Shown piece after piece: positions 1-64,000 of a stretch of 64,000 nt of DNA. The stretch comes from Planctomycetota bacterium. GTDB taxonomy: Bacteria; Planctomycetota; JAMOSO01. How positions within the stretch are numbered: position 1 is the first letter of the stretch; every line of letters begins with the position of its first letter. A program made the translations under genes and the position numbers. Location: positions 1 to 64,000 of the forward strand of contig JAMOSO010000011.1 in assembly GCA_027063065.1 (NCBI GenBank), in the 5' to 3' direction. The notes under the pieces are model-generated. The model made no database searches, was not told the DNA's origin, and worked only from the letters and a program-made list of their open reading frames with translations.

Positions 1-121
1 TAATTTACTTTTAGTTTGAGACTTTGACCTTTTATATTGATGCCACATTGACCCAATACCACTTCACGGCCTCGTACGCAACATTATTTATATTATGTTG
101 TATTAATGAGTGTAATTATTT

Positions 122-154
122 GCCCGTAAAGCAGTTGGATATATCTTTACGGGC
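122..154. terminator. Strong hairpin downstream of nagA
   Basis: Perfect 10-bp inverted repeat, GCCCGTAAAG at 122-131 and CTTTACGGGC at 145-154, with a 13-nt loop, 9 nt past the nagA stop. The T-rich flank (TTGTTT) lies on the plus-strand side, so it looks best as a terminator for a plus-strand transcript entering from the left edge. It may also end the nagA operon, though no U-tract follows on that strand. I see no firm gene in positions 1-121. Confidence 0.6.
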
Positions 155-163
155 TTGTTTAGT

Positions 164-1321
164 TTAGGTAAAACCATTTTGAGAATATCTTAATTCTCCA
201 TCGACAATCGTGCTAACTATTTCAAAATTATAGTCTAATATTACAATGTCAGCATAAAATCCTGCTTCTAATTTACCCAATTTATCTAGGCCTAAAGAAC
301 AAGCTTGATTCCATGATGTTGTTTTGACTAGTTCTTTAAGTGGTAAGTTGGTTATTTCTTGAACATTCTTTAAAGCTTGATTTAACTCTAAGGTACTACC
401 AGCTAACGCATCGTTTGATTTTAAACGGGCAGCTCCACCTTTGACAATAACTGGCAAGCCACCTATTTGGTAATCACCATCTTTTAATCCGGCAGCACAC
501 ATAGCATCTGTGATTAGCTGTATACGATCAATGCTTTTTAATTTAAATATTAATTTAACCATATCTGGTGATAGATGCAAGCAATCACATATAGCTTCTA
601 AATACACATCTTTATGCATAAAACCAGCACCGACTAGACCTATATCTCTGTGATGTAAAGCTGTCATTTGGTTGCAAAAATGACTTAAATCACGCAAACC
701 GTTTGTGTAAGCTTCTGAAAATTCTGCAAAAGTTGCCGCCGAATGAACACATGAAGGTGTGATGCCTAATTCTCGTAACTGACGTGAAAATTCTATACCA
801 CCATCAACTTCGGGAGCAAATGATACTTTTGATACAGGAAAAATTGAGTGTAATCTTTTGACTTCATCAATATTTGGCGCTCTTACAAAATCAGGGTTTT
901 GAGCGCCACATAATTTGCAGTTAATAAAAGGTCCCTCTAAATGAACACCCGCCAATTTAGACCCTTTTGTATTGTTTTTTACATACATTGCTGCTGTATG
1001 CATAGCTTTGGCTAAAGTTTCTTCAGGCAAAGTTAATGTAGTAGGTAATAATGTTGTAACTCCTTCTGTCAATTTAGATTTTCCAAATGTATCCATGGCC
1101 TCTTGTGTGCCATCTGTAAAATCAAATCCCACTTTACCATGACAGTGAACATCTATAAACCCTGGCATTACCATTTGACCTTTGGCATCGATAATATGTT
1201 CATCGTTTGGTAAAGTGCTACCCGCTGAATATATTGATTTGATTTTAGAACCTTCTATACAAATGGCACATGAGTGCATATCTATATCTGGTGATATTAA
1301 ATGACAGTTTATTATTAACAT
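164..1321 (-). CDS. nagA: N-acetylglucosamine-6-phosphate deacetylase
   Basis: Cytoplasmic amidohydrolase that removes acetate from GlcNAc-6-P to give glucosamine-6-P, in amino-sugar use or cell-wall recycling. The 385-residue length fits the family. Visible signatures are the metal-binding DVHCHG near residue 60, HLEGPFI followed by GAQNP (metal ligand region), the paired histidines near residues 193 and 216 (VHSA, SHFCNQM) and the catalytic aspartate in LITDAM. The Gln in GAQNP is as in Bacillus-type NagA, where E. coli has His. The ATG is preceded by AGGA at suitable spacing. It is the last gene of the minus-strand run that starts at menB, 7 nt after a small unknown gene. No nagB is next to it in the window, so glucosamine-6-P deaminase must lie elsewhere. 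Confidence 0.93.
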   Translation of the reverse strand: MLIINCHLISPDIDMHSCAICIEGSKIKSIYSAGSTLPNDEHIIDAKGQMVMPGFIDVHCHGKVGFDFTDGTQEAMDTFGKSKLTEGVTTLLPTTLTLPEETLAKAMHTAAMYVKNNTKGSKLAGVHLEGPFINCKLCGAQNPDFVRAPNIDEVKRLHSIFPVSKVSFAPEVDGGIEFSRQLRELGITPSCVHSAATFAEFSEAYTNGLRDLSHFCNQMTALHHRDIGLVGAGFMHKDVYLEAICDCLHLSPDMVKLIFKLKSIDRIQLITDAMCAAGLKDGDYQIGGLPVIVKGGAARLKSNDALAGSTLELNQALKNVQEITNLPLKELVKTTSWNQACSLGLDKLGKLEAGFYADIVILDYNFEIVSTIVDGELRYSQNGFT

Positions 1322-1328
1322 AATTTTC

Positions 1329-1604
1329 CTAACTTAAGGCTGGATATTGACGTTCGTCTTGAACTTCTGGTAATTTTTTAATAGCTCTTTTTACTGTATT
1401 TTTATAACTTTTTTTTTGTGATTCACTCTCCCATAGCCAATCAAACATTACATTTACTTCATCAAAAAAAATCTCAGGAGTACCATCTTCCAATGTTGGA
1501 GAAAAAACTAAAGTTCCTCCAGAACGAAATAAAGATACGCCTAAAGCTTTTATATTTTCAAATTTTCCTTCATCAATTATTACTTCTTCATCAATAACAA
1601 TCAT
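1329..1604 (-). CDS. Small acidic protein of unknown function
   Basis: A 91-residue protein that I do not recognise. The N-terminal two thirds are acidic and look like mixed beta strand with a short helix (VNVMFDWLWE). The C-terminal part is basic (KKSYKNTVKRAIKKL), giving a charge-split protein. There is no signal peptide, membrane segment or metal motif. It is very likely a real gene: it has an ideal Shine-Dalgarno AAGGAG 5 nt before the ATG, and sits 33 nt after DUF4340 and 7 nt before nagA in the same run. Its position next to the ABC/GldG cassette may be only operonic; no copy is found beside the second cassette. Confidence 0.7.
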   Translation of the reverse strand: MIVIDEEVIIDEGKFENIKALGVSLFRSGGTLVFSPTLEDGTPEIFFDEVNVMFDWLWESESQKKSYKNTVKRAIKKLPEVQDERQYPALS

Positions 1605-1637
1605 CAGAACTCCTTTTAAACTCAGAGAATAAAGAAG

Positions 1638-2759
1638 TTAATCTTTATTCTCTATATTTGTATTATCTATTTTATTTTGTTTAACTTCAACTATTTTCAT
1701 TAAATCCTTAGAACCTTTATTAAGGCTATTAAATTTCCATTTAGGCAATAAATATAACCATTTAGAATGCTGATTATTTAATGTTTTAACTGTAGTTATA
1801 GCTGTTGCAATTTTATTGTTTTTTTCTAATTGATTTTTATCAGTTATTTTACCCGCATTTCGCGCCTGTTGAATAATCTTTGATGAATTAGCTTCTACTT
1901 CAGCAATTTCTTTTTTAGATGGGCCTATATATTTTAAAGTGCAATATTGCTGTTTATTAATTGTATAAAAAGTTATTTCAAAAGTTAAATAATCATTAGT
2001 TTTTACAGATATTTTAAAATTCAATTTATGACTAGATAAGTCTTGTATTGGTATAATATCTTTAAAATTTATATTAGTTAAAGCATTGCAAAAATCATTA
2101 ATAGCCTGCTTGTTTGCTATGTGATTTTTAGGAATATTTACTAATTGTAATTGTTTATTGATATTCTTAATAGTAATAGATGGATTATTTATAATTTGAA
2201 TTTGTTGTATCTCTTGTGTAGTAATATTAATTAAATTGTCATTTAAATAATCAATTGCATCATTTTTTATACTAAGATTTTTTTTAGTTAGAAATACTTC
2301 TTTTTTATTTTTTAGTTTTACGTATACACCATTGCCATGCTTGGCTGTTTTTCCTATTAAAATAGAAGTATTTGCTTTATTAGTAAATATAGAAATTTTA
2401 GTAGCTAATTTATCGGTCAGATTAAAATCTTTATAATTATTAGCATCAGTAGTGATTAATTTATGTGCACGAAGTTCTAAAATATTAATCAAAAATTTAT
2501 TTATCTTACGCATATCGACGGGATAATTATATTTTTCGTTTATAACAAATTTATTATCTTTTTTTTGGATAGTTAATATTTTTTTATTGGTAGATATTTT
2601 GATTTTATGTATCTGTGAAGTATCAACCCCTTGTATTAATAACGAATCAATTGCTTTATATGCAGAATTGCCATATTGATTGCTTGTGATTAATACTAAT
2701 ATTAAAAGCCCACAGGCGATGATTGACAATAAAGTAATATTTTTATTATTAATTTTCAT
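1638..2759 (-). CDS. DUF4340 protein of cassette A
   Basis: A 373-residue membrane-anchored protein with one N-terminal transmembrane helix (about residues 8-27) followed by a large Lys/Asn/Ile-rich extracytoplasmic part. The pattern of short beta repeats (ILIGKTAKHGNGVYVKLKNKKEVFLTKKNL) is typical of DUF4340, which almost always follows a GldG-like gene. Function is unknown; it is presumed to be the periplasmic partner of the ABC/GldG complex. The start overlaps the stop of the gldG-like gene by ATGA, so translation is probably coupled. The protein is very basic and rich in AAA and AAT codons, in line with local A+T richness. The counterpart in cassette B is at 52637-53911. Confidence 0.8.
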   Translation of the reverse strand: MKINNKNITLLSIIACGLLILVLITSNQYGNSAYKAIDSLLIQGVDTSQIHKIKISTNKKILTIQKKDNKFVINEKYNYPVDMRKINKFLINILELRAHKLITTDANNYKDFNLTDKLATKISIFTNKANTSILIGKTAKHGNGVYVKLKNKKEVFLTKKNLSIKNDAIDYLNDNLINITTQEIQQIQIINNPSITIKNINKQLQLVNIPKNHIANKQAINDFCNALTNINFKDIIPIQDLSSHKLNFKISVKTNDYLTFEITFYTINKQQYCTLKYIGPSKKEIAEVEANSSKIIQQARNAGKITDKNQLEKNNKIATAITTVKTLNNQHSKWLYLLPKWKFNSLNKGSKDLMKIVEVKQNKIDNTNIENKD

Positions 2760-4675
2760 TTAATTGCTCCTATAAAATTAGAATTTTTATGTTTTTTTTG
2801 TATCACAGATACAATCAAAGCAATTACCAATACCATTAGTGCTGAACCAAATAGATTTATGTTTTTTAACATATTTTTAATGCGCTCTACTTCTATTCTT
2901 TTTTGATTTTGTAAGATTCTAAGTTCCTTATTTGCATTGCGTATTTCTAATTCTATTTTTTGGCGTTGATTTAATACTTTATTTTGAATCAAATTAACAT
3001 TAGTAGAGTCTGTTTGCTGCTCTAAATTTTGTAATTCCATTTGATATGTTTTAATTCTTGATGTTATATCTTTAATAGCTTGCTTAGTTTTTTTATCAGA
3101 TTGTTTTTCTATATTATCAATTAGAGTAAAAGGTCTTTGGAATTGTCCCCTGCTACGCATAGAAATTAAATCATTATTACCACTTAAATATTCAAGAGTA
3201 TTTAACAATAATGATGAATTTTGACCTTGTATTGCTAATCCAAAAATAGATTTTTGATATGCTAAACTATCACTAATAAAATCAACGTCAGCGACAATTA
3301 CAACAGCTGCACCTGTTTTAGATGTTTTAATAATATTATTTTTTTTACTGTCTTTACGCTTGGTTTTTACTCCGTTAGGAAAGTTGGTTTTAAATTGTCC
3401 CGTTATTAGTGCCGATAGCACTATTGCTTTATCTCCTTCTTGATATGCATTGGATATACTATTTGGATTTATATTTTGTAATGCAAATGCCGATTTTGGT
3501 TGCCAAGTGTTGCCTATTTTTGTAGTTAGTAGTAAAGGTCTAATATTTAAGTTTTTTTGAGATTTAATATTTAATTTACCAGCAAATAAAAAAGTTAAGT
3601 CATTGAGATTAGCAGTGATAATTTCGTCTTTATTAACACATTGATGATTTAAACCAAGAAATGGTAAAAATAATTGTGGGGCTTGTCCTTGTGCTAACGG
3701 TGTAGACAATGCAATATTTCTGTCTAAAACAATTTGTTTATCAATTAAATCAACCCCCCACTTTTTAGTTAATTGATTTAAATTTGATGAGGCATCATAT
3801 TGTAATATTGCATAAGGATTTTGAGGATTTGGTTTTGGGATATCGTTTAAACAATGCGGATCTTCTAAAATAATTAATTTTCCACCTGACATAACATATT
3901 GATCAATTGAAAATAGTAGATTTTTGTTTATTTGTTTTGGATGTATAATTAATAAAAAATCTAAATTATCAGGAATTTTATCAATTTTTGTATCAATATT
4001 TATAAGTTTATAAGTCTGTTTTAGATGTGTAATAATACCCCATGGTTCACGAGTTTTTTGACCTTGCAACTGCATCATTTGACGCATATATGGGCTAAGT
4101 TCATCACCCATAATTGGTATAGAAGATATAATACCAATTGTGCTTTTATCACGTTGTAATAAATTGACTATTGTTTTAGATATATCGTATTCTACTAATT
4201 CTTGTCGTTGTGGTTCAAAAATTTTAATTACTTTATCTCTACCTAATTCATTGGTCATTACTAAACCAAAAAAGAAATTCTCATCTTGAGACATAGGTAT
4301 TTTTTGTATTCCATACAATAAAGCTTGTTCTTCAGCATCACTAAACGGTCTTGGGTCAATAATATTTAATTTAATCTTTCCGTTACTTAGTTTTACATAT
4401 TCAGTTAATAAATTTTTAACATATAAAAAATAATTATTCCAAAATTGCAATTGATTATTGCCTTTAAGGGTAGCTTTTCTTGCGTAATACAGATTAAAAG
4501 TTATCGGCTTATCAATTGAAGATATAATATTGCGAGTGCCTTTACTTAAAGTGTATAGTTTGTTTTGTGTTAAATCAAAACCAGTATTTCCAACTAAATT
4601 TTGTATTAATAAGATACTAAAAATACTTATAATTCCAATTAATAATATTGTTATAATTTGTTTTATTGATTTCAT
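2756..4675 (-). CDS. GldG-like ABC transporter auxiliary protein, cassette A
   Basis: A 639-residue protein of the GldG/ABC_transp_aux family. It has an N-terminal transmembrane helix (about 9-27), then the family hallmark region FDLTQNKLYTLSKGTRNI, a large periplasmic domain related to the ABC-2 auxiliary and IFT52/GldG fold (LDFLLIIHPK and SGGKLIILEDP blocks), a coiled-coil stretch at about residues 525-605 (SDKKTKQAIKDITSR onward) and a C-terminal transmembrane helix (about 607-627). In Flavobacterium GldG works with GldA and GldF and is needed for gliding; outside Bacteroidota the role is unknown. The start overlaps the permease stop by 1 nt (TAATG). The coiled coil is absent from the second GldG-like protein in this window. 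Confidence 0.85.
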   Translation of the reverse strand: MKSIKQIITILLIGIISIFSILLIQNLVGNTGFDLTQNKLYTLSKGTRNIISSIDKPITFNLYYARKATLKGNNQLQFWNNYFLYVKNLLTEYVKLSNGKIKLNIIDPRPFSDAEEQALLYGIQKIPMSQDENFFFGLVMTNELGRDKVIKIFEPQRQELVEYDISKTIVNLLQRDKSTIGIISSIPIMGDELSPYMRQMMQLQGQKTREPWGIITHLKQTYKLINIDTKIDKIPDNLDFLLIIHPKQINKNLLFSIDQYVMSGGKLIILEDPHCLNDIPKPNPQNPYAILQYDASSNLNQLTKKWGVDLIDKQIVLDRNIALSTPLAQGQAPQLFLPFLGLNHQCVNKDEIITANLNDLTFLFAGKLNIKSQKNLNIRPLLLTTKIGNTWQPKSAFALQNINPNSISNAYQEGDKAIVLSALITGQFKTNFPNGVKTKRKDSKKNNIIKTSKTGAAVVIVADVDFISDSLAYQKSIFGLAIQGQNSSLLLNTLEYLSGNNDLISMRSRGQFQRPFTLIDNIEKQSDKKTKQAIKDITSRIKTYQMELQNLEQQTDSTNVNLIQNKVLNQRQKIELEIRNANKELRILQNQKRIEVERIKNMLKNINLFGSALMVLVIALIVSVIQKKHKNSNFIGAIK

Positions 4676-5406
4676 TATTCTGCTTTACGCTCCTCTAAAA
4701 TAACCACAGTTGCCCATAACCAACCAGCTCCTAGCACTAAAAAGAAACTTATATCTCGCAATTGTAAAACCCCTCGTTGTATTGATTCAAATCGAGAAAT
4801 AAAAGATAATGATTCTATAATTTCAATAATATTTATTGGTAATTTATTTTGTAATGATTCTAATATTGATGGACTACCAGCATATAAAAAACATCCGCAT
4901 GCGACTACAGATAGTATAAATGATATTACTTGATTTTTTGTTAACGCCGAAAAAAATAAGCTAATTGATAAATAGCTACCAGCTAGTAAAACAGATCCAA
5001 CATAACCTGTTATTATAGGTCCGTAATCTGGGGTGCCTAAATATGCAACGCTAATAACAATTGGAAAGGTTAAAAATAATGCTACAAACAACATTAGCCA
5101 AGCTGCAAAAAATTTGCCTAATACAGCTTGAGTTGTGGTTATTGGCAATGTGAATAATAATTCAATTGATTTTGATTTACGCTCTTCTGACCATAAACGC
5201 ATTGCGATAGCTGGCACTAATAAAATGAATAATATAGGCATATTACTAAAAAATATTCTAAGAGATGCTTGTCGTGATTCAAAAAAACCATTAGCAAAGG
5301 TTTGGTAGCTACTAAGTATTAGAAAAATAGTTAAAAATACATAGGCCAATGGAGTAGCAAAATAACTTTGAAATTCTCGTTTAAAAATACTAATTATAGA
5401 GTTCAT
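4675..5406 (-). CDS. ABC-2 type permease, GldF-like, cassette A
   Basis: A 243-residue integral membrane protein with six predicted helices and the ABC-2 permease signature MRLWSEERKSKSIELLFTLPIT after the second helix. It starts with the short amphipathic segment SIFKREFQSYFATPLAY typical of GldF-like permeases, which often act in export or membrane remodelling. It should form the membrane channel with the ATPase encoded just upstream, whose coding region it overlaps by 4 nt. No substrate can be read from the sequence. The equivalent in cassette B is at 55407-56156. Confidence 0.9.
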   Translation of the reverse strand: MNSIISIFKREFQSYFATPLAYVFLTIFLILSSYQTFANGFFESRQASLRIFFSNMPILFILLVPAIAMRLWSEERKSKSIELLFTLPITTTQAVLGKFFAAWLMLFVALFLTFPIVISVAYLGTPDYGPIITGYVGSVLLAGSYLSISLFFSALTKNQVISFILSVVACGCFLYAGSPSILESLQNKLPINIIEIIESLSFISRFESIQRGVLQLRDISFFLVLGAGWLWATVVILEERKAE

Positions 5407-6131
5407 ACATTTACTCCTTGTAATGTTGTAGTAATTTTTCTAAAAATCTCATCTAAATTACCCTGTTCTTGTTTGCGTAATTGATTTGGCGTTGAATCAA
5501 CTAAAATTTTACCATTTGCAATGATGATTAATCGTGAGCATAAGGAATCTACCTCCTCTAAAATGTGAGTTGATATTATAATGGCTTTTTGTGGAGCTAA
5601 TTTTTTTATTAATTGACGCACTTCAAATTTTTGATTTGGATCTAAACCATCGGTAGGTTCATCTAAAATTAGTACATCTGGATTATGTATTAAAGCTTGC
5701 GCAAGTCCAACACGCCGTTTGTACCCTTTAGATAGTGTTCCTATTTGTTGATACATAATATTGCTAATGGCACATTCATGAGCTACTTTTTCTATAGCAT
5801 TTTTACAAGCAGTACCTTTAATATTTCTTATATTGCATATAAATTTTAAAAAATTATATGGATTCATTTCTTCATAACTAGGTGCGTTTTCTGCTAAATA
5901 ACCTAAATTTTTACGTACTCCAATAGAATCCGTTACTGTTGAGCAATTATTGATAGTTGCATAACCAGAATCTGGTTCTAAAAAACAACTAAGCATTTTC
6001 ATCGTGGTAGATTTGCCAGCTCCATTAGGACCTAAAAAGCCTAATACTTCCCCTTTTTTAACAGAAAAAGATACCCCGTCCACGGCGATAATTGATCCAA
6101 AAGATTTATGCAAATCATAGACATTTATCAT
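5403..6131 (-). CDS. ABC transporter ATP-binding protein, cassette A
   Basis: A 242-residue nucleotide-binding domain. Walker A is GPNGAGKST near residue 35, the signature is LSKGYKRRVGLAQAL, Walker B is DVLILDEPTDGLDP and the switch histidine is in IISTHILEE. This is the GldA/CcmA-like branch that pairs with ABC-2 permeases. The protein ends about 20 residues after the fold, whereas the ATPase of cassette B carries an extra C-terminal domain of about 75 residues. First gene of the cassette; it lies 56 nt after a glycosyltransferase gene and overlaps the permease start by 4 nt. Confidence 0.92.
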   Translation of the reverse strand: MINVYDLHKSFGSIIAVDGVSFSVKKGEVLGFLGPNGAGKSTTMKMLSCFLEPDSGYATINNCSTVTDSIGVRKNLGYLAENAPSYEEMNPYNFLKFICNIRNIKGTACKNAIEKVAHECAISNIMYQQIGTLSKGYKRRVGLAQALIHNPDVLILDEPTDGLDPNQKFEVRQLIKKLAPQKAIIISTHILEEVDSLCSRLIIIANGKILVDSTPNQLRKQEQGNLDEIFRKITTTLQGVNV

Positions 6132-6187
6132 AAAACTTCTCCTAAACTTTTTGAAAAAGAAATTTTATATATAAAAAAATTATTTTG

Positions 6188-6892
6188 TCAACGTTGATAC
6201 CATAGCCAGCAAAATTTTCGTGAACGCAGTACAAAAGGAAAAATTAGTATTATAACAGTTTGTAATAAACAGCTAAGATAGCCCAAATTATTAAACTTTC
6301 TAGATGAGGTAATAATATGTTTATCTTGCAATATAGTAAAGTTACGAGATGTTTGCAGACCTAATTGTTTTAGTTTTTTTGAAAGTAGTATTTCTTCACC
6401 AGCATAAACTTTTAAAGGAAAACCGCCAACTTTTTTAAAATCTTCACTACAACATAATAAAAAAGAGCCAGCAGCTAATTTAAATTTACAAGATATTTTA
6501 TTCCATAATAATGCTAAAAACTTACCTGTATAATCAATGTTTTGATCAAAACTTACAACTGCACCAACACATATACTGTTGTTTTTTAAGCATTCAAAAC
6601 CTGCATTTAAAATTTCTGCACTAGGCAAGGTGTCAGCATCTATAAAAAACAAGTATTGACCTATTGCGTATTCAGCTCCAGTATTTCTTGCCTTTGAGAT
6701 TTGATTATGTTTTTCAAAGACAATCGTAGCTCCATTTTGTTTGGCGATGTTGGCTGTGGCATCACTTGAATTATTGTCTACCACTATTATTTCTGTAATT
6801 GGTAAGCCTTCAGAGGCTTTAATTATATTTTGTAGTGTTTGAGCAATTAAAGCTTCTTCATTCCATGCTGGTATAATTATTGAAATAGACAC
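6188..6892 (-). CDS. Family 2 glycosyltransferase
   Basis: A 234-residue GT-A enzyme. The N-terminus has the GT2 nucleotide-sugar motif SIIIPAWNEEALI, then VVDNNSSDAT and the metal-binding FFIDADTLP (DxD). It is the small TarP/dolichyl-phosphate-mannose-synthase type with a hydrophobic C-terminal helix (SCLLQTVIILIFPFVL) that may attach it to the membrane. Acceptor and donor cannot be inferred. The start is GTG, immediately next to the menB stop, and the gene lies 56 nt before the ABC ATPase gene, so it may contribute to the same envelope function. Confidence 0.85.
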   Translation of the reverse strand: MSISIIIPAWNEEALIAQTLQNIIKASEGLPITEIIVVDNNSSDATANIAKQNGATIVFEKHNQISKARNTGAEYAIGQYLFFIDADTLPSAEILNAGFECLKNNSICVGAVVSFDQNIDYTGKFLALLWNKISCKFKLAAGSFLLCCSEDFKKVGGFPLKVYAGEEILLSKKLKQLGLQTSRNFTILQDKHIITSSRKFNNLGYLSCLLQTVIILIFPFVLRSRKFCWLWYQR

Positions 6893-7789
6893 TTAGTAGT
6901 GATGCGGAAATTTAGAAAAATCTTGTTTACGTTTTTCTAAAAAGGCCGTTCTGCCTTCTACAGCTTCTTCAGTTGCATAAGCTAAACGTGTTGCTTCACC
7001 AGCAAACATTTGCTGTCCTACCATGCCATCATCGGTCAAATTAAATCCATATTTTAACATTCGCATAGCAGTGGGACTTTTGGAGTTTATAATATCGCAC
7101 CACTCTAAAGCAACTTGTTCTAAATCTGCATGAGCCACAACTTTATTGACCATGCCCATTTCGTATGCCTCTTGAGCAGAATAGTCTAATCCTAAAAAGA
7201 AAATTTCTCTGGCTCTTTTTTGTCCAACCATTTTGGCTAAATATGCAGAACCATAACCGCTATCAAAGCTAGCAACATCAGGATCAGTTTGTTTAAATAC
7301 CGCGTGTTCTTTGCTGGCAATTGTCAAATCACAAACCACATGTAATGAATGCCCTCCTCCAGCAGCCCAGCCAGGAACAACCGCCATTACTATTTTTGGC
7401 ATAAAGCGAATTAGTCTTTGCACTTCTAAAATATGCAAACGTCCTAAACGAGCAATATCGGGCTTTTCACCACTCTCCAATTGATATTTATATCCATCTT
7501 TGCCTCTTATACGTTGGTCACCACCGCTACAAAATGCCCATCCTCCATCTTTAGGTGATGGACCATTGCCCGTTAGTATTACTGCGCCTATATCACTAGA
7601 AGTTCTAGCGTGTTCTAGTGCAATATATAATTCGTCAACAGTTTTTGGACGAAAAGCATTGCGACATTTAGGACGATTGATAGCAATTCTTACTGTGCCT
7701 TGTTTCTTTGCACGATGATATGTTATATCTTCAAAATTAAAATTTAAAACTTTATCCCATTGATTTGTATCAAATATTTCAGAAACCAT
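6893..7789 (-). CDS. menB: 1,4-dihydroxy-2-naphthoyl-CoA synthase (type II MenB)
   Basis: Crotonase-fold enzyme that closes the second ring in menaquinone synthesis (o-succinylbenzoyl-CoA to DHNA-CoA). The 298 residues cover the whole enzyme. Signatures are NRPKCRNAFRP, FCSGGD (88-91), the oxyanion-hole GWAAGGGH (140-147) and the C-terminal RKQDFSKFP. Asp169 in QTD occupies the position of the catalytic Asp of Mycobacterium MenB, where the E. coli enzyme has Gly and uses bicarbonate; this marks a type II MenB. The loop NGPSPKDGGWAF also matches the mycobacterial form. No other men gene is in the window. It is first in the minus-strand run, behind a plausible sigma70 promoter, and a glycosyltransferase follows without a gap. 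Confidence 0.93.
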   Translation of the reverse strand: MVSEIFDTNQWDKVLNFNFEDITYHRAKKQGTVRIAINRPKCRNAFRPKTVDELYIALEHARTSSDIGAVILTGNGPSPKDGGWAFCSGGDQRIRGKDGYKYQLESGEKPDIARLGRLHILEVQRLIRFMPKIVMAVVPGWAAGGGHSLHVVCDLTIASKEHAVFKQTDPDVASFDSGYGSAYLAKMVGQKRAREIFFLGLDYSAQEAYEMGMVNKVVAHADLEQVALEWCDIINSKSPTAMRMLKYGFNLTDDGMVGQQMFAGEATRLAYATEEAVEGRTAFLEKRKQDFSKFPHHY

Positions 7790-7810
7790 AATAATCCATA
7801 AAATAAAAAT

Positions 7811-7839
7811 ATTATATCAAAAATCTCATATATTGATAA
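7811..7839 (-). promoter_or_regulatory. Likely sigma70 promoter of menB operon
   Basis: On the minus strand TTATCA (7839-7834) is followed after 17 nt by a perfect TATAAT (7816-7811). The -10 box ends 21 nt before the menB start codon, giving a short leader with GGA about 6 nt ahead of the ATG. Confidence 0.5.
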
Positions 7840-7890
7840 GAATCAATTTTTATTTTTAGTAATTATAAAAGTAAAAATATATGCTTTAAA

Positions 7891-7918
7891 TTGACATAAA
7901 CCCTTAATCTTATATAAT
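7891..7918 (+). promoter_or_regulatory. Consensus sigma70 promoter for dciA-like gene and gyrB
   Basis: TTGACA at 7891-7896 and TATAAT at 7913-7918 with a 16-nt spacer; both hexamers are exact consensus. Predicted transcription start is near 7925, about 20 nt before the GTG start at 7945, with AAGG at 7932-7935 as ribosome binding site. The strongest promoter I see in the window, as expected for gyrase. Confidence 0.8.
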
Positions 7919-7944
7919 TTACGTTTTTATTAAGGTAGCATAAA

Positions 7945-8250
7945 GTGAAGGAAGATAGACGCTTTGTAGACAATGAAAACACTCTAAAACCATTTCTGGC
8001 AAAGGTCAAAAAACTTGGTAAAAAAACGGCTAAAAAAACATCTTTAGCCGATACAGAATGGTTTAAAGCGGTGCCTCAGCAATGGCTAAGTTTTACATCA
8101 GTTTCTAGTTTTAAAGATAATGTTTTGACTATCAAAGTTACAAATTCAACTTTGCGTAGTGAAATGGAAATGATAAAAAAAAATATTATTACAAATATCA
8201 ATAATAGCCAAGTGATTTTTGTGCGTGAAATAAATTTAAAAATTGGTTAA
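7945..8250 (+). CDS. DciA-like (DUF721) protein
   Basis: A 101-residue basic protein with a Lys-rich N-terminus and a C-terminal part (WFKAVPQQWLSFTSVSSFKDNVLTIKVTNSTLRSEMEMIKKNIITNIN) that fits the DUF721/DciA fold, a KH-like domain involved in loading the replicative helicase in many bacteria. The RSEM segment near residue 71 corresponds to the conserved end of that domain. Start is GTG with AAGG 9 nt upstream. The gene sits 34 nt before gyrB, the classic place for DUF721 genes (recF-DUF721-gyrB), which supports the call. No recF or dnaN is adjacent here, since menB lies divergently upstream. Confidence 0.75.
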   Translation: MKEDRRFVDNENTLKPFLAKVKKLGKKTAKKTSLADTEWFKAVPQQWLSFTSVSSFKDNVLTIKVTNSTLRSEMEMIKKNIITNINNSQVIFVREINLKIG

Positions 8251-8284
8251 TTAATAGCTTAGCTTAAAGTCGGTAAGGAGTTTC

Positions 8285-10684
8285 ATGACTGAAGAAAAAA
8301 ACTATGGTGCAGACAATATTACTATTCTTGAAGGAATGGATGCTGTGCGCAAGAGACCTGGAATGTATATTGGCGACACCTACACACGTGGATATCACCA
8401 TTTAGTTTTTGAAACTGTAGATAATTCAATTGATGAGGCTATGGCCGGTCATTGCTCTAAAATTATTGTAATTATTAATCCAGATGGTTCTTGTACTGTT
8501 GAAGACAATGGTCGAGGTATCCCCATTGATATTCATAAGGATACTGGCACTCCAGCGTTAGAGGTAATTCTTACAACTTTACATGCTGGTGGTAAATTTG
8601 ATGATAATACTTATAAAGTTTCAGGTGGATTACATGGGGTTGGTGTTTCATGTGTAAATGCTTTATCTGAACGTCTTGATGTTGAAATTTACCGTGATGG
8701 ACATATCAATGCTATGAGTTTTTCTTGTGGACGCGTAAAAAGTCCATTAAAAAAATTAGCAGCCACAAAAAAACGTGGTACAAAAATTACTTTTTTGCCA
8801 GACAGATCTTTATTTGAATGTGAAGGTTTTAAATATGATATTTTAGCTAATCGCTTAAGAGAGATGGCGTTTTTAAATCGCGGTGTTTATATTGAATTAA
8901 AAGATGAACGCAACGAGCAAAGTGATACCTTTCATTATGAAGGTGGTATTGTCTCATTTGTCGAACATTTAAATCGCAATAAAGAACCGATTCATGCTGA
9001 AGTATTATATTTTGAAAAAGAAGAAGGTGGTGTTTCTGTTGAAGTTTCTATGCAGTATAACACAAGTTTTTCAGACAATATCTTATCTTTTGCAAATAAT
9101 ATAAATACACATGAAGGCGGAACACACTTAGCTGGTTTTCGTTCGGCATTGACACGTACTTTAAATCGTTATGCTACTAAAAATAATTTGGCTAAACGTG
9201 ATGAATTACCAAGTGGTGATGATTATCGTGAAGGTTTAACTGCTGTTGTTAGTGTTAAACTGCCAGAACCACAGTTTGAAGGGCAAACCAAAACTAAACT
9301 CGGTAATAGTGAAATACAAGGGATGGTAGAATCTATTGTAAATGATGCTTTAGGTGATATTTGTGAAACTAAACCAGCAATTGCTAAGTCTATTATTCGT
9401 TCTGCAATACAGGCTGGATTAGCTAGAAAAGCAGCTAAAAAAGCAAGAGAATTAACTAGGCGAAAAGGTGCTATGGATGTGGGTAATTTGCCAGGAAAAT
9501 TGGCTGATTGTTCTAGTAAGGATGTTAATTCTACAGAAATTTTTATTGTGGAAGGAGACTCTGCTGGAGGCTCTGCTAAACAAGGTCGAGATAGAAAATT
9601 TCAGGCTATTTTACCAATTAAGGGTAAAATTTTAAATGTAGAAAAAGCCCGAATTGATAAAATGCTAAGTCATGATGAAATTAAACATATGATTATAGCT
9701 TTAGGAACTAGCATTGGTGAAGATGACTTTAATATAGAAAAAATTCGTTATAAACGTGTAATTATCATGACCGATGCAGATCATGATGGAAGTCATATTA
9801 GAACTTTATTAATGACTTTCTTTTTTCGTCATATGCGTCCATTAGTAGAGAAAGGCTTTTTATATGTTGCCCAACCTCCTTTGTATAAGGTTAAGCGTGG
9901 TCGTAAAGAGCAATATGTTTTTGATGAAGCTAAAATGGAAACTATTTTTAAAGAATATGGATGTGAAAAGGCTACATTAAAAATAGGTGAGCAAATTTTT
10001 TCTGATGAAGAATTAAAAGACTTATATGATCATATTAGAATGTTTATGCGTTATGATTTAAATTTAAGAAAATCACATTTAGATTTATCTAGTCTTTTAC
10101 GCCGTGCAAAAAATGGTGAAGTTGCACATTATCGTGCTTGTTGGAAAAATGAAGTTGTATATTTAAACACCAAAGATGATTTAAGTGATTTTGTAAGTAA
10201 GGTATCTAAATCCGAAGGTCATGAAATGGAAATCATCGAAAATGTTTTAAATGATGACTTTGGTATAGCTTTAATAGAAATCCTAGAAAGTGACGATATT
10301 GCCAAGAGTTTAAAAACAGTCTATGAAAAATTTAATATAGAATCATCGGCATTTACAGCAGTACAAAACGATGCCAATTTGGTAGAGTTTATTGTTGATG
10401 GTAATACAACAGTATTGAAAACTGTCTTAGAATTAGCAGAACATGTACGTGAAAATGGCCGTAAAGGCATTGAAGTCCAGCGTTATAAAGGTCTAGGAGA
10501 AATGAATCCTGATCAATTAGATGAAACTACAATGAATCCTGAAAAACGTATTTTAAAACGTGTTGTTATGGAAGATGTAGTAAAAGCTGATCAGTTATTT
10601 ACATTGCTAATGGGTAGTGAAGTAGAACCTAGACGTGATTATATAACAAAGCATTGCCTAGATGTTACAAATTTAGATGTTTAA
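8285..10684 (+). CDS. gyrB: DNA gyrase subunit B
   Basis: ATPase and TOPRIM subunit of gyrase, which introduces negative supercoils. 799 residues, close to E. coli GyrB (804). GHKL ATPase motifs are seen (ETVDNSIDEAMAG, DNGRGIP, KVSGGLHGVGVSCVNALS); the QTK loop lies in GQTKTKLGN; TOPRIM Glu in VEGDSAGGSAKQGRDR and Asp pair in IIMTDADHDGSHIR; tail motif RYKGLGEMNPDQL near residue 735. The long insert between TOPRIM and the tail is that of Gram-negative GyrB. No gyrA follows. Transcribed from the consensus promoter at 7891 and ended by a 16-bp hairpin. AAGGAG precedes the ATG. Confidence 0.98.
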   Translation: MTEEKNYGADNITILEGMDAVRKRPGMYIGDTYTRGYHHLVFETVDNSIDEAMAGHCSKIIVIINPDGSCTVEDNGRGIPIDIHKDTGTPALEVILTTLHAGGKFDDNTYKVSGGLHGVGVSCVNALSERLDVEIYRDGHINAMSFSCGRVKSPLKKLAATKKRGTKITFLPDRSLFECEGFKYDILANRLREMAFLNRGVYIELKDERNEQSDTFHYEGGIVSFVEHLNRNKEPIHAEVLYFEKEEGGVSVEVSMQYNTSFSDNILSFANNINTHEGGTHLAGFRSALTRTLNRYATKNNLAKRDELPSGDDYREGLTAVVSVKLPEPQFEGQTKTKLGNSEIQGMVESIVNDALGDICETKPAIAKSIIRSAIQAGLARKAAKKARELTRRKGAMDVGNLPGKLADCSSKDVNSTEIFIVEGDSAGGSAKQGRDRKFQAILPIKGKILNVEKARIDKMLSHDEIKHMIIALGTSIGEDDFNIEKIRYKRVIIMTDADHDGSHIRTLLMTFFFRHMRPLVEKGFLYVAQPPLYKVKRGRKEQYVFDEAKMETIFKEYGCEKATLKIGEQIFSDEELKDLYDHIRMFMRYDLNLRKSHLDLSSLLRRAKNGEVAHYRACWKNEVVYLNTKDDLSDFVSKVSKSEGHEMEIIENVLNDDFGIALIEILESDDIAKSLKTVYEKFNIESSAFTAVQNDANLVEFIVDGNTTVLKTVLELAEHVRENGRKGIEVQRYKGLGEMNPDQLDETTMNPEKRILKRVVMEDVVKADQLFTLLMGSEVEPRRDYITKHCLDVTNLDV

Positions 10685-10687
10685 TAC

Positions 10688-10722
10688 AAAAGCCATAGCA
10701 AAATCTTTTTGCTATGGCTTTT
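10688..10722. terminator. Bidirectional terminator, gyrB / lipoprotein gene
   Basis: Perfect 16-bp stem, AAAAGCCATAGCAAAA (10688-10703) against TTTTGCTATGGCTTTT (10707-10722), loop of 3 nt. T-runs on each exit side let it serve gyrB (plus) and the convergent lipoprotein gene (minus), whose stop is at 10734. Confidence 0.9.
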
Positions 10723-10733
10723 ATTGTATAAAA

Positions 10734-11354
10734 TTATATATCTAACGGACAATAAAGTTTACTGATAAACTTTTTAGAGTATGGTACAAAATTATCTATA
10801 TCTTCTCTAAATCCAGCTTTGTAAGACTGTACCATTGGTGATATTTTTGTAGCAATTTGTTTCTCTTCTTTTAGCATAGAACTAAAAGTTGATAATCTTG
10901 TATATTTATGTTCACTTCTGTACGGCATTTCTGTGTTGGAATACCATTTATATCCAGTTTCTTCATCCCAAAATTTTCGAAAAGTAGGTTTAAGATTTTT
11001 ATCTACTATCATCCCCTGCATTTTTTCAATAGTATCACGAGTATAATCTTTGGCATTGGATTTTTCCCAAGTAATAAATCTGCCGACAGCAGAATCACGT
11101 TCAATTGGGTCATCTTGCCACAATTTTATCTCTTGACCTACATTGCGATTCCAGTCATCAAGAAAAGATTCATGATTAACCTGCCTATCCCAAGAACGCT
11201 TAAAAGATTTACTATAATTATTAGCTACGGTTTTTTCATTTATAATAAAACGCTCAAAAGTACTGTGGTATCTACCTGTACTTGAACAATTTGTACTGCA
11301 CCCAATAAATACATATGGTATGCATAAAATAATAAATAAATTTAATCTAATCAT
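10734..11354 (-). CDS. Putative lipoprotein coupled to rex
   Basis: A 206-residue protein that I do not recognise. I start it at 11354, where ATG overlaps the rex stop (ATGA); a longer form from 11378 would put eight residues ahead of the signal peptide. The N-terminus (MIRLNLFIILCIPYVFIGCS) is a lipoprotein signal with a likely lipidated Cys at about residue 19. The mature part is hydrophilic, Trp/Tyr/Lys-rich and probably helical, with repeated pieces such as FKRSWD, FLDDWN, FITWEKS and FRKFWDEE that hint at a degenerate Trp-centred repeat. It should be envelope-bound. Coupling to a redox repressor gene is odd and unexplained. Confidence 0.65.
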   Translation of the reverse strand: MIRLNLFIILCIPYVFIGCSTNCSSTGRYHSTFERFIINEKTVANNYSKSFKRSWDRQVNHESFLDDWNRNVGQEIKLWQDDPIERDSAVGRFITWEKSNAKDYTRDTIEKMQGMIVDKNLKPTFRKFWDEETGYKWYSNTEMPYRSEHKYTRLSTFSSMLKEEKQIATKISPMVQSYKAGFREDIDNFVPYSKKFISKLYCPLDI

Positions 11355-12040
11355 AAATTTACAAGTTCTTTGGAACAATCGACAATTCCATCTTTACAAT
11401 TAATGCAATCGCCAGAAAAATAAGCTAGTTTTTCTAATTTCATAGAAATATTTAATTGCTCAACACGAATATTTTTAGGTACTTTTACAGGTAAATAAGC
11501 AAAATTTAATATGGCACACACTTTCGCTTCAATTAATTTATCAGCAACGGCTTGAGCTTGATCATTTGGAACAGTGATTACCCCCATTGAAATTCCAAGC
11601 TCATTAATTTTTATTATTATTTCATCTTGATGATAACATGGGCAACCAGATATTTTTTGACCTACTTTTTGTTTGTCCACATCAAATGCTGCAACCACTT
11701 CAAATTCTTTAGAAGGATTGCGAAAATAAGATAAAATTGATCTGCCTAACCCTCCTATACCAACAATTGCAATCTTACGTTTGCGCCCTTTATGTAAAAC
11801 ATCTGATATGCCTTTTGACAAATCTGTAATCTTATAGCCATATTTTGGATGTCCAGAACACCCAGTAATCATTAAATCCCTACGCATCTGTGCAGGAGTA
11901 TTGTCAACTAAGGCAGCTAACTCATGAGAAAATATATGGGTTTTGTCATTATCGGATAACCAATTTAATAAATGTCTGTATTTAATAAGTCGTTCGACTG
12001 TATTAACTGGAATTTTATCTTTTTCATAACATTTGCTCAT
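11351..12040 (-). CDS. rex: Redox-sensing transcriptional repressor Rex
   Basis: Rex binds operators of fermentation and respiration genes when NADH is low and releases them when NADH rises. It has an N-terminal winged helix with AALVDNTPAQMRRDL (the recognition segment, usually QVRKDL), the GYKITDL linker and the Rossmann motif GIGGLGRSIL near residues 93-102, followed by AFDVDKQKVG. At 229 residues it is slightly longer than usual because of a C-terminal tail with three cysteines (212, 215 and 222, GDCINCKDGIVDC). This tail is not part of the standard fold and might bind metal or sense oxidation. It lies 44 nt after a lipoyl transferase gene in the nfn operon and overlaps the following lipoprotein gene. 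Confidence 0.92.
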   Translation of the reverse strand: MSKCYEKDKIPVNTVERLIKYRHLLNWLSDNDKTHIFSHELAALVDNTPAQMRRDLMITGCSGHPKYGYKITDLSKGISDVLHKGRKRKIAIVGIGGLGRSILSYFRNPSKEFEVVAAFDVDKQKVGQKISGCPCYHQDEIIIKINELGISMGVITVPNDQAQAVADKLIEAKVCAILNFAYLPVKVPKNIRVEQLNISMKLEKLAYFSGDCINCKDGIVDCSKELVNL

Positions 12041-12084
12041 TACTTTAGTCTAATTTAGGATAAGCTAAAAGTCAATTAGCAAAC

Positions 12085-12789
12085 TTATATATGTATATCA
12101 TATTCAGAAAATTTATACTTAAAACTAGCTAACATAGCATCTGCAACTGTGTCAAATGTTACATTTTTAGTAACAGGTATATCTGCTAAGGCAATTGTTT
12201 TAGATACAATATGATTTATATTATCTTGATTATGAATCTTTAATAATTTGCATAATTCAGCAGTGTGATTTTTAATCATTAGTGAACCGTGCTGTAAAAT
12301 AGCTTTGCGTTTATGAGCTTGTGCAGAGCCTACAATTTTACGCCCATTAACTAAAATTTCATTTTTTGATGGTCCTTGAAAACAAACATGACTTTCTGGC
12401 ATTTTCCATGCTTTAGCATCGGCACGTTGAACATCGACTCCTAAACGCTGCAAGCCATCTTGTAACGCTAAAGAGATAATATCATATATTGCATGCAAAG
12501 ATTGTTTTGGCCAAATCTCTTTTGGTAAAATTATAGAATAAGTAAAATCATCCCTATGTAAAACAGCAGCACCACCTGTTAACCGTTTAACTATTTCAAC
12601 ATTATTTAATTTACATTTATCAAAATCTACTATTTTATCAGCTTCTTCACTAATACCTAAACTCAGTCCTGCAGGTTTCCAAGAATAAAATCTTAATATA
12701 GATTTGCCTTCTAATAAATTTTGTTTGTCCAAATCCATATTTTCTTGTGGACTTAGATTTTTTGTTATTTCAAAATTTATAGAAGGCAT
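12085..12789 (-). CDS. LipM-like octanoyltransferase / lipoyl protein ligase family
   Basis: A 234-residue BPL/LplA-fold protein. It shows RLTGGAAVLHRDDFTYSI (69-86; substrate pocket), Cys136 in SHVCF at the acyl-thioester position of LipM/LipL enzymes, and GRKIVGSAQ with Lys151, then ILQHGSL. This pattern fits an octanoyl-ACP:protein transferase of the LipM type better than an ATP-using LplA, which would need a C-terminal accessory domain that is missing. Its product modifies lipoyl domains of 2-oxoacid dehydrogenases or GcvH. The start lies 2 nt after the nfnB stop, in the redox operon. LipM, LipL and lipoate ligase cannot be separated with certainty here. Confidence 0.75.
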   Translation of the reverse strand: MPSINFEITKNLSPQENMDLDKQNLLEGKSILRFYSWKPAGLSLGISEEADKIVDFDKCKLNNVEIVKRLTGGAAVLHRDDFTYSIILPKEIWPKQSLHAIYDIISLALQDGLQRLGVDVQRADAKAWKMPESHVCFQGPSKNEILVNGRKIVGSAQAHKRKAILQHGSLMIKNHTAELCKLLKIHNQDNINHIVSKTIALADIPVTKNVTFDTVADAMLASFKYKFSEYDIHI

Positions 12790-12791
12790 AT

Positions 12792-14282
12792 TTAATTTTT
12801 TAGATATTTATTGATAGCTTTTGCAGCTTTGCGACCTTCGCCCATGGCTAAAATAACGGTGGCTGCACCTAATACTATATCACCGCCAGCAAAAACACCT
12901 TCGATAGATGTCGCACCAGCTTCATCAACTATAACATTGCCACGTTTGTCTGTTTTTAATTTAGGTGTGGTTTGAGTAACTAAAGGATTTGAACCATTGC
13001 CAATAGCTACTATTACAGTATCCATTTCTATTTCAAATTCACTATTTTTAATTTCAACTGGCCGTCTGCGTCCAGAGTTATCAGGTTCTCCAAGCTCATA
13101 ACAAACAATCTCTAATGCACGTACTTTGCTATCTTTATCACCTAAAATACGTTTAACATTTTGTAATTCTAAAAAATTTACGCCTTCTTCTTGAGCATGA
13201 GCAACCTCTTCTTTGCGCGCTGGCATTTCTGCTATTGTTCTGCGGTAAATCACATTTACTTCTTCAGCACCCAAACGCAATGCCATACGAGAAGCATCCA
13301 TCGCGACATTGCCACCGCCTAAAACAGCCACTTTTTTACTTTTAAACATTGGAGTATCTGCATGTTCAGTATCGTAAGCGCGCATTAAATTAGCTCTGGT
13401 TAAATATTCATTAGCCGCAAAGACTCCGATTAAATTTTCGCCTTCAATACCCATAAAGATAGGCAAACCTGCACCTGTTCCAATAAATATAGCATCAAAT
13501 CCGTCTATACTCTTTAATTGTTCAATGGTTCTAGTTTTACCTACCACAAAATTTTTAACTATTTTAACACCCATCTTGTCTAGATTTGCTATTTCATAAT
13601 CGACAATATCGTTTGGAAGGCGAAACTCTGGTATACCATAACGCATTACACCACCTAATTTATGAAAAGCTTCAAATAGCGTAACATCATGCCCTGCTCT
13701 GCGACAGTCTGCAGATACAACTAATCCTGCTGGTCCAGATCCAATAACGGCAATTTTTTTGCCAGTTTCTTTGGCAATAGTAGGTATTACTGCAGTTTTG
13801 TTTTTTCTTTGCCAATCAGCTACAAATCTTTCTAATCTGCCAATACCTACTGCTTTATCAATATCTTTTAAACTTTTACCAACAGTACAATATAATTGGC
13901 ATTGATTTTCTTGTGGACAAACTCGCCCGCATATAGCAGGTAATAAAGAGTCTTGTTGTATAATATCTGCCGCCGCTTGAAAATCTCCCTCGGCAATTTT
14001 ACAAATAAAATCAGGTATTTTTAAACCTACAGGACACCCCTTGATACATGGTTTGTTTTTGCATTGTATACAACGCATGGCTTCTACCATTGCCTGTTCT
14101 TTAGTAAAACCTATGGCAACTTCTTCTTGATTAGTTCCTCTTTGTTTAGGTTCTAAAACAGGCATCTCCTGCAAAGGGATTTGCATCCTTTCTTTCGCTT
14201 TAAGACTATCTTGTTTATTGTTTAAATCAGCAAAAACTTCTTTGGCTTTAACGTTTAGGTCTTGTGGGCAAATATAACTCAT
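12792..14282 (-). CDS. NfnB-like NADPH oxidoreductase large subunit (GltD family)
   Basis: 496 residues of the glutamate-synthase small-subunit family. The N-terminal iron-sulfur domain has Cys71, 74, 79, 83 (CIQCKNKPCIKGC) and Cys118, 122, 128, 132 (CGRVCPQENQCQLYC), enough for two [4Fe-4S] clusters. FAD-binding GSGPAG is at 181-186, the NADPH-site Rossmann motif is VLGGGNVAMDASRMALRLG, and the C-terminal FAD segment is GVFAGGDIVLGAATVILAMGEGRKAA. Because it is preceded by, and overlaps by 4 nt, an NfnA-like flavoprotein gene, I read the pair as NfnAB, which couples NADH and ferredoxin to NADP+ by electron bifurcation. A SudAB-type sulfide dehydrogenase or a stand-alone GltD is a less likely reading; no gltB is nearby. 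Confidence 0.85.
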   Translation of the reverse strand: MSYICPQDLNVKAKEVFADLNNKQDSLKAKERMQIPLQEMPVLEPKQRGTNQEEVAIGFTKEQAMVEAMRCIQCKNKPCIKGCPVGLKIPDFICKIAEGDFQAAADIIQQDSLLPAICGRVCPQENQCQLYCTVGKSLKDIDKAVGIGRLERFVADWQRKNKTAVIPTIAKETGKKIAVIGSGPAGLVVSADCRRAGHDVTLFEAFHKLGGVMRYGIPEFRLPNDIVDYEIANLDKMGVKIVKNFVVGKTRTIEQLKSIDGFDAIFIGTGAGLPIFMGIEGENLIGVFAANEYLTRANLMRAYDTEHADTPMFKSKKVAVLGGGNVAMDASRMALRLGAEEVNVIYRRTIAEMPARKEEVAHAQEEGVNFLELQNVKRILGDKDSKVRALEIVCYELGEPDNSGRRRPVEIKNSEFEIEMDTVIVAIGNGSNPLVTQTTPKLKTDKRGNVIVDEAGATSIEGVFAGGDIVLGAATVILAMGEGRKAAKAINKYLKN

Positions 14283-15127
14283 TTGTATTCCTCTGCTTTT
14301 TTATCTGCGGCTTTATGCATACGGCAGTTAGACTCACATGGTTTAAAAGCATTTAAACGAGCAATCATATTATCCCAATTAACTAAATGACCATCAAACT
14401 CTGGACCGTCTACACAAACAAATTTTACCTGATCACCAATATCAACTCGACAACCACCACACATACCAGTGCCGTCTACCATAATAGAATTGAGACTAAC
14501 TAAAGTTTTAACATTATATGGTTTTGTTGTTAAGGCACAAAATTTCATCATTATCGGTGGACCAATAGCAATGACCATATCAGGTTTGTCTTGTTTGCAT
14601 ATTTCTTCCAGAGGTTCTGTTACCAATCCTTTACGACCAGCCGAACCATCATCTGTGCAAACAATAAAATTATTTGCAATTGATTGCATTTCTTCTTCTA
14701 AAATAATTAAACTTTTATCTCTAGCGCCTATGATAGTAGTTACTTCGTTACCTGCCTTAGCTAATGCTTGCGCTATAGGATGCAATGGTGCTATACCTAT
14801 ACCACCACCGACACACACAACTTTGCCAAACTTTTTAATATGTGTTGGAGTACCTAATGGTCCTACCACTACAGCAAGTGCATCGCCGACATTTAATTTT
14901 GACATTTCTTGTGTTGTTTGGCCTACAATTTGAAAAATTAAAGTAATAGTACCTTCTGCAACATCGGCATCGGCTATTGTCAGTGGGATTCGTTCTCCAA
15001 AATCTTCATCAATCATAACCATTACAAACTGTCCAGCTTTACGCCCCTCTGCAATCAACGGAGCACGTACCTTAATCATATAAACAGCTTCAGAAAGCTG
15101 TTTTTTAAAAGTGATAGAATGTTTCAC
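14279..15127 (-). CDS. NfnA-like FAD/[2Fe-2S] subunit
   Basis: I place the start at GTG 15127 (282 residues): AGAGG lies 5 nt upstream and the first residues (VKHSITFKKQLSEAVYMIKV) fit family N-termini; an upstream ATG at 15199 would add an unrelated hydrophobic stretch. It is a ferredoxin-reductase-fold protein with FAD site ERIPLTIADAD, NAD site VGGGIGIAPLHPIAQAL, and the [2Fe-2S] ligand set DGTGMCGGCRV...FVCVDGPEFDGH. This matches NfnA (the small bifurcating subunit) and the related SudB and PyrK-like proteins. It heads the operon nfnA-nfnB-lipoyl transferase-rex-lipoprotein gene. Confidence 0.85.
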   Translation of the reverse strand: MKHSITFKKQLSEAVYMIKVRAPLIAEGRKAGQFVMVMIDEDFGERIPLTIADADVAEGTITLIFQIVGQTTQEMSKLNVGDALAVVVGPLGTPTHIKKFGKVVCVGGGIGIAPLHPIAQALAKAGNEVTTIIGARDKSLIILEEEMQSIANNFIVCTDDGSAGRKGLVTEPLEEICKQDKPDMVIAIGPPIMMKFCALTTKPYNVKTLVSLNSIMVDGTGMCGGCRVDIGDQVKFVCVDGPEFDGHLVNWDNMIARLNAFKPCESNCRMHKAADKKAEEYK

Positions 15128-15305
15128 ATAAACCTCTAAATATTGTATATATTTAATAAAAAACAGATTATATTGTATTAGTTTTCTATTATCTAGCAAA
15201 AGGTTGTCTTTTTAATGCGTAATTTAAAACTATTGAAATGTTTTTATTAGTTGGATTATCTAAAAAAAACTTCTAAAATACATAAATTATAGTTATGCTT
15301 AAGAT

Positions 15306-15578
15306 ATGAATGATAACTCTGTTTTATTATTGTCGGCACTTAATTTAGGTATGCAAGTCAAGGTTGGTGGATATGTTTTTTTTATGAAAGAAACTAAACT
15401 TTTTCAATTAGATTTTGACAAAACAGAAGACGAAACTACTTTAATCCTAAGTCCAACAATGAAACCTAAAAACATCACATTAAGCCAATTTATTAAGTTA
15501 AGCCAAACTATGACTTCTCAAGAAATAATAAATCTACACAATTTACTATCTCAGCAAGGTACAATTACGCATGAATAA
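15306..15578 (+). CDS. Small protein of unknown function
   Basis: 90 residues, unknown. No signal peptide or long membrane helix. It looks like a small alpha/beta domain: strands around MQVKVGGYVFFMKETKLFQLDF and then a helical C-terminus (LSQFIKLSQTMTSQEIINLHNLLS). It overlaps the start of the secreted-protein gene by 8 nt, so the two are probably co-expressed. A weak promoter (TTGGAT at 15251, TAAAAT at 15274) lies upstream. Real gene likely because of the coupling. Confidence 0.6.
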   Translation: MNDNSVLLLSALNLGMQVKVGGYVFFMKETKLFQLDFDKTEDETTLILSPTMKPKNITLSQFIKLSQTMTSQEIINLHNLLSQQGTITHE

Positions 15579-16620
15579 AGCTCTGTTGTTTTTTTCTTTA
15601 ATACTTGTCAGTTTTGATATAAATGCACAAGAGATTGCTTCTAACACAAGAACCCCCCCATCGGTCAATAATCGTGAACATACTAGCCAAGCAATAAAAA
15701 ATGATTTGGGATTAATTGATAAAAGTTATGGTATTGTTTCATCCAGTATTGTTACTCCAGTTAAATGGTTTGATAATTTTTTTGGTACAGAAGACTCATA
15801 CGATGATTACAATGGAAGTTATATCAGTATTACTTCAAAAATCAATTGGCTTGATAGTGGCAATCCTACTTACAATCACAGATTTAAAACAAGATTAAGG
15901 TTGCCAAAAGCATCTAAAAAATTGAGATTATTTTTTGATACCGGTACTGACGAAGAAGTTTCGCAAGACATATCTGGAGTAAGTTCAGAGTCTTTAAAAC
16001 GTTCTGAAGTAAATACTACTGCCTCGACGGGAAATTCAACAGGTTTTGCTAAAGACGATTTACTTGCTGGTCTACGTTGGGTACAAAAAGAAGGAAGAAA
16101 AATCAATATAAATTTTTCAGTAGGTGCACGTTTTAGGTGGCCAACTAAAGTATATGCCAAAGCAAAATATCGTAAATTATGGGATTTGACAAGTAATTTA
16201 AATGCTGTACTTGGTAACACATTTTATTGGAAGCAGTACGATGGCTTTGGCAATACAGCCAGATTAGATTTTAATAAAACTTTGAGTCCAAAAAATATTT
16301 TAAGAATTTCAACAGAAGGTACTTTTAGTGAAGATTCTGATGGTATAGATTGGAGCCAAGGATGTACCCTTTCTCATCAAATAGGTAAACGAAAAGCCAT
16401 TTCTATAACTGGCGAATTTGTTGGAGTAACTCGTCCAGATGAAAAAATTAATGATTTTCGTACCGCAATTAATTATAGACAAAGTGTTTTTAGACCATGG
16501 TTTTTTGTTGAAGCAATTCCAGAAGTAAACTGGAGTTCTGATAATGGTTGGAGTGGTACTCCACAATTTACATTAATCTTTGAAATTAAATTTGGTGGCA
16601 TTAGACCAAAGGAAAAATAA
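15571..16620 (+). CDS. Secreted, probably outer-membrane beta-barrel protein
   Basis: 349 residues. The signal peptide is residues 1-19 with likely cleavage INA/QE. After a Ser/Thr/Asn-rich linker the protein is full of alternating polar and hydrophobic strands with aromatic girdles (RFKTRLRLPKASKKLRLFFD, INFSVGARFRW, ARLDFNKTLS, ISITGEFVGVTR, PWFFVEAIPEVNW) and ends in strand FTLIFEIKFGG. This looks like an outer-membrane barrel, though the last residues PKEK do not give the usual terminal Phe. Function unknown. It overlaps the small upstream gene and precedes hemL by 23 nt. Confidence 0.6.
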   Translation: MNKALLFFSLILVSFDINAQEIASNTRTPPSVNNREHTSQAIKNDLGLIDKSYGIVSSSIVTPVKWFDNFFGTEDSYDDYNGSYISITSKINWLDSGNPTYNHRFKTRLRLPKASKKLRLFFDTGTDEEVSQDISGVSSESLKRSEVNTTASTGNSTGFAKDDLLAGLRWVQKEGRKININFSVGARFRWPTKVYAKAKYRKLWDLTSNLNAVLGNTFYWKQYDGFGNTARLDFNKTLSPKNILRISTEGTFSEDSDGIDWSQGCTLSHQIGKRKAISITGEFVGVTRPDEKINDFRTAINYRQSVFRPWFFVEAIPEVNWSSDNGWSGTPQFTLIFEIKFGGIRPKEK

Positions 16621-16643
16621 ACACAAATTATATTAGGATCAAT

Positions 16644-17924
16644 ATGACTAAATCTAAGCAATTATTTAATCGTGCCTGTCAAGTTATTCCAGGTGGTGTC
16701 AATTCTCCTGTAAGAGCTTTTGGTTCTGTTGATGCAGAACCAATTTTTATAAGTTCTGCAAAAGATGCAATAATGCAAACAGTGGATGGCCAAAACTTAA
16801 TTGATTTTTGTTCTTCTTGGGGTCCATTAATATTAGGGCATGCACCAGATGTTATAACTAAAGCAATAAATGATGCTGCAGTTAAAGGTACCAGTTATGG
16901 GGTTAATACTCCTGGAGAAGTAGAAATCGCTGAATTAATTGTTAAACAAATACCAGCTATTGAAAAAGTGCGCTTGGTTAGTTCTGGCACAGAAGCAACC
17001 ATGACTGCTTTACGCCTAGCAAGAGGAGCTACTGGGCGTAATAAAATTTTAAAATTTGATGGGTGTTATCATGGTCATCATGATTCTTTATTAGTATCTG
17101 CTGGTTCAGGACTTTTAACAACAGGTACATCGTCTTCAGCAGGTGTTAGTGATACGGTTGTGGCTGACACTTTATTATGCCCATATAATGATATTAATGC
17201 TGTTAAAGAAATATTTAATAAATATGGTTCAGAAATAGCCGCAATTATTGTAGAACCAGTAGCTGGCAATATGGGATTAATAAAGCCTATTGAAGGATTT
17301 TTAGAAACATTGCGCACTATTACTAAACAAAATAATGCCTTATTAATTTTTGATGAAGTTATATGTGGCTTTCGTTTTTGTGCTGGTGCTTATTCTAATA
17401 TATGTAATATTAAACCTGATATAACTTGTATGGGCAAAATCATCGGCGGAGGTTTACCTATCGGAGCTATTGGCGGTAGTGCTACAGTTATGGACAATTT
17501 ATCACCTCTTGGAGCTGTTTATCAAGCAGGAACTTTAAGTGGCAATCCTATAGCGGTAGCAACGGGCATAGCAGTAATGCAAACATTAATTGATACTAAT
17601 CCATATCCTAAATTAGAAGAAAAAGCCCGCGCAATTAGTGAAGGTTTAAATGATATGGCTAAGAAAAAAGGAATAGAACTCTGTTCTGAACAATATGGTT
17701 CTGTGTTCACACCTTTCTTTTCTAATAAAGCTCCAAACAATTTAAAAGACGTTCAAAAAATTGACACAAAAAAATACGCAAGATTTTTTACAAGTATGTT
17801 AAAGCAAAATATATATCTGCCTCCAAGTCAATTTGAATTGGCATTTATTAATACTAAACATACCGATGAACATATCGAAAAATATCTTGAAGCCGCTAAT
17901 GTAGCCTTAGATTTGATAAATTAA
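16644..17924 (+). CDS. hemL: Glutamate-1-semialdehyde 2,1-aminomutase
   Basis: PLP enzyme that turns glutamate-1-semialdehyde into 5-aminolevulinate in the C5 route to haem and other tetrapyrroles. 426 residues, the normal length. Signatures: FNRACQVIPGGVNSPVRAF at the N-terminus, VSSGTEATMTALRLARG, FDGCYHGHHDSLLV, IFDEVICGFR and the PLP lysine K265 in MGKIIGGGLPIGAIGG; the tail QNIYLPPSQFE is typical. AGGATC precedes the ATG. No hemA is nearby. It sits between the envelope gene pair and a sensor kinase; HemW in the same window agrees with haem synthesis. Confidence 0.96.
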   Translation: MTKSKQLFNRACQVIPGGVNSPVRAFGSVDAEPIFISSAKDAIMQTVDGQNLIDFCSSWGPLILGHAPDVITKAINDAAVKGTSYGVNTPGEVEIAELIVKQIPAIEKVRLVSSGTEATMTALRLARGATGRNKILKFDGCYHGHHDSLLVSAGSGLLTTGTSSSAGVSDTVVADTLLCPYNDINAVKEIFNKYGSEIAAIIVEPVAGNMGLIKPIEGFLETLRTITKQNNALLIFDEVICGFRFCAGAYSNICNIKPDITCMGKIIGGGLPIGAIGGSATVMDNLSPLGAVYQAGTLSGNPIAVATGIAVMQTLIDTNPYPKLEEKARAISEGLNDMAKKKGIELCSEQYGSVFTPFFSNKAPNNLKDVQKIDTKKYARFFTSMLKQNIYLPPSQFELAFINTKHTDEHIEKYLEAANVALDLIN

Positions 17925-17931
17925 TATTATT

Positions 17932-19533
17932 TTGCAAAATTTAACTCCTTTTTCATCTTCACTTTCTAATAGCATCAAATGGATGATGTTTGTACGCCTT
18001 ATCATTTTGATATTGGCGATAGCATCGTATTTAATAAAAAATGCTGAATCATTAACCTTTCAACTAGAGCCTATCAGTATTTATATATGTTTTATCACAG
18101 CCGCTTTGATTAATTTATTTTACTTAATTATTAGCTATAAAATTAAAAATTTAAGTCTCTTTGCTCATATTCAAATTAGTATAGATATAGCCATTACAAG
18201 TGTGTTAGTTTATCTAACCGGTGGTTTGCAAAGTAATTTTATTTTATTTTATATACCATCTATTTTAGCTGCATCAATTATATTGGGCAGACGAGCTAGT
18301 ATGATTTACCCTACTATTATAATTTTTATAATCTCATTTCATATTTTAGCATATAAACAAGGTTTTTTTTATAATTTACATTTGAACCCAAAATGGTTAA
18401 GTGGTTATGTGGATAATTTCCCTGCTGTTACTGCCTCATTATTAAGTCAAAGCACTGCGTTTTATTTAATAGCTATTTTTTCTTCGTATCTATCCCGCGG
18501 ACTTAAAGAAGCAAGATTTTTGGGGGGTGAATATGCTGAAATTACGCCCGATGCATTAATGCTATATGATAACAATGGTAAAATAATTAACTGCAATTCA
18601 AATTTTGCTAAATTATGTGCATCTAATTGTGATGAATTGCAAGGTCAAATTATGCATAATGCCCCTGAACCATGTCCTGATTTATTTGATTTTTTTAAAA
18701 ATAACAATATAAAAAAATCAAAAATAATTGAATTGCGTCATAATAAAAAATTGACATCGTTTGAGGCTTCAGCATTTTCAATACATTTTTTAACTGAAAC
18801 TAATAGAGCTACATTAATTAAACTAAATAATTTATCTACTTATCAAGAGACTCAACGACTTAGAGAGCGAAATCAAAGCCTAGAATTAGTTAGAGAAATG
18901 AGTGCTAGTATAGCGCATGAAATTCGCAACCCTTTGGCAGCTATGCGTGGAGCAGCAGTAGAAATTAACTCATGTTTAACTAGTGTTAAAGATAAAAAAT
19001 TAATGAATATTTTATTGGAAGAGTTAGACAGGATAAATAAAACAGTTGGTAATTTTATGAATATGGCTAGAATGAGCCCACTAAATCTTGCCAGTATAAA
19101 TTTAAATCAATTAATTGAAAATAGTGTAATGATGCTACAACAAGCTCCAGAAGCTGACAATAAACAAATTATTGTCAATTTAACTGAAAATTTAAAAATC
19201 AAATCTGATGCCGATCATATAACTCAAATATTGATAAATATTGGTAAAAATGCATTGCAAGCCTTACCTAAAAATGGCATATATACTATTAATGGAAAAA
19301 TATTAAATAAAGATTTTATATGCTTAGAACTTTGTGATGATGGCATAGGTATTGCCCCAGAAATACAACAGAAAATATTTACACCTTTTTTTTCAACAAA
19401 ATCAACTGGATCTGGTTTAGGATTACCTATGGTTGCACAATTAATAGAATCATTAGGTGGCACTATTAACTTGAGTAGCAAGCCTGGTCATACAAAATTT
19501 ACTATTATATTACCAAAAGAAAGAAATATATAA
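17932..19533 (+). CDS. Sensor histidine kinase, PilS/NtrB-like
   Basis: 533 residues: about six transmembrane helices in residues 12-195, a PAS domain (about 200-310, GGEYAEITPDALMLYDNNGKIINCN), HisKA with His329 in MSASIAHEIRNPLAAMRGAA, and HATPase_c with N box NIGKNALQAL, DDGIGIAP and TGSGLGLPMV. This architecture is that of PilS, which senses pilin in the membrane. The first codon is taken as TTG 17932, which has little ribosome binding site; ATG at residue 13 is an alternative. No response regulator is adjacent: recJ follows by 2 nt. The only Fis-type activators in the window lack receiver domains, so the partner is unknown. Confidence 0.88.
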   Translation: MQNLTPFSSSLSNSIKWMMFVRLIILILAIASYLIKNAESLTFQLEPISIYICFITAALINLFYLIISYKIKNLSLFAHIQISIDIAITSVLVYLTGGLQSNFILFYIPSILAASIILGRRASMIYPTIIIFIISFHILAYKQGFFYNLHLNPKWLSGYVDNFPAVTASLLSQSTAFYLIAIFSSYLSRGLKEARFLGGEYAEITPDALMLYDNNGKIINCNSNFAKLCASNCDELQGQIMHNAPEPCPDLFDFFKNNNIKKSKIIELRHNKKLTSFEASAFSIHFLTETNRATLIKLNNLSTYQETQRLRERNQSLELVREMSASIAHEIRNPLAAMRGAAVEINSCLTSVKDKKLMNILLEELDRINKTVGNFMNMARMSPLNLASINLNQLIENSVMMLQQAPEADNKQIIVNLTENLKIKSDADHITQILINIGKNALQALPKNGIYTINGKILNKDFICLELCDDGIGIAPEIQQKIFTPFFSTKSTGSGLGLPMVAQLIESLGGTINLSSKPGHTKFTIILPKERNI

Positions 19534-19535
19534 GT

Positions 19536-21257
19536 ATGTTAGAATCTCCAAAATCTATTTGGTTTTGTAAAAAACCGTCACCTGATAAAACATCAAATAT
19601 TGCCAATCAGTTATTTATATCACCTATTTTAGCACAAGTGTTGCTTAATCGTGGCTTAGAAGATATCAATTCCATCACTAAATTTTTAAAACCAGACACA
19701 AAAGATTTAAGCTCACCTTTTAATTTTATCGATATGCATAAAGTGGTCAATCGCATATTAGAAGCGCGAGATAAAAAGCAAACAGTGCTAATTCATGGCG
19801 ATTATGATGTCGATGGTATTACTTCAACTACTATTTTATATTTATTATTTAAGCAGATGGACATAAATGTTGATGTTTATTTGCCAGACAGATTTAAAGA
19901 TGGATATGGCTTAAATATAAATACATTAAAATCATTAAATATTAATAAATATAATTTAATAATTACAGCAGATTGTGGTATCACAGCCCATGAACAAGCA
20001 CAATGGATTAATGAACAAGGTGTCGAATTAATTATAATTGATCATCATAAGCTAGATGAAACAATGCCAAAGTCTGCTGCTATTATTCATCCAGATATTA
20101 CTAAAGAAAAAAATTTTAACCAATTGTGTGCTGCATCCCTTGCTTTAAAAGTTGTATTAGCATTAACTGAGATTGATAATCATGCAAAATTTAAAGCCAA
20201 TAAAATTATGCCTGATTTAATTATGTTAGCTACTTTTGGCATTATTTGTGATGTGATGCCATTAATAGAAGAAAACAGAATTATAGTTAATACTGGGCTA
20301 AAAATTATAAATGGCATTACAAAACCTGGATTATCAGAAATTATAAAAATCGTAACCAATCACAGTAGTCTTACTGCGGGAAAAATAGGATTTCAGATTG
20401 GCCCTAGAATTAATGCTGGTGGACGTATGGCAAAAACAAGATTGGCGTTTGATTTATTTACTACAGACAATCCAGTAATGGCAACAAAAATTTTACAAGA
20501 ATTAGAAACACAAAATAATGCACGTCAAGCTATAGAAAAAGAAATAACCAAACTAGCATTAGAACAATCAGAACAAATTATACAAAATAAAGATGCGTAT
20601 TCTATAGTTGCTTATGGTGATGATTGGCATGAGGGTGTAATAGGTATCGTAGCTTCTAGATTAATAGATGCACATTATTTACCATCTATTGTTATTGCAT
20701 TTAATAATGGAATGGGTAAAGGTTCGTGTCGGTCTATTGATGGCTGTGATATTCATAAAGCTCTTAGTAAATGCAGTCAATTTTTAGAAACTTTTGGTGG
20801 ACATTCTGCCGCAGCTGGACTAAGTATTAAACGTGAAAATATTAATGTGTTTATTAAGCAATTTAATCTTGAATGCCAAAAGCAATTAAGTAAACGTCCT
20901 CAGCCAAAACAAGTAATTGATATTGCATGTTTACCAGAATTGATTGATGAAAACTTAATGCATAATTTAAAAAAATTAGAGCCATTTGGATATAAAAATC
21001 CAAAACCAACTTTTGGACTTAAAAATATTGTTGTTGCTGGTATTCCCAAAATAATAGGCAAAGACGATAAACATTTAATGTTTTTTATAAAAGGAAATGG
21101 TCGTAGTTTTAAAGCTATCGGATGGAATATGGCGCAGTATATGCCTTTAGTAAGTTCTAATAAAAATTTTTCTATTATTTTTACCCCTATTTTAAATAGC
21201 TTTAATGGTCAAACAAGTATCGAATTTGAAATTAAAGATATCAGACTAGAAAATTAA
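19536..21257 (+). CDS. recJ: Single-stranded-DNA exonuclease RecJ
   Basis: 573 residues, a normal RecJ. Degrades single-stranded DNA 5' to 3' in recombination and repair. DHH-domain motifs: GDYDVDGIT, ITADCGI, IIIDHHK, and the DHHA1 part with GPRINAGGRMAKTRLAF, VIGIVASRLIDA and GGHSAAAGLSI. Follows the sensor kinase by 2 nt, without its own clear ribosome binding site, so it is probably translated from the shared message. A link between kinase and RecJ is not known to me and is likely chance. Confidence 0.95.
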   Translation: MLESPKSIWFCKKPSPDKTSNIANQLFISPILAQVLLNRGLEDINSITKFLKPDTKDLSSPFNFIDMHKVVNRILEARDKKQTVLIHGDYDVDGITSTTILYLLFKQMDINVDVYLPDRFKDGYGLNINTLKSLNINKYNLIITADCGITAHEQAQWINEQGVELIIIDHHKLDETMPKSAAIIHPDITKEKNFNQLCAASLALKVVLALTEIDNHAKFKANKIMPDLIMLATFGIICDVMPLIEENRIIVNTGLKIINGITKPGLSEIIKIVTNHSSLTAGKIGFQIGPRINAGGRMAKTRLAFDLFTTDNPVMATKILQELETQNNARQAIEKEITKLALEQSEQIIQNKDAYSIVAYGDDWHEGVIGIVASRLIDAHYLPSIVIAFNNGMGKGSCRSIDGCDIHKALSKCSQFLETFGGHSAAAGLSIKRENINVFIKQFNLECQKQLSKRPQPKQVIDIACLPELIDENLMHNLKKLEPFGYKNPKPTFGLKNIVVAGIPKIIGKDDKHLMFFIKGNGRSFKAIGWNMAQYMPLVSSNKNFSIIFTPILNSFNGQTSIEFEIKDIRLEN

Positions 21258-21336
21258 CATCTGTTGTTCAAAAAATGTATCGACCAAAATAAAAAAAGTT
21301 TTAAAATAAATTAAATGGGGATTATGAGGAGATAAA

Positions 21337-21795
21337 ATGCAAGAAAAATTTACAGTTTTAAAATGGGGCAACAATTTATCTACAGGATTAAACTGGCAAA
21401 ATGAACAACATAAAACATTAGTCGAACAAATAAATAAATTAGTCAATCAAGAAGATGATACGCTAGATGATATTTTGGAGTTTACTAAATATTACACTGC
21501 TACACACTTTAGAGATGAAGAAGCAATGATGGTGCATTATGATTACCCGGCATTAGATGCGCATATTGAAGAGCACGGTTTTTTTGTTAATTCTATGCAA
21601 GAAATTTTTAAAGAAAACCAAAAGGATAAAATTAAAATACGCAAAATACTAACAGAATTAAGTGCATGGCTAATGTGGCATATTAAAAACAGCGATAAAG
21701 AACAAGCTGATTGGTTAATCAAAAATACAAATATTAAAAATCATCAACCGACCGAATTTTATGAAGAATTAGAAAATTACAGAAGAAATAATTAA
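21337..21795 (+). CDS. Bacteriohemerythrin
   Basis: 152-residue single-domain hemerythrin, a four-helix bundle that binds O2 with a di-iron centre. All iron ligands are visible: His25 (NEQHKTL), His57 and Glu61 (HFRDE), His76 and His80 (HIEEH), His115 and Asp120 (WHIKNSD). Proposed roles in bacteria are O2 storage, delivery or scavenging. A strong GAGGAG lies 7 nt before the ATG. The next gene, 107 nt away with its own likely promoter, is a flavoprotein. In an otherwise anaerobic gene set it suggests exposure to oxygen. Confidence 0.93.
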   Translation: MQEKFTVLKWGNNLSTGLNWQNEQHKTLVEQINKLVNQEDDTLDDILEFTKYYTATHFRDEEAMMVHYDYPALDAHIEEHGFFVNSMQEIFKENQKDKIKIRKILTELSAWLMWHIKNSDKEQADWLIKNTNIKNHQPTEFYEELENYRRNN

Positions 21796-21824
21796 TAGTC
21801 TCTGCAAGTAATTGCTGTATCAAT

Positions 21825-21853
21825 TTGATTTATAATTACTAAAATAATATATT
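21825..21853 (+). promoter_or_regulatory. Possible sigma70 promoter for flavoprotein gene
   Basis: TTGATT (21825-21830), 17-nt spacer, TATATT (21848-21853), about 50 nt before the ATG at 21903, with AAGGA as ribosome binding site. Confidence 0.4.
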
Positions 21854-21902
21854 TAAAACTTTTAAAATTACCCAATTTAATTAAAAACAAACAAGGAAAA
21901 AC

Positions 21903-23339
21903 ATGAAATACGATTATGACATTATAACAATAGGTCTGGGACCAGCGGGTATGGCAGTATCAATAATGGGCTCTGAAATGGGCTTAAATATTTGTGCCAT
22001 AGAAAAAAAAAGTCTTGGTGGTGAATGTATGAATGCTGGATGTATTCCTTCAAAAGCATTACTAAGAGCCGCTAGAACAAGACATACCTTTAGTACATAT
22101 CAAAACTATTCATTAAAAGGTGGCAGCATTCCTGAAGTAGACAATATATTTGAAAACATACAAAAAGATTTAAATTTTATCGGCGATAAAAAAACAAAAG
22201 GTATGTTTAAAAAAACTGATCTAATGCTTAAGGAAGGCTCTGCCAAATTTGTTGATTCTCACACTGTTGCCGTTGGAGACAAACGCATTACTGCCAAAAG
22301 AATCTTTATCTGCACAGGCACAAAACCATTTGTACCTCCAGTAGAAGGTATTGAGGATATTAATTATTTAACTAATGAAAATATGTTTAAACTAGAAAAA
22401 GTCCCCCAATCAATGATTATTATTGGTGGCGGTGTTATCGGCTGTGAAATGGCTCAAGCTTATCAAAGGTTAGGCACAAAAGTTACCATTATCAATAGAG
22501 ATAAAAATTTAATTTTTCCTCAAGATGCAGAAGTCGCCACTACTCTTAAAACAGGATTAGAAAAAGACGGTGTAACTATATACAATGATAGTAATGTATC
22601 TAAATATGAAAAAACTACTGTAGGTGTTAAGGCATATTTTGGCGATTCACAAGTTATCGAAGCTGAACAAATAATTATTGCTGCTGGACGAGTTTTTGAT
22701 CCAAGCGAATTAGATTTAGATAAAGCAGGTGTTGAATACACTAAAAAAGGTATAAAAGTAAATAATATTTTACAAACAAATAAAAAACATATTTTAGCTT
22801 GTGGTGATTGCAATGGACATTTTTTATTAAGTCATGCAGCAATGCACCAAGGTATGATAGCATTAATGAATACAATGGTTCCTCTTCCTAGTTGGATGCC
22901 TATTCCTGGACCATTTAAACGAAATTTTAAACAATATGTAGTACCCTCCACTATTTTTACTGATCCTCAAGTAAGTCGTGTTGGCTTAAATGAAGATGAT
23001 TTACAAAAATTAGGTAAAAAATATCAAGTTGTCAAAGTTAACTATGGTGATTATGGCGCTGCCATTGCAGAAAAAGTAGAAACTGGATATATAAAGGCCT
23101 TTATTTCACCACTTGGCAAAATATACGGAGTATATATTGTAGGTGAAGGCAGTGGCGAAATGATTAATGAATGGGCTCTAGCGATTCAAAAAAATCTGCA
23201 TATAACATCCATTATGCTAATGCAACATTCATTTCCAACAATGGGTTTTTTAACTAAACGTGTTTCAGAAGAATGGATGATGGGTAAAATGGCTTCATCA
23301 TTTTTACAAAAAATGTGCCAAGTGATGTTTAGATTATAA
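21903..23339 (+). CDS. Pyridine nucleotide-disulfide oxidoreductase (Lpd/MerA-like)
   Basis: 478 residues. FAD site GLGPAGMAVS, redox-active disulfide GGECMNAGCIPSK (Cys-x4-Cys), NAD(P) site IIGGGVIGCEMAQAY, second FAD motif HILACGDCNG and a C-terminal dimerisation domain with HSFPTMGF. The redox His is followed by FPTMGF as in mercuric-reductase-like enzymes instead of the HAHPT of true dihydrolipoamide dehydrogenase. There is no heavy-metal domain or C-terminal Cys pair, so mercury reduction is unlikely; the C-terminus ends with a hydrophobic stretch (FLQKMCQVMFRL). Substrate unknown. A glycosyltransferase-like gene begins 3 nt after its stop. Confidence 0.85.
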   Translation: MKYDYDIITIGLGPAGMAVSIMGSEMGLNICAIEKKSLGGECMNAGCIPSKALLRAARTRHTFSTYQNYSLKGGSIPEVDNIFENIQKDLNFIGDKKTKGMFKKTDLMLKEGSAKFVDSHTVAVGDKRITAKRIFICTGTKPFVPPVEGIEDINYLTNENMFKLEKVPQSMIIIGGGVIGCEMAQAYQRLGTKVTIINRDKNLIFPQDAEVATTLKTGLEKDGVTIYNDSNVSKYEKTTVGVKAYFGDSQVIEAEQIIIAAGRVFDPSELDLDKAGVEYTKKGIKVNNILQTNKKHILACGDCNGHFLLSHAAMHQGMIALMNTMVPLPSWMPIPGPFKRNFKQYVVPSTIFTDPQVSRVGLNEDDLQKLGKKYQVVKVNYGDYGAAIAEKVETGYIKAFISPLGKIYGVYIVGEGSGEMINEWALAIQKNLHITSIMLMQHSFPTMGFLTKRVSEEWMMGKMASSFLQKMCQVMFRL

Positions 23340-23342
23340 ACA

Positions 23343-24440
23343 ATGACTGAATATATCATAAACTGTGCGGGGGAAAAAATCCCCCTCACTGGTAAATTAT
23401 TTGAGGCTAGGTGTGACGTTGGTAATTTAGAAGATTATATTAAAGCCAATCAAAGATTTATAATAAACAAAACGCAAGAATGGCTTGATATACCAAAAAT
23501 ATCAATTTTGATGCCGATTTACTTAGCCGGCGATACTTTTATTGATTCTCTTAAATCAGTGTATAATCAAAATTGGTCTACGCCAGAAAATGTAGAAATT
23601 ATTTTATATATCAACCAACCTCTTGGCGAAGAATTACCATTAACTAAAAAATCCATAGAAGTAGCTAATAAATTTATAAACAGCGTTGAGAATTCAAAAC
23701 CTGCTGTGCGTTTAATTTATGAACAACTAAATCACGGTCTACCAGAAGTATATCAGCGTAGTTTTTCTTCGTTAGTTGGGCGTATTCAAAGTTTGGTAAA
23801 TACTTTAAATTTTAATAATAAAGATGATAAAATATCTAAAATAAATCAATTAATGAATACTGTTTTTGCAATAGTTGACGATGATTTAATCTTTAAAAAT
23901 TCTAATGAACTTTCTTCAGCCTTAGAACAAATAAAAACGGGACAATCTATAGTTACTGGGCAAATTGAAATAACTAAAGTTAAAACTTCATATCCAAAAT
24001 GGGATAATATTTTAACCTCTGTTATGAACTTATATTTTAATTTTAAACAAGAACTAGGCACTTCGACATTAACACCTAGAGGAATTAGCGTCAAAGATAT
24101 GTTTCATCAACCTGCTGTTCAGTTAGAAAATGATTATGCAGATCAAATATGGTTTGCATCAGGAGCAAATAACAAACACAAATTAATAGTAAAAACACAA
24201 ACCAGTTTGCAAGAAGAAACTTATCCAAGTAATGCTAAAATGACTGGGGCGTTAGCTTATTTTTTAGAAACTGGTAAAGAAGTTTCCTGTTTAGATATAT
24301 TTGAGTCTGTAAAAGCTTTATATAAAAGCAATTGGCAAACTCACTTTAAATACTCACATGAAGACGTAGAACAATTAATCAAAAATTTAAAAACTAGAGA
24401 TATATCCAAAATTTATCAATATTGTAAAAAATTTACATAA
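23343..24440 (+). CDS. Glycosyltransferase-like protein, GT-A fold
   Basis: 365 residues with weak but visible family-2 features: IPKISILMPIYLAGDTFIDSLKSVYNQ near residue 50 resembles the GT2 entry motif, VEIILYINQP the second strand, and AIVDDDLIF near residue 178 a metal-binding DxD. The rest is unfamiliar: PRGISVKDMFHQPAV and IWFASGANNKHKLIV could be the acceptor part. No membrane helix. It is joined to the upstream flavoprotein gene by a 3-nt gap. Substrate unknown, and the assignment to a GT family is tentative. Confidence 0.55.
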   Translation: MTEYIINCAGEKIPLTGKLFEARCDVGNLEDYIKANQRFIINKTQEWLDIPKISILMPIYLAGDTFIDSLKSVYNQNWSTPENVEIILYINQPLGEELPLTKKSIEVANKFINSVENSKPAVRLIYEQLNHGLPEVYQRSFSSLVGRIQSLVNTLNFNNKDDKISKINQLMNTVFAIVDDDLIFKNSNELSSALEQIKTGQSIVTGQIEITKVKTSYPKWDNILTSVMNLYFNFKQELGTSTLTPRGISVKDMFHQPAVQLENDYADQIWFASGANNKHKLIVKTQTSLQEETYPSNAKMTGALAYFLETGKEVSCLDIFESVKALYKSNWQTHFKYSHEDVEQLIKNLKTRDISKIYQYCKKFT

Positions 24441-24479
24441 AAGGCATTTGATATTTAAATTTTGTATTTAGCACAAACA

Positions 24480-24517
24480 ATAACGTGTAAATTTATGATT
24501 ATAAATTTACACGTTAT
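24480..24517. terminator. Bidirectional terminator, GT-like gene / acetate carrier gene
   Basis: Perfect 17-bp stem, ATAACGTGTAAATTTAT (24480-24496) against its complement at 24501-24517, loop GATT. It sits between convergent genes ending at 24440 and 24527. Confidence 0.8.
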
Positions 24518-24526
24518 ATACTTAAA

Positions 24527-25141
24527 TTATTTTTCTATAGTACCTATCGGCGCTATAGTCTTGCCATAAACCTCATTAAGTACCTGTGCTAATCCAGTGT
24601 AGATTGCAGAAAAACCACAAAAAAGACCTTCATAGCCTGCTATAGTTTTAATATTTGCACTATGCGTATAATCTCCATAGGCTAACAAGAAAAACAACAC
24701 TGTTAAAGATGCAAAAACAACTTGTAATGCTCTATTTAATCTTAACGTTGCAATAAATAACACACCTGTAAAAATGCCCCACATAGACAAATATGCTACC
24801 ATAGCCATTTCTGCTGGCGCTGCAATTAATCCCATTTTTGGCATAATGATTAATAATACTAATGAAATCCAAAAAAATCCATAAGATGTAAATGCTGTAG
24901 TTGCAAATGTATTACCTTTTTTCCATTCCATAATGCCAGCAATAACTTGTGCTGTACCACCATAGCACAAACCCATTGCTAATATCATAGAACCTAAAGA
25001 AAAAATACCTGCATTATGAAAATTCAAAAGCACTGTTGTCATTCCAAATCCCATTAACCCTAATGGTGCAGGGTTTGCTGTATTATCCTGTTGTATGGTT
25101 ATTGTTTTTGTAATCTCGACAGGATTATTATCTTTACTCAT
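24527..25141 (-). CDS. Acetate/succinate transporter, AceTr (GPR1/FUN34/SatP) family
   Basis: 204-residue inner-membrane protein with six helices. The family signature [21 protein letters not shown] is at residues 18-38, and [19 protein letters not shown] after helix 2 is equally diagnostic. Members import or export acetate and succinate with protons. The hydrophilic N-terminus is about 17 residues. It follows glnN in the same direction but a clear terminator lies between, so it is probably transcribed on its own. In a fermenter it could export acetate or recover it. Confidence 0.93.
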
Positions 25142-25240
25142 TTTATACCTTTCTAATTTTATATACGTATTATGCCTTATGACACTTAAAAAGCGGTATT
25201 ATATAAAAAAAATTACAAATGCCTATACATAATAAAAAAA

Positions 25241-25264
25241 GGCGGTGATAATTCTATCACCGCC
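25241..25264 (-). terminator. Intrinsic terminator of glnN
   Basis: 10-bp GC-rich stem (GGCGGTGATA, 25241-25250; TATCACCGCC, 25255-25264) with loop ATTC. On the minus strand it is followed by seven T residues. It ends the glnN message, whose stop is at 25289. Confidence 0.9.
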
Positions 25265-25288
25265 TCAATAATGTATAAACTTTATAAT

Positions 25289-27394
25289 TTATTTAAAAAA
25301 CAACATCTCTGCATAGGTTGGCAATGGCCATACTTCTGCATCAACAATTTGCTCTAAACTATCCACTATTTCGCGAACAGAATTACATGCTGTAAATACT
25401 TCATCGCGATATGCTTCTGCACGTTTTAAAGTTTTACTAATAGCATCAGCCTTATCAGTAACTTCTTCTAAAATGGCAATGCGATCTTGAAGTTCTGCAG
25501 TAAGAGTATTTACCTCTTCTAAAGCTTTCATTTGAGCTGATGCATCAACACCTACATCACTAATTGTAGCAGCAGCAGTTGCTAATCTACCTGTATAATC
25601 TAAACAAGTAGGTAAAATTTGACGTTTAACCATTTGAATTGCTGTACGTGCTTCAATATTAATATCCATTGAATAACCATCAAGTAATATTTCTTGACGT
25701 GCAGTTAATTCAGAAGCTGATAAAACACCTTGACGCTTAAATACATCTTTATTTTTCTTACAATTTAGTTGAGCTAAAGCAGAAACAGCATTAGGAAAAT
25801 GAGGCAGACCACGTTTTTCAGCAATCGCAACCCACTCTTCATCATAACCATCACCATTAAAAACTACCTTCATATTTTCTTTGGCAATTTTAGTTAAAAT
25901 ACCTTCAAGTTCTGTTTTTGGATTATTAGATTTTTCTAATTGCTTAGCAATATCCTCAAGAATATCAGCTACAATAGTATTCATCACAATACAAGCGGCA
26001 GCTGCATGCACTGTAGAACCAGGCATACGGAATTCAAATCTATTTCCTGTAAATGCAAAAGAAGATGTACGATTACGATCTGTTGTATCTTTAGCAACAC
26101 TAGGTAATTGAGATACGCTTAAACTAATTTTACCACCCTTTTTAGATGATTTAGCTGTACCTTTTGCCAATTTCTGAAAAATATCATCTAATTGTTCACC
26201 CAAGAAAATAGAAATAATTGCTGGCGGTGCTTCACAAGCACCTAAACGATGATCATTACCTGTGGTAGCAATAGAGCTACGCAATAATCCAGCATATTCG
26301 TCAACAGCTTTAATAACTGCCGCACAAAACACTAAAAACACATCATTATCATGAGGATTTTGACCTGGATCTAATAAATTGACTCCTGTATTAGTAAACA
26401 TTGACCAATTATGATGCTTGCCACTACCATTAATACCAGCAAAAGGTTTTTCGTGAAGTAAGCACACAAAATCATGTCGTTCTGCAACTTTTTTCAATTT
26501 TTCCATAACTAAAACATTATGATCTGCTGCAATATTGACTAATTCAAAAACAGGAGCCATTTCGTATTGTGCAGGAGCAACTTCATTATGCTGTGTTTTA
26601 GCTGTTACACCTAATGCCCATAACTCTTGATTTAAATCTGCCATGAATGAAGCTATGCGTTCATGCAATGCACCAAAATAGTGATCGCTTTTTTCTTGAC
26701 CACGAGGGGCAGGTGCGCCAAAAAGAGTGCGTCCACATAAAACTAAGTCTAAGCGATCTTCAAAAAAATCACGATCAACTAAAAAATATTCTTGTTCACA
26801 ACCTAAGGTAGAACTAACTTTTGTTACATCAGTTTCACCTAAAGCATTTAATACGCGAGTTGCTTGTTTGCTTAAAGCGTCAACAGAACGCAATAAAGGA
26901 GTTTTTTTATCTAAAGTTTCACCTGTGTAAGAATAAAACATAGTTGGGATAAACATAGTTCTGTTATCACCATCACCTTTAACAAATACTGGAGACGTAC
27001 AATCCCAAGCTGTATATCCGCGTGCTTCAAATGTATCGCGTAAACCACCGTTTGGAAATGAAGAAGCGTCTGGTTCGCCTTGGATTAATTCTTTACCGCG
27101 AAATTCAGTAACTACAGAACCATTGCCAGTTGGATCAATAAAAGAGTCATGTTTCTCAGCAGAAGTTCCTGTCATAGGATGGAACCAATGACAATAATGT
27201 GTTGCACCACGCTCTAATGCCCAATCTTTCATGGCAGAGGCAATCACATCGGCAATACTTTGATCGAGAGCAACACCATTATCGATAGTATTGCGCAAAG
27301 ATTTATAAACGCTCTTTGGTAAACGCGCGCGCATTACATCATCATTAAAAACATCACAGGCAAATATGTCTGTTAAATTATTTTGTTCATTCAT
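25289..27394 (-). CDS. glnN: Type III glutamine synthetase
   Basis: Large GSIII enzyme (701 residues; the family is about 700-730) that makes glutamine from glutamate, ammonia and ATP. Recognisable GSIII blocks: FSYTGETLDKKTPLLRS, STLGCEQEYFLVDRDFF, KTQHNEVAPAQYEMAPVFE, the ATP/glutamate site GINGSGKHHNWSM and NRTSSFAFTGNRFEFRMPGS. The C-terminal helical region is typical. GGAG lies 10 nt before the ATG. Ends at a strong terminator. Upstream in the same direction are nadE and a NifA-like activator, an arrangement that suggests nitrogen-responsive control, although I found no convincing sigma54 promoter in the 187-bp gap. Confidence 0.97.
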   Translation of the reverse strand: MNEQNNLTDIFACDVFNDDVMRARLPKSVYKSLRNTIDNGVALDQSIADVIASAMKDWALERGATHYCHWFHPMTGTSAEKHDSFIDPTGNGSVVTEFRGKELIQGEPDASSFPNGGLRDTFEARGYTAWDCTSPVFVKGDGDNRTMFIPTMFYSYTGETLDKKTPLLRSVDALSKQATRVLNALGETDVTKVSSTLGCEQEYFLVDRDFFEDRLDLVLCGRTLFGAPAPRGQEKSDHYFGALHERIASFMADLNQELWALGVTAKTQHNEVAPAQYEMAPVFELVNIAADHNVLVMEKLKKVAERHDFVCLLHEKPFAGINGSGKHHNWSMFTNTGVNLLDPGQNPHDNDVFLVFCAAVIKAVDEYAGLLRSSIATTGNDHRLGACEAPPAIISIFLGEQLDDIFQKLAKGTAKSSKKGGKISLSVSQLPSVAKDTTDRNRTSSFAFTGNRFEFRMPGSTVHAAAACIVMNTIVADILEDIAKQLEKSNNPKTELEGILTKIAKENMKVVFNGDGYDEEWVAIAEKRGLPHFPNAVSALAQLNCKKNKDVFKRQGVLSASELTARQEILLDGYSMDINIEARTAIQMVKRQILPTCLDYTGRLATAAATISDVGVDASAQMKALEEVNTLTAELQDRIAILEEVTDKADAISKTLKRAEAYRDEVFTACNSVREIVDSLEQIVDAEVWPLPTYAEMLFFK

Positions 27395-27538
27395 CCTAGG
27401 TTAACTCCGTTTAAAAAAATAAATAGTCTCTAAATATTATTGCTACAATAGCGAATAACATACCAATTATATAAATGATATAACCATCCCATTCTATAGA
27501 CTTTTAACATAAAATACCAATAAGCATACAAAAATAAT

Positions 27539-27581
27539 TACCATTATGTATTTTTTTTTGTTTTAAAATTACATAATGGTA
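27539..27581 (-). terminator. Likely terminator of nadE
   Basis: 12-bp stem (TACCATTATGTA at 27539-27550; complement at 27570-27581) with a 19-nt loop, abutting the nadE stop at 27582. The minus-strand exit reads ATTATTTTTGT. The remainder of the 27395-27538 gap holds the unmapped glnN promoter region. Confidence 0.65.
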
Positions 27582-29210
27582 TTAACTTGGTTTATAACTA
27601 TTATGTATTGGCATACGCCTATCGCGTCCAAAAGCTTTTGGCGTAATCTTAACACCTGGAGGTGATTGAAAGCGTTTAAATTCAGCACGATCCACCAACC
27701 TAACCATATTGACGATTGTTTCATGCTCAACCCCATCTATGACAATTTCAGAAGGGTTCATATCTTTTTCTACATAATCTTCTAAAATTTTATCTAATAT
27801 TTCATAAGGTGGCAAAGAGTCTTCATCTTTTTGATCTGGACGTAATTCTGCTGACGGTGGTCTGTCGATAATACTCTCTGGTATAATCTCTTTATTAGCT
27901 CGTTTATTACAATAACGTGAAAGTTCAAATACTAATGTTTTAGGTACATCTTTTATAACAGCAAAACCGCCGTTCATATCTCCGTATAAAGTACAGTACC
28001 CAACTGCCATCTCAGACTTATTACCTGTAGTTAAAAGTAACCAACCGTGTTTATTTGACAAGGTCATCAACATTGCACCGCGTATGCGAGCTTGTAAATT
28101 TTCTTGTTCAACACCTGGTTGACCTCCACCTAATGGTTCAGACAACACATTTAACGTAGTTTTAAAAATATCAATAATTGGCAACTCATAAAATTTTACA
28201 CCCAATTGAAGCGCCATCTTTTTGGCATCATTTTTTGTACCATCAGATGAATATTGTGATGGCATAGAAACAGCAATTACATTTTTTGAGCCAAAAGCGT
28301 CTACTGCAATTGCTAAAACTAATGCCGAGTCTATTCCACCGCTCAAGCCAAGAACTACTTTTTTTATGCCATTTTTAGTAACGTAATCTTTAGTACCAAT
28401 TAATAAAGCTTGGTATATTTCTTCTAAATAATCCATTGGAGGTACAATTTCTGCACTAACTACATCACCTTGAATTTGCACAACTAAGTCTTCTTCGCTA
28501 AATTGAGAGGCTGCAGCAACAATATCACCTTTTGAATTACAAACTAAAGAGCCACCACAAAAAACCAACTCGTCTTGAGCTCCAATCAAATTGGAATGCA
28601 CAATAAAACAATTATTACGTTTAGCAAATTTTTGCATTACTCCACGCCTTTGATTTGCTTTGCCAGCATAAAATGGTGAAGCAGAAAGATTAAAAACAAG
28701 ATCTACATTATGTTCTTTAACCCACAAATCTAAATTAGAATTTTCAATCCAAACATCTTCACATATTGAAACAGCACATCGTTTACCAGCTGCTTCAAAA
28801 ACCAGTGGATTTGACCCAGATTTAAAATAACGTTTTTCATCAAAGACTCCATAATTTGGTAATTCTACCTTGCGATAAATACCCGCCAACTCTCCGTCAC
28901 TTAGTAAAGCGGCTGAATTATAAATAGAGCCATCTTCCGCCAATTCTGGAAACCCAACTATAGCAGTAATTCCTTTAGTTTTTAGCTTAATTTCTTCTAA
29001 CTTAGATTTACAATCTTTCAAAAAAGCTTTACGTAACAATAAATCCTCGGGTGGATAGCCACATAGAGCGAGTTCCGGAAAAATAACAATATCTTCAACG
29101 CTTTCTTGTGCTCGGCGTATTGCCTTAATGATACTAGCCGTATTGGCACTTAAATCACCAACACTACAATTTATTTGCGCTATACTTATACTTAAACGAT
29201 TATCCGTCAT
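27582..29210 (-). CDS. nadE: Glutamine-dependent NAD+ synthetase
   Basis: 542 residues with two domains. The N-terminal nitrilase/glutaminase domain has the Glu-Lys-Cys triad in FPELALCGYPPEDL, YRKVELPNYGVFDEKRYF and SICEDVW. The C-terminal synthetase has the P-loop LGLSGGIDSAL, GNKSEMAVGYCTLYGDMNGGFAVIKDV and ends in RRMPIHNSYKP. It amidates deamido-NAD+ with glutamine nitrogen, the last step of NAD synthesis. It lies between glnN, which makes its nitrogen donor, and a NifA-like activator gene that ends 31 nt upstream. Confidence 0.97.
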   Translation of the reverse strand: MTDNRLSISIAQINCSVGDLSANTASIIKAIRRAQESVEDIVIFPELALCGYPPEDLLLRKAFLKDCKSKLEEIKLKTKGITAIVGFPELAEDGSIYNSAALLSDGELAGIYRKVELPNYGVFDEKRYFKSGSNPLVFEAAGKRCAVSICEDVWIENSNLDLWVKEHNVDLVFNLSASPFYAGKANQRRGVMQKFAKRNNCFIVHSNLIGAQDELVFCGGSLVCNSKGDIVAAASQFSEEDLVVQIQGDVVSAEIVPPMDYLEEIYQALLIGTKDYVTKNGIKKVVLGLSGGIDSALVLAIAVDAFGSKNVIAVSMPSQYSSDGTKNDAKKMALQLGVKFYELPIIDIFKTTLNVLSEPLGGGQPGVEQENLQARIRGAMLMTLSNKHGWLLLTTGNKSEMAVGYCTLYGDMNGGFAVIKDVPKTLVFELSRYCNKRANKEIIPESIIDRPPSAELRPDQKDEDSLPPYEILDKILEDYVEKDMNPSEIVIDGVEHETIVNMVRLVDRAEFKRFQSPPGVKITPKAFGRDRRMPIHNSYKPS

Positions 29211-29241
29211 TTTTTATCCTATGATAATTAATAAATTAAAT

Positions 29242-30792
29242 TTAAACACGATATCTTTTATAGCTGATAGCATATTTTTTAACACGCAAGCCCATAATAC
29301 GTTCTGTAATACCCAAACTATCAGCTGCCTTAGCCATATTACCCCTAGTGCGTTTTAATGCCTCGATAATTAATTCTCGCTCAACATTTGCCATAGTCAT
29401 ATCTAAAGTAGACTTATCTGCAGTATCACTTGCCTCAGCTGTTTGCAATGTTGCTGGCAAATGATGACCATGAATAACATCATCGCTGGTCAACAACATC
29501 GCACGTTCGATACAATTTTCAAGTTCTCTGACATTGCCAGGCCAATGATAGGCCATCATCATATCTATAGCTGGTGTTGAAATACGCCTAACATCCTTTA
29601 AATTTTCTTTATTAAATTTTTCAATAAAATGATTTGCTAATTGCAAGATATCTGTACGCCTTTCTCTAAGCGGTGGCAAATGAATTGGAAACACATTTAA
29701 TCTATAAAATAAATCATCGCGAAAAGTCCCTTCAGCTACATGTTTTTCTAAAGCTCTATTTGTAGCTGTAATAATACGTACATCCACTTTTACAGTGTGC
29801 ATGCCACCCACACGTTCAAATTCTTTTTCCTGCAACACGCGCAATAATTTAACTTGTAAATCCTGTGATATTTCACCTATTTCATCTAAAAATAATGTAC
29901 CTCCATTTGCTAACTCAAAACGTCCTTTGCGAGTTGCAATTGCTCCTGTAAACGCCCCTTTTTCATGGCCAAACAGTTCTGATTCTAACATAGAATTTGG
30001 TAATGCTGCACAATTTACTTTGATAAAAGGCTTGTTAGAACGCAATGAATTAAAATGAATAGCTTGAGAGACTAACTCTTTACCTGTACCACTTTCACCC
30101 ATAATTAGCACTGTTGCATTAGATTGCGATACTTGCCCTATTAAATCATAACAATCCTGCATTGCCTGTGAATTACCTATAATATTATCTGGTCTAAACC
30201 TATCTTTTAGCTGTGATTGTAACCGTTCATTTTCGTCTAATAATCGTTGACGATCTTCCATAGCTGTTTGACGCATCTTTACAGCTTGCGCCATCATAGA
30301 GGCTATAACTCTTAATAATCTAGATTCTTCATTTAGATTATGATCAATATCAAAAGGCAAATAAACACTTAATGTACCAATTGTGTCTGTACCCAATTTT
30401 ATAGGAACACACACAAAAGATAATTCTTCATTCTGATTTGCTTTAACCCCTGTTAAATTTAAAAAAGTTTTTTCTTGTGATATCTTAATTATTGACACTG
30501 CTTTACCAGTTTGAAAAACCTTGCCTGTAATACCCTGTCCTGGTTTATAAGAACCTTTTTGTCTTTGATCAGAACTAAGACCGTGAGCAGCCATAATGTT
30601 AATCTCTCCAGTAGTTCTATCGTGCAATGTCAATGTGCCATGACGCATAATAGTATGTTCTGATATAGCCTGCACCACAGGCTCAACAACATCGCGTATA
30701 TCCATACTAGATTCTAAAATACTACTAATTTCAAATAACAAGTTTAATTCTGGAACTTCCTTTTTAATCTTAGTTCTGGATTGTTTTGACAT
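29242..30792 (-). CDS. NifA-like sigma54-dependent activator (GAF-AAA-HTH)
   Basis: I start at ATG 30792 (516 residues), which has GGGA about 6 nt upstream; an upstream start at 30849 would add 19 unlike residues. Order of domains: GAF (about 15-175), sigma54 AAA+ domain with Walker A GESGTGKE, the sigma54 contact loop GAFTGA, Walker [12 protein letters not shown] and the R-finger region, then a Fis-type HTH ([29 protein letters not shown]). The HTH text and the GAF-AAA-HTH order match NifA and its relatives. No nif genes are in the window, so control of nitrogen assimilation (glnN downstream) or of the divergent rnf operon are the best guesses. Confidence 0.9.
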
Positions 30793-31143
30793 AAAGTTCC
30801 CGTATATTAAAAAAGACATAAATGTAAGAATATGATACCTATTTGTCAATTATATAAGGTACTAAATTTTAGTTTGCTTGTTACGCACAATATAAATGTG
30901 GCGCAGAAAACAGATTATTTTAATATATCTCTGCCAAAAGAAGCGGAAATACAATAATTGACAAATTTTAATGTATATAAGATAATAAGTTTTCAGGGAA
31001 CATGTATTATCTTATAACTTTATTTTTTGCGAAAAACATCAAGTTATGCTCTAAAAAATACTTTATACCTTGACTTTTATACCGATTATTATATTGTTCG
31101 TAATTTATAATTTTAAGACAACAATCATCCGCGGAGTTGGTCG
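30793..31143. promoter_or_regulatory. Intergenic control region between nifA-like gene and rnf operon
   Basis: A 351-bp gap between divergent genes. It has TTGACA (30958-30963) with GATAAT (30981-30986) at 17 nt, and a second candidate TTGACT (31070-31075) with TATTGT (31092-31097) at 16 nt, both on the plus strand for rnf. A perfect 12-bp inverted repeat (30976-30987 and 31005-31016) covers the first -10 box and is followed by a T-rich run. GGAG at 31133-31136 serves rnfA. I see no small gene and no good sigma54 box. Confidence 0.5.
30976..31016. repeat. 12-bp inverted repeat over a candidate rnf -10 box
   Basis: TATAAGATAATA (30976-30987) and its exact complement at 31005-31016 with a 17-nt spacer. 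The left arm contains the GATAAT hexamer, so a protein bound here would block the promoter; in RNA it could form a hairpin followed by TTTATTTTTT and act as an attenuator. Confidence 0.5.
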
Positions 31144-31716
31144 ATGGAATTTTTCACCTTATTAATCAGTTCAATCCTCGTCAATAATTTTGTACTTTCA
31201 AAATTTTTAGGCGTTTGCCCATTTTTGGGTGTCTCAAAAAATGTACATACAGCTATGGGTATGTCCGCAGCAGTAACTTTAGTTATGACAATCGCTGCGC
31301 TTGTTGCTGCAATTGTTAATACATATATTTTAGTACCATACGATATGGGTTATCTGCAAACATTATCTTTTATTGTTATTATTGCATCTCTCGTACAAAT
31401 ATTAGAAGTAGTCTTGCAAAAACTTAGCCCCCCACTATATCAAGCTTTGGGCATATTTTTACCATTAATAACTACTAATTGTGCCGTGTTAGGCGTAGCT
31501 GTACTAAATGTTCAAAACAATCTTTCAATACTGATGTCTACTTGGTATGGATTTTCGTCTGGTTTAGGATTCTCTTTAGCTTTATTACTCTTTTCTAGCA
31601 TTAGAGAACGTCTTGACCTTGCCAATCCACCCAAATCATTTGAAGGTGTTCCTATAGCTTTAATTGCCGCTGGTATTTTGGCTATGATTTTTATGGGCTT
31701 TTCTGGTTTAGTTTAA
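31144..31716 (+). CDS. rnfA: Rnf complex membrane subunit RnfA
   Basis: 190 residues, six membrane helices, family motif NNFVLSKFLGVCPFLGVSKN at residues 14-33 and TTNCAVLGVAVLN in the middle (the conserved Cys-bearing half-helices where RnfA and RnfE bind an iron-sulfur centre). RnfA pairs with RnfE in the inner membrane of the ferredoxin:NAD+ oxidoreductase that pumps Na+ or H+. First gene of rnfABCDGE, GGAG 7 nt before the ATG. Confidence 0.96.
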   Translation: MEFFTLLISSILVNNFVLSKFLGVCPFLGVSKNVHTAMGMSAAVTLVMTIAALVAAIVNTYILVPYDMGYLQTLSFIVIIASLVQILEVVLQKLSPPLYQALGIFLPLITTNCAVLGVAVLNVQNNLSILMSTWYGFSSGLGFSLALLLFSSIRERLDLANPPKSFEGVPIALIAAGILAMIFMGFSGLV

Positions 31717-31737
31717 TAGTAAAAACTTCGGAGTTAT

Positions 31738-32532
31738 ATGATTGCACCACTTTTATTTATGGCTGGTATTGGTTTATTATTAGGTATAACCATTGCCTTA
31801 GCTAATATATTTTTTTCAGTCAAAACAGATCCTAGAATAGAAGAAGTTGAAGATATGCTTCCAGGAGCAAATTGTGGTGGTTGTGGATTTGCAGGATGTA
31901 ACGCATTTGCAAAAGCAGTAGTATTAGATGCTGTTGAACCCCAAAAATGTCCTGTCTGTTCTAAAGAAGAAGCAGAAAATATTGCAAGCCACATGGGTAT
32001 GAGCGTTGAATTTGACACGCCTTATGTAGCATTAGTTAAATGTTGCGGAGATAATTCAGACTCGCCCGAAAGAGCATTATATAATGGAGTGACAGATTGC
32101 AGTGCCGCTTTATTAGTAGCTGGCGCAACAAAGTCTTGCCAACATGGATGTCTTGGTATGGCAACTTGTGCACGAGCTTGCCCTTTTAATGCTATTGAAA
32201 TAGACGAGAAAAGACACATCGCGATAGTCCACCCTGAATTATGTGTGGGTTGTGGTAAATGTGTTAGTGTTTGCCCACGAAATTTAATTGATATGGTACC
32301 TAAATCTGCTCCTGTACATATTTTATGTAGTTCGCCAGAAAAGGCAGTCTTACAAAAAAAAGCCTGTTCTAAAGGGTGTATAGGCTGTCGAAAATGCAGT
32401 AAATTAGATCCCGAAAGTATAAAAATGGATGGTTTTTTAGCTGTGATGGATTATGACAATTACAGCACCAATACAGAAATAATAGACGTATGCCCTGTGC
32501 ATTGTATATACCCATCCTTGGAGGAAAAATGA
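31738..32532 (+). CDS. rnfB: Rnf complex iron-sulfur subunit RnfB
   Basis: 264 residues. One N-terminal membrane helix, then the [4Fe-4S] domain GANCGGCGFAGCNAF with a fourth Cys in KCPVC, then two ferredoxin-type clusters (CLGMATCARACPFNAI, CVGCGKCVSVCPRNLI) and a further Cys-rich end (CSKGCIGCRKC, VCPVHC). It takes electrons from ferredoxin. It is longer than E. coli RsxB (192 residues) because of the extra C-terminal cluster region, as in clostridial and Bacteroides types, although the gene order is the E. coli one. Confidence 0.96.
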   Translation: MIAPLLFMAGIGLLLGITIALANIFFSVKTDPRIEEVEDMLPGANCGGCGFAGCNAFAKAVVLDAVEPQKCPVCSKEEAENIASHMGMSVEFDTPYVALVKCCGDNSDSPERALYNGVTDCSAALLVAGATKSCQHGCLGMATCARACPFNAIEIDEKRHIAIVHPELCVGCGKCVSVCPRNLIDMVPKSAPVHILCSSPEKAVLQKKACSKGCIGCRKCSKLDPESIKMDGFLAVMDYDNYSTNTEIIDVCPVHCIYPSLEEK

Positions 32533-33905
32533 TTAAGAAGAAAGCTTTTTCCGGTGGAGTACATCCACATGATGGCAAGGAATTAACAAACACCAAAAAT
32601 ATTAAAATTGCACCGCTAATGAAAGAATATGCTGTCTCCTTAAGTCAACATATCGGCGCACCAGCCAAAGCCATAGTAAAAGTAGGTGATACTGTTTTAA
32701 AAGGTCAAAAAATAGCTGAGGCAAATGGGTTTGTATCTGTACCCATACATGCACCTACCAGCGGAACAATAATTTCTAAAAATAAAAAAACAAGCGCGGG
32801 TGGTCGTATGGAAGGTGGCGTTGACTCGGTGATTGGTCCAACCGGCGCATTAGTACCCATGTTAACAATATCTGCTGACGGCGAAGATACCCCATGCAAT
32901 GATTTAGAACCAATCTTATCTTGGCAAGATTGTAAACCAGAAGATTTAAAACAAAGGGTTTTAGATGCTGGAATTGTTGGAATGGGCGGAGCAGCATTTC
33001 CGACACACGTCAAGTTATCTCCTCCACCTAGCCAAAATATTGATACATTAGTAATTAATGCTTCAGAATGTGAACCATATTTAAGTGCTGACCATAGACA
33101 AATGCTTGAAGATACTAAAGGAATTATCGAAGGCATTTTAATTATAAAATCTATTCTTGGTATTCAAAAAGTTTGTATTGGCATCGAATCAAACAAACCA
33201 GATGCTATTAAAGCAATGCAAGAAGAATCAAGAAAACATAATATTGTCGTTACTGCACTACCCACAATGTATCCTCAAGGTTCTGAAAAACAATTGATTT
33301 ATGCAATTACAGGACGCAAAGTTCCAATGGGAAAATTACCTATGGAAACAGGTTGTGTAGTCCAAAATATAGGTACTGCTTTTGCTATTTACGAAGCTGT
33401 AGTAAAAGGTAAGCCTCTATACGAACGCATAACAACAATTACAGGCTCACCAATAGTCAACCCAAGCAATTGGAGGCTACGAGTAGGCACTTCTCTTGCA
33501 GATGCATTAACTTTAGCTGAAGGTGTAAAAAACCCAGATGATATAGGTAAGGTAATCTTAGGTGGCCCAATGATGGGAATGGCACAATTTTCATTAGATG
33601 TACCTATTATGAAAAACACATCTGGAATATTACTTTTAAACAAACAAGAGGTAACTTTATACACTTCAGGACCCTGTATTCGCTGTGGATCGTGCATTAA
33701 TGTATGCCCGCAAAGCCTTATGCCATCAACCATGGGAGTACAAATTGAAAAAGAAAGATTTGAGCTAGCTGAAGAAACAAATATTATGAATTGCATTGAA
33801 TGTGGTTGTTGTTCTTACGTCTGCCCATCTCACCGTCCTTTAGTTCAATTATTTAGGCGTGGCAAATCTGAAATACAAGCCAACAATCGCAAAAAAAAGG
33901 TTTAA
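32529..33905 (+). CDS. rnfC: Rnf complex subunit RnfC
   Basis: 458 residues from ATG 32529; an in-frame ATG at 32490 would overlap rnfB by over 40 nt and does not fit family N-termini, which begin near FSGGVHPHDGKELT. It has the NADH/FMN-binding region with MGGAAFPTHVKLSPP, NASECEPYLSADHRQML and TALPTMYPQGSEKQLIYAITGR, and two C-terminal [4Fe-4S] motifs (CIRCGSCINVCPQSL, CIECGCCSYVCPSHRPL). It is the peripheral NAD(H)-oxidoreducing subunit. GGAGG lies 5 nt ahead of the ATG within the rnfB end; the coding regions overlap by 4 nt. Confidence 0.96.
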   Translation: MIKKKAFSGGVHPHDGKELTNTKNIKIAPLMKEYAVSLSQHIGAPAKAIVKVGDTVLKGQKIAEANGFVSVPIHAPTSGTIISKNKKTSAGGRMEGGVDSVIGPTGALVPMLTISADGEDTPCNDLEPILSWQDCKPEDLKQRVLDAGIVGMGGAAFPTHVKLSPPPSQNIDTLVINASECEPYLSADHRQMLEDTKGIIEGILIIKSILGIQKVCIGIESNKPDAIKAMQEESRKHNIVVTALPTMYPQGSEKQLIYAITGRKVPMGKLPMETGCVVQNIGTAFAIYEAVVKGKPLYERITTITGSPIVNPSNWRLRVGTSLADALTLAEGVKNPDDIGKVILGGPMMGMAQFSLDVPIMKNTSGILLLNKQEVTLYTSGPCIRCGSCINVCPQSLMPSTMGVQIEKERFELAEETNIMNCIECGCCSYVCPSHRPLVQLFRRGKSEIQANNRKKKV

Positions 33906-33907
33906 TT

Positions 33908-34930
33908 ATGTCAGAAGAAAAAAATATATTATTACCAAATCCAAGTAAGTTAGTTGTTAGTAGCTCCCCGCATCTGCACAAAGGCAATGATGTTCAAAAA
34001 ATAATGATACATGTTATTATTGCCTTGATACCCGCCTGTTTAGTCGGAATCTATGTTTTTGGTTGGAGTGCAGCCCAAGTATTGATAATCACAATTATTT
34101 CATGTGTGCTTATAGAAGCCATTTCTTTAAAATTAATTGGAAAATCACAAAATGCTTTAAAAGATGGTACAGCAGTACTCACAGGTATGCTCTTGGCTAT
34201 GAACTTATCCGCATCAACACCATGGTGGGTGTGTGTTATCGGTGCATTATTAGCTATCGTTTTGGCAAAGCAATTATTTGGAGGTTTAGGTTACAACCCT
34301 TTTAACCCTGCATTAGTTGCCAGAGTTGGATTACTAATAGGCTTTCCAACATTTTTAACCAGTTGGGCACCGACTAAATCCATGTTATCTAGCACACACA
34401 TTGACGCTGTTACATGTGCTACCCCACTGTACCAAATACCCCTCACACTTAAAAATGGAACAACTGAAATATTGTCATATACAAATATGGATTTATTTTT
34501 AGGTAATATTCCTGGATCGCTGGGAGAAACATCAGCACTAGCCTTATTAATTGGTGGGTTATATTTAATTGTTATGAAAATTGTATGTTGGCGAATACCA
34601 GCATTTTTTATTGGTGGAGTTGCTGTTATTGCAGGTATCCACCATATGATAGAGCCAAAAACAACACTGACTATTACACAACATTTATTTTCTGGCGGTT
34701 TATTTATTGGTGCTTTTTTTATGGCTACCGATATGGTCACCTCTCCAGAAACAAAAAAGGGTGCCATAATATTTGCGCTTGGATGTGCCATAGTAACTTA
34801 TTCTATTAGAGTTTGGGGAGCGTATCCAGAAGGGGTAAGTTTTGCAATTTTATTTATGAATGCCTTTACACCTCTTATTGATCGTCTAGCGGCAAATAAA
34901 CCATTTGGTCATATCGTTACGGAGAATTAA
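33908..34930 (+). CDS. rnfD: Rnf complex membrane flavoprotein RnfD
   Basis: 340 residues, about nine or ten membrane helices. Conserved blocks are LKDGTAVLTGMLLAMNLSAS, GGLGYNPFNPALVARVGLL and, at the FMN attachment site, DAVTCATPL, whose Thr should carry covalent FMN. GAFFMATDMVTSP near the C-terminus is also diagnostic. RnfD passes electrons across the membrane with RnfG. The start follows the rnfC stop by 2 nt. Confidence 0.95.
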   Translation: MSEEKNILLPNPSKLVVSSSPHLHKGNDVQKIMIHVIIALIPACLVGIYVFGWSAAQVLIITIISCVLIEAISLKLIGKSQNALKDGTAVLTGMLLAMNLSASTPWWVCVIGALLAIVLAKQLFGGLGYNPFNPALVARVGLLIGFPTFLTSWAPTKSMLSSTHIDAVTCATPLYQIPLTLKNGTTEILSYTNMDLFLGNIPGSLGETSALALLIGGLYLIVMKIVCWRIPAFFIGGVAVIAGIHHMIEPKTTLTITQHLFSGGLFIGAFFMATDMVTSPETKKGAIIFALGCAIVTYSIRVWGAYPEGVSFAILFMNAFTPLIDRLAANKPFGHIVTEN

Positions 34931-34931
34931 T

Positions 34932-35557
34932 ATGAAAGAAACCATACGTTTAACTGCTGCACTAACTATTATTTGTATGATTGCTACCGTATTATTAACT
35001 TATGTTAATGACTTAACTAAAGAGCCTATTGCCAAAGCACAAGCTTTGCAAAAAGCAAAAGCGTTAAAACAAATTTTACCTCCATTTGATAATAATCCAT
35101 TTGACGATGCAATAACTTTAAAAACCAGTGATGGTGAATTTAAAATATTACCTGGCAAACAAAACAATAAAATAATCAGTGTTGTTATCAGCGGATACAC
35201 AATGCAAGGCTTTAGTGGTAAAATTGAGGCAATGGTCGGATTTGATAAAAATCAAAATATTACCAATATTATAATTACTAAACACGCTGAAACACCAGGG
35301 CTAGGTACTAAAGTATGCAATCGCAAAGAACAAAAAACTCTAAATTCATTATTTTCAAATAAAAAAATAACAGGAATTGTTCCAAATAAATTTTTAGATC
35401 AATTTAACGGGCGTAACCTAGTAACCTTAACTAATAAAGACAAAATTAAATTTGATGCAATTTCTGGCGCAACTGTTAGCTCTAAAGCTGTAGTAGATGC
35501 CGTTTCGCGTATAGCCACAGAATATTTAAAATATATCAATAAAATTGGAGATGTAAA

Positions 35558-35561
<4 letters not shown>
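34932..35561 (+). CDS. rnfG: Rnf complex periplasmic flavoprotein RnfG
   Basis: 209 residues from ATG 34932, with GGAG 7 nt upstream in the rnfD end; a longer start at 34905 would overlap rnfD. One N-terminal membrane helix, then an FMN-binding domain with the covalent FMN site SGATVSSKAV (Thr in the SGAT motif) and the HAETPGLGTK loop. It faces the periplasm. The stop overlaps the rnfE start by 4 nt. Confidence 0.95.
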
Positions 35562-37886
<2,325 letters not shown>

Positions 37887-37890
37887 ATTG

Positions 37891-37926
37891 CAATATAGCC
37901 ACTCAATTATTTGAGTGGCTATATTG
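37891..37926. terminator. Bidirectional terminator, pgi / duplicated unknown gene
   Basis: Perfect 16-bp stem (37891-37906 with 37911-37926), loop TTAT, core GCCACTCAA. Sits 4 nt after pgi and 1 nt from the stop of the convergent gene. U-tracts are weak on both sides. Confidence 0.75.
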
Positions 37927-37927
37927 A

Positions 37928-38995
37928 TTAAGCTACGTCAGTTATCTCCAACAATGCAACTGCCATTTCTTCTTCATCAATATAAGCGTGCAACAATCTA
38001 GCTTGACCAACTATTTGAGCAGCTAATTCTATGGCTTCAGTTTCGTTTAATGCCTCAGGTATACTAATTGCTTTATTTTTTAACCATTGGTGAGCATCCC
38101 AAAATCCAGCATCTTCACTTAAAATAGGTACATTATTTAAACAAACATCTGCAATTTGTAGGCAAACATCCTCTGCTTCTCTAGTTAAATAAATTATTGC
38201 TTTTTCAGAATTAAAGTTTTTAACAGAACCTTCAAATAATAAGTTTAACAAATCTAATAAATTTGTTTCACAAAATACTTTAAGCTTTGATGCGTCAACT
38301 TGTTTATGCAACCTAAAATTACGTACATTATCTGCAAATATCTCTTCAATCTGAGCAGTAATAGTAGCTGTAGACAAGTTAAAACTTAAATAAGCAAAGC
38401 CATGATGCGTCAATAAGCAATCTGCAGCTAAATGTTCAATAGCACTCATATCTATCAGCTTGACTATCGGCTGTAAATCTTCTTGATATTTAACTAAATA
38501 ATCCTGTACATCTTTAATATCCAAAATAGCGTATACTTCTCTGGCATCTTCTACAATTTTATCGGCAAGTCGCATAATATCAAAATAAGCAGTATTAATT
38601 GATATTTTATAATTATTAATATTAGTATCTTCTCTATTTAACCATTGATCTGCCGACCAAAATCCTGCTAAAAAGCTTAACTGTGGTACATAGTGTTTAC
38701 ATATTCTAACTAGTGAGCGTCCTAAATCTGAGATTTCTTCACCCTTAGATATTAAATCTTCAAAATCAAAGTATATATCTCGATTAATCCAGTCATAAAT
38801 ACCAGAAGCATCTATACGATGGCTTAATTCATAACGTATTTTACCATTAAATGGTTCTCCACCCTTAAAAGTATCTTTGCTAACTCCTACTTCTATTTGA
38901 CCTGTGGTTAAGTCTAACTCAATAAACGGTAATCCGTCTTTGGCTAGTAAAAAATCTGGGCTAAGCCCACGTAAGTTTTCAAATTGTAATTTCAT
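37928..38995 (-). CDS. Unknown acidic protein with two similar halves
   Basis: 355 residues, no known family that I can name. No signal peptide, membrane helix or metal motif; acidic, probably cytoplasmic. The two halves look like a tandem duplication: residues 22-160 and 199-340 share LPFIELDLTT versus FAYLSFNLST, HRIDAS (59-64) versus KQVDAS (231-236), AGFWSADQWL (110-119) versus AGFWDAHQWL (296-305), and IVEDAREVYAILD versus IVGQARLLHAYID. Each half seems to be strands followed by helices ending in the AGFW(S/D)AxQWL motif. Convergent with pgi and divergent from sbcD, so it is a single-gene unit. Confidence 0.7.
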   Translation of the reverse strand: MKLQFENLRGLSPDFLLAKDGLPFIELDLTTGQIEVGVSKDTFKGGEPFNGKIRYELSHRIDASGIYDWINRDIYFDFEDLISKGEEISDLGRSLVRICKHYVPQLSFLAGFWSADQWLNREDTNINNYKISINTAYFDIMRLADKIVEDAREVYAILDIKDVQDYLVKYQEDLQPIVKLIDMSAIEHLAADCLLTHHGFAYLSFNLSTATITAQIEEIFADNVRNFRLHKQVDASKLKVFCETNLLDLLNLLFEGSVKNFNSEKAIIYLTREAEDVCLQIADVCLNNVPILSEDAGFWDAHQWLKNKAISIPEALNETEAIELAAQIVGQARLLHAYIDEEEMAVALLEITDVA

Positions 38996-39041
38996 TCCCC
39001 TATTCTATCAAAGCAGCAAATAAATACCATTAAATCAATGC

Positions 39042-39069
39042 TTGGAGCAATTAAAAAAAACATTATAAT
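39042..39069 (+). promoter_or_regulatory. Likely sigma70 promoter of sbcDC-recQ-waaA run
   Basis: TTGGAG (39042-39047), 16-nt spacer, TATAAT (39064-39069), ending 33 nt before the TTG start of sbcD. AAGGA at 39093-39097 is the ribosome binding site. Confidence 0.55.
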
Positions 39070-39102
39070 TAAGTTTTATAATTTTAATCGACAAGGATTA
39101 CC

Positions 39103-40317
39103 TTGAAAATACTACATAGTTCTGACTGGCACTTAGGTCAGCGTTTTTTTGATGAAACTCGTTTAGAAGAACAAAAATCATTTTTAGATTACTTGTTAAA
39201 TTTAATCAAAACAGAAAACATACAAGCACTTATTATTGCCGGTGATATTTTTGATACCGCTAATCCAAGCCGAGACGCTGAAAAATTATATTATGATTTT
39301 TTATTGCAGTGCAGTAAATTTAATAGTTTTCAAATTATCATCATTGCAGGCAACCATGATTCTGCCTCTCACTTAGAAGCTCCAAAAAGGTTATTAGAAT
39401 CTTTAAATATTTACGTAATAGGAGCTTTACCAGATGATATTGATGAATTATTAATCCCACTTGGAACAGACAAAAGCAACCCTAAAGCATGGTTAGCCGC
39501 TGTCCCATTTTTACGTGATAGAGATGTTAGGCAAGCAGTAATCGGAGAACAATTTGATGATATGCAAAGCAAAACTACACAGGGCATAATTAATTGTTAT
39601 AAAAATATTAGCGATGAAATACAAAATAATATTAAATCCGATACTGATATACCCATTATAGCCACAGGACATTTATCACTATTAGGTTCTACTATAAGTG
39701 AAAGTGAACGCTCTATTCATATTGGTAATCTAGGTAGCATATCGGACAAGCGTCTAAGTGATTGTTGTTTTGATTATTTAGCCTTGGGTCATTTACATAG
39801 CCCTCAATCTGTTGGTAAAAGCAATAAAATATTTTATTCTGGATCGCCAATCCCACTTAGCTTTAGTGAAATAAAACCAAAAGAAATACAGTTAATTACT
39901 ATCAAAAAAAATAAATTACATCATCGTGCAATACAATTACCAACATTCAGACGCTTAATAAAATTACGTGGTAATTATGCAGAGATCAATGCCAAGCTAA
40001 TATCCTTAGGTGTTACTAAAACAGAATTAATCCCTTGGGTTGAAATATCTATAACTCAAACAGATATAACTGCAACAGAACAAAATCAATTGCGTGATAT
40101 AGCTCAAAAAAACAACGCCCTTATTTTAAAAATTGGTTTAGATATAAAACAACAAAAAGCCATACCGCAAATTGAAAATAATATCAATTTACAAGAACTT
40201 AGCCCTCAGCAAGTATTTCAACACAAATTAAGCTCGATAGAAACAGAACTTAACACTGAGGAATTATTAAATTGTTTTAATAAAATTTTAGAAGATATAC
40301 AAAATGAAAATTCGTAG
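39103..40317 (+). CDS. sbcD: Exonuclease SbcD (Mre11-like)
   Basis: 404 residues from a TTG start with AAGGA 5 nt upstream. Metallophosphoesterase motifs: HSSDWHLGQ, IAGDIFDT, IAGNHDSASHLEAP, ATGHLSLLGS and ALGHLHSPQSVG, the last two being the C-terminal His ligands. With SbcC it cuts DNA hairpins and protein-blocked ends. The C-terminal part is the capping and SbcC-binding domain. The end overlaps the sbcC start by 14 nt. Confidence 0.96.
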   Translation: MKILHSSDWHLGQRFFDETRLEEQKSFLDYLLNLIKTENIQALIIAGDIFDTANPSRDAEKLYYDFLLQCSKFNSFQIIIIAGNHDSASHLEAPKRLLESLNIYVIGALPDDIDELLIPLGTDKSNPKAWLAAVPFLRDRDVRQAVIGEQFDDMQSKTTQGIINCYKNISDEIQNNIKSDTDIPIIATGHLSLLGSTISESERSIHIGNLGSISDKRLSDCCFDYLALGHLHSPQSVGKSNKIFYSGSPIPLSFSEIKPKEIQLITIKKNKLHHRAIQLPTFRRLIKLRGNYAEINAKLISLGVTKTELIPWVEISITQTDITATEQNQLRDIAQKNNALILKIGLDIKQQKAIPQIENNINLQELSPQQVFQHKLSSIETELNTEELLNCFNKILEDIQNENS

Positions 40318-43234
40318 TTTACATTTTGCCAATTTAAATTCATTACAAGGCAATAATGAGATTTTCTTTGCTAAAGGCGCATTGGCAGAAGCTGGAATAT
40401 TTGCTATTACAGGCCCAACAGGCGCAGGTAAATCTACCATATTAGATGCAATAACATTAGCTTTATTTGGCAAAGCTGCACGCTACGGCAAAGATGTAAA
40501 TCCAGAAAATATGATGAGTCGTGGCACTGCCAATTGTTTTGCAGAAGTATGTTTTGAAACGCATAAAGGTGTTTATCGAGCCCGTTGGGATAGACGGCGT
40601 AGCCACAACAAACCAACTGGTAAAATGCAATCCGCAAAAAGACAAATTACCAGTGTTGACGGATCTATCCTAGCCGAAAAAAATCAAGAAGTTGACAAAT
40701 TAATTGTCGAAATAAGTGGTATGAATTATGAACAATTTTTGCGATCTATTTTATTAGCTCAAGGACACTTTAAAGAATTTTTAGATGCAAAGCCAAATCA
40801 ACGCGGTGAGTTATTAGAACGTATTACTGGTACAGAAATATATTCTAAAATAGGTGAACAAGCATATATTGTTGCTAAAGAAAAAAACAATCAAATAAAA
40901 ACTGCTACCGATAGCCTAAAAAACATAGAAATAATTGATGAAGAAACATTAACTATTTATACAAAAGAGCAAGATACAATCAATAAGAGTATACTCATAG
41001 AAGAAAAACAATTAACTAAGCTAGAACAAAAAATATTACTATACAATCAAAAACGTGATTTTGAAATTAACTTATATACTATTAATTCTAGCTTACAAAA
41101 ATCTAAAAAAGAGCTTAATGCGTTTAATCAACATTTAGATTTTTTAGAGCAATACAACAATGCCCAACCATTTCTAATTAAATTAGAATCATTAAATAAA
41201 GCAAAAACTCAAAAGGAAAATTTAATAATAAAGCATAAAGCATTAAATCAAAACTTATCAACCGCTTATAATAACCTGATAGAGTCTTTACAAATTGCTA
41301 TTAGTGCTATCGATTTAAATATTGTCAAATTTAACAATCAAAAACAAAATTTAGAATTACAATTATTAGATATAAACAAACAAGAATCTCAACTTAAAAT
41401 AGCTTTGGATATTAAAACATCATTTGATAACAATATTTTAACTAATTTAAAAAATAAACTTCATGATGATAGAATGTTATTGTTAAAAGAGCATAATACT
41501 GTCAAATACGCGTTAGATATAAAAGAAAATATTGTCAAAACAAAAGAAAATATTCAACAAAACTCAATCAAACTACAACAATTAAATTTAGATTTACAAC
41601 AAAGACAATTGGCACATAAACAATTTGAAAAAGAATTAAATAAAGAATTAGAGATTTTAAAAGATAAAGAAACTATCGAGCAACAACGCCAACAAATAGC
41701 CAGTTTAAACCAAAGACGACAATACTTACAAAAAGGCATTGCCTGTCCTTTGTGCGGATCTACTGAACACCCATTTACACAACAAAAACCACAAGTGAAA
41801 ATTGATGATAAATTAAAGCTACAAAAACAAATAGTGCTAAACAAGCAAAACCAAATTGCTAAAATTTTATCAGATATTTCTGCACTACAAAGCTCCATTA
41901 CAGCCTGCATAAATCAAAAAGAATATTTATCAACAGAAATTAAACAATATACACAATCATTTAATCAAAAGGCTTCTAATTTTAGCATAGATACCCCTAT
42001 AGAAAAAATTAATCTATTATTAAACGATATACTAAAAGAAGGCAATAATATTAAAGACCGTATTTGTAAAATTGATTTATTAACTAATTTATACAATCAA
42101 GCACAAAAGATAACCTTACAGAGACAACAACTCGATCAACAAATAAACCAAGAAAGCAATGAACGACTTAATTATATTAAATATTTAAATGAATTTAATG
42201 TTAAATTTCAAAAACAAGATATTAAATATTTGCAAAATAACAATTATTATCGAAACACTTACAATACCAACTCTACTAAATACGCCCAATTACTAATACA
42301 AAACAAAGATTGTCAAACTGAGCTAGATAATATTGCAAATGTTATAACACAAGAATCAAACATATTATTTAATGATTGTCAAAAAATAAAACTTAGTTCA
42401 ATTACAGAACTAGCAACCTTGCTACAGCAAAAAGATAAAGCTCAAAATTTAAAACAACAAGAAATACGTATAAAAGAAAATTTAATAAGTTTAGAAGCTA
42501 GAAAAAAAGATGCTGAAATAGCTCTTGATAAAATATTATTACAATGCCCACCTAGCGAGCAAGAATTAAGCGATTTTACAAAGCAAATAGATATTATCAA
42601 AACTAATATAAATCAAAAACGTGAAAGATTTGGTGAGCTAAACAACATTATTTTAATGGCAAAATCTGCACAAAAAAAATATAAAGATAAAATACAAAAT
42701 ATTATTGATTTAGAAAACAATGCTAAACCTTGGTTTATTTTAAATGATATAATAGGCAGTGCCGATGGAGCAAAATTTTCTACTTTTGCACAGGGCTTAA
42801 CTCTGGAACAATTAGTTATATTTGCCAATCAACATCTACAAAATATCGAAAAACGCTATAGTATTGTCAGAGTAAAAAACAGTGATTTAGATTTAGAAAT
42901 AATAGACCATTTTCAAGCAGACATTCACCGCCCTACAAAGAGTTTGTCTGGAGGTGAATCGTTTCTGGTAAGTTTAGCATTGGCATTGGGGCTTTCAGAT
43001 TTATCTGGTAATAAAACAAAAATAGAGACATTATTTATAGACGAAGGCTTTGGCACATTAGATAGCGACACATTAGATATTGCCCTATCTGCCTTAGAAG
43101 CTTTACGGCTTAACAACTGTACTATCGGTGTTATAAGTCATATAGAATCATTAAAAACACGCCTTTCAACACAAATTCAAGTTAAAAAAAGTAGTGATGG
43201 TAATGCTACTTTGCAAATAGTTGAATTTACATAA
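40304..43234 (+). CDS. sbcC: Exonuclease SbcC (Rad50-like)
   Basis: 976-residue SMC-like ATPase. Walker A GPTGAGKSTILDAITLALFG is near residue 40; two long coiled coils, rich in Gln, Asn and Lys, flank the zinc hook CPLCGSTEHPF with Cys481 and Cys484; the C-terminal lobe has the signature LSGGESFLVSLALALGLSDL, Walker B LFIDEGFGTLD and the switch His in GVISHIESL. Partner of SbcD. At 976 residues it is slightly shorter than E. coli SbcC (1048), through shorter coils. Confidence 0.96.
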   Translation: MKIRSLHFANLNSLQGNNEIFFAKGALAEAGIFAITGPTGAGKSTILDAITLALFGKAARYGKDVNPENMMSRGTANCFAEVCFETHKGVYRARWDRRRSHNKPTGKMQSAKRQITSVDGSILAEKNQEVDKLIVEISGMNYEQFLRSILLAQGHFKEFLDAKPNQRGELLERITGTEIYSKIGEQAYIVAKEKNNQIKTATDSLKNIEIIDEETLTIYTKEQDTINKSILIEEKQLTKLEQKILLYNQKRDFEINLYTINSSLQKSKKELNAFNQHLDFLEQYNNAQPFLIKLESLNKAKTQKENLIIKHKALNQNLSTAYNNLIESLQIAISAIDLNIVKFNNQKQNLELQLLDINKQESQLKIALDIKTSFDNNILTNLKNKLHDDRMLLLKEHNTVKYALDIKENIVKTKENIQQNSIKLQQLNLDLQQRQLAHKQFEKELNKELEILKDKETIEQQRQQIASLNQRRQYLQKGIACPLCGSTEHPFTQQKPQVKIDDKLKLQKQIVLNKQNQIAKILSDISALQSSITACINQKEYLSTEIKQYTQSFNQKASNFSIDTPIEKINLLLNDILKEGNNIKDRICKIDLLTNLYNQAQKITLQRQQLDQQINQESNERLNYIKYLNEFNVKFQKQDIKYLQNNNYYRNTYNTNSTKYAQLLIQNKDCQTELDNIANVITQESNILFNDCQKIKLSSITELATLLQQKDKAQNLKQQEIRIKENLISLEARKKDAEIALDKILLQCPPSEQELSDFTKQIDIIKTNINQKRERFGELNNIILMAKSAQKKYKDKIQNIIDLENNAKPWFILNDIIGSADGAKFSTFAQGLTLEQLVIFANQHLQNIEKRYSIVRVKNSDLDLEIIDHFQADIHRPTKSLSGGESFLVSLALALGLSDLSGNKTKIETLFIDEGFGTLDSDTLDIALSALEALRLNNCTIGVISHIESLKTRLSTQIQVKKSSDGNATLQIVEFT

Positions 43235-43246
43235 TTATGCTATAAT
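43221..43246 (+). promoter_or_regulatory. Possible internal extended -10 promoter before recQ
   Basis: TGC-TATAAT (43238-43246) is an extended -10 element at the end of sbcC, with TTGAAT (43221) 14 nt upstream as a poor -35. Transcription would start at about 43253, the A of the recQ ATG, and no Shine-Dalgarno precedes that ATG. Confidence 0.3.
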
Positions 43247-43252
43247 TTAATA

Positions 43253-45103
43253 ATGACAACACCTTTAGAAATATTAAAAACAATATATGGATATGATGCC
43301 TTTCGTCATAATCAAGATGCTGTTATTGAAACGCTTTGTCTTGGCAAAGATGCTCTTTGCCTTATGCCAACTGGTGGAGGTAAATCATTATGCTATCAAA
43401 TACCTGCATTAGTCCGCAAAGGTACTGGCATTGTTGTGTCGCCATTAATTGCATTAATGCAAGATCAAGTTAATGCTCTAAAACTACTTGGAATTAAAGC
43501 TGATTTTATCAACTCAAGCCAAAATATAACGACACAAAACCAAGTTAAGCAAAGATTGCAAAATGGTCAATTAGATATTTTATATGTTGCGCCAGAACGA
43601 CTATTAATGCCACAGACACTTGATTTACTAGCAACCTGCGAAATATCACTTTTTGCTATTGATGAGGCTCATTGCGTAAGTCAATGGGGACATGATTTTA
43701 GACCAGAATATCAAAAACTCTTTATTTTACATCAAAGATTTCCAACTATACCAAGAATAGCTTTAACTGCTACTGCCGATAAACGAACAAGAGCAGAAAT
43801 TATAGAACAATTAGACTTAGCTAATGCAAAACAATTTATTAATAGTTTTGATAGACCTAATATCAAATATACTATTACCGATGGCGATAATGCCAAAGTT
43901 AGATTGCTAGATTTTATAAACACTTACCATCCAAATGAAGCTGGCATTATATATTGTTTGTCTCGCAAAAAAACAGAAGCCATCGCTGATTGGTTAAATA
44001 CAAAAGGCAGGCGTGCCCTTCCCTACCATGCAGGATTGCCTGTGGAAGAACGAAATAATAACCAAGAAACATTTTTACGAGATAGCTCTACAATTATAGT
44101 GGCAACTATTGCTTTTGGTATGGGTATCGACAAACCAGATGTACGTTTTGTAGCTCACTTAACGTTACCTAAAAGTATCGAAGCCTATTATCAAGAAACA
44201 GGACGCGCTGGGCGTGATGGATTGCCATCAAATGCATGGATGGCATATAGCTTGCAAGATGTCATTATGTTACGTCAAATGATTGAAGAAAGCTCTGGAA
44301 ACGAACTATACAAACGTATTACTAAACAAAAATTAGAAGCTATGTTAAGTTTATGTGATTGCTATACATGTCGCAGACAAATTATCCTAAATTATTTTGA
44401 CGAATATGTACCTGACAAATGCAATAATTGTGATGTATGTATTGAACCACCTCAAATGCAAGATGCCACTATAGCATCACAAAAAATATTAAGCTGTGCC
44501 TATAGAACAGGTCAAAGATTTGGTTCTAGTTATTTGATTGATGTTTTACTGGGCAAAGAAACAGATAGAATTTTAAATAATAACCATCATAATATTTCTA
44601 CATTTAATATTGGCTTAGAGCACAGCTCTATAGAATGGAAACATATTGTTCGACAATTAATTGTATCAGGCTATCTAAAAACTGATAATGAAGGCTATGG
44701 AGGACTACAATTAACTAAACAATCAAAAAGCATTTTAATAGGCAAACAAAAAGTGTTGATTAGACAATTTAAAAAAAATAAATTAAAATCTAAACAACAC
44801 AACAAACATTCATACACTAATAACAATGAAAAAAAATCTAATTTATTTGAACATTTGCGCAAAATAAGATTTACTATGGCAAAAAAAGAAAATGTCCCTG
44901 CTTACAGAATTTTTCCTGATAAAACTTTAGAAGCAATGTCCCATTTTAAACCTGACAGTTTAACAAAAATGTCTAAAATATCAGGAGTAGGTGACAAAAA
45001 ACTACATAGTTATGGTAAAATTTTCATCGATGCTATTCAAACTTTTCAAATAAAAAAAGAAACTAAAAGCACCTCAACCTCAACCCCTGATTTTTTAGGC
45101 TAA
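43253..45103 (+). CDS. recQ: ATP-dependent DNA helicase RecQ
   Basis: 616 residues, close to E. coli RecQ (609). Helicase motifs: [29 protein letters not shown], the aromatic-rich loop region [26 protein letters not shown], and motif [12 protein letters not shown]. The RecQ zinc domain has CDCYTCRRQ and CNNCDVC; then a winged helix and a C-terminal HRDC domain ([25 protein letters not shown]), followed by a low-complexity tail. Unwinds DNA in recombination and fork repair. Grouped with sbcDC as a repair block. Confidence 0.96.
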
Positions 45104-45104
45104 T

Positions 45105-46373
45105 ATGATTTTTAATTTAGTATATTTAATTTTTTTACTCATAAGCGCACCATACTTTATAATATCTATAATACGGCGTGATAAACATAGGATTGGCTTA
45201 TTACAAAAATTTAGTTTTGTATTGCCAACAGTAAAAACTGAAAATAATATTTGGATACATGCAGTATCAGTTGGAGAGGTATTATTATGTCGTCCATTAG
45301 TAGCAAAATTAAAAAAAACAAATCCTGATTTCAATATAGTAATTTCAGTAACAACAGCTACTGGATACCGTATGGCGCAAAAACATTTTACAGAACATAA
45401 TTTAATTTTTTACCCATTTGATTTTACATGGTCTGTAAAACGTATCTTAAAAAAAATAAATCCAAAAATAATTTTATTGGCAGAATTAGAACTATGGCCA
45501 AACTTTATAATGACTGCTAAAAAAATGAATATTCCCGTTGCCATTATCAATGGACGTTTAACTCATAGATCTTGCCTAGGCTTTAAACGAGCAATTAAAA
45601 TTTTAAAACCAATGTTTGACGGCGTTGATTATTTTTGGATGCAAACCAATTTATACGCAGATAGGTTAAGGCTTTTAGGCATAGATGATGCAAAAATAAA
45701 AAAACTTGGGTCTATGAAATATGACAATTTAGATTACACCCCTAAAAATGATAAAATTAAAAACATAACCTCTGCTCTAAATAATTATCCAAAACGTATT
45801 ATTTTAGTTGCTGGATCAACACATAGCCCAGAAGAGACATACTTATTAAACGCCTTAAAACCTTTAATTAAACAAAAAAAACTAACTCTAATTATAGCCC
45901 CTAGACATCCAGAACGTTATAACGAAGTTGAAAGCATGATTATAAATCAAAAAATCAATTGCATTCGTAAAACCCAGTTAGATAAAAATCAAAAATATAT
46001 AGAAAATTCTATTATATTATTAGATACGATAGGAGAATTATCACAAGTATATGGTTTATCTGATTCAGTTTATATTGGCGGAACTTTAATTGACCATGGT
46101 GGTCAAAATTTAATGGAACCAGCCGCTTTGGGCAAAGCCATTATATGTGGTCCATCAATATATAATTTTCAAGAAACATACAATTTACTTCAAAGAGCGG
46201 GTGCTATCATTAATGTAAAAGATGAACAAGAGTTAATATTAGAATGCCAACAAAATTTATTAAATCGAGACTTGCAATCAATTGGCAAACTTGGTGTAGA
46301 GGTTATGCGAGCTCAAGCTGGTTCTACACAAAAACATTGCGATGCTATTTTAAAGATATTACAAAATGCGTAA
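45105..46373 (+). CDS. waaA: 3-deoxy-D-manno-octulosonic acid transferase
   Basis: 422 residues (E. coli WaaA 425). Adds Kdo to lipid A precursor. N-terminal membrane anchor (VYLIFLLISAPYFIISII), then IWIHAVSVGEVLLCRPLV, VSVTTATGYRMA, FYPFDFTWSVKRILKKINP, ELELWPN, GRLTHRS, AGSTHSPEET and the nucleotide-sugar site GGTLIDHGGQNLMEPAALGK. Starts 1 nt after the recQ stop and overlaps the next gene by 8 nt. Good evidence for an LPS-bearing outer membrane. Confidence 0.96.
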   Translation: MIFNLVYLIFLLISAPYFIISIIRRDKHRIGLLQKFSFVLPTVKTENNIWIHAVSVGEVLLCRPLVAKLKKTNPDFNIVISVTTATGYRMAQKHFTEHNLIFYPFDFTWSVKRILKKINPKIILLAELELWPNFIMTAKKMNIPVAIINGRLTHRSCLGFKRAIKILKPMFDGVDYFWMQTNLYADRLRLLGIDDAKIKKLGSMKYDNLDYTPKNDKIKNITSALNNYPKRIILVAGSTHSPEETYLLNALKPLIKQKKLTLIIAPRHPERYNEVESMIINQKINCIRKTQLDKNQKYIENSIILLDTIGELSQVYGLSDSVYIGGTLIDHGGQNLMEPAALGKAIICGPSIYNFQETYNLLQRAGAIINVKDEQELILECQQNLLNRDLQSIGKLGVEVMRAQAGSTQKHCDAILKILQNA

Positions 46374-47361
46374 AACTAATATAAGAGTATTAAGTATTTT
46401 TATAATACATTTTTTAACAGGGGTAATTGGATATCATCTAATTGAAGGTTGGGATTTAATCCAATCTTTTTATATGACATCTATTACAATTTCTACAGTA
46501 GGTTATCAAGAGGCTTTGCCTTTAAGTCCAGCTGGTAAAATTTTTACATCAATTTATATAATCATTGGAATTGTTATTATGGCTGCCATTATTGCGGTGA
46601 TTACATCAGTAATTATCGAGGGAGTATTTCATAATAAAATCAGAAGGAGAAAAATGATTAAAGAAATAAAAAAATTACGCAACCATTATATTATTGTCGG
46701 TTCTGGGCGTGTGGGCTTAGAAGTAATCAAACAAATGAATGCTGCCAAACAGAAATTTGTGGTCATAGAAAAAGATGATCAAAAAATAGATAATTTAAAA
46801 GAACCTCATCATATCAAATTATACGTAATAGGTGATGCGACCGATGAGAAAGTGTTAATAGATGCAGGTATCGAAAATGCCTTGGGTATTATTTTAGCAA
46901 TTAGCAACGATGCAGAAAACTTATTTAGCATTGTAACAATCAGGGGCATATCCAAAGAAATTAAAATAATATCAAGAGCAACTTCGCAGAGTTCATGCAA
47001 AAAATTTATGCATGCAGGAGCAAACTCTGTTATCAATCCTGGCAAATTAACTGGCATCCGACTTTCTAATATGCTTTTAAAACCAAGCGTAGTAAACCTA
47101 ATGGATGGCATTACAGATATCAACAATGCTAATATGACTATTGAACAAGTTATCATACCTATGCAATCATCCCTTATCAACAAAACTATTATGGACGCGG
47201 CTATACCTAAAAAAACAGGATTTTTAATTTTAGCCATTACTAGCGCCAATGGAGCATTTTTATTTAATCCTAAACCAGATTTAATTTTAGAAGCTGGCGA
47301 TACATTGGTATTAGCTGGTGATCCTGCTAGATTAAGTCGCCTATATGAGCTAATAAGTTGA
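46366..47361 (+). CDS. Two-helix potassium channel-like protein with RCK domain
   Basis: 331 residues. Helix 1 is about 7-26, the pore loop 32-50, helix 2 about 57-84, then an RCK/TrkA-N Rossmann domain (IIVGSGRVGLEVI, 110-121; VIEKDD; GDATDEKVLIDAGI) and a C-terminal TrkA-C domain (about 245-331). The overall plan is that of MthK and other prokaryotic K+ channels gated by cytosolic ligands. The selectivity filter reads TVGYQ (44-48) where canonical channels have TVGYG. It overlaps waaA by 8 nt and waaF by 4 nt, so it is firmly inside an LPS-core operon, which is unusual. Confidence 0.9.
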   Translation: MRKTNIRVLSIFIIHFLTGVIGYHLIEGWDLIQSFYMTSITISTVGYQEALPLSPAGKIFTSIYIIIGIVIMAAIIAVITSVIIEGVFHNKIRRRKMIKEIKKLRNHYIIVGSGRVGLEVIKQMNAAKQKFVVIEKDDQKIDNLKEPHHIKLYVIGDATDEKVLIDAGIENALGIILAISNDAENLFSIVTIRGISKEIKIISRATSQSSCKKFMHAGANSVINPGKLTGIRLSNMLLKPSVVNLMDGITDINNANMTIEQVIIPMQSSLINKTIMDAAIPKKTGFLILAITSANGAFLFNPKPDLILEAGDTLVLAGDPARLSRLYELIS

Positions 47362-48398
47362 AAACTATAAATTATAAAAAATTAAATCGTATTGTTATTC
47401 GCGTTCCAAACTGGATTGGAGATTGTGTAATGGCCATTGGAGGCTTACGCGCTATACGCAACCTTTGTCCAAATGCCCATATTGCTATTGTCGGCAGACC
47501 ATGGGTAGCTGGCTTATTTGAACATCTTGACTGCATAGATGAGATTATCGCATTTGATAAAACCACAACCGATAAATTACCATTTGGATTTTTAAAATTT
47601 TGCAAAAAACTAAAAGCAAAACAATTTGATGCTGCCTTTTTATTTCAAAATGCCTTTGAAGCTGCACTAATGGTATCTTTGGCAGGCATTAAAATTAAAA
47701 TAGGCTATAATCGTGACTGTCGTGGTTTTATGTTAAGCCATCCAATATATGTTAATCGTCAAAAATTATTATCCAAACATGAAGTTTTTTATTATACAAA
47801 TATAATAAAACAAAGTTTTAAGCCAACAACAAGCATCGATAGCAATATAAGATTAATAAATACGGATAAACAAAATATTATTGAGCAAACATTTAAAAAA
47901 TTTAATATACCACAACACAAAAACATTATAGGCATATCCCCTGGCGCTGCATTTGGACCTGCTAAACGCTGGCCAACTAATAATTTTTCTGAACTAGCCA
48001 AGCGTTTGCAAACCGAGTTAAATGCCACAGTAATTATTACTGGCGCAAAGGCTGATCAAAAGCCTACAGAAAATATGCCTGGTATAAATTTATGTGCTAA
48101 AACAAGTTTAAGCGAAGCCATATATTTAACTGCGGGATGTGATATTTTTATCTCAAATGATTCAGGGCCAATGCATATTGCTGCCGCTTTAAAAATACCG
48201 CAAATTGCCATATTTGGCTCTACAGATTATATACGCACAGGACCGTTTTCTGACAAAGCCATTATATTAAGAGATGAAGAATTAGATTGTATTCCTTGTC
48301 GCAAAAGAACTTGCAAACTTGGAACCTATGAATGTCTTAGCAAAATAACTGTACAAAATGTATTTAATAATTGTGTAAAATTATTAAATAACAAATAA
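47358..48398 (+). CDS. waaF: ADP-heptose:LPS heptosyltransferase II
   Basis: 346-residue GT9 enzyme adding the second heptose to the LPS inner core. TTG start overlapping the channel gene stop by 4 nt. Signatures: RIVIRVPNWIGDCVMAIGGLRAIR, GISPGAAFGPAKRWP, CAKTSLSEAIYLTAGCDIFISNDSGPMHIAAAL and IAIFGSTDYIRTGPFS. The last part has a Cys cluster (CIPCRKRTCKLGTYECL), present in many WaaF. Its presence implies a heptose-containing core. Confidence 0.94.
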   Translation: MKTINYKKLNRIVIRVPNWIGDCVMAIGGLRAIRNLCPNAHIAIVGRPWVAGLFEHLDCIDEIIAFDKTTTDKLPFGFLKFCKKLKAKQFDAAFLFQNAFEAALMVSLAGIKIKIGYNRDCRGFMLSHPIYVNRQKLLSKHEVFYYTNIIKQSFKPTTSIDSNIRLINTDKQNIIEQTFKKFNIPQHKNIIGISPGAAFGPAKRWPTNNFSELAKRLQTELNATVIITGAKADQKPTENMPGINLCAKTSLSEAIYLTAGCDIFISNDSGPMHIAAALKIPQIAIFGSTDYIRTGPFSDKAIILRDEELDCIPCRKRTCKLGTYECLSKITVQNVFNNCVKLLNNK

Positions 48399-48418
48399 AT
48401 TTAATATAAAACTATCCA

Positions 48419-49888
48419 TTATAATAAATCGTATTTTTTCATTTTTTTCCAAATAGTCATACGACTTAAACCAAGGGCTTCTGCAGCTTTAGTGCGGTTC
48501 CACCTTGTTTTTTCTAAGGTGTCTATTAAAATTTTTTTATCTGTCTCTGGATTTTTTAACTGTTGTGCAACTTGCCATAAAGATTGCACATCACTTTTTG
48601 ATACATCTACAGCAACATCACATAATGAGCCTTCATAAGTATCATCAAATGTATTGCTAAATCTTTCGTTAATATCACTCATACCCATTCTTAATTCATG
48701 CGGTAAATGCTCTTCTTCTATAGTAGTACCATTGCATATAACAAAAGCATATTCAATAGCATTTTCTAATTCTCTAATATTTCCCGGCCAAGAATGCTGC
48801 GTTAAAATTGCCATTGCTTCCGTTGAAATAGAAGTAATATCCTTTTGCATTTTTCGTGAAAATTCCACCAAAAAATGATGCACCAACAACGGTATATCAT
48901 CTCGCCTAGCTGATAATGAAGGTAATTTAATAGGGAAAACTCTTAACCTATAATATAAATCTTCACGAAATTTTTTATGAATTACTGCAGTAGTTAAATT
49001 TACATTTGTAGCGCTCACAATACGCACATCAGCATGTCTAGTAATTGACTCACCAACCCTTTCAAAAGTTTTTTCTTGCAAAAATCTTAGTAACTTAACT
49101 TGTATAGGCGGTGCTAAATCACCTATTTCATCCAAAAATACAGTTCCGCCCTCGGCAGCTTCAAAACGACCAACCTTATCTTGATATGCTCCCGTAAAAG
49201 AGCCTTTAACATGACCAAATAATTCACTCTCTAAAAGTGCCTCTGGTATAGCAGAACAATTAATTTTAATAAATGGTTTGTCTTTTCTTTTAGAAAAATG
49301 ATGTATAGCATCCGCGACTAATTCTTTTCCTGTGCCACTTTGACCCAAAACTAACACGGCAGCATCTGTAGTGGCTGCTTGACGTATTTGCTCATAAACT
49401 TGCTCCATCAAAGGATGTTTACCTATCATCTTATGAACTTTACGTTGGTCGCCAACCCGCTCAATTTGCTTTTCCAAACCTCTTTGTTTGCGCTGGGCTT
49501 GCCTTAATGAACTAATATCTTCTAATATTTCACCTAAAAAAAAGGCTCTTGTATTGTGATCAACCAATGATAATTGTCTAGCAATAATCGGCACTAAACG
49601 CCCATCTAAACTACGTATTACCTTTTCCTCTGGTAGCGGTATCACATCTTGCCCCATAGGACCTGCAATACCATCTTTAAAATCATTTAAAATATATTTA
49701 GTATGTAATTTATCATTTAGTTCTTCACATGATTTATTAAGAATACTGCTTGCCTTAACACCTGTGATTATTTCACAAGCACGATTCCAATAACATATAT
49801 AACCATCAGAATTAAGTAAATAAATACCTTCATATACCTTATCTAATGTCTGCAACAAAATAGAATGTGTTAAATTTTGCATTAACAT
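48419..49888 (-). CDS. PAS-type sigma54-dependent activator
   Basis: 489 residues: PAS domain (about 8-130; YEGIYLLNSDGYICYWNRACEIITG), AAA+ domain with Walker [11 protein letters not shown], the sigma54-contact loop GSFTGA (Ser in place of the common Ala), Walker B GGTVFLDEIGD, then a Fis-type HTH (EKTRWNRTKAAEALGLSRMTIWKKMKKYDLL). There is no receiver domain, so it probably senses a ligand or redox signal through PAS, not a kinase. Ends 20 nt from convergent waaF. SulP lies upstream in the same direction. Confidence 0.92.
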   Translation of the reverse strand: MLMQNLTHSILLQTLDKVYEGIYLLNSDGYICYWNRACEIITGVKASSILNKSCEELNDKLHTKYILNDFKDGIAGPMGQDVIPLPEEKVIRSLDGRLVPIIARQLSLVDHNTRAFFLGEILEDISSLRQAQRKQRGLEKQIERVGDQRKVHKMIGKHPLMEQVYEQIRQAATTDAAVLVLGQSGTGKELVADAIHHFSKRKDKPFIKINCSAIPEALLESELFGHVKGSFTGAYQDKVGRFEAAEGGTVFLDEIGDLAPPIQVKLLRFLQEKTFERVGESITRHADVRIVSATNVNLTTAVIHKKFREDLYYRLRVFPIKLPSLSARRDDIPLLVHHFLVEFSRKMQKDITSISTEAMAILTQHSWPGNIRELENAIEYAFVICNGTTIEEEHLPHELRMGMSDINERFSNTFDDTYEGSLCDVAVDVSKSDVQSLWQVAQQLKNPETDKKILIDTLEKTRWNRTKAAEALGLSRMTIWKKMKKYDLL

Positions 49889-49900
49889 ATTGTAAAATTT

Positions 49901-49942
49901 ATTTACATTTATTGCTATAAAAATATAACAATAAATGTAAAT
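49901..49942. repeat. 14-bp inverted repeat between sulP and PAS activator gene
   Basis: Perfect 14-bp arms (ATTTACATTTATTG at 49901-49914 and its complement at 49929-49942) with a 14-nt A+T loop. It begins 7 nt after the SulP stop and ends 12 nt before the activator ATG. Either a weak terminator for sulP or an operator for the activator. Confidence 0.5.
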
Positions 49943-49948
49943 CTATGC

Positions 49949-51526
49949 TTAAGCTAACTTATCTAATGCTAAATGGTAATCAGGATCTTCTAAAACGTTA
50001 ACTTCAACCAAATCACCCATCTGTTTTAATAAGGCGCTACACTCTACTGATAAATGCCTTAAATGTATATTTTTACCAACACTTCGATATCTCTCTGCCA
50101 AAGCATGTATTGCTTCCACAGCAGAATGATCACAAACACGTGAATTTAAAAAGTCAATAATCACATTATCTGGATCATTGATAGGATCAAAAGCTTCTCT
50201 AAAACTAGTTGTTGAAGCAAAAAATAAAGCACCATTTACATCATATCTGCGATGTCGTTTATCCTCTTCCACTACTGTTATAACTATTTCCTTGGCATGT
50301 TGCCATGCAAACAATAATGCAGTTGCAATAATTCCAACACCAACAGCGATAGCCAAATCTGTAAAAACGGTAACCACAGTCACTAAGACCATAACAAAAA
50401 CATCTGATTTTGGTGCTTTTCTAATAATTTGAAATGTAGCCCATTCAAACGTACCTATAACAACCATAAACATTACACCAACCAATGCTGCTAATGGTAT
50501 TTTTTCAATAAGTGGGGCTGCCACCAAAATAATAGCAATAAGTGCGACTGCTGCAGTAATACCAGAAAGTCGCCCACGGCCACCTGCACGCACGTTAATC
50601 ATTGATTGACCTATCATAGCACAACCTCCCATAGCCCCAAAAAAACCGCAGGTAATATTAGCTGCACCTTGAGCCATACATTCTTTATTACTGCGACCCC
50701 TTGTACCAGTCAATTCATCTACTAATGTTAAAGTCATCAATGATTCTATCAAACCAATGCAAGCCAAAATAACTGAATAAGGTAATATTATTTTAAAATT
50801 ATCCCACGTGAGAGCCACATTTGGAATATGAAAAGATGGCAAACTACCTTTTAAAGTTATGGCAGAATCTGGAACGCTTGTAGAAGTCATATCACGCAGT
50901 TGATTCCAAACCGTTCGCACATCTTCTCCAAATGGTAAAAATTGCGATAATAATGTAATGCCCACAATAGCTGCTAAAGACGCTGGCACAGCCTTGGTTA
51001 ATTTTGGTAAAAATTGAATTATACACATAGTAAACAAAACCATAATTAACATAACTATTAAATTTGAGCCACTTAGCCACTCCATAGCCCCAGTTGCCAT
51101 ATTTAAAGTTTTAAATTGCCCCAATTGTGCCATAAATATAATAATTGCCAAGCCATTCACAAAGCCAAGCATAACTGGATGCGGGATTAATCTAACAAAC
51201 TTACCAATACGCAATAAGCCCAAAGTTATTTGAATAATACCCATCAGCACCACAGTGGCAAATAGATACTCTATACCATGAGTTGCAACCAAGCTTGTCA
51301 TTACCACTGCCAATGCACCAGTTGCACCAGAAATCATACCAGGACGTCCACCAAAAATCGAAGTTATCAAGCCAACAATAGCAGCAGCATATAATCCAAC
51401 TAAAGGCGTTACTCCTGCTACAAATGAAAATGCCACTGCTTCTGGCACAAGAGCCAACGCAACAGTTAAGCCCGATAAAATATCATCCTTAATATTACCA
51501 CGCTTTTTTTTAGATAGAAAAAACAT
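49949..51526 (-). CDS. SulP family anion transporter with STAS domain
   Basis: 525 residues. Inner-membrane SLC26/SulP carrier: about 10-14 helices, with [24 protein letters not shown] in the first helices, [42 protein letters not shown], then a C-terminal STAS domain (about 425-525; [35 protein letters not shown]). Family members carry sulfate, bicarbonate, dicarboxylates or other anions; the sequence does not decide which. Same direction as the PAS activator, 60 nt upstream of it. Confidence 0.93.
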
Positions 51527-51637
51527 ATATATCCTTTAAAATTTTAAAATCTGCAAAGAATATAGATAGTTTGTATATAGTCAATATTAACCCTGCTAAT
51601 TGCAGTATATTAATAAATCCCAATCTACAATCTGTAT

Positions 51638-52354
51638 TTACTTGCCACCAGACCAAAAGGCCTTAACTTTTGGATCACTTGAACTATAACCATCAACCAT
51701 TACTTCATCGTATGTATGCAAAGCAACATGTCCATCTACAAATACCAAATTGCTACCATTTTTATGTCGTAACGATATATTATTAGTACCACGTGGTATT
51801 GGAAATCTAACCAAAAAATAACTTTGTAAAGTATTTTGCTTAGCGCTATCCGCCCACATTAAAAGTTGTGCAGGATTTTGTACTGAACTGCTCCTTGTGG
51901 GACCACCTCCTGATGCAGTACATAAATAATCATAATTATATCCATATGATATTTGCACTTTGGCTACAGGAACCCCACCTTCATAAACTCTTCTAGTTTC
52001 GGTATCTTCCTTTTTTTGCGAAGAACAATAAAAAACATTATAGATAGGCGGATTATATGATTTTTCAATACCGACATATTCTAATTCATTTTTTGTCCAA
52101 TACATATCTTCAATAAGATAACCTCTATAATCTAATGAATAATTAATATTAGCTAAACCAAGTTGTTTTAAATTATTAGAGCAAGATACTTGTTTGGCTT
52201 TGGATTTGGCCTCGGACAATGCCGGCAAAAGCATTGATGCTAGAATAGATATAATAGCTATCACTACTAATAATTCTATCAAGGTGAAGTATTTATTTAT
52301 ATTTTTAAATTTGTTTATTTTTAATGTTAAAGTATTTAAACATTTCATATACAA
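51638..52354 (-). CDS. Type II secretion-like pseudopilin (DUF1559 / H-X9-DG)
   Basis: 238 residues with a 25-residue leader and the prepilin methylation motif [24 protein letters not shown] after it. The mature protein has [24 protein letters not shown] and the C-terminal [15 protein letters not shown] (the H-x9-DG block). Proteins of this type are highly expanded in Lentisphaerota, Verrucomicrobiota and Planctomycetota, and are thought to be exported, surface or secretion-related fibres. Function of this one unknown. A 282-bp gap precedes it. The leading residues [20 protein letters not shown] may start at the second Met. Confidence 0.88.
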
Positions 52355-52636
52355 TCCTTTATTTAAAAATACACCTTATTGCTACAAGCAATACCCATTT
52401 GAATATAGTTAAATTTCAAACTATCTACTTCGTATAATTTAACCTCAACATTTGTTTAATAAATATCATTTTCAACTATTTGTTTATCGTTTTTAATGAA
52501 ATTGTGTTAAATAAAAAAGAAAATACAAAAAATAGACTCTACAACACTCTATATTTTATAAATTATGGCAATGTAAATTAAAGCTCTACTAGCCTGTGCC
52601 AACTAATATGATTTTATTTGTGTTAAAAATCGAATA
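52355..52636. other. A+T-rich intergenic region upstream of pseudopilin gene
   Basis: 282 bp without a gene. It should hold the pseudopilin promoter (minus strand) and the end of the cassette B message. I see a short ATTGC-N5-GCAAT repeat (52378-52392) and no convincing terminator or consensus promoter. Confidence 0.5.
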
Positions 52637-53911
52637 TTAAAAATGACTTAAGTCTATATCAAAAGATGGCAATTGGGTTTCATCTACGCGATATATATTT
52701 GCCTCACCATGACGTCTTGCCCAATAACCTTGTGATTTTGCTTTCCAAAAATCAACCTGTAGAGATGCCTCTTTAGTCTTTAATACAATAGTATTATAGT
52801 GTTTGGGAATATTTAAATTTTTTGGATATAAATAACTTTTTATTTGTAAATTTAACACCTTATTAATAAATAAAACCGCATTTTTAAATGACACTTTTTT
52901 ATTATTAATAAAAATATTCTTATTTTGTTTTACTAAATTAATATTTTTATTTTGCCAATTAATTTTTAAACTCACAAAATTTGTTGCAGGCAAAACAAAA
53001 ATATAAGGCGATCTAAACTCGTTTGCCAATGCTCCTACGTCATTAATCAATAACAAATCTAGCTCTACCACTGTTTTACTGCCAGGTATCATGGCGTATA
53101 ATTTTGCAGACAACTTATCAAAAACAATAAATGCCGTCTCTGTTTGTAAATTTTTACTTTTTAGTGTAACTATATAATCAGCATTTTCAGCAGTAAATAA
53201 TGTATACAAATCTGCCACACCGCCCTTTATAAACTTAATAGCCCTAGCGCCTGCAATTGCGCTTAATGCAGTACCTAATCTCTTACCGTCAATCCAGTCT
53301 TCAACTGGTTTGCGTATTTTCCAAATACCATTTTTTTGATTGATTAAAATATTAGCATGCTTACTTTTTATATTGATTTCGCTAATATCTTGTGCGTCTA
53401 TAGTAAATATTTGACGACGCTTTAATAAATCAATATCTGTTAATAAGATATCAGCCAAATTACCTTCTACCACATAAACTACGTCATCATTATTTAACGT
53501 AATATATGAATTATGATCTAATAAAGTTTCGCCAAATACATTAACTTTGATGGTTTTATTAGTGGTTGAAAGCTCAAAGCTTCCACGTCTACTGCCGATA
53601 TTGGGTATTTCTTCAGATGGTACAGAGCGCAATGCTTTTAAAGCAAACAATCTACCACCCAACTGACGCATCTGTTTTTGATCCAATAAAATATCAGATT
53701 TATCCAAGCTCCAATGCTTATCAAAATATTTAAATATCAAAGCATCTGACTTAACAGGTTTTATGGCCATACCAGTAATAATATTAGGATTTAAAGATAT
53801 TAACTGTTTAGAAGATTGAATGACTAAACTATCCTTATGATGCTGTAAACCATATATTAAAATATTAACAATAGCGAATACACTTATAATAATAAAACGC
53901 CTGATGCTCAT
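52637..53911 (-). CDS. DUF4340 protein of cassette B
   Basis: 424 residues. One N-terminal membrane helix (about 5-22) and a large extracytoplasmic region made of repeated small beta modules (HWSLDKSDILLDQKQMRQLGGRLFALKALRSV; NGIWKIRKPVEDWIDGKRLGTALSAIAGARA). These (I/W)xI-linked modules followed by xxLxxxLxxL helices are the DUF4340 signature. Presumed partner of the cassette B ABC complex. Start overlaps the gldG-like stop by 1 nt. It is 51 residues longer than, and clearly diverged from, its counterpart at 1638-2759. Confidence 0.8.
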   Translation of the reverse strand: MSIRRFIIISVFAIVNILIYGLQHHKDSLVIQSSKQLISLNPNIITGMAIKPVKSDALIFKYFDKHWSLDKSDILLDQKQMRQLGGRLFALKALRSVPSEEIPNIGSRRGSFELSTTNKTIKVNVFGETLLDHNSYITLNNDDVVYVVEGNLADILLTDIDLLKRRQIFTIDAQDISEINIKSKHANILINQKNGIWKIRKPVEDWIDGKRLGTALSAIAGARAIKFIKGGVADLYTLFTAENADYIVTLKSKNLQTETAFIVFDKLSAKLYAMIPGSKTVVELDLLLINDVGALANEFRSPYIFVLPATNFVSLKINWQNKNINLVKQNKNIFINNKKVSFKNAVLFINKVLNLQIKSYLYPKNLNIPKHYNTIVLKTKEASLQVDFWKAKSQGYWARRHGEANIYRVDETQLPSFDIDLSHF

Positions 53912-55416
53912 TATCTAAATCTCTTTGAACGATGAAAATACCATACTATTAAACCTATAAGTGCAATTAATAATGGCATTATTAACATAACTAAAATAAA
54001 AATAACTTTAAGCTGAGAGCGTGATAAATTTAATCTGACGTTTTCTGGCCTTCTTGGTCCTATGCCTGAAACTTCTTCACGACCCGTTAAATAATTAACA
54101 GTATTCATTAAGAAATCATAATTACTTGAATGTTCAAATCCAATTGCATTGCGATTACTCGCCAGTACTGAAGAACCTATGATAAAAACCCTTGCTATTG
54201 TAGCTTTACCTTTTGCATCTTTAAATAAACGGCTAAACGATACTGCCAAATTACATGGACCTTGGACATCTTTTGCGTCTTTTGAAATACTTGTTAATTT
54301 TGACAAATCTTGCTCGCCCCACGAATCCTGCGAACTGCGAACCAATGGAGTCCAATCCATATCTTTTTGAACCTTACCTGCAGTTTTGTCAGTAGGTAAA
54401 TCTATACTTCTAGCATTAGAAAAAATCAAAGGAGTATTGCCCATACGCTTTACTACAGAATGCAATCCAAATACTTTAGCACTTAATGTTCCCGCACCAA
54501 AACCTGCTAAATTTTGAGTAGAATCAATAACTAAATCATTATTAATTGTTACACCCCATTTTTTAAAATAATTTTTCAAATTAATATTAGCACTTTGATA
54601 TGGACGTATTTCAATGGGAGCATCCATTAACAACAACAAGCGTCCCCCTCTTTTTAAATACATATCAAGTAATTTTATTTCATGTGGTTTAAAAATACTG
54701 CGTGGTCTATTAATAATTAACAAATTACAATCTTCTGGAATTTTAGGGGCATTAAGTGTAGCAATTGTTTTTATGCCAATATTGGCACGCAAAATAGCTT
54801 GTGCAAATTTAGAACAACCATCCACACCTGTATTGCTTAACGACCTTTCATCATGCCCAATAACCGCATAAGCAAATTTAGGTGTATCTTCTGACACAGA
54901 CATTATACCAGAGGTTATTACCTCTTCTCCCCTAAAGCCTATTACTTTGGCTGGATTTTTATCTAATGGTGAACGCTTGCTCCATTCGTACAACCCTGTA
55001 GATTTAACAAATCTTTGATGTTGGCCACACTCAAATACAATGATATTATTCTCTTTTATTTTAAGTCTATCCAAAATAGCTTTTGTACCTGCTGGATCAC
55101 GATCTTGATCCATATAAATAACATCAACTGCATCTGAAACATTATATCGTTGCAACAATATTTTAGTATCAGCATATGCAGCATTTAGCCTATCGAGCAA
55201 AACATATATTTTAACTTTTAAACCCTTATGCTTAACAGCTTTTAAAACATCTTTAGTCTTGGGTGAAAGGCTAAAATAACTATCGCTTGTAAAATCAAAT
55301 CGCCAGTTATGATAAGCCGCATTACAATTAATTAAAACCAAACTAAGTAAGGCCAAAACAATAGCTAACCACAACAAAATATTATATCGCTTTGATATCA
55401 TTGTTTTTATTTCCAC
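53911..55416 (-). CDS. GldG-like ABC transporter auxiliary protein, cassette B
   Basis: 501 residues. I keep the GTG start at 55416 because GAGG lies 7 nt upstream; ATG at 55401 has a poorer site. One N-terminal membrane helix (about 13-31), FDFTSDSYFSLSPKTKDVLKAV as the GldG hallmark, VKIYVLLDRLNAAYADTKILLQRY, then the periplasmic domain with CNLLIINRPRSIF and RGGRLLLLMDAPIE, and a C-terminal membrane helix (about 473-494, VIFILVMLIMPLLIALIGLIVWYF). There is no coiled coil before the last helix, in contrast to cassette A. The start overlaps the permease end by 10 nt. Confidence 0.85.
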   Translation of the reverse strand: MEIKTMISKRYNILLWLAIVLALLSLVLINCNAAYHNWRFDFTSDSYFSLSPKTKDVLKAVKHKGLKVKIYVLLDRLNAAYADTKILLQRYNVSDAVDVIYMDQDRDPAGTKAILDRLKIKENNIIVFECGQHQRFVKSTGLYEWSKRSPLDKNPAKVIGFRGEEVITSGIMSVSEDTPKFAYAVIGHDERSLSNTGVDGCSKFAQAILRANIGIKTIATLNAPKIPEDCNLLIINRPRSIFKPHEIKLLDMYLKRGGRLLLLMDAPIEIRPYQSANINLKNYFKKWGVTINNDLVIDSTQNLAGFGAGTLSAKVFGLHSVVKRMGNTPLIFSNARSIDLPTDKTAGKVQKDMDWTPLVRSSQDSWGEQDLSKLTSISKDAKDVQGPCNLAVSFSRLFKDAKGKATIARVFIIGSSVLASNRNAIGFEHSSNYDFLMNTVNYLTGREEVSGIGPRRPENVRLNLSRSQLKVIFILVMLIMPLLIALIGLIVWYFHRSKRFR

Positions 55417-56156
55417 CGTTTAGCCTCAGCTCGTTGTAAGGCTGCCCATAAAAACAACATTGCAACACTAGCATAATAGATAAGTGCATTAACGTCCAAA
55501 ATACCTTGAGAAAAATTTTCTAATTGGCTCCAAATGTTAATATAAATTGCTACTTCACGCATAGTGCCAGAAGCCATTGTATATTCACCCATTCCAGCAC
55601 CAAATATACCAAATAAAACCATAATAGTAGTAATTGCAGCTATCACCTGATTGCGTGTCCAAACAGAAAAAAACACTCCAATTGCTGTAAACATACACCC
55701 TAATGTCAATAAACCTATATATCCTGTCACAATTGGTCCAATATCAATGTGCGTATAATTACTTAAAATAATGGGATATAATAATGTAGGAATCCACAAA
55801 ATTATATAAATCAAACTAGCCGATATATATTTTGCCAATACTATGGTTTTTTCTGAAATAGACACTGTTGTCAATAGTTCAATGGTACCTGTAGATATTT
55901 CTTCACTAAAAGTTCGCATAGTAATAATTGGCACTACAAACATTATGTAGTATAATACAAATTCATTACCGCCTAAAAAAGATTTCATCACAGCACCATG
56001 TGGAGCATCTGGTTGCTGTAATGCAGATATAATCACCGAAAATATCAAGCCATTCATCAATAAAAATGCAATACTGATAATGTAAAACATAGGGCTTAAA
56101 AAATAACTGCGCAACTCACGCAATATCATTGCATTTAATTGTTGTAAAGCTCTCAT
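55407..56156 (-). CDS. ABC-2 type permease, GldF-like, cassette B
   Basis: 249 residues, six predicted helices. LNAMILRELRSYFLSPMFYIISIAF opens the protein, and the conserved loop is IITMRTFSEEISTGTIELLTTVSIS. It matches the cassette A permease in design (loop TFSEEISTGTIELLTT versus LWSEERKSKSIELLFT) but diverges in most of the sequence. Forms the membrane pore with the upstream ATPase, whose gene it overlaps by 4 nt. Confidence 0.9.
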   Translation of the reverse strand: MRALQQLNAMILRELRSYFLSPMFYIISIAFLLMNGLIFSVIISALQQPDAPHGAVMKSFLGGNEFVLYYIMFVVPIITMRTFSEEISTGTIELLTTVSISEKTIVLAKYISASLIYIILWIPTLLYPIILSNYTHIDIGPIVTGYIGLLTLGCMFTAIGVFFSVWTRNQVIAAITTIMVLFGIFGAGMGEYTMASGTMREVAIYINIWSQLENFSQGILDVNALIYYASVAMLFLWAALQRAEAKRWK

Positions 56157-57100
56157 TTATGTCCACCTTCTAATGTAGATATTACAATATTCTCTAAGGT
56201 TAACTCTTTGCGATGTAATTCTCTAATAATGCCACCATTTTCAGTAATTATCTGAAATATCCGAGTACGAATATCATCTGCCGTTGTATAAATAGCTAAA
56301 TAAAACCATTCTTGCACTGTATCAACTGTTACGCTTTTAATACCATTAATCTGCTTTAAAGCGTCAATTGTTTGATTGTTAATGTTCTGACATTCCACTA
56401 CGATAGGTTCAGATAATGCACTATTTTTTAATAAATTTTGTGGAGTTGAAGACACTAATAAACGTCCATCTTTAATAATGACAACCTTTGTACAAATAGC
56501 TTCAACCTCTTGTAAGATATGCGTTGATAATAAGACACTTGTTTCGGGCACTAAATTCCTAATTAAATTTCTAAAATCGGTTATTTGTGCAGGGTCTAAA
56601 CCAGATGTTGGTTCATCTAATATAACTAATTTTGGTCGATGTAAAATAGCATCTGCCAAAGCAACCCTTTGCCTGTAACCTTTAGATAATTGCGAAATTG
56701 GCACTTTTGCATGATCGGTAATACCAATAAGTTCAAATAATTCTGTAATGCGTTTATCCCTTTGTTGTTTATTAAAACCACGCAATTTAGCTCTATAATG
56801 TAAAAATGTTAAAGGTGTCATTTCAAGATATAAAGGTGATGATTCTGGAAGATAGCCAACTATTTTTTGAACCTGCCGACAATCTTTACATATATCAAAA
56901 CCACCAATATTTGCCGTGCCTGAACTAGGTTTAATAAAGCCTGTCAACATACGCATTGTTGTGCTTTTACCTGCGCCATTTGGTCCTAAAAAACCTACAA
57001 TATCTCCTGCTTTAACACTAAATGACAAGTTATCTACAGCATTAAAATTGGCATAAGTTTTGGTTAAACCATCAACTTTTAGTATAAAATCATTATTCAT
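56153..57100 (-). CDS. ABC transporter ATP-binding protein, cassette B
   Basis: 315 residues. Walker A GPNGAGKST, signature LSKGYRQRVALADAI, Walker B KLVILDEPTSGLDP, switch His in LLSTHILQE. Residues after about 235 form an extra regulatory domain (SEPIVVECQNINNQTIDALKQINGIKSVTV...) as in GldA-like ATPases, which is lacking in the 242-residue cassette A ATPase. First gene of cassette B, divergent from hemW with an 80-bp gap. Confidence 0.92.
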   Translation of the reverse strand: MNNDFILKVDGLTKTYANFNAVDNLSFSVKAGDIVGFLGPNGAGKSTTMRMLTGFIKPSSGTANIGGFDICKDCRQVQKIVGYLPESSPLYLEMTPLTFLHYRAKLRGFNKQQRDKRITELFELIGITDHAKVPISQLSKGYRQRVALADAILHRPKLVILDEPTSGLDPAQITDFRNLIRNLVPETSVLLSTHILQEVEAICTKVVIIKDGRLLVSSTPQNLLKNSALSEPIVVECQNINNQTIDALKQINGIKSVTVDTVQEWFYLAIYTTADDIRTRIFQIITENGGIIRELHRKELTLENIVISTLEGGHK

Positions 57101-57180
57101 TATTTTATCATAAGCTTTTAAATCAATTGATACAATTTTAATAATTAGCAGTGTGATTAAAAATATGCAATAATAAAATT

Positions 57181-58254
57181 ATGCGCCTTTATATTCATAT
57201 CCCTTTTTGTATCCAAACTTGTAGTTATTGTGATTTTTGCACAGAAAGCAATGCCTCACAACATAGAATTAATAAATATTTAGATACATTGCTAAAAGAA
57301 TTAAGTTTTAGATTAAAACCATACAAAAAATTAAAATCGATTTATATCGGCGGTGGTACACCAAGTCGCTTAAATACTATGCAAATTCAACGCATATTAA
57401 ATGCATTAAATCCGTGGATAAGTCAAGATTTAGAGGAATTTTCATTTGAAATTGACCCCGGCACGTTAAGTCCATCTAAAATTGAAGTTTTATTAAAATA
57501 TAACGTCAATAGAGTGAGCGTTGGCATACAAAGCTTTGACAACCAAGTATTAAAACAACTAGGACGGATACATTCGGCACAATTAGCCATAAAAACAATT
57601 AATATGCTAAGCTCAGTAGGATTTAATATATCGGCTGATTTAATCATAGGTTTACCATCGCATACAAATAGAATTCAAAAAGATATAAAAAGATTATCAT
57701 CATTGCCCATAAAACACTGCAGTTTATATATTTTAAGCCTAGAACAAGGAACAAAATTATATAATCAAGTAAAAAAACAACAAATTGTATTACCTAACGA
57801 CACCGAGACAGTCAAAGAATATAATATAGCTTGTAAATTGCTAGAGCAAAATGGTTTTAAACAATATGAAATATCTAACTTTGCTCGCAACAATCATATC
57901 AGTTTACACAACACTGCCTACTGGACATATCAAAAATATATTGGAATAGGTACTTCTGCCGCTGGGTTTGATGGCATTAAAAGATATGTAAACTCTGCCA
58001 ATATAGACACTTATATATCAAACTGGCAAAATGACTGCCAGATAGAAAGCTTATCACCATTGACCCAACAACAAGAAAAAGCAATGGTTGGACTACGCTT
58101 AAGATCTGGTATACAACTATATAAGTTTCCTTTAATTCAAGATAAATTAATTTTTATGCTCAATAATAAATTACTTGAGACTTATAAAGATAATTTACGA
58201 ATACCACAAAAATATTTAAGTAATTCAAATGAAATATTAGAAAATTTATTTTAA
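57181..58254 (+). CDS. hemW: HemW, radical SAM haem chaperone
   Basis: 357 residues. The radical SAM motif CIQTCSYCDFC (Cys9, 13, 16, with Cys19) is at the N-terminus, then YIGGGTPSRL, FEIDPGTLS, RVSVGIQSFDNQVLKQLGRIHS and ADLIIGLPSHT, ending with YEISNFARNNHISLHNTAYW and the YIGIGTSAAGF segment. HemW, often mislabelled as coproporphyrinogen dehydrogenase, inserts haem into proteins; true HemN is longer at the N-terminus. Next gene is cimA after 91 nt. Confidence 0.92.
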   Translation: MRLYIHIPFCIQTCSYCDFCTESNASQHRINKYLDTLLKELSFRLKPYKKLKSIYIGGGTPSRLNTMQIQRILNALNPWISQDLEEFSFEIDPGTLSPSKIEVLLKYNVNRVSVGIQSFDNQVLKQLGRIHSAQLAIKTINMLSSVGFNISADLIIGLPSHTNRIQKDIKRLSSLPIKHCSLYILSLEQGTKLYNQVKKQQIVLPNDTETVKEYNIACKLLEQNGFKQYEISNFARNNHISLHNTAYWTYQKYIGIGTSAAGFDGIKRYVNSANIDTYISNWQNDCQIESLSPLTQQQEKAMVGLRLRSGIQLYKFPLIQDKLIFMLNNKLLETYKDNLRIPQKYLSNSNEILENLF

Positions 58255-58289
58255 ATACAATATAAATTAATATCCATATTAGCTGCCAC

Positions 58290-58317
58290 TTGTAACTAAT
58301 ATATCTCATTGTATAAT
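58290..58317 (+). promoter_or_regulatory. Likely sigma70 promoter of cimA-valS
   Basis: TTGTAA (58290-58295), 16-nt spacer, TATAAT (58312-58317), ending 28 nt before the cimA ATG. Confidence 0.6.
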
Positions 58318-58345
58318 CTTGCTTCTATTATTAGTTAGGTAAATT

Positions 58346-59908
58346 ATGTCAAACAAAATTGAAATATACGATTCAACACTACGCGATGGCTCTCAGGGAG
58401 AAGGCATATCCTTTTCTTTAGATGATAAATTATCAACTGCTATCGAGCTAGACAAACTAGGTATTAGCTTTATAGAAGGTGGCTGGCCATTTTCTAATGT
58501 TAAAGATGAAAACTTTTTTAAACTTATTCAAAAAGAAAATCTTAAACATGCTCAAATCGCTGCGTTTGGCTCAACTAGACGTGCCAATACAAACGCCAAA
58601 GATGATAAAAATTTAAATGCCCTTTTGTATGCAGAATCTCCTGTCATAACAATTTTTGGCAAAAGTTGGGATTTACATGTTACAGATGCTTTAAAAGTGA
58701 GCTTTGAAGAAAATCTAGCTATGATAGCCAGTAGCATAGAATACTTAAAACAACATGATAGACATGTCATATATGATGCCGAGCATTTTTTTGATGGATA
58801 TAAAAGCAATCCAGAATATGCCATTAAAACTATCTTAGCAGCTCAAAATGCAGGTGCTTCTACGCTGGTCTTATGCGATACAAATGGAGGCTCTTTACCA
58901 TTTGAAATACAAAAAATTGTTAGTGATGTTAAAAAAATAACCACTGTTAATATTGGTATCCACGCCCACAATGACAGTGGTTTAGGCGTAGCCAATAGTT
59001 TATCTGCCGTAGAAGGTGGTGCTAAACATATACAAGGCACAATTAACGGCATTGGGGAACGCTGTGGCAATGCAGACATCACAAGCATTATTGCCAATTT
59101 AGAATTAAAAATGAACAAACAATGCCTACCAGACACACATATACAAAAACTGACTGAAACAAGCCATTTTGTTTGGGATATAACAAACCAAAACCCAATT
59201 GGCAATCAACCATTTGTTGGCATATCAGCATTTGCACATAAAGGTGGCATACATGTAAGCGCCATCGCAAGAAACTCTAAAACATACGAACATATAAAAC
59301 CAGAAGCGGTCGGCAATACCCAACGCATATTAATATCCGAATTATCTGGCAAATCAAACGTACTTGCTAAGTCAAAAAAACACGATTTATCCAAACACCC
59401 TGAAGCACTTAAACAGGTATTAGCTAAAGTAGTTGAGTTAGAAAAAGAAGGTTATAGTTTTGAGTCTGCCGAAGCATCATTTGAATTGCTAATCCGTAAA
59501 ATAATGGGAGACAAATTAAACTTTTTTAAATGCGAGGGATACCGTTCTATTATAGAAAACAGTCCAAATCATACCTCGGAAATATCTGAAGTAAGCGTAA
59601 AAGTAAGAGTTGGAGAAAAACTTGAACATAAAGTAGCTGAAGGACACGGACCTGTTGATGCTATAAAACGTGCTTTAAGACGTTCTTTAGTACCCCATTA
59701 TCCACAGTTAAACGATATGAAATTAGTTGACTACAAAGTTAGAGTCATTGAAGGTGGCGATGGTACATCTTCTAAAGTACGCGTACTGATAACCAGTAAA
59801 GATAAAAAAGACCTTTGGAGTACCATAGGTGTTTCTGAAAATATATTAGAAGCCAGTTTTAAGGCTTTAGTAGATTCTTTTGAATATAAACTTGTTAAAG
59901 ATAATTAG
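58346..59908 (+). CDS. cimA: (R)-citramalate synthase
   Basis: 520 residues. Condenses pyruvate and acetyl-CoA to citramalate, the entry to isoleucine made without threonine. HMGL-like TIM barrel: YDSTLRDGSQGEGISFS, EGGWPFSN, LCDTNGG and the metal-binding GIHAHNDSGLGVANSLSAVEGGAKHIQGTINGIGERCGNAD. The C-terminal LeuA-type allosteric domain (about 390-520) has EGHGPVDAIKRALRRSL and IEGGDGTSSKVRVLI. The GWPFSN and LRDGSQGEG text distinguish CimA from LeuA and NifV. It runs directly into valS with 7 nt between, so the pair links isoleucine supply and valine charging. Confidence 0.94.
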   Translation: MSNKIEIYDSTLRDGSQGEGISFSLDDKLSTAIELDKLGISFIEGGWPFSNVKDENFFKLIQKENLKHAQIAAFGSTRRANTNAKDDKNLNALLYAESPVITIFGKSWDLHVTDALKVSFEENLAMIASSIEYLKQHDRHVIYDAEHFFDGYKSNPEYAIKTILAAQNAGASTLVLCDTNGGSLPFEIQKIVSDVKKITTVNIGIHAHNDSGLGVANSLSAVEGGAKHIQGTINGIGERCGNADITSIIANLELKMNKQCLPDTHIQKLTETSHFVWDITNQNPIGNQPFVGISAFAHKGGIHVSAIARNSKTYEHIKPEAVGNTQRILISELSGKSNVLAKSKKHDLSKHPEALKQVLAKVVELEKEGYSFESAEASFELLIRKIMGDKLNFFKCEGYRSIIENSPNHTSEISEVSVKVRVGEKLEHKVAEGHGPVDAIKRALRRSLVPHYPQLNDMKLVDYKVRVIEGGDGTSSKVRVLITSKDKKDLWSTIGVSENILEASFKALVDSFEYKLVKDN

Positions 59909-59915
59909 AGATAAT

Positions 59916-62591
59916 ATGCCTACAGAATTAGACACTCGCTACAACCCAGACAATGTTGAAGATCGCATTTATAAAATGTGGGAAGACAAAAATTTATTTG
60001 CATCTAAACCAAATCCTGATAAAAAACCATACACCATTGTGATACCTCCGCCAAATGTAACTGGCGCATTGCACATGGGGCATGCTTTAAACAATACTAT
60101 ACAAGATATTTTAATTCGTTGGCGACGTATGCAGGGGCACGAAACCCTATGGATGCCCGGTACTGATCATGCAGGTATAGCTACCCAAAATGTTGTGGAA
60201 AGAGCATTAAAAAAAGAAGGCAAAACTCGTCATGATGTTGGCAGAGAAACTTTGGTTAATCGTATTTGGGATTGGAAAGCAGAATATGGCTCTAGAATTA
60301 TCAATCAATTAAAAAAATTAGGTTCATCTTGTGATTGGCAACGCGAACGCTTTACTATGGATGATGGACTTTCTGCTGCTGTAAAAGAAAATTTTATTAA
60401 TCTATTTAAAAAAGATTTAATCTATCGTGGTAATTATTTAGTAAATTGGTGTCCACAATGCACTACTGCATTAGCTGATGATGAAGTAGAACATTCAGAC
60501 GATAAAGGTCATATGTGGCATATGCGATACCCCTTAACAGAAAACCCAAATAAATTTTTGATAGTAGCCACAACACGACCAGAAACAATGTTTGGCGATA
60601 CCGCAGTTGCTGTAAGTGCCAAAGATGAGCGTTATAAAGATTTAATTGGCAAAACTATCACCTTGCCTTTTGTCAATCGACAAATCCCTATTATTGCCGA
60701 TGAACATGTAGACTCTGCCTTTGGAACAGGAGCTGTCAAGGTAACTCCAGCTCACGATCCAAATGATTGGCAAATAGGCAAACGCCATAATTTAGCTGAA
60801 ATTACAGTAATGGATGAACATGGTATAATGAATAATGAAGCTGGCGTTTTTGCTAATCAAGATCGTTTTACCTGCCGTAAAAACATCATAAAACAATTAG
60901 ATGAATTAGGACTATTAGAAAAGATAGAAGATCATGACCATTCTGTTGGACATTGCTATAGATGTGATACCGTTATAGAATCCAGATTATCTAAACAATG
61001 GTTTGTCAAAATGAAACCATTGGCAGAAGCTGCCATTGCCAAAACAAATGCAAAGGAATTAACTTTTCACCCCAACAGATGGGAAAAAGTTTACATGTCT
61101 TGGTTAGAAAACGTCAGAGACTGGTGTATCAGTCGACAAATTTGGTGGGGACATCGCATTCCTATTTGGTATTGTGAAGACTGTAACGAAGTTATACCAA
61201 GTGCCGACAATTGTGTTGAAATTTGTCCAAAGTGTCAAAGTACAAAACTACACCAAGATCCTGATGTACTAGATACTTGGTTTTCTTCTGCCTTATGGCC
61301 TTTTTCTACTTTAGGTTGGCCAGAAAACACAAAAGAACTTGATTACTACTACCCCACTAACACCCTTGTAACAGATCGTGGCATAATTTATTTTTGGGTT
61401 GCCAGAATGGTTATGATGGGTTTAGAAAATATTGGGCAAATACCATTTAAAGATGTTTACATCCATGGAACAATACTAGATGAACAAGGTCGTAAAATGT
61501 CAAAATCATTAGGCAATGGTATTGATCCATTAGAAATGATAAAAAAATATAGTGCCGACGCCGTTAGGTTTTCCATTATCAGCCTAACTACTGAAGGACA
61601 AGATGTAAAATTATCTCCAACTAAATTTGAAATGGGACGAAATTTTACTAATAAACTATGGAATGCATCACGTTTTGTTTTGATTAATTTAGAAGGATTT
61701 GAAAAAACAAATATAAACTATGACGATTTAACTTTTGCCGATAAATGGATATTATCTAACTTAAATAAAACAATTGCTAAAGTTAGTGACGATTTAGAAA
61801 ATTTCCATTTTAATCAAGCGCTAAACACTACTTATGATTTTGTATGGAATCAATTTTGCTCTTGGTATTTAGAAATTACCAAACCAATTATTGCTATTGG
61901 TGGCGACGACAAAATAAGATCCCAACAAATATTAGCGCATATTTTGGATTCTATCTTGCGCCTATTACATCCAATTGTACCTTTTATCACTGAAGAACTA
62001 TGGGAAAAACTTGCAAAAATTGCCCCTGTTAGAGATTTGATATCAACTGATAAACCTAGTCAATACATTATCAACGCCCCATGGCCAATGGCCGACCAAA
62101 AGTATATAGATACCAAATTACATTCGACAATGGATACTTTACAAGATATTATCCGTGCTGTAAGAACTATTCGTAACCAAACAGGCGTGGGTGAAAAAAT
62201 AATTATTAATTCTTTTATTTCTGCCAATAATTTAGAAATAAAAGAATTAGTCGATGAACACAAAAAATTTATCACATATATGGCCAATTGCACAATTGAA
62301 GCATTAGACATAAATTTAACTCAGCCACATAATTCTGCCGTAGAAGTAACCGATAGTGCCAAAATATTTGTAGCTTTAGAGGGCTTAATTGACAATGATG
62401 CCGAAAGAGAAAAAATCAAAAAAGAAATAGACAAAGTATCAAAAGGTCTAAAAGCTTTAAGCGGTAAATTGAATAATCAAAAATTTATTAGCAATGCCCC
62501 AGAAGCTGTAGTTAAGGCAGAACAAGCTCGCCAAGCAGAATTGCAAGAAAAATTAAATAATCTTGAAGATAGCTTCAAAGCTTTAGCATAA
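59916..62591 (+). CDS. valS: Valine--tRNA ligase
   Basis: 891 residues from ATG 59916, 7 nt after the cimA stop; an in-frame start at 59880 would lie inside cimA. Class I synthetase: HIGH variant PNVTGALHMGHALNN near residue 43, editing domain with TTRPETMFGDTAVAV and GTGAVKVTPAHDPNDW, WWGHRIPIWYC, zinc-like CEDCNEV...CPKCQ, and KMSKS in GRKMSKSLGNGIDPLE. The C-terminal coiled-coil arm (DAEREKIKKEIDKVSKGLKAL) is present. No T-box leader is possible in the gap. Ends at a 13-bp terminator. Confidence 0.97.
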   Translation: MPTELDTRYNPDNVEDRIYKMWEDKNLFASKPNPDKKPYTIVIPPPNVTGALHMGHALNNTIQDILIRWRRMQGHETLWMPGTDHAGIATQNVVERALKKEGKTRHDVGRETLVNRIWDWKAEYGSRIINQLKKLGSSCDWQRERFTMDDGLSAAVKENFINLFKKDLIYRGNYLVNWCPQCTTALADDEVEHSDDKGHMWHMRYPLTENPNKFLIVATTRPETMFGDTAVAVSAKDERYKDLIGKTITLPFVNRQIPIIADEHVDSAFGTGAVKVTPAHDPNDWQIGKRHNLAEITVMDEHGIMNNEAGVFANQDRFTCRKNIIKQLDELGLLEKIEDHDHSVGHCYRCDTVIESRLSKQWFVKMKPLAEAAIAKTNAKELTFHPNRWEKVYMSWLENVRDWCISRQIWWGHRIPIWYCEDCNEVIPSADNCVEICPKCQSTKLHQDPDVLDTWFSSALWPFSTLGWPENTKELDYYYPTNTLVTDRGIIYFWVARMVMMGLENIGQIPFKDVYIHGTILDEQGRKMSKSLGNGIDPLEMIKKYSADAVRFSIISLTTEGQDVKLSPTKFEMGRNFTNKLWNASRFVLINLEGFEKTNINYDDLTFADKWILSNLNKTIAKVSDDLENFHFNQALNTTYDFVWNQFCSWYLEITKPIIAIGGDDKIRSQQILAHILDSILRLLHPIVPFITEELWEKLAKIAPVRDLISTDKPSQYIINAPWPMADQKYIDTKLHSTMDTLQDIIRAVRTIRNQTGVGEKIIINSFISANNLEIKELVDEHKKFITYMANCTIEALDINLTQPHNSAVEVTDSAKIFVALEGLIDNDAEREKIKKEIDKVSKGLKALSGKLNNQKFISNAPEAVVKAEQARQAELQEKLNNLEDSFKALA

Positions 62592-62595
62592 AAAA

Positions 62596-62626
62596 AAAGC
62601 CCCATAGGTTTTGCCTATGGGGCTTT
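62596..62626. terminator. Bidirectional terminator, valS / FGGY kinase
   Basis: 13-bp stem (AAAGCCCCATAGG, 62596-62608; complement 62614-62626), loop TTTTG. A-run before, T-run after, suited to both convergent genes. Confidence 0.9.
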
Positions 62627-62635
62627 CAAAACTAT

Positions 62636-64000
62636 TTATTTCAATAATGATTTAAATTTTTTATAGTGAGTTTCCCAACGACAATCTTGTTTTGGGATAT
62701 ATATTTTATTATCAAAACTATCAGCAATTAACTTACGTCCTGCTGTCAAATCAGCAACTTCTCCACTGGCAATAGCTTGCGTAATAATATTGCCTGCTGC
62801 AGTAGCTTCAATAGGCCCAGCAACAACTTGCCTGCCAGTTGCATCGGCTGTCAATTGACATAATAAACTATCCTGAATGCCGCCACCGACCATATAAATA
62901 GTATCATATTTTTTATTATGTAAGTCCTCTAAATCTTCTATGGTTGCGCGATATTTTAAAGCTAGGCTTTCTGCTATACAACGCAACATAACACCTTTAT
63001 CATCGCTAACATCTTGATTGGTATCTTTCCAAAATGTTTTTATAGTAACAGGCATATCCGCAGGTGCTATAAAACTATCATCGTCAGGATTTAATAATAC
63101 TCCAAAAGCAGGTGCTTGTTTTGCCAATAAAGATAACTCTCCAAAATCATCTGTAGCCCCTTGCTTAACCCAGCGTCTACGACACTCTTGAACTAACCAT
63201 AAGCCCATTATGTTTTTCATAAAATTAATTTTGCCACCAACGCCACCCTCGTTAGTAAATTGCTGTGCGCAAGCTTCGGATGAGGTTAAAGCGTTATCTA
63301 ACTCCACCCCCAACAAACTCCAAGTACCACAACTAATAAAGATAAAATCATCTTTATCAGATGGTACAGCAGCTACTGCGCTTTGGGTATCATGCCCAGC
63401 AGTTGCCACAACGTTAAAAGCGTGAACGCCCAATTCCTGACAAACCTCAGATCGCAACATACCTATATCAGAACCAGATGGCGAAACTTTCCCAAAAATT
63501 TTACGTGGTAAATTTAATTTATCGATAATTTCATTACTCCAGCTACCTGTTTTGGCATCTAATAATTGAGATGTAGAAGCAATTGAATATTCAGTTATTT
63601 TTTTACCTGTCAAAAAATAAGCTAATAAGTCTGGAGTAAATAATAAATCTTCTGCTAAATCCAAAATAGCATCACCATTTTGACGCATAGAAGATAATTG
63701 TAAAATTGTATTAAAAAACATACTTTGAATACCTGTTATCTCATACAGACGTTCACTACCAATTATATCATCTACTATCTCTTGCATACCATCAGTACGA
63801 GGATCGCGATAAGTATACGGCACACCTAAAAGCCTGCCTTCTCTATCTAATAAACCAAAATCAACCCCCCAAGTATCAATGCCCATCGATTTTATATTAG
63901 CTCCGAAATGATGACATTTTAAAATACTTTGTTTAATTTCATGCAATAACCTAAAAGTATCCCAATATAGATTTTTACCTATTTGAATGGTTTCATTTTC
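62636..64000 (-). CDS. Rhamnulokinase-like FGGY kinase, 5' end missing
   Basis: The frame is open through to position 64000, so the N-terminus (about 40 residues with the first phosphate motif) is outside the window. The 455 residues seen include SMGIDTWGVDFGLLD, RDPRTDGMQEIVDDI, FNTILQLSS, FTPDLLAYFLTG, ATAGHDTQSAVAAVP, FISCGTWSLLGVEL and MVGGGIQDSLLCQLTADATGRQVVAGPIEATAAGNIITQAI. These match rhamnulokinase (RhaB) best: the GTWSL and GGGIQDSLLCQ text is typical of it. L-fuculokinase is an alternative. It would phosphorylate L-rhamnulose. Neighbouring rha genes are off the edge. Confidence 0.82.
   Translation of the reverse strand, partial: ENETIQIGKNLYWDTFRLLHEIKQSILKCHHFGANIKSMGIDTWGVDFGLLDREGRLLGVPYTYRDPRTDGMQEIVDDIIGSERLYEITGIQSMFFNTILQLSSMRQNGDAILDLAEDLLFTPDLLAYFLTGKKITEYSIASTSQLLDAKTGSWSNEIIDKLNLPRKIFGKVSPSGSDIGMLRSEVCQELGVHAFNVVATAGHDTQSAVAAVPSDKDDFIFISCGTWSLLGVELDNALTSSEACAQQFTNEGGVGGKINFMKNIMGLWLVQECRRRWVKQGATDDFGELSLLAKQAPAFGVLLNPDDDSFIAPADMPVTIKTFWKDTNQDVSDDKGVMLRCIAESLALKYRATIEDLEDLHNKKYDTIYMVGGGIQDSLLCQLTADATGRQVVAGPIEATAAGNIITQAIASGEVADLTAGRKLIADSFDNKIYIPKQDCRWETHYKKFKSLLK

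Follow-up and report, generated by a model that had tools for sequence, protein, structure and literature searches.

The window analysed in this study, a stretch of 64,000 nucleotides from a Planctomycetota genome, contains a gene (46366-47361, forward strand) that probably encodes a tetrameric, RCK-gated cation channel of the MthK architecture, most likely conducting K+, with an in-gene start for a separate RCK chain. As far as its sequence goes, the gene is a variant of the RCK-gated two-transmembrane (2TM) channels with a putative second start, a ribosome-binding site and start codon preceding the RCK domain, and its product looks like a ligand-gated channel of the K+ type. The selectivity filter lacks its second glycine, an observation of the original prediction that is right and, judged by the sequences of relatives, more general than first thought.

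Architecture of the channel

The open reading frame (ORF) encodes 331 amino acids and carries an Ion_trans_2 domain (residues 11-84), a TrkA_N domain (108-225) and a TrkA_C domain (260-330), all scoring above the Pfam cut-offs; ORF and Pfam together bear out the K+-channel-type pore with a TVGYQ filter that had been predicted at this position. These three domains in one chain with two transmembrane helices form the domain arrangement of MthK. The AlphaFold2 model places TM helix 1 at residues 2-27 (46369-46446) and TM helix 2 at residues 55-85 (46528-46620), with the filter T44-V-G-Y-Q-E49 between them (46495-46512); the RCK N-lobe (TrkA_N; 46687-47040), bearing GxGxxG and Glu135, and the RCK C-lobe (TrkA_C; 47143-47355) follow on the same forward strand.

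The solved sequences nearest to the window channel are those of GsuK, the dual-RCK channel of Geobacter sulfurreducens (PDB 4gx5), and MthK, an archaeal Ca2+-gated K+ channel (PDB 1lnq/6u68) with which it shares about 26% identity. GsuK is likewise RCK-gated but has two RCK domains in tandem, whereas Pfam detects one TrkA_N and one TrkA_C in the bacterial channel described here. MthK shares with it the 2TM, single-RCK chain, the nearest solved fold and a Tyr-acid pair behind the filter, which reads TVGYG-D in MthK and TVGYQ-E in the window channel. The best NCBIfam match is the E. coli Kch equivalog NF007828, at 105.4 bits, far below its curated cut-off of 425. Kch is also a single-RCK channel, but it has six transmembrane helices where the window channel has two, and what its internal start does is a matter of dispute. 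The filter of E. coli Kch is GYG.

A monomeric AlphaFold2 model, built from an alignment of 74 relatives (mean pLDDT 91.2, pTM 0.68), was compared with the PDB by VIA and Foldseek. Against the best MthK chains it aligned over 318 residues with a VIA Z of 24.6 and an rmsd of 10.4, a value to be expected over the whole chain if the domains are hinged. The rmsd was 2.2-3.2 over about 220 residues against RCK-only MthK chains, and the RCK part alone matched MthK with a Z of 23.1 (221 residues, rmsd 2.3). The filter block (residues 41-50) has a pLDDT of 70, among the lowest values of the model, and as this is a monomer the filter geometry is not readable from it.

The Ca2+ ligands of MthK, D184, E210 and E212 (D184N and E212Q are among the Foldseek results), are replaced in the window channel by A178, R204 and T206, and the equivalent positions are mostly V/A, R/K and G/I/S among the best 80 of 579 relatives. 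With these ligands absent, the gating ring presumably senses no Ca2+. The RCK domain carries the nucleotide-binding (KTN) signature G112-x-G114-x-x-G117 with the acidic E135 at the end of strand 2, and the same best 80 of 579 have Glu (68) or Asp (11) at position 135. By analogy with the KTN/RCK family, a nucleotide is the likeliest ligand; GsuK is described as nucleotide-activated (PMC3510474).

Other channel genes of the same genome and phylum differ from the window gene in various ways. A paralogue in the same genome (L032:239-1567; G000:C5:617-1525, reverse strand) encodes a 2TM channel with a TVGYGE filter and a TrkA_N domain, followed by a receiver domain (PF00072, E 2e-25), and no TrkA_C was found in it. 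The genome also contains what appears by eye to be a Kv-type channel gene (L033:1036-1833; G000:C2:18456-18674, forward strand) whose pore helix is interrupted by a single in-frame TAG immediately ahead of the TVGYGD filter, representing a pseudogene, an assembly error or read-through. Several relatives in the phylum (L009, L010, L012 and L208, also L007, L189 and L190) have RCK domains with a filter that is absent or degenerate, the corresponding segments reading TVDRPF, TVNEPYE or TVNEPF (no K+ filter) and TLGLES or TFGLES (degenerate); Pfam was run on L009 and L010 only.

A candidate internal translation start

In MthK, an internal start at Met107 is reported to supply free RCK subunits (PMC9440719), and cells that express the wild-type channel have yielded a purified free RCK fragment, M107-A336 (PMC2573919). 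The GsuK paper states that most prokaryotic RCK channels carry one RCK domain and need an internal start to form the ring (PMC3510474), and a review names an internal methionine as a possible source of soluble RCK (PMC4565861). Another report doubts the octameric ring and describes E. coli Kch as unaffected by removal of its putative internal start (PMC2920069). We found no family-wide comparative test of internal RCK starts in the open-licence literature.

The window gene bears the sequence signature of such a start. Between TM helix 2 and the RCK domain, positions 46644-46656 read as a Shine-Dalgarno motif, AAGGAG (46644-46649), four A and an in-frame ATG (Met97), from which a predicted soluble RCK subunit of 235 amino acids, consisting of TrkA_N and TrkA_C only, would be translated (46654-47361, forward strand). 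Within 44 window genes, a hand-chosen subset of the 52 ORFs, a 6-nt Shine-Dalgarno match precedes 2 of 401 internal in-frame ATGs, and only three of the 44 gene starts match as well as the internal site does. The channel's own start has no Shine-Dalgarno match of 4 nt or more.

The site recurs in relatives. We searched 80 genes, namely the window gene and 79 of the named relatives (drawn from the best 80 of 579, the fragment L089 being dropped), for a Shine-Dalgarno match of at least 5 nt before ATG, GTG or TTG within residues 88-107, and found one in 56, against 8.2 on average and at most 16 in 200 synonymous within-gene shuffles. Ten other 20-residue stretches of the same 80 genes gave 2-11 matches. 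Column 97 holds a start codon in 72 of the 80 genes (ATG 31, GTG 21, TTG 20): where it encodes Leu the codon is TTG in 20 of 23 cases, compared with 11.4% elsewhere, and where it encodes Val it is GTG in 21 of 22, compared with 30.7%. Just upstream, Gly93 is GGG in 46/46 genes (22% elsewhere) and Arg94 is AGG or AGA in 64/65 (33.5% elsewhere). A nearly separate set from the phylum, which has two genes in common with the first and includes the paralogue L032, has the internal start in 29 of 62 genes, against a shuffled mean of 8.1 and a maximum of 15 (100 shuffles). The 5-nt match is missing from 24/80 and 33/62 genes, the receiver-fused paralogue among them.

These patterns bear on the possibility that the motif is a by-product of an Arg/Lys-rich linker and codon bias. 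The linker is indeed rich in these residues, and AGR and AAR codons resemble a Shine-Dalgarno motif. The within-gene shuffles, however, keep both the amino acids and the codon usage and still give 8.2 matches against the 56 found, the choice of TTG and GTG at column 97 argues in the same direction, and the tandem-RCK channels of the phylum, GsuK-type genes examined as a control, have an internal Shine-Dalgarno start at either linker in 0 of 16 cases (four from one genus), unlike the window gene. An ATG does occur in the first linker of 11 of these 16, without a Shine-Dalgarno motif, and the absence fits the expectation that tandem-RCK channels should need no extra RCK chain. We therefore consider a by-product highly improbable. 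On the preferred reading of a genuine second start, the gene would make a pore subunit plus a soluble RCK subunit as a predicted second product, and four tethered and four free RCK subunits would close an eight-domain gating ring, in likeness to MthK.

The fifth position of the selectivity filter

Two papers present the second filter glycine as a feature of all K+ channels, absolutely conserved or obligatory (PMC9273215, PMC12332018); in the latter it is the motif TxVG(Y/F/L)G that is called obligatory. The window filter TVGYQ departs from the canonical TxG[YF]G with both glycines, and the prediction that its fifth residue is Gln48 in place of Gly is confirmed by the codon at 46507-46509. It had also treated this residue as a peculiarity, which does not agree with what is found in relatives. 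These were collected with a pore-helix pattern that did not use the filter, giving 579 confirmed matches, the best 80 of which, the named relatives, show 33-39% identity over the best segment and belong to Geobacterales, Nitrospirota, Gemmatimonadota, Bacteroidota, Bacillota, Chloroflexota, Planctomycetota and others. A 115-aa fragment among them, L089, is included in the filter-residue counts and left out of the tree, co-variation and internal-start sets.

Position 5 is not Gly in 60 of these best 80 of 579; the residues are Gly 20, Lys 18, Arg 16, Gln 9 and Ser 9, with two each of Glu, Thr, Ala and Met. The rest of the filter is kept in the same best 80 of 579: positions 1-4 follow T/S/A-V/I-G-Y/F, with Gly at position 3 in 80/80 and Phe (46) or Tyr (34) at position 4, and position 6 is Glu in 80/80. 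A wider phylum set (n=62, the window gene and L032 included), which overlaps the named set in two genes (the window's and L212/L070), has Gly at position 5 in 31 genes and another residue in 31 (Glu 7, Gln 6, Arg 5, Ser 5, others 8). Position 6 in the phylum set is Glu in 36, Asp in 15 and other residues in 11, so that the fixed Glu is a feature of the nearer relatives and does not extend to the family as a whole; position 3 is other than Gly in 4/62, genes without a filter in which the alignment is rough. Among 29 best-scoring Ion_trans_2 loci inspected by eye, 23 of the 23 outside the window channel's family have G-D at positions 5-6, the remaining six belonging to the family.

The best quick tree, for which the filter columns were left out, requires at least 13 changes between Gly and non-Gly forms, six of these changes being forced by starred branches, and the two forms nevertheless cluster on it (mean of 18.1 after shuffling, 1/500 as low). 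Twelve pairs of genes, all non-Gly, have dN/dS values of 0.018-0.129, although rows are shared between these pairs and several are close to saturation at synonymous sites, and 79 of the 80 named genes are full-length; low dN/dS and full-length genes indicate that the non-Gly members are not decaying. The substitutes are also restricted: V, I, T or P account for 2 of the 60 non-Gly residues against a 27% background (kinship ignored), and V, I, L, F, W, Y, C and P for none of the 60. Nearly all are non-beta-branched, as expected if the residue keeps a left-handed turn. Residue 48 has raw associations with other columns, but with six independent pairs none of those listed was significant. The internal start is commoner in non-Gly (46/60) than in Gly genes (10/20), kinship again ignored.

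Whether such a pore conducts K+ has to be weighed against two other readings. The channel might conduct cations non-selectively, the outer filter widening without the second glycine as in NaK, NirBac and NaKTs. A study of protozoan GYX proteins suggests from mutant data that these are non-selective or non-functional, citing mutants whose K+ selectivity and function were abolished once the second glycine was lost (PMC3283738); NirBac and NaKTs show that in bacterial channels an altered filter can go with non-selective conduction, and GsuK, with Phe replacing Tyr, already has a PNa/PK of about 0.2. The comparisons are imperfect. NirBac and NaKTs are, like the window channel, bacterial members of K+-channel families with non-canonical filters, but theirs diverge much more, while the window filter departs only at position 5 (and from D to E); the protozoan proteins share the natural loss of the second glycine but are treated in that study as possible paralogues beside canonical genes, whereas the window family is broadly bacterial with Glu after the variable residue in nearer relatives. 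Moreover, the MthK filter is held by a Tyr-acid pair, Y51-D64 (PMC10274084), and the equivalents Y36 and E49 are each present in 80/80 of the best 80 of 579. Retention of this pair and of positions 1-4 in all or nearly all named relatives suggests that K+ geometry is still selected, and Gly and non-Gly forms interchange between relatives. Non-selective conduction is in our view unlikely, though far from negligible.

A closed pore, as had also been suggested, would leave a non-conducting remnant whose RCK part works alone as a soluble nucleotide sensor. L009 and L010 (by Pfam) and L012 (by eye) have lost the filter and kept the RCK domains, and the internal start matches Shine-Dalgarno better than the gene's own. 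Against this, T44, G46, Y47 and E49 are present and almost invariant in the best 80 of 579, and the purifying selection seen in relatives, in all 12 non-Gly pairs, makes a dead pore very unlikely. In the K+-conducting channel that we favour, residue 48 would take the left-handed backbone turn made by Gly elsewhere, and sites S2-S4 would stay intact, with the change limited to the outer mouth (S0/S1). Either the window family is exceptional in its K+ selectivity, or the printed statements on the glycine go too far. No characterised member of the family was found, and a search of the open-licence literature for filter strings matched two unrelated papers only.

Gene neighbourhood

The channel gene lies between waaA (Kdo transferase; 45105-46373, forward strand) and waaF (heptosyltransferase II, TTG start; 47358-48398, forward strand), neighbours outside the channel system. 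WaaA is recognised by Pfam (PF04413), and its best matches are the NCBIfam waaA equivalogs, yet below their curated cut-offs; WaaF scores above the cut-off of TIGR02195. The ORF coordinates agree with the predicted overlaps of 8 nt with waaA and 4 nt (TTGA) with waaF. Before residue 37 the channel ORF offers no further in-frame ATG, GTG or TTG, so the overlap with waaA is forced, no alternative start lying ahead of the first TM helix.

From this arrangement an LPS core operon had been proposed, with a channel linking K+ or membrane potential to LPS assembly. Coupling to the Kdo and heptose steps is what the overlaps in the window genome would favour, and two weak echoes were found in relatives: in L070 (genome G070), the only one of the best 80 of 579 loci with waaA near the channel, that gene is on the opposite strand, 2.4 kb off, with a histidine kinase and a response regulator between (by eye), and in L206 (G383) a WaaF-like gene lies 353 bp upstream of a GYGD-type channel on the same strand. 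The packed run, however, reads sbcD-sbcC-recQ-waaA-channel-waaF (sbcD, sbcC and recQ by Pfam) and so also holds DNA-repair genes, which means that taken whole it is no LPS core operon. Overlap is also usual in the window: of 41 neighbour pairs on one strand, 16 overlap, and 24 either overlap or are at most 10 nt apart. Channel relatives also occur in Bacillota (L109, L113, L131), most of which lack LPS.

Neither the 80 named loci nor the 72 genomes or the 60 regions show conserved linkage, and the order waaA-channel-waaF has no other case in the named loci or regions. waaF is near the channel in 0 of the best 80 of 579 loci, whose flanks reach up to 10 kb, many ended by contig ends. Among 60 regions fetched from 57 genomes of the phylum, many likewise ended by contig ends, waaA is near the channel in one (G070, the genome of L070) and a WaaF-like gene in two, L206 and L183, the latter at 6.7 kb. 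Using 149 waaA matches listed, 72 phylum genomes have both channel and waaA, on the same contig in 19, with a smallest gap of 236 kb, and on different contigs only in the other 53; 47 of 119 channel-bearing genomes, the window's own included, have no waaA among the matches listed, from which the second waaA copy of G070, near the channel, is also absent. The window genome (G000; 2.13 Mb, 71 contigs) is alone of its class in the comparison, which reaches same-phylum kin at closest. We accordingly rejected a tie to LPS as the main reading, and a channel dedicated to LPS assembly is most improbable; the open-licence literature searched yielded nothing joining waaF with a potassium channel. The channel probably lies between two LPS genes only through tight gene packing, which would be specific to this lineage.

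A search for a gene partner kept across the family turned up none apart from clusters present chiefly in Geobacterales (IspD-, SelA- and TIM-barrel-like, by eye) and one response-regulator cluster. Of the best 80 of 579 loci, 14 have a member of that response-regulator-like cluster close to the channel, and in L070 (9917-13301) genes for a sensor histidine kinase and a response regulator follow the channel gene closely on the same strand (by eye). In L206 (7987-11600; G383), GmhB-like (by eye), WaaF-like and GYGD 2TM-RCK channel genes stand in a row on one strand. Elsewhere in the window, 51638-52354 (reverse strand) encodes a DUF1559-type pseudopilin-like protein (PF07596), of a kind common in Planctomycetota and their kin.

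Discussion

Taken broadly, the data raise the possibility that a widespread family conducts K+ without the second filter glycine, makes a soluble RCK subunit, and exemplifies an octameric ring general to single-RCK channels. We hold this wider view tentatively, at somewhat under even chances; the phylum set, with less Glu, fewer non-Gly filters and fewer internal starts, makes it slightly less likely. Cultured Geobacterales with both signatures include Citrifermentans bremense R1 (L069) and Geomonas (L064).

If the broad reading is true, the second filter glycine would be dispensable and often replaced by Lys, Arg, Gln or Ser, selection on synonymous codons would maintain an in-gene ribosome-binding site in many phyla, and the octameric gating ring, disputed in print, would be the physiological state of single-RCK channels generally. 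A recurrent in-gene start that is absent in 16 of 16 tandem-RCK genes provides comparative evidence in the debate on the eight-domain ring, and a family in which the second glycine is missing from 60 of the best 80 of 579 relatives, and from 31 of 62 genes in the phylum set, offers a natural experiment on the function of that glycine.
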